Positions 1-64,000 of a DNA stretch of 64,000 bases are shown in pieces. Origin of the DNA: Acanthornis magna (Eukaryota > Chordata > Aves > Passeriformes > Acanthizidae); the NCBI GenBank assembly GCA_036785705.1, contig JAWUZG010000982.1, positions 74,501 to 138,500 of the forward strand, read 5' to 3'. A program made the position numbers and the translations under genes. A model generated the notes under the pieces. The model was not told the DNA's origin and ran no database searches. It saw only the letters and a program-made list of their open reading frames with translations. Position 1 is the stretch's first letter, and the number at the start of each line of letters is the position of its first letter.

Positions 1-2
1 AG

Positions 3-2904
<2,902 letters not shown>

Positions 2905-3629
2905 GGGGTGTGGGATTTTGGGGACACGCCCTCCCCCAATGGACAATCACGGCCTCTCCCACCCCCACAATCGGGGGTCTCCCCGCCAGGGAGGCCCCCA
3001 GCTGCTGTCACACTGCCCCCCCCCCCCCCGCCGCGTGTGTGTGTCTGTGGGAGGGGCCCTTTGTCAGGAGGACCCCCCCCCCTACATGGAGGGGATCCCC
3101 TAATTAAGGGGGATCCTGCTAATTAAAAAGAAGAGCCTCATTACTGGGCCCCCTCCTTCTAGCGCCTCCTCCCTGCTGGCCCCGCCCACTCCAGCCTGGC
3201 AGCCTCTGGCCACGCCTCTTTGGGGCGGGGCCTGGCGGAGTCTCCGCCCCCACGCGGTGGCCCCGCCCCTCTCTAGGCCGAGTCGGTGGCGCGGTGCCAC
3301 CGAGCGCCGCCCGCGCCCTGCGGTCCCGCCCGTTGCCATTTCGGGTCGTGTTGTGGGCGAGGCATTTCGGAAAGCTCTGCCGCCGCAGGTCAGTGTTGGA
3401 GATGCGCCGTCTCCGCCTCTGGTTCCGCCCCTTGTCACTGTGTTGGGCGCGGCATATGCAAGCACCGCCCCTCCCACGCAGGCAGCGCGGGGCTGGGGGG
3501 GCGTGAGCACCGCCCCTTTGGTCGTGTCGCCGCGAGGTCACGCCCCTTCCCGCTCATCACCGCGCCCCCCATCCTTCCCCGTGTCCCCGGTCCCCCCCCC
3601 GGCCCCGTTCGCCCCGGCCCGGCCGCGCC
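2905..3629 (+). other. KIF1C 3' UTR and PCOLCE promoter region
   Basis: No gene is seen here. The KIF1C 3' UTR runs to about 3145, with an ATTAAA-type poly(A) signal at 3122-3127. The remainder up to the PCOLCE ATG is a CpG-rich stretch with many GGGCGG/CCGCCC boxes (for example around 3220-3300), which fits a TATA-less promoter. Confidence 0.5.
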
Positions 3630-6600
3630 ATGAGCCGCCTCCGGCCGCTGCCGCTGCTGCTGCTCGGGGCGCTGGGGGCTCTGAGCCCCCCGCCGGCCGC
3701 GGGGCAGGACACGGCCCCGAGCCCCCACCCCAGCGCCCGGCCCAACGCCAGCAGGTAACGGCACCCCAGGGACCGGACGGGACCCCCCGGGCAGGACACG
3801 GCACGGCACCCCCGGGACGGGACCTCCCCCAGAACGTGGCACCCCGGGACGGGACCGACACCCCCGGAGAGGGGGCTTGGCACGAGGCGGGACATTCCCA
3901 GGACAAGACACTCTTGTCCAGGACCTCCCTGCGGCCCCGGACACCCCCCTGGGCACCGGGATCTTTTTCCTCGGTCCAAAACCCCAACGACGAGCTAGGA
4001 CACCCCCTCCGACCCGGGATTCCCCCAGGACTCCCCGGAACCAGCACCCCCCACAGCCTGGGACCCCTCCCCGGGGTCTGGGACCACCCGAGTTCGGGTT
4101 TTCCCCCGGGCCGGGCCCCGCCGTGATCCCCCCCGTGTACCCCCAGGCCGGTGTTCCCGGTGTTCCCGTGCGGGGGGGACCATCGCGGGGAGTCGGGGTT
4201 CATCGCCAGCGAGGGCTTCCCCCGGCATTACCCCCCCGGCAGCAACTGCACCTGGACTATCACGGTACGGACCCCCCCGGGGCACCCCGAAACCTAAGGA
4301 CACCTCACCTCCCTCCCAAACCCCCACCCCATGCCACCCCAACCCATCCAGGGACATCTCAACCCCACCTCGGGCACCCCAAAATGCTGGGGCTCCCCTT
4401 TGGCTGTCCCAGCTCTTCCTCTGCTCGTGTCCCCAGATGTTCCCGTGTCCCACAGAGGTGGTGCCACTGCTTTGTGTCTCCCGAGTGTCCCCCTGATGTG
4501 ACCTCATACCATCCCCTCAGAAACCCGAGGGCCAAGTGGTAATATGCCAATGTCCCCAGCATTCCCGATGTCCCCTGATGTCCGTCCTGGCCCTTCAATG
4601 TCCCCATTGCCCCCCTTGGTCCATGAAGACCAGGTGGTGACACCCTAAATTGTCACCTGAGGGCCAGGTGGTGTCACTCCAATGTCCCCAAAATCCCCAT
4701 CATCCCCCAGCTGCCCGAGGGCTGGATGGTGACCCCCGCCAATGTCCCCTAGGTCCCCGAGGGCCAGGTGGCTACCCTGTCCTTCCGCGTCTTCGACCTG
4801 GAGCCGGACCCTCTGTGTCGCTTCGACGCCCTCTCGGTGTTCGGGGGCCACGGCCCCGGGGCGCCGCTTTTGGGGCGCTTCTGTGGCACCTTCCGTCCGG
4901 GGGCCCTGCGGGCGCCCCAAAACCGGCTCCGGCTGCACATGGAGAGCGATGGTGGCACGGCCGGGAGAGGCTTCCTGGCCTGGTTCAGCGCCGGCAGCCC
5001 CCCGACCAACGGTGGGTGAGAGAGGGGCTGGGGGGGAGACCCCCGGAAAAAAAAACCAAGGGGGAGGGAGCACCGCCGGCGGGGAGCAGGGACAATCCCA
5101 CAGGGACACCCCCCAAAACCACCCGGAGATGCCTGGAAATGTGGAGAACTCCAAAACCCTATAGCGACACCCCCGAAGTCTTGTGGAGACCCCAAACCCC
5201 CACGGAGAGCCCCAAAACCCCATGGAGACCCCAAAAAGCTGTGCGGGCTGAGGCCAAAATACCTTCCAGGAGGTTCTGGGGGTTGCGGAGTGAGATGGGA
5301 AAAGAGGGAAAAGTGTGGGGGTGTACTGTGACTTTGGGAAAAATGTGAGGAGAAAACAGCGGGAATGAGGAGAAGAAAGTGAATGGAAAAGGAGGGAAAA
5401 GTGTGAAATTGAGAATAGAAGGGGAAAACCCAGATGGGGAAATGGGGAAAATGTGAGGGGGAAAAAACCAAGAGGGAAATGAAGGAAAAGTGTGAGGAAG
5501 AAATGGAAAAGTGTGGGGGGAAAGTGTGAGGAGAAAACGGAAAGGAGGGAAAAGTGCGAGAGAAGAAAGGAGAGAGAAGCTGAGGAGAAAAGGAGGGAAA
5601 AGTGTGAAGGGAAAAGGAGAAAAATGAGAGGAAAAGAAAAAATGAGGGGGGAGAAATGAAGGAAAAAAAAGAACTGAGGGAAAAAATGAGTGAAAGGGAA
5701 TGAAAAGCTGGAGGGAAAAGCCAGAGGGAAAAATGGGGCAAAGTGTCAGGCAAAAATAAGGGAAAATATGGCACAAAATTGAGCGGAAAAGAGGGACAAG
5801 GAGCACCGCCGGCGGAGAGCAGGAGACCCCCCCAAACCACCCGAACCCCCAGGGAGACCCCAAAAAGCCCCATGGAGACCCCCAAATCCATACAGAGAAC
5901 CCCCAAAACCACATGGAACATCCCAAAACACCCCCGGCCCACCGTGGAGCCCCCAGAAATCCCTTGAAAAACCCCATAGACACCCCCAAAAACCCCCAAA
6001 CCCCCATGGAGACCCCCAAAACCACACGGACTTCCCCCAAAGCCCCCTGCAGGGCCCCCCCCAACCCAGCCCAACCCTTTTGCAGGGCCCCCCCAGGGAC
6101 GGCGGCGTTCGGGGGTCTTTAATAAACCCCATTTTTTCGGGGAGTCCTGGCACTATTTTGACGGTGAGTACGACCCCCCCCCAAATTTACAAAAACATTC
6201 CCGGGGGGGGGTCTTGCACCCCAAGTTCCATATCCTTCCCCCAGTCCCAGGGTGGTTTTGGCAGAGCTTCCCCTAATTTCCCTCCCCTATTTAGGGGGGC
6301 TTCAGGGACAGAGGAGATGCCGGCGGTGCAGGAAATGGGGGGAGGGTTGTCGAAACGTGTCTGTGCCCCCCAAAAATGTGACCCCGCCCTGCCCACCCCC
6401 TCAGAGCATCAGTTTTGTGGGGGGCGGCTGGAGAAGCCCCAGGGGAGCCTGAACACCCCAAATTGGCCAGAGGAGAATTATCCCCCGGCATCAGCTGCTC
6501 CTGGCACATCGTGGCCCCCCCGACAAGGTTTGGGGGTTCTGGGCGGGTCAGGAGGGGGAACGGGGCGTTCGGAGGTGCTTTGGGGAGGTTTCGGGGACAT

Positions 6601-8426
6601 TGGGGTGGTTTGGGGCTGTCCGGAGGATTTGGGGAGGTCGGAAGGTATTTGGGGGCTGGTGGGGGGGGTGGATCAGGAGGGCTTTGCAGGGGCTGGGGGA
6701 GCCGGGGGCGTTTGGAGGGGACAGGAGGGATTTGGGGGGGTCAGCAATCCTTTGGGGGGGTCACAAGGGACGCGGGGGGTAGTTGAGGAGAAACCAGGAT
6801 GGTTCGGGGAGGCTCAGGAGAATTTGGCAGGGGGAGGGAGTCTGAAGGGGTTGAGGGGACCCGGGGGGGTCCAGATGAATCCAGAGGGATGCGGGGCCGG
6901 GGGGCTGAGCCTGAATTTGCGGGGGTGCAGGTGGTGGAGCTGCGGTTCGGAAAGTTCGACGTGGAGCCCGACCCCCACTGTCGCTACGATTACGTGGCCG
7001 TGTTCGAGGGGGGGGCGCGGGACGACGCGCGGCGCCTCGGGCGCTTCTGCGGGGAGGAGACCCCGGGTGAGCCCCCCCGAGCTCCCGCAGCTCTCCCAGA
7101 CCCGGCCGAGCCCCCCAAACCTGCCCCAACCCCGCGTGAGCCCCCCCAAACTGTCCTGATCCCTCCTAAATCCACCCCGATCCCTCTTAAATCCACCCTG
7201 ACCCCCCCCCAACCACCCTTACCCCCCTTGACAGCGACCTGCTCCCCCCAAGCCGCCCTGAAAACCCCCCAAACCCACCTGGGACTCCCCTAAACCCCTC
7301 CCGACCGCTCCGAATTCCTCCCGTTCCCTCCAAACCGTCCCGACCCCTCCGGATCCCCCTTGGACCCCTGCTAGCCTCATCCCGACCCTCCAAACCCCAC
7401 CTGATTCCCCGCAACCCCCACCCTGGACCCCCCCAACCCCTTCCGTGTCCCCCCGAAAGCCTCCCCTGACCCCCGTGTCCCCCCAGCCCCATCCTCTCCA
7501 GCTCCTCGGAGCTGCTGGTCCAGTTCGTGTCGGATTTGAGCGTCACCGCCGATGGCTTTTCGGCCACCTATACCCTGCGAGACCGGGGCAGCGCCCCCGA
7601 GACCACCCCCCAAAAACCCCGGGGAGGCGGGAAGGGGAAAAGCCCCCCCAGCCCCAAAGCGGGGCCCCCCACTGCCCCCCCTGTGGGGACCCCATGCCCC
7701 CAGCGCTGCCGCCGCGCCGGGACCCTCCAGAGCAACTTCTGCAGCAGCGATTTCGGTGAGAACCCCCCCCAAAAAATAAGGGGGTGGGGTGGATGAGGAC
7801 CCTCAAAATGGGAGGAACGCTGACTGGGAGTGCCCCAAAATGGGGTCGGGAAGGTTGGCCCCCCCAAACCCCCAGTCAGGGGGGTGCCTGAGGTTTTGGG
7901 CGTGCCTGACCCCCCCCCCCTTCCTGTGCCTCCAGTGCTGACTGGGACAGTGAAATCAGTGTCGCGGGGAGCCCCCAGGAGCCGGCCTGGGCCGTGGTGT
8001 CTGTGCTGAGCCTCTACAAGGCGGGGGGCCTGGGGCTCCCCCAGCCCGCCAAGGGGGCCACGCTGCGGCTGCAGCTGCCCTGTCGCCTCTGCCCCGTGCT
8101 CAAGAAAGGTGCGTGTGCCCCGGAGGGCCTGGGGGGAGGGGGTGTCTGTGGCCATCCAGGTCCTGACACCCCCTCCCCAAATCTCTTCCAGGCTCCAGCT
8201 ATGTCCTGATGGGGCGGCTGGGGGAGGACGGGGCGCCCTGCTGCCCCCCGACGCCTTCGTCGTGCCCTACCGCCCGCAGCAGCAGCAGGTTTTGGGGAAC
8301 CTCAGCAAGAGGCCGTGTCGGGGAACCCCTGAGAACCCTCCCGAGCCCCCCCGGACCCCCTCGAGTTGGAGGGACCCCCCCCGCACATATGCAAATAAAG
8401 GGTGCAGAGCTGGAGTGTGTGAGTGA
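3630..8426 (+). CDS. PCOLCE: Procollagen C-endopeptidase enhancer 1, with apparent homopolymer frame breaks
   Basis: Secreted glycoprotein that binds the procollagen C-propeptide and boosts BMP1/tolloid cleavage. Exons: 3630-3754 (signal peptide [19 protein letters not shown]), 4147-4264 and 4753-5011 (CUB1: [25 protein letters not shown]), 6405-6527 and 6931-7066 (CUB2: [41 protein letters not shown]), 7487-7755 ([20 protein letters not shown], linker, [12 protein letters not shown]), 7936-8108 and 8192 to the end (NTR domain: [36 protein letters not shown]). The frame is lost by one base at about 6482, 6515, 7487, 7972 and 8230, each in a C or G run. Identity is certain. The breaks are probably base-calling errors but could mean decay. 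A further lost G near 8320 would place the stop at 8330-8332, before the poly(A) signal; the open frame instead reads to 8426. Confidence 0.92.
4520..4780 (+). repeat. Degenerate copies of the 5' end of PCOLCE exon 3
   Basis: The exon 3 start (4753, GTCCCCGAGGGCCAGGTGG) is preceded by diverged copies at about 4525, 4625-4640, 4660 and 4712. Each carries a piece like CCGAGGGCCAGGTGG followed by CCAATGTCCCC. The repeat unit therefore straddles the splice acceptor. Confidence 0.6.
5270..5790 (+). repeat. Polypurine tract (G/A-rich) in PCOLCE intron 3
   Basis: About 500 bases are almost pure purine on the + strand, built of diverged GGGAAAAGTGTGAGGAGAAA-like units. This is the composition of triplex (H-DNA) forming sequence. 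An intronic AATAAA follows at 6121-6126. Confidence 0.75.
8394..8399 (+). terminator. PCOLCE poly(A) signal AATAAA
   Basis: Canonical hexamer about 70 bases after the NLSKRPCR end of the NTR domain. It lies before the stop of the open frame as read (8426), which suggests that the true stop is earlier. Confidence 0.7.
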
Positions 8427-8429
8427 AGG

Positions 8430-9147
8430 GCTGGGAGGGACCCTGCCCTTGCTCCACACTCAGGGGGACACAGATTGGGCCCCCCAAAATTGGGGGAGAC
8501 GTCTTGTGTTCTCTCCTTTAGATTAGCGGCTCCTTTAAGAGGGGGCGGGGGCGGGATTTTAGGCAGGGGTGTGGCAGGGGCGTGGCCCGATGGAGGCGTG
8601 GTTTCGGGCAACGCCGGGGGCGTGGCTTACCGCTGCTATGCGTCTCTTCTGATTGGCTCCGTTCCGGCTTCCGTACTTGTCAATCACCGCTCTAACTCCT
8701 GATTGGTGAGGTCGCCATGTCCCGCCGCTCGCAGAGCTCTTATGAATCCGCCGTGCGTCAAATACGATTGGTTGGTTACACGTCAATCGGGGGGCTTGCT
8801 CCCGCCTCCTCAAATGCGATTGGCTGATGCGGCTGAAATTTTCGGGGCCGTTGCCAGGCAACGAGCTCCGCCTTTTCGCTCGCGATTGGTGGAGATTGTG
8901 AGTCAGTTGTGATTTGCACACCCCTCACTGCTCGATGGCAATTGGTCTTTCACCTGTCAATCAAAGGGCAAACTTCTGTACTTCTTCTGGCATCGCCCAC
9001 CGCCCGCCCTTTCCGATTGGCCACCTGCCTGCGCGCCCCTTGTTCTGATTGGCTGCCGTGCTAGCCCCGCCCCCGTGGCGGGGTCCGGAAGCTCCCGGGG
9101 CTCAGTCCGACAGCGACGGCCGCGGCGAGCGGAGCTCCGGGCCCGCC
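8430..9147 (+). promoter_or_regulatory. LRCH4 promoter with eight inverted CCAAT boxes
   Basis: ATTGG (inverted CCAAT, the NF-Y core) occurs at 8652, 8702, 8767, 8819, 8885, 8941, 9016 and 9048, at 32-75 base spacing, usually as GATTGGCT or GATTGGT. GTCAATCA elements lie between them at about 8679 and 8957. The rest is GC-rich with no TATA box. No gene is seen in this stretch. Confidence 0.7.
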
Positions 9148-12100
9148 ATGGCCGCGGGGGCGGTGGGGGCGGTCACGGCCGAGCTGCTGCCGCCGCTGGG
9201 CCGCCTGCCCGGAGGAGCCGGCACTGAGCGCGCCTTGGAAGAAGCAGAGGCCTCCGGCACTCTCAGCTTGGCCGGCCGGCGGCTGCGCGCCTTCCCAGCG
9301 GCGGCGGCGAGGCGCTGGGACCTCAGCGACACCACACAGGCCGGTGAGGCCGCGGCCCCGAGGCAGGACCCCGGACCCTTCCCCACACCCTGGGGTCACT
9401 CGGGGTATTTCCCCTCGCCGAGGGCGAGCGCCGGGTGCCCCGCCTCCCTCGGCGCCTCCCGGAGCCCGAGGCCCGCGGGAGGTGCCGGAGGCGGGTGAGG
9501 AGGCGCCGGGACGGGACGCGCCGGAGCGCCTGGTCCGGGCGGTCCAGCGGCCTCACTTTCCCCCTCGCAGAATGGAGGGGGGTACCAGCCTGGGCGGTTC
9601 CGGGTCCGCGGACGGGGTGGTTGGGGTGGCATCAGCAGATCTGCGTCCCCTGTCCTTATCCCTGGGGGAACTTTGTCCTCATTAGTACCCCTCCCTGAGG
9701 GTCCTTGTCCCTGTCACTCCCTATCCCTGGAGATCTCTTGTCCCCATCAGTCCCCCTCCCCGGGGATCCCCCGTCCCTATGGGTCCCCGTCCCTGTCCCG
9801 CATGTCCCCCGTGTCCCCCTCGTCCCCCCAGACCTGTCCCGGAACCGTTTCGGGGAGGTGCCAGAGGCCGCTTGTCGCCTTGTGTCGCTGGAGGGGCTCA
9901 GCCTTTACCACAACTGCCTGCGCAGCGTCCCCCCGGCCATCGCCAACCTCCAGGCCCTGGCGCACCTGGACCTCAGGTATGGCCCAGCCCCGAGAGGGGG
10001 ATTGGGGGGTCCAGCAGCGCCCCGTGACCCCGCTCTGCCCCCCGCAGCCGCAACCAGCTGAGCTCTCTGCCCGCCTGCCTCTGCCTCCTGCCTCTGCGCG
10101 TCCTCAACGCCAGCAACAACCGCCTGGCACACCTGCCCCCGAACCTCGGTGCCCTGCGCACGCTGCGGCAGCTGGTGAGCTCCGGGGTACGGGGCTCGAG
10201 CCCTGCGGAGGTTGGCTTGGGATCCCTCCTGACCCCCGTTTTGTCCCGCAGGACGTTGGCTGTAACCGGCTGCGGGCGCTGCCGCCGGGGCTGGGGCAAA
10301 TGCGAGCACTGCGGGACCTAAATGTGCGGCGGAACCAGCTCGTGGCGCTGCCCGAGGGTGGGTGAAGTACTCGGACGGGGTCCCGCCGCTTTGGGAGGGT
10401 CCCGTTGATCCTGTGTGTCCCTGTCCCCCCGCCAGAGCTCTCGGAATTACCCCTGATCCGGCTGGATTTCTCCTGCAACCGGGTGGTTGCGATTCCGCGC
10501 TGCTTCCGGCGGCTCCGGCACCTCCAAATCCTGCTGGCGGACAACAACCCCCTCCAGTTTCCCCCTGCCCAGGTGAGGGAGGGCGCGGGGGATCCCCCCG
10601 AACCCCCAAAAGCTCCACCTGACCCCCCTGTGCCTCCCAGATCTGTCTGAAGGGCAAAGTCCACATCTTCAAGTACCTGGAAGCTGAGGCTGCCGCCCTG
10701 CCCCCCCCAGCATGGTAAAGGGGAGGCTCAAAGAAGGGGGACCCCACTGTTCCCTCCTGGGGGTTTTTGGGGTCTCTCACTCCTGTTTGCCCCGTGCAGC
10801 CCCCCAGACGAGCTGTGTCCCCTCCGGCAGCGGGGGGGACTGGACTCCGGCTTCCACAGCGTCGACAGCGGCAGCAAGCGCTGGTCAGGGAACGAGGTGG
10901 GATTCGGGGGGGTTTGGGGGACACAGCAGAATTTTGGAGTGTCCCCCAACCTGCTCCCCCACCCTGCGCCCCCTTTGGCACCGTTTCAGTCCACGGATGA
11001 GTCCTTGGAGCCGTCCCGGCAGCACAGGGAGATGCGCAGTGGGGCAGGTGAGGGGGGTGGGACCCCCAAAACCCCCTTGGGACCTCCTGTCACCTTCTGG
11101 GGACTGCCTGTCATCCCTCTTGTCCCTACAGCTGGTGACAGTGATCCAGAGCAGCTTGAAGAGGAGCCCTCGCCTGAGGTGATGTCACCCCCAACGCCTC
11201 TCTGATCCCCCATCGAGTTTTGGGGTTCCCTCCCAAATCCTGGGCCCCCTTTGTCCCCAGGAGCAGCAGAGCCAGACCCCGAGAGGTGACCCCCGAGGGT
11301 GTCAGGTGAGGGGCTTGGGGAGGTTTGGGGGGTTCAGGGAGGATTTGGGGACTCGGGGGAATTTTGGGGGTTCTGATCCCCTCCTCCCCCCAGGGTGGTC
11401 TCCACTTCCGGCGACGCCCCAAGAACCTGGAGGTGTGGAGGGAGAGAGAGAGGGAGAGGAGTCGGGACAGGTACGGGGAGTTTGGGATTGGGAATTGGGC
11501 TGGGATGATGGATTTGGGGTTGGAAGTTGGGATGGGACTGGTGACAGGGTTGGGGATGGGGGGGGCAGACTGGAACATGGACTGGGGGTGGATTTGGGAT
11601 GTTGGAATGGGATCGGGAATGGGGGTGGGACAGGGGACAAGGGCCAGGCACTGGCTGCTCTCACCCCCCACAGGACGCCCCCCAGAGACCCCCCCGGACG
11701 GCGCTGATGCCGGTGAGGACTTGGGTGACCTTATTAGGCTCAGTCTAATTGACACGAGTCTTATTTACCCCTTCCCCATGCTCAGCCCTAATTAACAGGA
11801 GTCTTAATTGCCCCTCCCTCCCCCAGGACCCCGATGGAGCCCCCGGCCCCCCCTCCACCCCCCCAAAACCCAGTGCCTTCCTCAGCCCCTCCTCCTCCCA
11901 CAGTGCCACCAAGCCAGGTAGGACACGAACCCCCCCTCGTCCCCTCCCCCAGTACCCTGCCAGTGTGTGACCCCCCCAAATCTCCACGCAGCCCCCCCGG
12001 ACCCCGACAAGCGGGAGTTGATCGCTGAGGTGCGCCAGGTAACGACCTCCCTGCCATTTCTATTTTGGTGGGGCTTTCGGGGCTCTGTTCCCCCCGACAT

Positions 12101-12910
12101 AATTTGGGGGTCCCTGCTGTGTGCCCCCACCCTCGCAGAGCCTCGAGGCGCTGCTGCAGTTGCGGCTCCCGGATGAGTTGGAGGACTCGGAGCTGCTCGG
12201 CCGCGTGGCTGCTCGGCTGCGGCCCTGGGCTGTGAGTGGGACCCCCCAAAACACCCCCTAAACCCTCCCACACCTGCCCAAAATATCTCCCTGAAACCTC
12301 CCACAACCGCCAGAACCCCAAAACGTCCCTCTGACCCTAAACACGTCTCTGAACCCCTGAAACACGCCCTGACCCTCCTAAAACCTCCCCCCACCCCCCA
12401 TTCTTCACAAAATCCCCTTCAGAACTCCTCAAAGACCCCTCTACCCAGGCCCCCTGAAACCCCCAAACGCAATTTTAACCCCCCCAGATCCCCTTGTACC
12501 CCTTCCTGTCCCCGACCCCTTTCATTACGTCAAAACCCCTTTTTTAAGCCCCTGACATCCATATAATCCCAACCCCACAAAACTCCCCCAAGCCCTCCAT
12601 TCCTCTTTTTTTATTTACTCCCCAAACCCTCCCCGACCCTTTTTTTTTCCACCTCCCAGAGCACCCCCAACACCCACCGGACGCCACAGCCCCACCCCTG
12701 CCAGCGCTCGGGGGTCCCCGAGGTACTGTTTTGGGGGGAAAGGTCGATGCGGGGGGGGGTCCCGTGCCCTCCCACAGCTGACACGGGGTTCCCCCCCAGG
12801 TGAAGCCCCCACATTCCCATCGCACCCCCCCTGGGCTGCTCTTCGCCCTCTTCTACGGCCTCCTCATGGCGCTGCTCGTTGCCGCCCACCGCGCGCTCTT
12901 TGGCTGCTGA
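9148..12910 (+). CDS. LRCH4: Leucine-rich repeat and calponin homology protein 4
   Basis: Membrane-anchored LRR scaffold; the mammalian protein modulates TLR4 signalling and lipid rafts. The ATG at 9148 gives the MAAG start. Exons: 9148-9343, 9832-9976, 10048-10174, 10252-10357, 10436-10572, 10641-10714, 10800-10896, 10990-11047, 11132-11178, 11261-11305, 11394-11470, 11674-11712, 11827-11917, 11992-12038, 12139-12231, 12660-12722 and 12800-12910. LRRs fill the first half (DLSRNRFGEVPEAACRLVSL, LRDLNVRRNQL, RLDFSCNRVVAIP), followed by the diagnostic LDSGFHSVDSGSKRWSGNE. A CH-domain start (LIAEVRQ, SLEALLQLRLPDELEDSELL) is followed by only a stub (CQRSGVPE), then a C-terminal membrane anchor (LLFALFYGLLMALLVAAHRA). 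Exon 11674-11712 hits a stop in the joined frame unless one C is restored, as in PCOLCE. Most of the CH domain seems missing. Confidence 0.92.
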
Positions 12911-14140
12911 GGGACCCCCAAACCCGGGGGAGCCCCCCGGCCCGGGGGGATCCCCAAACCCCCGGGGGGGGTCTCCCCCTCTGCACCTTTCCCCTCCCCC
13001 TTTCTCTTGTGCCTTAACGCTGGGGAAACTGAGGCAGGGAAGGGGGAGGGGCTGAGCCCCTTTCGCCCCTGCCCCCCAGGGGTGTGACCTTCTTAATTAT
13101 TCCTATTATAATTAATTATAATGAGTTATTATTATAAGCTTTTATTATCATAATGAGTTGTCATTATTATTATGAGTTATAATAAGTTGTTATACAGGAC
13201 TGTGAACATAATAAGTTAATTATAATTAATTGTAAGTTAATTATGATGAAAGAATGATAAAATATGGATGACCAAAACTTACTATAATTAATTATTATTA
13301 AAATTATTATATTTAACTATTATATCGTTGTTATTATAATTAATTATAATATTTTTTTCTGTTCTAAGTATGGACATCCTCCCCCCAAATTATACTTGGT
13401 ACATCCCCGTCTATGTGACGACTGGGGGGTCACGGGGTGGGACCAAAACCTGGGGGAGGGGTCACTAGTTTTGGGGGCGGGGGGGTGTTCAATCCTGCCC
13501 GTCTCCTGCTGCCACCGCTCAGCTTTTTGTCCGTTTTTGCCCTTTCTGTGCCCAAAAGGGGACGCTCCCTCCAGCTGTGCCACTCCCTTAATTAACCTCC
13601 ACTAATTGCCCCCTTCCCCCAGCAGGTGCTGGAGGAGCCGAGCCTGGCCCGAGCCCCGCGGGGGGGTTTGGGGGCTCCCCCCCCGGGGCCCCCCCCTTAA
13701 TTCCCCACCCTCCCGGAGGCCACGCCCCCGGAGGCCCCGCCCCCAGCGCGGTCTCGGCGCCATCTTTGTTGAGGGCAGGCCCATGGCCGTGCCCTCAGGG
13801 GCGAGGCCTGGGCTGCCATCTTGTGTGAGGGCAGGTAGGGGACCATGGGACAACCACACGGTGAGGGGGGGGCTTCCCCGAATGACGACCATCTTTAGTG
13901 AGGGCCCCACCCAGGGCCGGGAAATTGGAGGGGAAGGGACATTTCGGCGAGGGGGGGGTTCAGCTTGAAGGAGGTACCGAGATCGAAGCCGTTTCTATCG
14001 AATATATATTAGATATCACGATAAATCTCTGGAAACAAAAATAAAACCTGGTCCTGGCGGAGGGGGAGGGGTGGTGCAGCGCCCCCCACAAGCCGGGGGG
14101 GCTGTGAGGAATGGGCTGAGCTCCCCCCGAGCAGCAGCAG
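12911..14140. other. Convergent 3' ends of LRCH4 and AGFG2; no gene seen
   Basis: The LRCH4 and AGFG2 transcripts converge here. It holds an AT-rich island (13085-13355) and GC-rich flanks. TTTATT at 13140-13145 could be an AATAAA signal for AGFG2 on the - strand, about 1 kb past its stop. Open frames at 13600-13970 show no family resemblance. Confidence 0.4.
13085..13355. repeat. AT-rich (TTA/TAA)n-like island
   Basis: About 270 bases are built almost wholly of TTATTATAATTAAT-type units, inside sequence that is otherwise strongly GC-rich. It is best read as a decayed trinucleotide microsatellite lying in the intergenic or 3' UTR sequence between two converging genes. Confidence 0.75.
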
Positions 14141-16760
14141 TTATAGGAAGGGGTTGGTGGTCGGGTGCCTGATCCCAAATGGGGCCGTCGGGGTCGGGAC
14201 CGTCTGGAGGGTGCACAGAAGGAAGGGGTCAGCAGCAGAGAAAGGGGGGTCGGGACCCCCCCTCGCCCCCCCACCCTCCCTGGCCCCTGCTCACCACGAA
14301 GGGGTTGGTGGAAGCTTTGGCAACGTTGAACCCACAAAAGGCAGCCCTGGGGGGAAAAATGGGGAGGGGTCAGTAGGGCGGCTGGGCAGAGGTTGCCCCA
14401 ATATTTAACATTCCCTGTCCCCCCGCGGCTCTTACCATCAGCCTGGAGGGGCTGGGGAACCCCCAGGAACAGGGGGTGCAGTGAAAGCGGCACCTGAAAA
14501 AGGAGGCACGGAATTGGGGACCCCCCAGATCCCACCCCAGTCAGTGGCGTGGAGGGGGTCAGGGGGTCACTCACCAGGGCCGTTGCTCTGGAAGGGGTTG
14601 GTGGAGGGTCTGGGGACCACGGGGGCTGTGAAGGGTTGGTGTAGCCTGGGGGGGGAGCATAGGTGTCACCCCTGGGCCCCCCCTCAACTTCAGGGGTCCA
14701 AGGGGGGGGTTGAACCCTGACTTACCCCCATAGGGCAGCGCTGGGGGGGCACGGAGGGTCCCGAAGAGGCTGCAGGGGGAGGGGTGAGCTGTGAGGGGGG
14801 GAGGGGGCAGGTCCTGCCCCCCTGGCAAGGTGGGGGGGTGGAAAGGGGGGGCAGTACCTGACAGAAGCTCCTCCCCCTGTGGGCAGAACAGAGGTGGCCC
14901 CACCCTGTGCAGCCACAGACCCCTGTGGGTGCAAGAGAGAAACCATGGAGGGGTCCCCAAAAACTCCTGGGGCCCCTGAGAGTGACAGAGCCCCCAGAAC
15001 TCTCCAATAGCACTCAATTAAAAGTATTAATCATATTAATCCTGGGTGGGAAGGTACCCAAAACTCTTTCTCAGTCCTCAGAATGCGATGGGGCCACTTC
15101 CTCCCCGCTCCCCATAAATTCCAGGGGTCTCAGGTTGCCACCAAATCCTTCCCCATTGGCCCCACAGTTACCATGGAATGGTGGTGGGACCACCCCAAGC
15201 CCCTTCCCCAGAACTCCACAAGGAATGGGGAGACCCCACCTCACCCCTTCCTATTAATCCTAAGAGTCCCAAGGGTGTGGGGGGCCACCAAACCCCTCCC
15301 CAGTCTCCCACAGGGTGACAGGGGTATGCCAAGCCCTCTCCAAGAGTCTTAGGGTACCTGTGGTGGTGGGTGGGGTGTAGAAGGGGGCACAGCCCCCCCA
15401 AAAGTTGGTGCTCCAGGGCTGGTTCCAAAGGCATCGAAACTGGGGAAGGCAGAGCGGGAGGGGCTAGGCCTGGGGAGGGGGCTGGGGTTACTCACAGCTG
15501 GTCACCAGCCCCCCAGGAGACCCCCCCTGCTCCATGACCAGGACCCTCCCAGACCCCCTGTGCCCCTCTGAACCGCGCCAGCTCACCGGGGAAGGCAGTG
15601 AACGCAGGTCCTGGCGGGGGACTGGCAAAGGGGTCCCCCCCGATGTCAGCCAGGAGGTCGGTGCTGGCCTTTCGGGCTGGCTGGGGGGACGGTGGGTGGC
15701 TGGGCGGGGCTGGGGGGGCACCGCAAGGTCAGGGGGTAGAATTCCCCCTGGGCACCCCCAAAAGTGGCCCGGTCTCACCTGTGGCAATGTCCCCGTGTCC
15801 CCATGGAGGAGCTGGGGGGCGCAGGCTCTGCTGTCGTGCTTTGGGAGGGTTTCACTTGTTCTGGTGCCACATACCTGCCATGGAAGGGCAAAATATTGAC
15901 TGAGGGGTCCTCACACTGTGCTGCCCACTGGAAACATGCTCCCAGCCCCTCTCGTACCATCGTTTCTTCTCGTATTTCTCCTGCAGGAACTCCTTCACCT
16001 TCTGGGGGTCATGGGAGTCAGGGAGCAGCGAAGTCCGGGGGTCAAAGGTGCCGAGCCAAACCCGCCTGCAGACCTGGGGGGTTCGTGGAGGGGACATTGG
16101 GATGTGGACAGGGTAGGATGGAGAGGGCAGGGCCTCCACAGCCTCTCCCTTACCTCATTCCCGTGTGCCTGCAGGAACAGCACCTCGGCCTCAGTGAATG
16201 TCGTCATGGAGATGGACTTGACACGGTGGGGGGGGTTCAGTCCCCGCCTGGGTAGGGATTCAGGGGGTCAGCGCCCCCCCTGCGCCCATAAACACCCAAA
16301 ATGGAGCTTTTTCTCTCGAAAAGGAGGCGTCCAAGAACCCATGCATGGGGAGCCACGTGCCTCGGCCACGCCCCCTCCCGCTAGGCCCCGCCCCCAGCGG
16401 GTGCAGCCAATCTATGATCGCTTGGCCCGGAGTGGCCCCACCCAGCGCGCTCTGGTCCCGCCCACTCAGGGTTAAATTAGCCACGCCGCCCCCACGCCCG
16501 CCCTCACACCCACAGCCCCGCCCCGCTCACAGCGCCCCCGAACAGCCGGTGCAGACGAGGCTGCCCACGCTGATGTCCACGTAGGTGACGCCTCGCTGGC
16601 CGCACTCGAAGCAGAGCCGGTTGGCGGGGACCGCGCTCACCAGCTCCCGCACCCGTCGGCACCAAACCTCGGCCTCCGCGTCCCGGCCCGCGCTGCCCCT
16701 GCGGGCCCCGGGGCCTCCGCCGGGCCCCGCGCCCGGCCCGGCGCCGCCGCCTGCCGCCAT
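14141..16760 (-). CDS. AGFG2: ArfGAP with FG repeats 2
   Basis: ArfGAP-domain endocytic adaptor that binds EH-domain proteins through NPF motifs. Exons on the - strand: 16531-16760, 16154-16247, 15958-16073, about 15587-15680, 15358-15439, small exons around 14860 and 14726-14769, then 14575-14645, 14436-14493, 14295-14346 and 14141-14203. The ArfGAP zinc finger is visible (CFECGQRGVTYVDISVGSL followed by VCTGC; C-x2-C-x16-C-x2-C), then MTTFTEAEVLFLQAHGNE and FLQEKYEKKRW. Downstream are KASTDLLADIGGDPFA, a FDAFG segment and the NPF motifs STNPFQSNG, KASTNPF and the terminal TTNPFL. AGFG2 rather than AGFG1 is favoured by the tail and the 7q22-type neighbours. One C is missing in the exon at 14575-14645 (TNPFTAP would need it), and the 14436 exon does not join in frame; both are homopolymer breaks. 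Confidence 0.92.
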
Positions 16761-16763
16761 CTT
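16753..16763 (-). promoter_or_regulatory. YY1-type element overlapping the AGFG2 start codon
   Basis: On the - strand the sequence AAGATGGCGGC is an exact match to the YY1 consensus, and its ATG is the AGFG2 initiator. YY1 sites at this position are a known feature of some housekeeping promoters. Binding here is inferred. Confidence 0.55.
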
Positions 16764-17099
16764 CCCGCTTCCGCGGGCCCCGCCCCCCGCCGCAGCGCCG
16801 CCGCTGATTGGCCGCGAGCAGCGCCCCCTGGCGTCCCGCCCTGCGTGGCGGCTCTGGCGGCTCTTCCCGCTCTTTCCGTCCCCTCAGCGCCGCCCCCCCC
16901 CCCACCGTGAGGGGATTCGCCCACCCGACCGGCGGGAAACGCCCATTTTGGGGCGGCTTCACGGAAAATCAGCGTTTTCAGCCAACGGGTACGTCCATCT
17001 CCTCCCGTTGTGAGAGACGGGGGAGCTGGGGGTCTCCGCCTCCCCGGCTCTTCCCGCCCTTTCGATCCCCTTAGCGCAGTCCCCCTCGGCCCTGACACG

Positions 17100-17620
17100 A
17101 GCACGGAAAAATTCCTCTTTTGAGGTAATTTTCCCCGGATTCTCTATTATTCCTCCTCCCATCACAATACGAGACAATCTGGGGAGTTTCAATGCCCTTA
17201 CTCGGGGTGTTCCCCCCTCCAGGACTAATGCCCTTGGTGAGTGTTTTATACCCAAAACCGAGGTGAAAACTCCCTAATTTGGGTAGTTTTCCTATAAATT
17301 CCCTATATGCCCTCTGTTTTGGGTATTTTTCATGCAGAATCCCTATTATTCCCTGCCATTTCAGTCGTTTCCCCCCCCCAACTTCACTATTATTTCACTA
17401 AAACTCTTCCATCTTTTTTTGAGTTCTTTTCCCACAAAGTCACTATTATCCAGCCCCCACCCTCCTCCTCTGAGTTGCTTCCCTACAAACACGCTGTTAT
17501 TCATTTGGGGCCATTTCCCCACAAATTCACTATTACTACTTCCTCCCCCACCCCATTTGGAATAATTTTCTCCCAAATCTTCTATTATCCCTCTCTAACC
17601 ATAATGTGAGGGGCTGTAGA
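17100..17620. repeat. Degenerate 50-60 bp tandem repeat between AGFG2 and NYAP1
   Basis: Diverged units recur with the pattern TTTTCCCACAAAxTCACTATTATT, seen around 17120-17150, 17270-17300, 17330-17350, 17385-17455 and 17500-17590. It lies between the AGFG2 promoter (16761-17100, CpG-rich) and the NYAP1 3' end. No gene is seen. Confidence 0.6.
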
Positions 17621-17639
17621 GAGGATCCCCGTCCCATTT

Positions 17640-21603
<3,964 letters not shown>

Positions 21604-22906
21604 GGCGGCCGCTGGGGGGCGCTCCTCGCCCAGGCGCAGCAGGGCGGCGGCAGCGGCGGCGAGTTCCGACCGCGGGGGGGCGCTCATGGCTGGGGGCGGG
21701 GCCTTCAGACCCCGCCCCATCCCGGACCGGGGACCCCCCCCCCGAATTCTGTCCTGAGACCCACCCGGACCCCGTGTCCTGAGAACCCCCCTTCCCCGGA
21801 CTCCGCGTCCTGAGACCCCCACACACCCTGGTCCGGAGACCCCCCCGCCCCTCCCGGACCTCCGCATCCCCCTGCCCACCGCGACCCCCAAACCCCAAGC
21901 CGCCACTTGGACGTCGGGTCCCAACGCCCGCCCTCCCCAAACCCTCCAGACGCCTCAGTCCCCCCAGGACCCCCCTCCCCACCTGGAGACCGGGTCCCTC
22001 TGCCCTTCCCCCCACCAAAAGGGATCCTGGGGTCCCCCTGCACCCCCGTCCGCCGGGTTTCCCAACCCCACCTGGACCCCTCCGAGGCGATGCCGGGTTG
22101 CCCCCAAACCCACTCGAACGCCTGTTTTCCCCCCGAACACTCGCCTCCCTGCGCTCGCACCGATGCTGGGGATCCCTAGCACCGCCAGACTCCCACTCCC
22201 CACCGGAACGCTCAAAGCCCCCCCAATCCTGGGGTCCCCCCATCACTCCCCCCGCCCCCCAGGATCCGGGGTCCCCCCACCCCACCCGGACACCGGGTTC
22301 CTCTGCCCTCCCCAGGGCTTCCAGCCTCCTCCCACCCCGCCCCTCGTTACCTGTCGCTCTCTCGGGGGTCCCAGGGTTGGGGGGGGGGGTGAAATCCTCC
22401 GCCGCGCCCCCCCCCCCCACCGCCGCCAGCACGGCCGGGCCCGGGCCGGGGGCTCACGGGGGACGTTGGCCCATGGCGGGGGGGGCTCTAGCAGCCTGCG
22501 AGGGAGGGGCAGCGGGTGGTCACTGGGCGCGGGGGGGGCCCCGGGCCCACCCCCATCCCTCCCCTCCTCCCTCACCGGCCGCTCCCGCCTCCCGCTCGCG
22601 CCGCTCCATTGGCGCTGACGCAGCGTCCGGGACGCGCCGCGGCCGCGCTGGCGCCCCCTGGCCGCGCGGAGGACCCGCGGAGCGCCGCGCAGTCACGTGG
22701 CCTAAGGGCGTGTTGTTGTGGGCGCGGCTTTTGGCGAGGAAGGCGTGGTCTGTGGGGAGGGGCGTGGTCGCGCGGGGCCCGGCACCGCCTTAAAGCGCAA
22801 CATCAGTTCCGCTTCCCACTTCCGGGTCCTGCCGCCGCCGCCGCCGGTAACGGCTCCGGGCCGGCCCCGCCATGTTCCTCCTCCTCCTCCCGCCGCCGCC
22901 GCCCCC
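21604..22906. promoter_or_regulatory. Shared NYAP1 / TSC22D4 upstream region
   Basis: The two genes are divergent with about 1.3 kb between start codons. 21720-22340 is C-rich with repeated GGGACCCCC-like words and probably holds NYAP1 5' UTR or intron. 22560-22870 is a CpG island with an ATTGG box (about 22609), a CACGTG E-box (22693) and GGGCGTGG boxes. No other gene is seen. Confidence 0.5.
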
Positions 22907-22910
22907 ATGA
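22872..22910 (+). other. Upstream ORF whose stop overlaps the TSC22D4 start codon
   Basis: ATG at 22872 in a good context (G at -3) opens 12 codons ([12 protein letters not shown]). The TGA at 22908-22910 overlaps the TSC22D4 ATG at 22907 in an ATGA arrangement, the geometry of termination-reinitiation. Confidence 0.6.
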
Positions 22911-24222
22911 GCCGCAAGAAAAGCGGCTTCGCCATCACCAGCGTCCGCGGCGGCAGCGGGACCGCGCCCGGCGATGCCTCCGGAGGCGCAACCGGTTCTT
23001 CCTCGTCCTCCTCTGGTAGCCCCAGCGGGTCCCGGTTCCGCCTGGTTCGCTTACTGTCGCCGGGGGAGGTGCTGCGGCGGGGCCGATGGCTCTGCCGCGA
23101 TTTCTACGAGCGGGACGCGTCACCGCGGGGAGGCGGCAGCGGGAGGGTCCCGGTGTCGCTGGACGCCCCAAGGGCCATCCCCGCCCCCCACCAGCCCCGG
23201 TCCCTCGGGACCTTCGCGCAACTCGTACAGCAGGTAAGGGGGCGGGGTCTCCAGGGGCGGGGCCAATATGACCGCGCCCTCCGGACGCCGCTAACCCCCC
23301 CGATTGTTTACAGGCGCTGCCCCCGAAGCCCCCCTCGCCACGCCCAGGAGGCGGGGCCGAGCTCAGCGCACGCCTGGGATTGGCTGGCGAGGAGAGCGAG
23401 GACGAGGGGTGAGGCGGGACATCCGGTCCGGAGTGGCATCCGGTTTGGGGGCGTTCCGGTCTGGGGGTGGGGCTGGGCCAGGTGCGAGGGAGGGGCGCGA
23501 TTTCCCCTCCCCCACCCAAAACCAGGAAGGAAACGGGGGGACGAGGAGGGGGAAGTTGTGCCTCTCCCCCACCTTGGACACCTGGGGCGGGTGGGGCAGG
23601 GGTGGTGTCCATCTGACTCCCCCACCTCTTTTCCCCTCCATCCCAGCGCCGGGAGCGGCGTCACTGCCATCGACAACAAGATCGAGAGGGCCATGGTGAG
23701 ACCCCGGGAGGGTAAATGGTGGAGGGTCCTGGAGGGGGCTCTGGGTCCTGATGGGTGGCCCTGGGTGGGCTGTGGGGTGTGGATATGGGAGCTTTGGATT
23801 ATGGATGGAGGCACCTGGGGGGCTTTGGGAGCTGGATGTGGGATTTGGATCCCTGAATGGGCGTTCTAGGGGTTGTGGGACCTGGATGGGTGAGCTTTAA
23901 GTCCTGGAAGGAGACTCGAGGGGGCTTTGGATCCTAACAGGCTAATACTGGGGGCTGTGGGATCTGGCACTGGGGTTCGGGTCCTAAACGGGGGGGCTCT
24001 GGGGGACCCTGACACCTCTCCCTGCAGGACCTGGTGAAGTCCCACCTGCTGCTGGCGGTGCGGGAGGAGGTGGAGGCACTGCGGGAGCAGATCCGGGAGC
24101 TGAGCGAGCGGCGCGCGGTGCTAGAGCAGGAGAACTGTCTGCTCCGGGCGCTCGCCACCCCGCAGCAGCTCGCCCGCCTGCGGCCCCCGCAGCCCCCCGG
24201 GCCGCCCCCCGGGCCGCCCTGA
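22907..24222 (+). CDS. TSC22D4: TSC22 domain family protein 4
   Basis: Leucine-zipper regulator of the TSC22/GILZ family, linked to WNK signalling, stress responses and metabolism in mammals. Exons: 22907-23233, 23314-23408, 23647-23695 and 24028-24222. They total 666 nt (221 residues) with all junctions in frame. The N-terminus shows the family start ([13 protein letters not shown]) and [18 protein letters not shown] followed by LCRDFYERD. The C-terminus has the TSC box ([38 protein letters not shown]) running into heptads ([12 protein letters not shown]). It is shorter than the human protein (about 395 residues); the low-complexity middle is mostly absent. PPP1R35 and MEPCE next door match the mammalian neighbourhood. 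Confidence 0.95.
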
Positions 24223-24655
24223 GCACGGGGAGTTCTCAGGGGGCGGGCAGGGGGTCCCCAATCGCCACACCGCTGCTGCTTTACTGGGGAGGAGGAGGGG
24301 AAGCGTCACTGAGTTCCCTCACCCTTCCTGCGCAATTTGGGGCCTTTTTTAATAAAGCCGCGATTTTTACAGCACGGGGGAGGGGACCTGTTAATTTGGA
24401 GAAAACTCGGGTTAATTTGGGGTTAATAAAGAGGTGGGAGCGGCTCCGGGCCAAGGAGGGGCTCGAACTCGCGGTCCCTCAGGCGCCGCCACGTTGGGGA
24501 AGGCACTGACGCCACGTTGGGAAGGGCAATACCGAAAGGGATCGTGGTGGTCGCCCTGTTGGGAAGGTCAGGGAGAGGGGAACCACGCCGCCATCTTGGT
24601 GAGGTCGACATTTGGGGCGTGGCCACGGGCGGAAAGGGGTGTGACTTCCGCCGCC
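24223..24655 (+). other. TSC22D4 3' UTR and PPP1R35 promoter
   Basis: Poly(A) signals AATAAA lie at 24351-24356 and 24425-24430. GCCGCCATCTTGG at about 24587 is a YY1-type word upstream of the PPP1R35 ATG. No gene is seen. Confidence 0.55.
24351..24356 (+). terminator. TSC22D4 poly(A) signal AATAAA
   Basis: Canonical hexamer 129 bases after the stop codon. A second AATAAA lies at 24425. Confidence 0.8.
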
Positions 24656-25602
24656 ATGAAGCCGCGCGCGGTCCCGGTCCCGGTCCCGCCGCCGCCGCCG
24701 CCGCCCGGGGGGATCCTGAGGCGGGGGGAACGCGGCGGGGGAAGCCGCCAGGTGGGGGGGGTCGACGGGACACCCCCAAAACACCGGTGGGGTGGAACGG
24801 GACACCCTGAAACACGGGGGAGGGGGCGAGCCGGGAGGGGACGGGGCACCGCAAAACACGACGGGGGCACACCGGGGGTACACCGGGACACGGCGGGGGG
24901 AGCTCGGCGAGCACAATTCTTTCCCCCCAGGTGCGTTTCGCGCCGAGCCCCGCGATGGACGACGAGGAAGAGGATAAAGATGGGGGGGTCCCCGCCTCGG
25001 GCCTCCCCCCGCTGGCCATCCCCACCCTGCACAGCAGCCGGGGGGGCCCTGGGGGACGCCCCCCCGAGCCGTTCGACGCCCCCCGGGCCGCGGCCGCGCT
25101 CCTGGGCAGCTCCTTCGCTGCCCGCAGCGCCCTTGGGGGAGCGGCGGCTGCAGGTCAGTCCGGGCAGGGGGGGAGAAGTCAGTCATCACCTCCCCCTTCC
25201 CTTTTTTAACCCAAAACTCTCTTTTTTAGCTATGAACGTGCCCCAGGCCCAGCGCCTCTTCCGGGGCCTGGTCAGCCTGGCCGTGCCCCCCCCACCGGGG
25301 CCACGTAGGGGGGTCCCGCCCCCCCCTGCGCCCTCCCCAAAGGTGAGACCCGACCCCCGCACCCCCAAATTTACTCCCTGCCCTCCCCAGTGTTAATGGG
25401 ACCGCCCCCCCCCCCCTTTTTCTCTGTTGCCCCCCAGGTCCCTGGGCCGGAGTTGGGAGTCCTGGCAGGGGGCGCTGGGAAGGGGATGGGGTGGCCCTGG
25501 CTGCCCTCCCCCAACCGCCCCGAGCCCCCCCGGGCCCTCCCGCGCCCCCCCAGCGCCGCCTTTGCCATGTACCAGAAGCTGCAGCAGTGGGGGAGTTGCT
25601 GA
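24656..25602 (+). CDS. PPP1R35: Protein phosphatase 1 regulatory subunit 35
   Basis: Centriolar PP1-binding protein needed for centriole elongation in mammals. Exons: 24656-24751, 24931-25153, 25230-25342 and 25438-25602; 597 nt, 198 residues, all in frame. The first junction builds RQVRFAPSP, an RVxF-type PP1 docking motif at residues 32-36. The conserved core MNVPQAQRLFRGLVSLAVP matches the family NVPxxxRLFRxLVSL block. The C-terminus FAMYQKLQQWGSC corresponds to the family end. The remainder is Pro/Gly-rich and poorly conserved, so identity rests on these three blocks plus position between TSC22D4 and MEPCE. Confidence 0.88.
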
Positions 25603-25622
25603 AGGGGAACGACCCCCCCAAA

Positions 25623-25628
25623 AATAAA
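25623..25628 (+). terminator. PPP1R35 poly(A) signal AATAAA
   Basis: Hexamer 21 bases after the PPP1R35 stop. The opposing MEPCE signal is only about 105 bases further on. Confidence 0.85.
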
Positions 25629-25731
25629 CCATTGTTTGCAACTTCTGGTGGGGTGAGTGTGTGACCCCCCCCGGGCTTTAGAACCCCCAACCCCTCAAAA
25701 AACGCCTCCCTCCCGCTGACCAATCACCTCC

Positions 25732-25737
25732 TTTATT
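25732..25737 (-). terminator. MEPCE poly(A) signal AATAAA (- strand)
   Basis: TTTATT on the + strand, about 200 bases past the MEPCE stop. It defines a short convergent 3' end with PPP1R35. Confidence 0.8.
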
Positions 25738-25934
25738 CCGGGGCCCCCCCTCGCACAGAGCAAACCACGGCAAACGCCGGGGGGGGGGGAGGGAACACCC
25801 TAAAAATTGGGGGGAGGGGAGAACAAACAGAGCCCCTCCCCCCATTTGGCATTTGGTGGGGTGGGGCGCAAACCCCCTTCCCCCACCCCAGGAGCGTCAG
25901 GGCCCCCCCAGACTGGGGAGGATGCCGGGGGGGC

Positions 25935-28900
25935 TCAGGGGGCGTCACCTCGTCCCTTGTGGAAGAGATAAATCGGCCGCTGGAAGCCTGGGGGGAAAAA
26001 AGGAGAATTGGGTTGGGGGGAGAAAGGGGGGGGGGGGCCCCAAATTTATGACTCTCCCACTTCACCCCAAGAAACCCCCGGTACCGCCCAGCCCCAAACT
26101 CCCCCCGGATTTGAGGTGTCCCCCCACCCCCAACTGCTCCAAATCTCTGGGTGAGTCCCAAACCCCCAGTTTGGGGTGTCCCCCCCACCAGAACCTTTTT
26201 CTATCAAACCATGTGCCCTCCCCGACCCTCTCACCCCTAAAACCCCCCCTGGATTTGGGGTCCCGCCCCCTGGGATTTGGGGTCCACCCCGGCTGTGGGG
26301 CCCCCCCCACCTTTGGAGCTGTGCTGGGGGGTCCCCAGGAGCTCGCAGCGCTCGAACCCCACCTCGGGGGACGTCAGGTAGGCCGGGAACTGCTCCGGCC
26401 GCAGCCGGATCCGTTGGTAGTTCCGGTATGTCGTCTCCTGTGAACGCGGGATCAGCCCCCAGAAACAGCAAAATCCCCTTTGAGCCCCCCAAAAACTCGG
26501 AGATCCCCCATTCCAGCCCCCCTAAATGAACCGATTCCCTCAAACCCCACAATGATATTTCTAAACCCCCAGTCACCCCTCGCAGAGCCACTGAGAGCCC
26601 CCAAAACCCACCTGAGCACCCTTTAACCTCCCCCAACCCCCCTGATCCCAACCTAGCACCTTGTAACCCCCCCAAAAATCCATTCTGCCTCAAAACTCTT
26701 CAGAGACTCCCTTGAACCTCCTTTAATTCCACCCACAATGCCCCAAAACCCCACTGAGACTCCCTAAAACCCCCTCAAACATCACTGACCCACCAAACCC
26801 AATCAACAGCCCCACAGAGATCCCCCCAGACCCATTTATAACCCCTCAGTCACCCCCCCAAACCCCCCAGCCTCACTGTGAGCCCCTCGCATTTGTCACA
26901 CAACTCCCAGAGCTGGGGCTCCGGGAACGAGATCCCCCCCCCAGAGCCCTGTGTGACCCCAACAACGACCCCCAGATCCCCTGTAGCCCCCCCAAAACTC
27001 ACCGTGAGCCCCTTGCGCTTCCGATACGACTCCCAGGGCTGCGGCTCCAGGAGCAGGATCCCGCCGGGCCGCAGGTGCCGGAACGCCCTCCGGAAGAGGC
27101 GCTTGAGCCCCTCGTCCCCCCAGTTGAGCTGCACCCACTTGGTGAGGGACAGCAGCAGCACCACGTCGAACTCGGGGCGCTGGGCCCCCACCGCCTCCTC
27201 CCGCTCCGGGACGTAGTTCCCCTGGGGGGGGGGGCACGGTCAGGGTTTGGGGGGCACTGGGAGGGGTTTTGAGGGGGTGGGAGGCTCGTGCTGAGCCTTG
27301 CGGAGGGGTCTGGGGGAGAATGGGGGAGGTGGGGAGATCAACCAAGATGTTTTGGTGGGTGGGGGGCACACGCTGAACCCCACCTAAGGGTTGTGGGGTA
27401 GCTGCTGAGGGATTTTAGGGGGCAGGGGACACACGCTGAACCCCAGTGAGGGGTTTTGGGGGGTGGGGGACACGTTCTGAATCCCACCCGGGAATTTGGG
27501 GGGCAGACACTGAAGGACACGTGCTGAACCCCACTTGGGTTTTGGGGGCCCCAGATCGAGGTCCGGAGCTGCCCCGCACAGACCCCAAGGATGAAATGGG
27601 GGGGGTCCCACACCCCTCCAACCTCCTGGTGACCCCTTCAGACCCACCAAGACCCCCCAAAATCCCCCCTACACCACTTGTCACCCCCAAAGCCCATCTA
27701 AGACTCCCTCTGACTCACAAACCCTCTGTTATACCTCTCTGGGCCTACCAAGACCCCCTAAAACCCATCTGAGATCCTCTTAAAACTCTTCTCAAATCCT
27801 GTAGATCCCTCGTGGCTCCCTTAAACCCACCAAGATGCCCCAAAACCCAACAAAGACCCTCCTAAAACCCTTACCTGGCCCCCCATACCTACTTGCCACC
27901 GCCTTAAACCCACCAAGACCCTCCCAACACTTTCTCCACGCTCCTTCTAGACCCACTAAGACCTTCCAAACTCCATGTCAAAACCTCTCCAAATCCCATA
28001 CACGCTTGTCACCCTCTTAAATCCCCCAACACCCCCCTCAAACTCTCTCCAAGTCTCCTTTACACCCACAGCAAGGCCTTCCAAACCCCCTCCAACACCC
28101 GTTCCCACTTGTCACACCCTCAAATCCCCCCCAAAACCCTTCCCTCACCCCCTCCCAAACCCCTCCCGCGCAATCACCGTGACAAACACGACGTTGTGCG
28201 GGAAATCGGCGGCCCCGGGCCCGTCGGGAGGAAGCTGCGGGGCGGCGATGGGGCCCCGGCTGGCAGAGAGCGCGGCGGGGAAGCCTTTCCTGGCGCCCCC
28301 CGCGGCGTCGCCGTCCGCCCCCAGCCCCTCGGACAGGTAGTGGCGGATGTTCTGCCGGGCCGAGCGGATCAGCCGCCCGTCAATGTCCAGCCCTACGACC
28401 CTGGAGGGCGCCCAGCGCTTGGCGATGCTCAGCGTGAGGTGCCCTACGTTGCACCCCACGTCCAGCACCTCCTTCCCCGTGAACCACTCGGGCCGCAGCG
28501 CCCGCAGCCGCGCGTCCTCCACGTCCGGGTTGCGGTACCCGTAGTATTTGCAGTAATTCCCGTACTGGAACTTGCGCACCTGGTGCCGCGGCCGCTGCGC
28601 CGCCTTCCCGGGGGCTTTCGGCTTCTCGGCAGCAGGAGGGGGCGGCGGGCGAGGCCCCTCGGATTTGCTGCAAGTCCGTCGGCGCTTGCGATGCCGGCCG
28701 GGGGCGGGGAGGGCGGCGGGGCACGGCGGGGCGGTGGAAGCGGCGGAGGGTTCGGCGGGGCGGGCGGACTCCTCACCGTGCCCGGTGCTGGCGGCGTTGG
28801 CGGAGGCGGCGTTGGCGGTGCTGCCCCGCTGCTGCCCGCGGTGGCGGTGCCGGCGCCGAGCGCTCTTGGCCGGGGACGCCAAGCGCAGCCCCTCGCCCGG

Positions 28901-29311
28901 CGCGTTGAGGCTCAGCGGGTCCGTGATGTCCCGCGGCACCAGGATCTCCACGGGGTCGCGGCCGCGCTGCGGGAGCGGCGAGGACTGCGGGGTGCGCGCG
29001 TTCAGCGCCCGGCTCACCTCCTCGTCCAGGAGGCTGTTGAGGTTGAGCGGGTCGAAGATGTTCCCGCCGAGCAGGAACTCGGACGGCAGCACCGGGCCGC
29101 ATTCCGAGGCCGCGCGGCGCCGCCGCTTCCACGCCGGCTGCTTCGCCCCGCAGCTGCTGCGCCGCTTCCCGCCGCCGCCGCCCGCGGTGCGGAGGCCATT
29201 GCGGGGCCGTGGGGGCTCCGGCGGATCCGGGGGTCCCGGGGGTGCCGCGGCGGTGGCGGGAGGAGGCGGCGGCGGCGGCGGCACCAGAAAGGCCTCAGGC
29301 GCCGCCGCCAT
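25935..29311 (-). CDS. MEPCE: 7SK snRNA methylphosphate capping enzyme
   Basis: Methylates the 5' gamma-phosphate of 7SK RNA and stabilises the 7SK snRNP that holds P-TEFb inactive. Exons on the - strand: 28178-29311, 27003-27221, 26311-26437 and 25935-25987, all in frame. Exon 1 contains the conserved pre-catalytic blocks ([40 protein letters not shown]), an Arg/His-rich RNA-binding stretch, [15 protein letters not shown] and the SAM-binding motif [20 protein letters not shown] with [11 protein letters not shown]. Exon 2 has the Bin3 signature ([30 protein letters not shown]). The last exons give [15 protein letters not shown] and [11 protein letters not shown]. The ATG at 29311 gives the [11 protein letters not shown] start; an in-frame ATG at 29359 is an alternative. 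The N-terminal region is shorter than in human. Confidence 0.97.
26876..27065 (-). repeat. Duplicated 3' end of MEPCE exon 2
   Basis: The exon 2 end ([19 protein letters not shown] plus GTGAG donor, 27003-27065) has a diverged tandem copy at about 26876-26945. The copy reads [19 protein letters not shown] and is followed by a donor-like GTGAGG. The unit is about 125 bases. Confidence 0.8.
27355..27560. repeat. Minisatellite in MEPCE intron 1
   Basis: About 60-base units recur around GGACACGCTGAACCCCAC. 27560-28140 is C-rich with repeated AAACCCACCAAGACCCTCC-like words. No exon is seen there. Confidence 0.6.
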
Positions 29312-29458
29312 GGCGGCCCGGCCCGCGCCTGCGCGCTGTGCCGCGCCGCCCTCGCGCATGCGCCGCCGGAGGGGGGAGCGGGGGGAGCCGCGCGCGCGGG
29401 CCCTCCGAGCCCGCCGCCTCCCGCCCGCGATGGCAGCGCTGCGGCGGCCCGGCGGCGC

Positions 29459-29465
29459 TTATATA
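29459..29465 (-). promoter_or_regulatory. Candidate MEPCE TATA box
   Basis: On the - strand CTATATAAGC lies about 150 bases upstream of the MEPCE ATG. CCAAT words lie further upstream at 29527 and 29558. A TATA box is unusual among the CpG-type promoters of this window. Confidence 0.5.
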
Positions 29466-29899
29466 GGGAAGAGGCGGAGCTTAAGGAATGCCCGCCCACA
29501 AAAGGGGGCAGGACGGCAACGCGCCGCCAATAGGAGCAGCTGCGGGGCGCACGGCGGCCAATAAGGGAGGGCGGCGCGCGGGGAGATAGAGGGGGGCTTG
29601 AAGATCTTGCGGTGGCCGCGGCGAGCGCCTGCGCGGAAAACGCGGAAAAACGGCGGGCGGGGGAGGAGGGCAGGGAGCCGGGGGCGGTGTCCCTATGATG
29701 GATTCGGGGGTACACGCCGAAGGGCGAGGGGCGCGGAGGGGGAAGGGTGGGCGGCTGGAAGGCGGAGCAGGCGGGGTGAGCGCGCCCTGCGCGGAGGCCT
29801 CCCCGCGCGCGCGGGGGTTGCCGGCAGTTGGAGTCCGTGCGGGGGTGGCGCGTGCGCAGTGCGAGAGCTTTTCCCCCCACACACCCCCTGCGGTTCCGG

Positions 29900-34978
<5,079 letters not shown>

Positions 34979-34985
34979 GGCCGCG

Positions 34986-35005
34986 TTCAGCACCGGGACA
35001 GCGCC
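34986..35005 (+). promoter_or_regulatory. RE1/NRSE-like site at the ACTL6B start
   Basis: TTCAGCACC + G + GGACAGCGCC: both half-sites of the REST/NRSF element are perfect, but the spacer is one base instead of two. It lies 8 bases upstream of the ACTL6B ATG. A lost base in the GGG run would explain the spacing. REST repression of BAF53B outside neurons is known in mammals. Confidence 0.75.
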
Positions 35006-35907
35006 GGCCGGGGGGGGCGGGGCCTCGCCCGCGGCCAATCAGCGCCCGCCGTGCGGCGCGCGCGCCCATTGGCTGCGGCTGCAATGGCGGCGCTTAAAGG
35101 AGCCGCGGCCCTTTGTTAAAAGAGAGGGGGCGTGGCTTATGAAGGGGGCGTGTTCTGAGAGGCATTGCCCCTCCCCTTTGTGGGCGTGTCCTGGTGTGGC
35201 AAGCCCCGCCTGTTGCAGGTGGAGGGGCGTGGCCTGTTGGGAGGGGCGTGGCTCCCATTACGCCCCTCCCACACGATTCCCCCCCTCCCCCGTCCCTATT
35301 GCGGGGTGGGAGGGGAGAAATTGGGGGTTTTGTTGAATAAAACAGCAAAATTCGGTGCGGATTCGGGGGGCTGGGGTCGTGCGGGAGGAGAGAGGGGCGG
35401 GGTCCCCCCTTAAATGGCGTAAAAAACCCCAAATCTCCCAAAAACGCTCCCCCCGTGAGGGGCGTGGTTTGTTTTGGGCGGTGCTGAAAGGGGCGTGGTC
35501 TGAGGGGCGTGGCCTCGAGGAAGGCGTGGCCTCGGAGCGGAAGCGGCGGCGGCGCGGGACGCGCGAGGTGCGGGCGGGGGGGGGGCGGGATTTGGGGAGG
35601 TCCCGGGGGTCTTTGGGGGGGATCGGGGGTCTGGGGGGTTTGTGGGGTATCCTGGGAGGACCCAGGTGGCTCTTGGGAGTCCCGTGGGGACTCCCCGGGG
35701 GGATCACGGGGGGCCCACGGGGGGTCGCGGTTGTTTGGGGTGGGGTCTGTGGGTGGGCACAGGGTCGGGGGGGGTCCCTGGGCGGGGGGAGGGGCTCTAG
35801 AGTGAGTTGGGAGGGTTTGGACTGCGGGAGGTTCTGGGGGTCCCGGGGGGTCTCGGGGGGCTCTGGGATCCATCCCTGACCCCCCTCCCCATTTCTCCCC
35901 CCCCAGA
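35006..35907. promoter_or_regulatory. ACTL6B-POP7 divergent promoter region with GGGCGTGGC array
   Basis: Divergent genes. 35120-35260 and 35455-35530 carry tandem GGGGCGTGGC words (Sp/KLF-type). A probable POP7 5' UTR exon ends near 35565 (GCGCGAG followed by GTGCGG). The acceptor CCCCCCAG lies at 35906, two bases before the POP7 ATG. No other gene is seen. Confidence 0.5.
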
Positions 35908-36405
35908 ATGTCCTCGGGCCGCGCCGCAGCTCCGTCCCCTCCCCCGGGGGGGCTCCCCGGGCCCCCCCCCCGCCGCCGCCGCCGGGGCCCGGCCCCGCGC
36001 CCCCCCCCGGGTCCCCCCGCCGGGCCCGGCACCAATGACGTGTTCGTGACGTCACGCTCGGATTTCCGGGCGCAGCTGCGGCGCTGCCAGCGGCTCCTGG
36101 CCCCGGGGGGGGGTCCCGGCGGCGGCGGCCCCGCGCCCCCCGGGGAGCTGCGGCTGCACGGGCTGGGCCTGGCCGTGCCCCGCACCATCAACCTGGCGCT
36201 GCAGCTGCAGGCGGGGGCCGGGGGGGCCCTGCGGCTCCACGCCAGCACCTCCTCCGTGCCCCTCAGACCCCCCCGCGGCTCCCGCAGGGCCCCCGCGCGG
36301 GGCGACGGCGACGGCGACGAGGAAGGGGAGGGGGAGGACGGGGACCCCCCCCGGCACAACTCGGCCATTCACATCCGGCTCTGCAGGGAGGCGCCCTGCG
36401 CCTGA
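35908..36405 (+). CDS. POP7: RNase P/MRP subunit POP7 (RPP20)
   Basis: Alba-family subunit of RNase P and RNase MRP that pairs with RPP25 in pre-tRNA and pre-rRNA processing. A single coding exon of 165 residues, as in mammals. Alba-fold blocks: NDVFVTSRSDFRAQLRRCQR, LHGLGLAVPRTINLALQLQA and the terminal NSAIHIRLCR. The N-terminal 45 residues are Pro/Arg-rich, and an acidic insert (DGDGDEEGEGEDGD) precedes the last strand; neither is seen in the human protein as I recall it. It sits directly upstream of EPO, as in mammals. Confidence 0.93.
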   Translation: MSSGRAAAPSPPPGGLPGPPPRRRRRGPAPRPPPGPPAGPGTNDVFVTSRSDFRAQLRRCQRLLAPGGGPGGGGPAPPGELRLHGLGLAVPRTINLALQLQAGAGGALRLHASTSSVPLRPPRGSRRAPARGDGDGDEEGEGEDGDPPRHNSAIHIRLCREAPCA

Positions 36406-36970
36406 GGGGGGCCCGAGGGGTCCCTGGGGGGGTCCCCAAAGTCCTGGGGGGCTCCCCGAGGGCCTTGAGGCCACCCCCAAAGTCTGGGGCATTCCTCGAA
36501 ATGCGGGGGGGCTCCCTCAGGTGCTGGGGGGGCTCCCCAGGTGTCCTGGGCTCGGTCACCTTCGTGGGGACACCCCAAACGCCCCCCCCGGGAGTCCCCC
36601 GGGTCCCTCACGGCTGCAGAAAGTCTTGGGGACATCCCGGGGACACCAAACCCCCCTGGGGCCACCCGTGGGTCGAGACCGCCTTGAACCGAGGCCACCA
36701 CGAGCCATCAAGGACTTGAGGACACTGAGATGCCACCAAGGATTCGAGGCCACCATGAGTCACCGATGGCCTTGGGGACACTGTGACCTGGAGCCACTGA
36801 CGTTTTGGGGACACGGGCGATGCCACCGATGGCTCAAGGCCACCGAGCTGCCACCAGTGGCTCAAGACTGACGTGATCTGGGGCCACCCCTGAGCCCCTC
36901 GATGTCACCCTGAGTCCGCCCCCACAGCGGCCTTGGGGACTTTGGGGGGGACACGGGGATGTGACACCAA

Positions 36971-36976
36971 AATAAA
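36971..36976 (+). terminator. POP7 poly(A) signal AATAAA
   Basis: Canonical hexamer 566 bases after the stop. The 3' UTR (36406-36970) holds loose CACCGATGGC/CCTTGGGGACA repeats. Confidence 0.8.
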
Positions 36977-37499
36977 GTCAGTGGCAGCAGCAGCAGCACC
37001 TCCGGGGATTTTGGGGGGATTTGGGGAGATTTAGGGGTGTTGGGCTGGGGCTTCCTCTGCGTCATTGGTGACATTTGGGGCAGGAAACCCCCAGGTGACA
37101 ATGGGGGACCCAGGGAACGGGAAGGGGGGGGGCCAGGGAGAGGGTCCAGGTGACAACAGTGGGGCCGGGGAGGGGCAGTAGGTGACAAGAAGGGCCCTCA
37201 GGGGGGAAACGTGGGGACTTGGGTGACAAGGCGGGGGGGCAGGTGACACTGGGGACACTTGGACATCCACGGGGGGCTGCAGGGTGGGAAAATGAGGGGG
37301 ACATAGGTGACAAAGGAGCACCCCGCTGGCCAGAGGGACACGCAGGTGACAAGAGGGGACTCCAGGTGACCCGGGGAACTCCCAGGCGTGCAGCCCCTGT
37401 TCCGGGGGAGTCCCGGCGGTGTGGGGGAGTCCCTGTCGGGGGGACACCCCGGTGCCACGGGGGACTCCCAGGTGACGCGGGGGGACCCGGCGGCGTCGG

Positions 37500-39040
37500 T
37501 GACGTCCCTGTCGCCGTCCCCCCGCCCCCGGGTGCCCTTTGGCCCCGCTGGCGCCGGACCCGCGGCCGGGCTGTGCGGAGCCGCACGTACGGCCTGGCAG
37601 GGGGCCCGTGTCACCTCCCGGATCCCCCGTGTCACCTCCCCTGTCACCTGGGTCCCCCGGCTCCCTTCCCGCGTCCCCCGTGTCCGCCGTGTCGTCTCCA
37701 TCCCCTCCCGTGTCCCCCGCATCCCCGTGTCACCTCCTGTGTCACCTGTGTCCCCCTGTCCCCTCCCGTCTCCCCGCGTCCCCTGTGTCCCCCGTGTCCC
37801 CTCCCCTCGGCGTGTCCCCCCTCTCTCCCCCCGTGTCCCTCCCCGCCGCGGGGGTCCCCGGGGCCGCCCCCGGGGCCGCGGTGGCGCTGGGGACGGGGAC
37901 AGTGACGGCGACAGTGACGCTGCCCCATTGTTCGGCCGCTTCCGCCGGCCCGAGGGATCCCGGGATCCCCCGGCCTGGCGCGTCCCCTTGTCACCGCGTG
38001 TGTGTCACCGCGCGCGTGTCACCGCGGTCCCACGGCCCTGCGGGGGTGTCCCCGTGTCCCTGTGCCATCCCGGCGGCCGTGTCCCCTCACCCGCGGCCAC
38101 ATGTCCCCGTGTCTCTGTCCCCACGTTCCCGTCCCGATGTCGCCGTCCCCGCGGTGCATCTCCACACTCACTTTGTCGTTCCCGTGTCCCCTCGTCCCCG
38201 TGTCCCCAGCGTGACGTCCCCGTCCCCCCGCCACTGTCCCCATCCCACACCTCCATGGCCAGGACATTGTCCCCGTGTCCCCCCCATCCCCAGCTCTGTC
38301 CCCCAATCCCTGTCCCCGTGTCCCCCCAACTCCACGTCCCCCTGTCCCCACTTCTGTCCCCCCACCCTCATCCCCGATCCCCCATCTCCATGGTCCCCCA
38401 GGTCTTTGTCCCTGTGTCCCCACCTTGTCCCCTCCTTTCCCCCCATGTCCCCCACGTGTCCCTCCATTCCCACACCTCCGTGCCCAGGTCCCCGTCCCCG
38501 TGTCCCTCCCCTTTTCCCACTCCGTGTCCCCCCCGTGTCCCCCCAAACCTCCATGCCCAGGTCCCCATCCCCATGTCCCCTCTGTGTCATGCCCGTGTCC
38601 CCATCTTTCCCTATCCACGTGTCCCCCCACATGTCCTCCCCTTCCCCCATCCGTGTCCCCTCTGTGTCCCTCCATTCCCACGTCTCCATGCCCAGGTCCC
38701 CATCTCCGTGTCACCCCCGGGTCTTCCCCAGTGTCCCCCCAACGTGTGTCCCCCTTTTCCCCCTCCGTGTCACCCCACTCCCAAACCCCATTCCCCCCCT
38801 CCGTGTCCCCCCCGTGTCCCCCCAAATCTCCATGCCTAGGTCCCCATCCCAATGTCCCCTCCGTGTCACCCCAGTCCCAAACCTCATTCCCCTTCCTCCC
38901 CCGTGTCCCCCCCGTGTCCCCCCCGTGTCCCCCCCGTGTCCCCCCCGTGTCCCCCCATTCCCACCCCTCCGTGCCCAGATCTCCATCCCCGTGTCCCCCC
39001 CGTGTCCTTCCCCCCGTGTCCCCCCCGTGTCCCCCCCGCC
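37500..39040 (+). repeat. GTCCCC minisatellite between POP7 and EPO
   Basis: About 1.5 kb of diverged units like GTCCCCGTGTCCCCC and CCATGCCCAGGTCCCCATCCC. It creates long open frames on both strands with no family resemblance. 36977-37500 is GC-rich with GGTGACA words. No gene is seen. Confidence 0.85.
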
Positions 39041-39291
39041 TGGCCGGCGCCGTGGCCGGGGCCGGGGGTGGCCCGTGGCCAGGGGCCGACGTGCGGCGGC
39101 CGGCGCGGCCTTTTCCTCGACGGTCTGGGGGGGGCGAGGGGGGAGCGGATGGAAAACCCCCCCCCAAGGGCCCTTCCGGCCCCGCGGCCCCTCGGATCAA
39201 ACATTAACCGGGGCCGGGGCCGGGGGACGCGGGACGGGGACGGCCACAGCCCCGGGGCCACCAGGGACCCCCGTGCCATGAGCAGCCGGCG
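39041..39291 (+). promoter_or_regulatory. EPO proximal promoter candidate
   Basis: A CpG-rich non-repetitive block resumes where the minisatellite stops. It holds CCGACGTGCGG, with the HIF core ACGTG at 39089-39093, about 200 bases upstream of the EPO ATG. No clear TATA box is seen. An out-of-frame ATG lies at 39278. Confidence 0.5.
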
Positions 39292-41847
39292 ATGGGGGCG
39301 GCGGGTGAGTGGGGGGGTCCCGGGGGGGTCGCACAGGTGGCGGGGGTGGGGGGACAGCGGACATCCCGGGAGGGGGGGGTGGGAGTGACCCAGGTGTGCG
39401 GGAGGGATCCAGGTGTGCGGGGGAGGGGGGAACACCCACGTGTGCGGCGGGACCGCGCGGGAGGGGTCGCAGGTAACCGGGGGGGACCCGCGTGTCCCCG
39501 GGGGGCTGCGGGGCTCGGGTGGGCTCGGCAGTCCCAGAGTCCCCACGTGTGTCCGGTGCGCTCAGGTGTCCGGCAGGGACACAGGTGGGGAGGGGGTCCC
39601 GCGAGGGCGGGGGGTCCCAAAGGATTCCGGGGTCGCGGGGGGCTCTGGAGGCCACCGGGTGGGCGGGGGGACGCCGAGACCCCGGGGACATTCTCGGGGG
39701 CGGGGCCGCTCGGGTATCGGGGGGGTCCCGGGGGTCTTGAGCCCCCCATCCCCGCGGGGAGGGGTCTCCCCAGAGGTCGCGGTGTCCCCGGTGGGACACG
39801 GCAGTCCCTGACCCCCCCGCCCCCCTCAGGGCTGTGCGCGCTGCTGCTGCTGCTGTTGGGGGTCCCGGGGCGCCCCCAGCCCCCCCCTGAGGGCCCCCCC
39901 TCGCTCTGCGACCCCCGAGTGATCGAACGCTTCATCCTGGAGGCCCGCGACGCCGAGCGGGGGGTGGTGAGAGGGGCTCGGGGACATCGGGGGGGCTCGG
40001 GGACATCGGGGGGGGGCTCGGGGACATCGGGGGGCTCGGGGACATCGGGGGGGGCGTGATGCAGAGTGGGGGCTGGGGCTGGGGGCGGGACCCCCGGAGG
40101 GACTTGGGGACATCGGGAGGGGCTCGGGGACATGGAGGGGGCCACCCTGGGGGTGGTGGGGACATCAGAGAGGGGTTGGGGACACAGGTGGGGGCACAGG
40201 GACACTCGGGGGGTCTCGGGGACCCGCGGGGGTCGTGGCGGGGGTGTCACTGTCACTGTCCCCCCCAGGCCGGCTGTGGCCCCCACTGTGACCTCCCCGA
40301 GCCTGTCGCCGTCCCCGACCCTGGCGTCAACTTCAACCTCTGGCGGAGCCTGGACGTGAGTGGGAATGGGGCGAATTCCCGGGAAATCGGGAAAAGTGGG
40401 GCGGAACTCAGGGAAATGGGGAAAAATGGGGGGAAATACCGGGAAATGGGGTGAAATACAGGGAAATGGGGACAAATGGGGGGAAACGGAGCAGAGTTGG
40501 GGGAAATGGGGGAAACGGGGAATACTTGGGAAAAATGAAGCGGACCGGGGAGAAATTGGGAATAATGGGGCGAAACGTGGGGAAATGAGGCAAAATGGGG
40601 AGAAACATGCCGGAGGAACGTGGAGATACGGGAGAGAAATGGGGCAAAACAGGGAGAAATAGGGAAAAGCAGGGAGAAAGACAGAAAATCGGGGAAATAG
40701 GAAAAACGTGGAGAGAAATAACGAGGAGCCGGGCAAAACGGGGAGAAACCGGGAGAAATTGGGCAAACGGGGCTGAAACTGGGGGGAAATGGGTGGAAAT
40801 GTGGAGGGATGGAGGGAAATGGGATGGAAAGTGGGGAAAACCGGGAAAAAACGGGAAAAACCCCGGGAGAAGGAGGGGACCTGGGCGGGACGGGGATCCC
40901 GGGGGGGGTTGGCGATGCCGGGGTGACCCTGGGGGTGACCCCTGTGTCCCCCCGCTGTCCCCAGGCGGGGTCCCGCGCGCGGGAGGTGGCCGGGGGACAG
41001 GCGGCCCTGGTGGCCGCGGTGCTGCGGGCGCGGGAGCTGCTGCGGGACCCCCGAGTGCGCCCGACCCTCGACCGAGCCTACGGAGCGGCGCGGAGCCTGG
41101 CGCGGCTGCTGCGGGGGCTGCCCGCGCCGGTACGGGGGGTCTGGGGGGATTGGGGGGGGTCCTGGGGGGGTTTGGGGGACCTTTGAGGGGATTTCGGGGG
41201 GTCCTGGGGGGTCTGGGGTCTGTTCCGGCTGCTGCGGGGGCTGCCCGCGCCGGTACGGGGAGTCTGGGGGGATTGGGGGGGTCCTGGGGGGGTCCTGGGG
41301 GGATTTGGGGGGATTTGGGGGGGTTCTGGGGGGGTTTGGGGGAGCTTTGGGGGGATTTCGGGGGGTCCTGGGGGGTCTGGGGTGTGTTCCGGCTGCTGCG
41401 GGGGCTGCCCGCGCCGGTACGGGGGGTCTGGGGGGATTGGGGGGGTCCTGGGGGGGTCCTGGGGGGGTTTGGGGTCAGGAGCGGCAGTTGGGGGGTCCCC
41501 GAGCTGGAACGGGGAGGTCGTGGGGGCGTTTCGGGGGGTCCTAGGGGGAAATGGGAGGAAATGGGGGGGTCTGGGGGGTCTGGGACAGTCATGGGGAGCT
41601 CTGGGGGTCCTTGGGGTGTTTCTGGAGGGTCCGGGGGGTCTCTGCTGTGCTCCGGGCTGGGCTTGGGGGTCCCTGGCGGTTTTGGGGTGCCCCCCTGACC
41701 CCTCCCCTCCTCTCCCCCCAGGGCCCGCCCCCGCCCTCGCCCCCCGCCCCGGTGCGGGTCCGGACCCTCCCCCGGCTCCTGGGGGTCCTGAGCCGCTTCC
41801 TGCGCGGGAAGGTTCGGCTCTTCCTGAGCGACACCTGCCCGCGGTGA
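39292..41847 (+). CDS. EPO: Erythropoietin
   Basis: Secreted four-helix cytokine that drives red-cell production through EPOR. Exons: 39292-39304 (13 nt), 39830-39966, 40269-40355 (87 nt), 40965-41129 and 41722-41847; 528 nt, 175 residues, all in frame. Intron phases and the sizes of exons 1 and 3 match mammalian EPO. Signal peptide: LCALLLLLLGVPGRP. Helix A: LCDPRVIERFILEARDAE, with both receptor-contact Arg (human R10, R14) kept. Then GCGPHC, VPDPGVNFNLW, helix C RSLARLLRGL (human R103 position kept) and helix D LSRFLRGKVRLFLSDTC. Cys 31, 53, 57 and 173 match human C7, C29, C33 and C161. It has no N-x-S/T sequon, against three in human. POP7 upstream gives mammalian synteny. Identity rests on these blocks and the gene structure. 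Confidence 0.92.
40360..40880 (+). repeat. Polypurine GGGAAAT(GGGG) tract in EPO intron 3
   Basis: About 500 bases of nearly pure purine built of diverged GGGGAAATGGGG/GGGAAAAAC units. It resembles the tract in PCOLCE intron 3. Intron 2 (39970-40050) also holds GGGGCTCGGGGACATCGGG repeats. Confidence 0.8.
41090..41480 (+). repeat. Tandem copies of the EPO exon 4 end with donor site
   Basis: CGGCTGCTGCGGGGGCTGCC plus CGCGCCGGTACGGGG occurs at 41102 (real exon end), at about 41226 and at about 41391, each followed by GTCTGGGGGGATTGGGGG. Unit length is about 125 and 165 bases. Each copy keeps the last nine codons of exon 4 and an identical GTACGG donor. Confidence 0.92.
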
Positions 41848-42470
41848 CCGAGCTGTCAATCACCGCTGACAGCTGTCAATCACCGCTGACAGCTGTCAAT
41901 CACTGCCGAGAGCGGACACTCTTAGTCAATCATCATCGCAGCTGTCAATCAACGCAGAGAGCTGCCAATCTCTGCCGGCAGCTGCCAATCATTATGGATA
42001 ACTGTCAATCAGCACCAGCAGCTGTCAGTCATCACAGAGAGCTGTCAGTTATCAGCAGCAGCTGTCAATCATCACCGGCAGCTGCCAATCATCAACAGCT
42101 GCCAATCATGGCAGACAGCCCTCGATCATCAGCACTGACATCACCAACAGCTGCTGTCAATCAACAACACTGACAGCTGTCAATCATCAGAACTGAGAAC
42201 TGTCAATCAACAACACCAACAGCTATCAATCGACAGCAATGTTCAGCTAAAATGACAGCTGTCAATCAGGATCAGCATCAAGAGCGCCGACAGCTGTCAA
42301 TCAACAGCAGTGACAGCTGCCAGTCATCAGCATCAAGAGCACCGACAGCACCCCCCCCCCTCCCCCCGGCACGTTGGACGTGCCGGCAGGTGATTGACAG
42401 CTGTCAATCATCTCCCTCCCGCCTGAGCACCCTGAGCTGCCCAGGCCCCACGGGTGATTGATTGACAGCT
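41848..42470 (+). repeat. CTGTCAATCA array downstream of EPO
   Basis: Perfect CTGTCAATCA (reverse TGATTGACAG, the PBX-MEIS/PREP composite site) starts at 41853, 41873, 41893, 41942, 42002, 42062, 42154, 42177, 42200, 42259, 42294 and 42401. It is inverted at 42391 and 42459. Diverged GCTGCCAATCA copies fill the gaps. It begins right after the EPO stop, so part may be 3' UTR. No AATAAA is seen. Confidence 0.9.
42366..42386. promoter_or_regulatory. Palindromic double HIF core 3' of EPO
   Basis: CCGGCACGT-TGG-ACGTGCCGG is a perfect 9-bp inverted repeat with one ACGTG hypoxia-response core on each strand, 519 bases past the EPO stop. Mammalian EPO is controlled by a 3' hypoxia enhancer with an ACGTG core. 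Equivalence is inferred. Confidence 0.6.
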
Positions 42471-43644
42471 GTCACTCAGGGGAGACAGCGCCCCCGACCC
42501 CCCCCATGTAACTTAATGCAAACAAGAGAATATTTATGAGAGCGCCCGAGGGCTCCTTCGCCCGGGACCCCCAAACCCCCTGGGACCCCCAAACCTTGGG
42601 ACCCCCAAAACCCCTGGGACCCCAAACCCTCTGGGCCCTCCAAACCCCAAATTCTCCAACCCGGGACCCCCAAGCCCTCTGGGACCCCAAACCGTCTGGG
42701 ACCCCAAACCCGGGCCCCCCAAACTCTGAGACTCCCAAATTCCGGGACCCCCAAACCCCAAATCCCCCTAATCCTCGGGACCCCCAAACCCCCTGAGACT
42801 CCCAGATTCCGGGACCCCTCCCAAGCCCCGGGACCCCTCTCAGGACCCCTAAACCCCTGGAGCCGCCCCCGGACCCCCCGGGACCCCCCAGGTCAGTGTC
42901 CCGGCTCGGCCAATGGGCGCCGGGACCTGGCGGCGCCGGGGCGGGGCCCTGGAGGCCACGCCCACCCACGAGAGCACGCCCCATTTGGCCACGCCCACTC
43001 ATCGATAAGCCACGCCCATCTCCCCACCCTGACCACGCCCCTCAATCGAGTCCCCGCCCCTTTTTCGCACCTGGTGGGCGGGGCCAGAGCAGGTCCGGCG
43101 GCCGCGGGTGAGCGGGGCCGGGGGCGGGGGGGGGGAGGCATTTTGGGGTGGTTTTTGGGGATTTCGAGGGTTCGGTGCTGTCCGAGGGGGTTGGGGAGGT
43201 TGGGGGGGGTCACTGTGGGGGGGCTCGGGGGGGTTTTGGGGTCGGGGGGACGCAGGGATTGGGTGGGTGAGGGGCAAAGTCCGGCCGGGGGCAAAGTCTG
43301 TCCTTTGGGGGGGGGGGCGAACTGCAGCCTCTGGAGACCCCCCGGAACCCACCCGAAAAATCCCAAAACACTCCAGGGACCCCTCTGAGACCCCCCAGAA
43401 CCCACCCGAAAAATCCCAAAACACTCCAGGGACCCCTCTGAGACCCTCTGAGACCCCCAGAACCCGCCCGAAAAATCCCAAAACACTCCAGGGACCCCCC
43501 CCGAGCTCCCCCGCAGCCTCTGGGGACATCCCCGGGAGACCCCCAGACCCTCCCAGATTCCCCCAAATCACCCCGGCAGCCTCCTGAGACCCTCGGGGTC
43601 ACGCCCACCGCTCCCAGGTGCCCCCCCCAGGCCCCCCCCCCGCC
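42471..43644. other. EPO-TFR2 intergenic region
   Basis: 42540-42810 is a minisatellite of GGGACCCCCAAACCC units. 42950-43090 is CpG-rich with CCACGCCC words and looks like the TFR2 promoter. 43330-43510 has three 52-59 base units (CCCGAAAAATCCCAAAACAC, CTCCAGGGACCCC). Open frames on the - strand here show no family resemblance. Confidence 0.5.
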
Positions 43645-46600
43645 ATGGAGACCCTCAGGCGCTGCTTCCGCGGACAGGTAAAAGCCCCCCCAAAAAACCC
43701 GGGGGGTCCGGGACCCCCCAAAAGGGCTCCCGATTTCGGGGACGCCCCCAAAACCCCCCCAGACCCCCCGTGACCATCACCGCAGCCCCCCCGGGGGGGT
43801 CCCGTGTCCTACTCGCGGCACAGGGACCCCCGGGGGGGGGGCGAGGAGGAGGAGGAGGAGGAGGAGGAGGAGCCAACCGTGAGGCTGCCCCGCCCCCGGA
43901 CACGCCCCCGGCGCAGACCACGCCCCCGGCCCCGCCCCTGGCTCCACCCCTGGGCCACCCTGGCCCTGGGCTCGGCCACCGCCTTCCTGCTGGGTACGGG
44001 ACCCCCGTGTCCCCCCCTGTCCCCCCGTGTCCCCAAGGGTGCCCCCCCAGTGTCCCCCACTGTCCCCCTCGTGTCCCCCTGTGTCCCCCCGTGTCCCCCA
44101 GTGTCCCCAAGGGTGCCCCCCCAGTGTCCCCCCCGTCCCCCCGTGTCCCCCAGTGTCCTCCCGTGTCCCCCCGTGTCCCCCCGTGTCCCCAAGGGTGCCC
44201 CCCCAGTGTCCCCCCCGTCCCCCCGTGTCCCCCAGTGTCCTCCCGTGTCCCCCCGTGTCCCCCAGTGTCCCCCAGTGTCCCCCAGGGTCTCCCAGTGTCC
44301 CCCCCAGTGTCCCCCTGTGTCCCCCACTGTCCTCCCGTGTCCCCCAGTGTCCCCCCAGGGTCCCCCAGTGTCCCCCTAGGGTCCCCCCCGTGTCCCTCAG
44401 GCCCCACCCACTGCCACAGCCCCGCCTCCCTCCTGACCCCGCCCCCTCTGGCCCCTCCCCCAGGGCTGTTGGTGGCCGGGATTGGCCACGCCCCGTGCGG
44501 GGGCGGGGCGGTGGGGGCGGGGTCTCTCACGGGAGGCTCGGCCCCCGAGGGGATTTGGGGCGGGGCCAGCGCGGAGGCTCCGCCCCCTCGGCCCCGCCTG
44601 CGCGAGCTGCTGCGGCGCCACCTGGTGGAGGAGCGGGTGGAGAACTGGGTGCGGTGAGTGACCACTGACCACTGACCACTGACCACTGACCGCTGACCAC
44701 TGCTGGCCCTGTGTCACCCCCTGTGATCCCCTGTGACCACTGACCACTGACCACTGACCACTGACCGCTGACCACTGACCACTGACCGCTGACCACTGAC
44801 CTCTGCTGGCCCTGTGTGTGACCCCTGCTGTGACCACTGACCACTGACCACTGACCACTGACCACTGACCAGTGCTGGCCCTGTGTGACCCCCTGTGACC
44901 CCTGTGACTCCCTGTGACCCCTGCTGTGACCGCTGACCCCTGCCCCCTGCCCACAGGGAGGTCAGCGCGGGGCCGCACGGGGCGGGGTCAGGGCGTGGCC
45001 GAGCTTTGGCCCAATCAGTGCTCAGCGCCCTGGCGGGGGCGGGGCTGACCCGGGCCTGGAGCCGCCCACAGCCCCTCCCCCTCCCAATCCGGTAAGGGGG
45101 GGACACGGGGGGGTCACGGGGGGGGTCACGGGGGGTCACGGGGGGGTCACGGGAGGTCACGGGAGGGTCACGGGGGTGGGGGTGACCATTCGGGGGGCAC
45201 AGGAGGGGTCACAGAAGGTCAAAGGTCCCTGGGGTCATTGGGGGGGTGGTCAGAGCCTTTTTGTAGGGTGACCCTGACCCCGTGACCTTTGACCCCAGGG
45301 GGGAGGTGACCCTTGGGTGGGCATGGGGAGGGGGGTCAGGCTGACCGCTGTCCTCGTGACCTTTGACCCCAGGGGGGAGGTGACCCTTGGGTGGGCATGG
45401 GGAGGGGGGTCAGGCTGACCGCTGTCCTCGTGACCTTTGACCCCAGGGGGGAGGTGACCCTGCGCTGGGTGGGGCCGGGGGGGGAGGAGCTGGAGCGGCT
45501 CCGCCTCGACCCCGACGCTTTCTGTGCCTGGAGCGCCCCCGGCAACGCCACGGTGAGAGCTGACCCCTGACCCCTGACCCCTGAGCGCTGACCACTGACC
45601 CCCTTGACCACTGACCCCTCCCCTTTGACCACTGACCGCTGACCCCCTTGACCCCTGACCCCTCCCCTCTGACCCCTGACCCCTCCTCTCTGACCCCCTG
45701 ACCCCCTTGATCCCAACCCCGTCCCCTCTGACCCCTGACCCCTGACCCCCGCTGACCCTCGCCGCAGGGGGGGCTGGTCTATGGCCACTACGGCCGCCCC
45801 CAGGACCTGGCCCAGCTCCGCGCCCGGGGGGTCTCGGCCAGGGGGCAGCTGATGCTGCTGCGGCTCGGGAGGGGCAGCCCCGCCCAGAAGGTGAGACCCC
45901 CGAACTGGGGAGAGACCCCAACCCAAAATGAGACCCCAAAATGGGGGCGGGGCGGTGGATTTAGGGTCCCTCTGGTGTCCCCCCCGGTGTCCCCCCCCAG
46001 GTGGCAGCGGCGGCAGGGGCGGGGGCCGTGGGGGTCCTGCTGTACCCAGACCCCCAGGACATGGCCGGGCCCGGGGGGGGCCCAGGGCTGGGGGGGGACA
46101 CGGCCGTGACTGTCCACGTGAGTGGGGGGGGCTGGGGGACATTGGGGGGTCTGGGGGGGATTTGGGGGGTCATGGGGGGCCATGGGGGGGTCCTGGGGGC
46201 CATTGGAGGGTCTGGGGAGGACATGGGGGGGACATCGGGGGGTCCTGGGGGGTCTTGGGGGGACATGGGGGGGTCCTGGGGGCCATTGGGGGGTCTGGGG
46301 GGGACATGGAGGGACATTGGGGGATCTTGGGAGGGTCCTGAGGGGTCTGGGGGGTCCTGGGGGACTTTGGAGGGTCCTGGGGGGGGTCCTGGGGGGTCTT
46401 GGGGGGACATTGGGGGGGGACATAGGGGCCATTGGGGGGTCCTGGGGGTTCCAGGGGTCTGCGGGATAATTTTGGGGGGTCTGGGGGATAATTTTGGGGA
46501 GGGGTCTGGGGGATAATTTTGGGGGGAGGTCTGGGGGATAATTTTGGGAGGTCTGGGGGATAATTTTGGGAGGGTCTGGGGGATAATTTTGGGGGGTCTG

Positions 46601-49600
46601 GGGGATAATTTTGGGGGTCTGTCTGTCCCCACAGGTGCAGGAGGGGGCGGGGGACCCCTTCAGCCGGGGGTTCCCCTCCTTCACAGGCCACGCCCCCCCC
46701 GGAGCCCCCCCGGGGGTGCCCCCAATTCCTGCCCACCCAATCAGCGCCAGCACGGCCATGAAGCTGCTGCGGTACGGGCGGGACCCCTCCCCAAAATCTG
46801 GGACCCCTCCCCAAAATCTGGGACCCCTCCCCAAAATCTGGGACACCTCCTCAAAATCTGGGACCCCTCCCCAAAATCTGGGACCCCTCCCCAAAATCTG
46901 GGACCCCCAATCCGGGACCCCCTGGACCCGGAGCCCCCCCTGACCCGTGTCCCCCTCCCCATTGCAGGGTCCTGCAGGGCCCCCCCGCCCCCCCGCGCTG
47001 GGTGCCCCCCGGGCGGGGTCTGGGGGGGTCCCTGCAGTTCCTGCCCCGCCCGGGGGGGCGACGCCTGCAGCTCAGCGTGGGGGGGGGCACGCGGCCCGGG
47101 ACCCTCACCAGCGTTTTCGGGGCCCTGCGGGGGCGGCTCGAGCCCGGTGAGGGGCGGGGCCAAGCGGGGCGGGGCCAAGCAGGGCGTGGTCAATCCGGGC
47201 GTGGCCAATTCGGGTGTGGACAATTTGGGCGTGGTCAATCGGGGTGTGGACACCTGGGCTGTGTCCAAATTGGGCGTGGTCAATCGGGGTGTGGCCGAAG
47301 TGGGTGTGGCCTGGATGCTAAGGGGGTGTGGTCAGTATGGGTGGAGCCTGAAGGGGGCGTGGTCACAGTGGGTGTGGTCAGGAAAATGGGTGTGGTCACG
47401 TGAAGGGGCGGGGTCAGAGGAGGGCGGGGTAATGGGAATGATGAATCGGAGGGGGCGTGGCTAAATTTGGTGTGGTCGGAGTGGGCGTGGCCAATGCGGG
47501 GTCATTGTGGGGGCGTGGCCAAAATGGGTGGGGCAAGAAATGGGTGGGGCCAATTGGGTGGAGATGTGGCCGGGGCGGGGCCATGGCGGGGTGGGTGTGG
47601 CCGGATGGGCGTGGCCTCCCCATGACGCCGGCCCCGCCCAGACTGTTACGTCATCGTGGGGGCGCAACGTGATTCGCTGGGGCCGGGGGCGGCAGCCTCG
47701 GGCGTGGGCACCGCCCTCCTGCTGGAGCTCGCGCGGTTCTTCGCCGCCATTGGCCGAGAGGGTGAGGGCGGGGCCGGGGCGGGGTTGGGGGGGTCTTTGG
47801 GGGTCCCATTTTGGGGGGGGTCACGGGGGGAGGGGAGGTCCTTGGATTTCCGGGGTGTTCCCTGACCTTTGGGTGACCCCAACAATTGGGGGGGGGTGTC
47901 TCTCCCACCCCTGGGTGACCCCTGGGTGACCCCTGAGTGAACCCTGAGTGACCCCTGAGTGACCCCTGGATGACCCCTGAGTGACCCCTGAGTGACCCCC
48001 CGAGTGACCCCCGGGTGACCCCTGAGTGACCCCTGAGTGACCCCTGAGTGACCCCTGCCCCCCCAGGGTTCCACCTCCGCCGGACGCTGCTCTTCGTCAG
48101 CTGGGACGGGGCCGAGTTTGGACACTTGGGTGCCACCGAGTGGCTCGAGGTGACCCCGCGACCCCACCCCCCCCCCCGCGGTCACCCCGGGGTCACCTCA
48201 GTGACCCCCCCCAGTGACCCCCCCAGTGACCCCCCCAGTGACCCCCCCCCGCCCCCCCAGGGCTACCCCGACCTCCTGCACACCAAAGTCGCTGCTTACA
48301 TCAGCCTGGACCGCGCCGTGCTGGGTGCGCCCCTCCCCCACCCCCCGGACCCCGGGCTGAGGAGGGGGCTCGCCCCTCCCCCACCGCCCCCGACCCCCCC
48401 TGACCCCCCCCTTTCCCCTCCCCCACCCCAGGGGCAGATCGGTTCGTGGTCAGAACCAGCGCCACTTTGGTGAATCTGATCGAGAGCGCCCTGGAGCAGG
48501 TGGGGGAGGGGCGGGGGGTGGGGTGGGGGAGGGGCGGGGTGTGGGGGAGGGGCCGCCCCCTCTCACCCCCTCCCCGAAAAAAAGGTGGAGAGTCCAAACG
48601 AGGGCGGGAAGAGCCTCCTGGAGCAGCTGACGAGGCCGGGGCGGGGCTGGGAGAGTGACGTGTGAGTTGGGGACACCTGGGGACACCTGGGGACACCTGT
48701 GTCACCCACCCTGGATACCTGGGGACACCTGTGTCACCCACCCGGGACACCTGTGTCACCCACTTGGGACACCTGGGGACACCTGTGTCGCCCACCCTGG
48801 ATACCTGGGGACACCTGGGGACACCTGGGGACACCTGTGTCACCCACCCTGGATACCTGGGGACACCTGTGTCACCCACCCGGGGCACCTGGGGACACCT
48901 GGGGACACCTGTGTTACACACACCTGTGTCCCTGTGCCCCCCCGTGTCCCCCCCGTGTCCCCCCCGTGTCCCCGCAGGATCCGTCCCTTGTCCCCCGACT
49001 CTGGCGCCTTTCCCTTCACGGCAGCCGCGGGGGTCCCAGCGCTGGAGCTTGGCTTTGATGAGGTCTGAGTGTCCCCAAGGGTCCCCAAGTGTCCCCAAGG
49101 GTCCCCAAGGGTCCCTGTACCCCCCCTGTGTCCCTCTGTCCCTGTCCTCGGCTGTGTCCCCATGTCCTGACTGTGTCCCCCGATATCCCCTGTCCTTCTG
49201 TCCCCGTGTCCCCTCCCTGACCGTGTCCCTGTCCTTCTGTCCCCATGTCCCCTCCCCGACCATGTCGCTGTCCCTCTGTCCCCGTGTCCCCTCCCCGACC
49301 GTGTTCCTGTCCCTCTGTCCCCGTGTCCCCTCGCTGACCATGTCCCTGTCCCTGTCCCCATTTCCCCCCATGTCCCCTGTCCCCGTGTCCCCTCCCTGAC
49401 CGTGTCGCTGTCCCCGCAGGCCCTGGGCGGTGGCTCCCGCGCGGCCCTGGGGACCCCCGAGGACACCCTGGGCCGCCTGGGGGGGCGGCTGCGGGGGCGG
49501 CTGCCCGCGGTGGCTCGCGCGGTGGCCGCGGTGGCCGCGCAGCTCCTGCTGCGCCTGGGCCACGACCCCCGACTGCCGCTGGACCCCGGAGCCCTCGGGG

Positions 49601-51752
49601 ACGCGCTGGTGCGGCAGCTGGCCCCGCTGCAGGTCAGACCAGTATGGACCAGTATGAACCAGTATAGACCAGTATAGACCAGTATGGACCCAGTATGGCA
49701 CTGGGAGGGGACACTGGGGGGACACGGGACCCCGAAGCCCTCGGGGACGCACTGGTGCGGCAGCTGGCCCCGCTGCAGGTCAGACCAGTATAAACCAGTA
49801 TGAACCAGTATAGACCAGTATGGAACCAGTATGGAACCAGTATGGCACTGGGAGGGGACACTGGGGGGACACGGGACCCCGAAGCCCTCGGGGACACGGT
49901 GGTGCGGCAGCTGGTCCCGCTGCAGGTCAGACCAGTATAGACCAGTATGAACCAGTATAGACCAGTATAGACCAGTGTAGACCAGTATAAACCAGTACAG
50001 ACCAGTTATAGACCAGTATAAACCAGTATGAAACAGTATAAACCGGGAGGGCACTGGGGGACACAGGGAGGGGACATGGGACCCTGGAGCTCTTGGGGAC
50101 GCGCTGGTGCGGCAGCTGGCCCCGCTGCAGGTCAGACCAGTATAAACCAGTATAAACCAGTATAGACCAGTATGAACCAGTATAGACCAGTATAAACCAG
50201 TATAAACCGGTATGGCACTGGGAGGGCACTGGGGGACACTGGGGTGACACTGAGGGGGGTCACTTCTGTCCCACCCGGTGTCCCCCTGCGTCATCCCAGT
50301 CCATCCCAGTCCCTCCCAGTACAGCCCAGTTCAGCCCAGTCTGTCCCGCGCAGGCGCGGGGGCTGTCCCTGCAGTGCCTGTCCTCGGCCAGGGGGGGCGT
50401 GGTGCGCGCGGCGGCGTCGCTCCGTCGCGACATGTCGCGATCCGACAGCTCCAACGAGCGCCTCAACCGCGGCTTCAACGCGCGCCTCATGGCCGTGAGT
50501 GTCCCTCCCTGTCCCCTCCCTGTCCCCGTGTCCCCTCCCTGTCCCCTCCCTGTCCCCGTGTCCCCTCCCTGTGCCTCCCTGTCACTGCCCTCTGTCCCCT
50601 CCCTGTCCCTGTGTCCCCTCCCTGTCCCCTCCCTGTGCTCATGGCCGTGAGTGTCCCTCCCTGTCCCCTCCCTGTCCCCTCCCTGTCCCGTGTCCCCTCC
50701 CTGTCCCCGTGACCCCGCCCTGTCCCCTCCCTGTGCCTCCCTGTCACTGCCCTGTGTCCCCTCCTTGTCCCCGTGTCCCCGCCCTGTCCCCGCCCTGTCC
50801 CCTCCCTGTCCCCTCCCTGTCCCCTCCCTGTCCCCGTGTCCCCTCCCTGTCCCCTCCCTGTCCCCTCCCTGTGCCTCCCTGTCACTGCCCTGTGTCCCCT
50901 CCCTGTCCCTGTGTCCTCCCCCTGTGTCCCCTTCTGTGCATGTCCCCTGCATGTCCCCTCCCTGTCCCGTGTCCCCTCCCTGTCCCTGTGTCCCCTCCCT
51001 GTGCCCCTGTGTCCCCTCCTGTCCCTGTCACCTGCATGTCCCTTCCTGTCCCCTCCTGTCCCCTCCTGTCCCTGTCCCGTGTCCCCTCCTGTCCCCTCCC
51101 TGTCCCCCTGACCGTGTCCCCTCCTGTCCCTGTCACCTGCATGTCCCCGTGTCCCCTCCGTCACTGCCCTGTGTCCCCTCCCTGTCCCTGTGTCCTCCCC
51201 CCGTGTCCCCTCCTGTCCCCTCCTGTCCCCTCCCCGTCCCCCTGACCGTGTCCCCTCCTGTCCCCTCAGGCCGAGGCGTCGCTGCTGTCCCCGTTCGTGT
51301 CCCCCCTTGTCACCCCCTTCCGCCACGTCCTGCTGGGCCGCGGGGACCACACGCTGCCGGCGCTGGTGGCCGAGCTGGGGACACCGGGGACACGCGGGGA
51401 CAGCGCCCGCCGGCGCCTGGCGCTGCTGGCCTGGACCCTGCGCGGCACGGCCGTGGCGCTGGCCGGGGACAGCTGGGACCGCGGGGACCTCGGGGACAGG
51501 GGTGGCCTTGGGGACAATGGGGACTGCGGGGACATGGGTGGGGTTGGGGACGTTGGGGACCATGGGGACATTGGGGAGCACGGGGGCGTTGGGGACTTTG
51601 GGGACAGGGAGGACTACGGGGACAGCTGGGGTGGCCTTGGGGACCTCGGGGACCGTGGGGACACCTGGGATTCTGGGGACACCTGGGAGCGTGGTGGCCC
51701 TGGGGACGAGGGGAATCCTGGGGACCCTCGGGATTGGGGTGGCCTTTGGTGA
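43645..51752 (+). CDS. TFR2: Transferrin receptor 2
   Basis: Type II membrane sensor of holo-transferrin that tunes hepcidin and binds EPOR. Exons read: 43645-43677, 43786-43993, 44464-44653, 44957-45091, 45447-45552, 45767-45890, 46001-46117, 46635-46771, 46968-47146, 47642-47761, 48067-48149, 48261-48324, 48432-48499, 48585-48661, 48978-49062, 49420-49632, 50354-50494 and 51270-51752. A short cytosolic tail with an acidic run and Arg/Pro stretch precedes a membrane segment across exons 2-3. Protease-associated domain: [38 protein letters not shown]. Peptidase-like domain: [40 protein letters not shown] and EWLEGYP. Dimerisation part: [20 protein letters not shown] and [20 protein letters not shown]. 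Exon 6 starts with one extra G for the frame. The C-terminus runs on into a Gly-Asp repeat tail instead of ending at the family GDVWN-type end. Confidence 0.95.
43995..44400 (+). repeat. GTGTCCCCC minisatellite in TFR2 intron 2
   Basis: Diverged units CCCCCGTGTCCCCCAGTGTCC and AAGGGTGCCCCCCCAGTGTC. Includes a near-perfect 90-base duplication (44105-44195 against 44195-44265). Confidence 0.85.
44655..44950 (+). repeat. TGACCACTGACC minisatellite in TFR2 intron 3
   Basis: Runs of CACTGACCACTGACC, interspersed with TGCTGGCCCTGTGTGACC, in three higher-order blocks. Confidence 0.9.
45290..45460 (+). repeat. Triplicated acceptor and 5' end of TFR2 exon 5
   Basis: GTGACCTTTGACCCCAG followed by GGGGGAGGTGACCCT occurs three times (exon-like starts at about 45299, 45373 and 45447), with 73-74 base units. 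Only the last copy continues into the full exon ([12 protein letters not shown]). Confidence 0.9.
46120..46630 (+). repeat. G-rich minisatellite in TFR2 intron 7
   Basis: GGGGGGTCCTGGGG and GGGGGACATGGGG units, then GGGGGATAATTTTGGGG about seven times. Strong G-quadruplex-like composition. Confidence 0.85.
46780..46915 (+). repeat. 20-bp repeat in TFR2 intron 8
   Basis: GGGACCCCTCCCCAAAATCT about six times, starting just after the exon donor. Confidence 0.92.
47150..47640 (+). repeat. GGGCGTGGCCAAT-type array in TFR2 intron 9
   Basis: Diverged 15-20 base units such as GGGCGTGGTCAATCGGGGTG and GGGGCGGGGCCAAGC. It belongs to the same GC-box word family as NYAP1 20037-20232 and 35120-35260. 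Confidence 0.8.
47925..48060 (+). repeat. GTGACCCCTGA repeat in TFR2 intron 10
   Basis: About a dozen 11-base units (TGACCCCTGAG) just upstream of the acceptor of the exon at 48067. Confidence 0.9.
48660..48925 (+). repeat. GGGGACACCTGTGTCACCCACC repeat in TFR2 intron 14
   Basis: Units of GGGGACACCTGTGTCACCCA (10-38 bases). They start immediately at the donor of exon 48585-48661. Confidence 0.9.
49585..50225 (+). repeat. Copies of the TFR2 exon 16 end plus AACCAGTATAG repeat
   Basis: The exon end [11 protein letters not shown] with its CAGGTCAGACC donor (ending 49632) recurs at about 49735-49780, 49878-49925 and 50090-50130. Each copy is followed by ACCAGTATAGACCAGTATGA units. Four junction copies in all. 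Confidence 0.92.
50500..51265 (+). repeat. CCTCCCTGTCCCC minisatellite in TFR2 intron 17
   Basis: About 750 bases of 10-13 base units CCCTCCCTGTCCC and CCGTGTCCCC, with higher-order copies that include GCTCATGGCCGTGAGTG, the end and donor of the preceding exon, at about 50640. Confidence 0.9.
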
Positions 51753-52175
51753 CACCTGGAGCCGTGGGGACACTGGGGACACTGGGGACACCTGGGGACA
51801 GTGGGGACACCTGGGGACAGTGGGGACACATGGGGACAATGGGGACACTGGGACACCTGGGGACACATGGGGACAATGGGGACACCTGGGGACACTGGGG
51901 ACACCTGGGGACAGTGGGGACACCTGGGGACAGTGGGGACACATGGGGACAATGGGGACACTGGGACACCTGGGGACACATGGGGACAATGGGGACACCT
52001 GGGGACACTGGGGACACCTGGGGACAATGGGGACATGTGGGGGCAATGGGAACACGTGGGGACAATGGGGACACCTGGGGACAATGGGAACACCTGGGGA
52101 CATGTGGGGACAATGGGAACACCTGGGGACAATGGGGACATGTGGGGACACTGGGACAAAAGGGACCTTGGTGGT
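51470..52175 (+). repeat. GGGGACA-type minisatellite spanning the TFR2 C-terminus and 3' UTR
   Basis: The first part (51465-51752) is in frame and codes for G-D-rich residues. The rest is 3' UTR with GGGGACACCTGGGGACAATG units. The repeat runs through the stop codon. Confidence 0.85.
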
Positions 52176-52257
52176 GGCCTCGGGGACATGGCCCCGCCCC
52201 CTCATTGGCATCAGCTGCGTTTATTGGCTCCGCCCCAGAATTGGGGACAGGATGGGA

Positions 52258-52263
52258 CAATAA
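52258..52263 (+). terminator. TFR2 poly(A) signal AATAAA
   Basis: Canonical hexamer about 500 bases past the stop, after the minisatellite. Confidence 0.8.
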
Positions 52264-52439
52264 AAGCGCCGGGGGGCCCTGCCCACCCGGCCCCGCCCAT
52301 CTGACCACGCCCAGTTTGACCACACCCAGTTTGACCACACCCACTCTGTAGTTGGCCACGCCCATTGGTAGCCATGTCCTCATGCTGGTCCTCCGCCCCT
52401 GGGGCCCTCCCATCCAGGCCACGCCCATCAGGCCATTGG

Positions 52440-52800
52440 GTGGAGCCATCTTGGAATGGCAGCCATATTGGAATGGTGGCCATATTGGAATGGCAGCCAT
52501 ATTGGAATGGCAGCCATCTTGGAATGGCAGCCATCTTGGAATGGCAGCCATCTTGGAATGGTGGCCATCTTGGAATGGCGGCCATATTGGGACAGTGGCC
52601 ATATTGGATTGGCAGCCATATTGTCCTGGCAGCCATATTGGAAGAGTGGCCATGTTGGAATGGCAGCCATATTGGAACAGTAGCCATATTGTCCTGGCAG
52701 CTACATTGTCCTGGCAGCCATATTGGAATGGGAGCCATATTGTCCTGGCAGCCATATTGGAATGGGAGCCATCTTGTCCTGGCAGCCATCTTGCTCCCCC
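52440..52800 (+). repeat. GGAATGGCAGCCATATT array (YY1-like words)
   Basis: About twenty 17-18 base units, GGAATGGCAGCCATCTT or ...CCATATT. Each holds GCCATCTT or GCCATATT, close to the reverse YY1 consensus GCCGCCATCTT. It lies between the TFR2 poly(A) site and the EPHB4 end. 52264-52440 holds CCACGCCCA words. Confidence 0.85.
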
Positions 52801-52864
52801 ATCCAGCTGAGTCCCTCAGTGCCGTCCCTGGCGGCCATCTTGCGTGGCAGGGCCGGGGGCAGTG

Positions 52865-64000
<11,136 letters not shown>

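Follow-up and report, generated by a model that had tools for sequence, protein, structure and literature searches.

The erythropoietin locus of the songbird Acanthornis magna: gene structure, a candidate hypoxia element and exon-end copies in intron 4

Erythropoietin (EPO) is the hormone that drives red-cell production, and it was long thought to be missing from birds, whose red-cell formation was assumed to do without it. In mammals it is encoded by five coding exons, the first of which is only 13 nt long, with introns in phases 1-0-0-0. Its three N-glycosylation sites are a mammalian feature and do not define the family. Chicken EPO and its receptor, EPOR, were reported for the first time by Hron et al. 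(2015; PMC4539667). As excerpted, that paper also assembled GC-rich EPO orthologues from several birds and described POP7 as the neighbour of EPO in vertebrate genomes; its avian sequences are at the cDNA level, with little flanking DNA. The finding is repeated in excerpts of later papers (PMC5913325, PMC12954441).

Two further bodies of work bear on this locus. Hypoxia response elements (HREs) of mammalian EPO have been placed 3′ of the gene, in its promoter and, farther away, in a distal region on the 5′ side (PMC9338912, excerpted text). On the dot chromosomes of chicken, a 'sequence stuttering' was described in 2026 (PMC12954441): exon stuttering is scored above a threshold of 42.1 bits, 190 of the 236 chicken introns concerned lie on dot microchromosomes, and local expansions are mentioned in some other birds as well. 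In the text of that paper 'EPO' occurs once, in the introduction.

We analysed a window of 64,000 nt from Acanthornis magna (contig JAWUZG010000982.1, positions 74,501 to 138,500). It contains the whole EPO locus including introns and flanks, whereas the avian sequences of 2015 extend very little beyond the coding regions. The gene is the same as that known from chicken and other birds since 2015 and from Corvus, Sylvia and Zonotrichia entries, with the same extreme GC content and the same POP7 neighbour, and its protein shows no difference of substance. The initial annotation of this DNA had put the difficulty of finding EPO in bird assemblies down to extreme GC, which is correct and already published (Hron et al., 2015; PMC4539667, excerpts). 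The gene has been known since then, and that annotation correctly describes one more songbird copy of it, to which the window adds regulatory and intron details.

Gene model and identity of the encoded cytokine

A complete EPO gene of five exons and 175 residues had been proposed at 39292..41847, and we confirm both the coordinates and the intact frame. The exons are as follows.

39292..39304, + strand: coding exon 1, 13 nt, with the start codon and the donor GTGAGT
39830..39966, + strand: exon 2, 137 nt, with the remaining signal peptide, the first cysteine and helix A
40269..40355, + strand: exon 3, 87 nt, with two close cysteines and the AB loop
40965..41129, + strand: exon 4, 165 nt, with helices B and C by alignment
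41722..41847, + strand: exon 5, 126 nt including the stop, with the proline-rich CD loop, helix D and the last cysteine

Spliced together, they form a coding sequence of 528 nt with zero internal stops. All four introns have GT-AG borders, and the phases following exons 1 to 4 are 1, 0, 0 and 0; the 13-nt first exon, the 87-nt third exon and the mammalian intron phases that had been claimed are all present. The introns measure 525, 302, 609 and 592 nt, consist of 43-53% G and carry 4, 6, 5 and 8 simple G-quadruplex patterns, respectively, on the sense strand. Tandem repeats lie inside the introns and flank the gene on either side, in agreement with the G-rich introns and minisatellites described earlier. 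The GC content reaches 78.6% in the coding sequence (GC3, 92.6%) and 71.0% over the locus. An ATG located 14 nt upstream of the EPO start, in a different frame and within the presumed first exon (39278-39304), could open a small upstream reading frame.

The annotation had suggested a Pfam profile search of the spliced exons as a check. This search identified EPO_TPO (PF00758) with an E-value of 3.2e-30 (105.8 bits; cut-off 25), the sole family among those with E up to 10. Such an E-value rules out a reading frame that is open by chance, as do the gene model and the relatives given below.

One Pfam family covers both EPO and thrombopoietin (TPO), so the match by itself also suits a gene for TPO or another helical cytokine. 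Indeed, TPO chains were recovered in a search of solved structures, where five of them scored 31-34 bits; the two EPO chains scored 103 and 97 bits. A better match to TPO than to EPO had been named as evidence that would speak against the annotation, and what we found is the reverse, with EPO about 70 bits above TPO. For the Corvus protein (96% identical to the window protein), an AlphaFold model (19-row alignment; mean pLDDT 84.5) gave the same order when compared with the PDB by Foldseek: EPO occupied ranks 1-3 (E 1.8e-10 to 7.7e-9) and TPO ranks 4-11 (E 3.2e-7 to 7.2e-5). Through this model, the four-helix cytokine fold is predicted for the window protein. TPO has a long tail, whereas the window protein stops two residues past its last cysteine. 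The names of the relatives and the synteny with POP7 also argue against TPO. We consider TPO and other cytokines ruled out by the Pfam, solved-structure and Foldseek scores, and such an identity is barely conceivable.

A search of 5.8 billion proteins, which depends on shared exact words, returned 34 relatives (27 bird-named, four from turtles, two from fishes and one unnamed). The bird-named rows comprise 26 named erythropoietin, from 22 species, and a Zosterops row named hypothetical protein; several species contribute multiple rows, and certain rows are incomplete or contain intron read-through. The closest of the 34 are bird proteins. The EPO of Corvus moneduloides is 94% identical to the window protein by BLASTP over the full length and 96% identical in the multiple alignment. 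The absence of chicken EPO from the 34 says little, given this dependence on exact words. We built a tree from the window protein and 17 of the 34 rows. It places the window protein with seven songbird rows at a support of 99/98, and most of its inner branches lack resolution (4 of 15 starred). We take the genera of these seven rows to be passerines. The description of the gene as avian-type is borne out by this grouping and by the predominance of bird-named relatives.

We are therefore close to certain that the best explanation is a passerine EPO gene, whose five exons encode a secreted cytokine with four helices. To judge from its sequence, the protein would be secreted, bind EPOR and promote red-cell production, and the gene would presumably be induced by low oxygen through HIF.

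Conserved residues and N-glycosylation

In the alignment with the solved human chain, residues 31, 53, 57 and 173 of the window protein correspond to the cysteines C7, C29, C33 and C161; the four cysteines claimed by the annotation are thus in place, with their bonds predicted, and its helix A (RVIERFILEA) and helix D (RFLRGKVRLFL) motifs are both present. Compared with human EPO (1buy, 1eer, 1cn4), 65 of 147 residues aligned to 1buy are identical. V11, R14, R103, S104, L108, R110, F148, R150, G151 and K152 are kept, whereas Y15F, T44P, K45G, S100G and N147R are changed; we assume that all of these positions have roles in receptor binding. T44 and K45 belong to the AB loop, which is otherwise similar to that of human EPO, and N147 belongs to helix D.

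The window protein also differs from human EPO in having no N-glycosylation sequon. N-x-S/T is absent from the window protein, from all 27 bird-named rows (some of them partial) and from the unnamed row. The sequon NLS occurs in all four turtle rows, one of which has a second site in apparent intron read-through, and sequons occur in one of the two fish rows. Human EPO has three N-glycosylation sites (PMC4405594). Xenopus laevis EPO, far less similar in sequence (38% to human by report), likewise has none and is active on the human receptor (PMC4405594; PMC4628722, both as excerpted). In view of the Xenopus protein, the absence of sequons is not unique to birds, and it is consistent across the bird rows compared here. 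The pattern could reflect either a loss of sites in birds or a gain in turtles. No paper on the glycosylation of avian EPO was found among open-licence PMC papers.

Neighbouring genes and a candidate hypoxia element

Three genes were recognized close to EPO.

30591..34537, - strand: pieces of an actin-like 6 type gene, upstream of POP7; best solved relative ACTL6A
35908..36405, + strand: POP7 (RNase P/MRP subunit p20), intact ORF, upstream neighbour
54454..61028, - strand: pieces of an EPHB-type receptor tyrosine kinase gene, downstream neighbour

The POP7 ORF matches the Pfam family Rpp20 (1.1e-7) and solved p20 (74 bits). Its end and the start codon of EPO are 2,886 nt (2.9 kb) apart, and the claim that EPO lies directly downstream of POP7 therefore stands. 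By position, we take the actin-like 6 type gene to be ACTL6B and the EPHB-type gene to be EPHB4; the Eph piece searched scored 92-95 bits to each of EPHB1-4 and thus has no power to separate them. Farther upstream of the actin-like 6 gene lie pieces with Pfam matches to methyltransferase, ArfGap, LRR, CUB and FHA, which by eye we take to fit MEPCE, AGFG2, LRCH4, PCOLCE and a KIF1-type kinesin. In its gene order the neighbourhood presumably resembles the EPO region of human 7q22. Two short pieces with no convincing Pfam match lie between EPO and the Eph-type kinase (43.1-54 kb); they are coding-like, on the + strand, at 48419 and 49576 (within 43100-54000). Rfam gave zero matches in the window at gathering thresholds. 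A tRNA-Ser called by ARAGORN within the actin-like 6 gene (31404-31482, - strand) is probably false, as no Rfam tRNA reaches the gathering threshold.

The interval between POP7 and EPO contains two adjacent candidate sites.

37571..37589, - strand: candidate hypoxia response element TACGTG-N8-CACAG, 1.7 kb before the EPO start codon
37533..37545, - strand: DR1-type nuclear-receptor site GGGCCAAAGGGCA, beside the candidate element; presumably HNF4-type by consensus

We selected the element once 71 RCGTG sites in 36400-54000 had been scanned, of which only those with ACGTG near the start or with CACAG nearby were reported. Among 1000 block-shuffled windows, 6 contained TACGTG-N8-CACAG; ACGTG-N8-CACAG is expected 0.04 times per window (4 in 100 shuffles). 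The looser RCGTG-N8-CACAG often arises by chance, in 208 of 1000 shuffles, but none of 1000 shuffled windows combined it with a DR1 within 100 bp. The window has slightly more DR1-like sites with at most one mismatch than expected (13 against 7.4; 4 of 100 shuffles yielded 13 or more). Of the exact DR1 sites, three out of four belong to a 74-nt minisatellite at 45265-45461, present in three copies, whose unit contains GGGTCAAAGGTCA.

For comparison we used a 31-nt core and a 46-nt stretch of the mouse Epo 3′ enhancer, as given in excerpts of PMC12274846. The candidate matches the core at 24 of 31 positions, the highest value anywhere in the window. No shuffled window out of 300 reached this value, and shuffled cores reached at least 24 in 2 of 500 and 4 of 500 cases. 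Against the 46-nt stretch it matches 29 positions, equal to an unrelated site at 2579; this tie indicates that the DR2 part of the mouse enhancer is not kept. The candidate thus shares with the mouse 3′ enhancer TACGTG, the 8-nt spacer and a GCCCGGC context, but it lies upstream and antisense, with a DR1 nearby instead of a matched DR2. As mammalian HREs also occur 5′ of the gene, an upstream site in a bird EPO is not odd.

It is quite possible that the module at 37533-37589 matches by chance amid GC-rich minisatellites: it was picked from many RCGTG sites, its looser form is frequent in shuffled windows, it ties with the site at 2579 and a few shuffled cores score as high. The rarity of the exact pattern, the combination with a DR1, the best-placed match to the mouse core and the position between POP7 and EPO point the other way. 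On balance we lean towards a real element on these sequence patterns. If so, the candidate HIF-binding module (TACGTG-N8-CACAG with the DR1) between POP7 and EPO could mediate hypoxic induction. No paper on a hypoxia enhancer of avian EPO was found among open-licence PMC papers, and the excerpts of PMC4628722 contain none.

Exon-end copies, the 3′ flank and implications

Intron 4 contains two extra exact copies of the final 27 nt of exon 4 together with its splice donor.

41226..41281, + strand: extra copy 1, 56 nt (27 nt of exon 4 end, donor and intron bases), one mismatch
41390..41445, + strand: extra copy 2, the same 56-nt exon 4-end stretch, no mismatch

Each copy scored 54 bits by BLASTn-short, compared with a maximum of 28.2 bits in 200 shuffled-intron sets and the 42.1 bits used for chicken. 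The arrangement fits the exon stuttering of chicken dot chromosomes, in that part of a coding exon and its splice site are repeated in the adjacent intron; it differs in affecting a passerine EPO gene, with two extra copies only. The EPO introns appear to be expanding through local repeats, and the exon-end copies would supply intron 4 with two decoy splice donors, at 41253 and 41417. By computation, use of these donors would add a stop and yield a protein of 152 residues without helix D. Alternatively, the copies may be an assembly error.

The invasion of intron 4 by exon-end copies could also be taken as a sign that this EPO copy is decaying or not expressed, its frame being open by chance in GC-rich DNA where stop codons are scarce. 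Yet the five-exon frame and all four GT-AG borders are intact, and the protein keeps 94-96% identity to Corvus EPO. Chance would not preserve such identity, so chance openness is unlikely and a decaying copy is very improbable. We retain an intact passerine EPO gene as the explanation.

Repeated coding sequence is also found in the Eph-type gene (57195-58720, - strand). The last 89 nt of a 135-nt coding stretch at 58586-58720 occur in four further copies that are 100, 100, 97.8 and 97.8% identical, a pattern that likewise fits exon stuttering. Elsewhere, at 54514-55033, a 69-nt tandem array of about eight copies has a unit that includes Eph-type kinase coding sequence (VINAIEQDY).

The 3′ flank of EPO begins with a repeat.

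41851..42468, no strand assigned: 3′ minisatellite directly past the EPO stop, a 20-nt-based array with 14 exact TGATTGACAG

The window holds 15 occurrences of this motif, 14 of them in the minisatellite (41853-42468), against 0.03 expected; we take the motif to equal the PBX-MEIS/PREP consensus. The annotated zebra finch protein P0007 ends in RAVNHHR, which resembles the minisatellite unit, and the array may therefore be shared between zebra finch and the window. On the + strand of 36300-46000 the only AATAAA, at 36971, follows POP7; the rest of that stretch, including the part past the EPO stop (41848-46000), contains neither AATAAA nor ATTAAA.

Because the EPO gene itself was known, the value of this locus is that of a test bed and not of a discovery. 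With a complete songbird locus, hypoxia control through the upstream candidate element can be asked about. So can the questions whether unglycosylated EPO is the norm in birds and whether intron stuttering alters splicing, for example in high-altitude songbirds. A reading that joins these points would have an oxygen-sensing enhancer upstream and antisense rather than 3′, an EPO without N-linked sugars, and decoy donors planted by stuttering that lead to a 152-residue form without helix D. We regard this combination as speculative and rather unlikely as a whole. If it were true, individual birds could differ in EPO dose and isoform according to repeat length.
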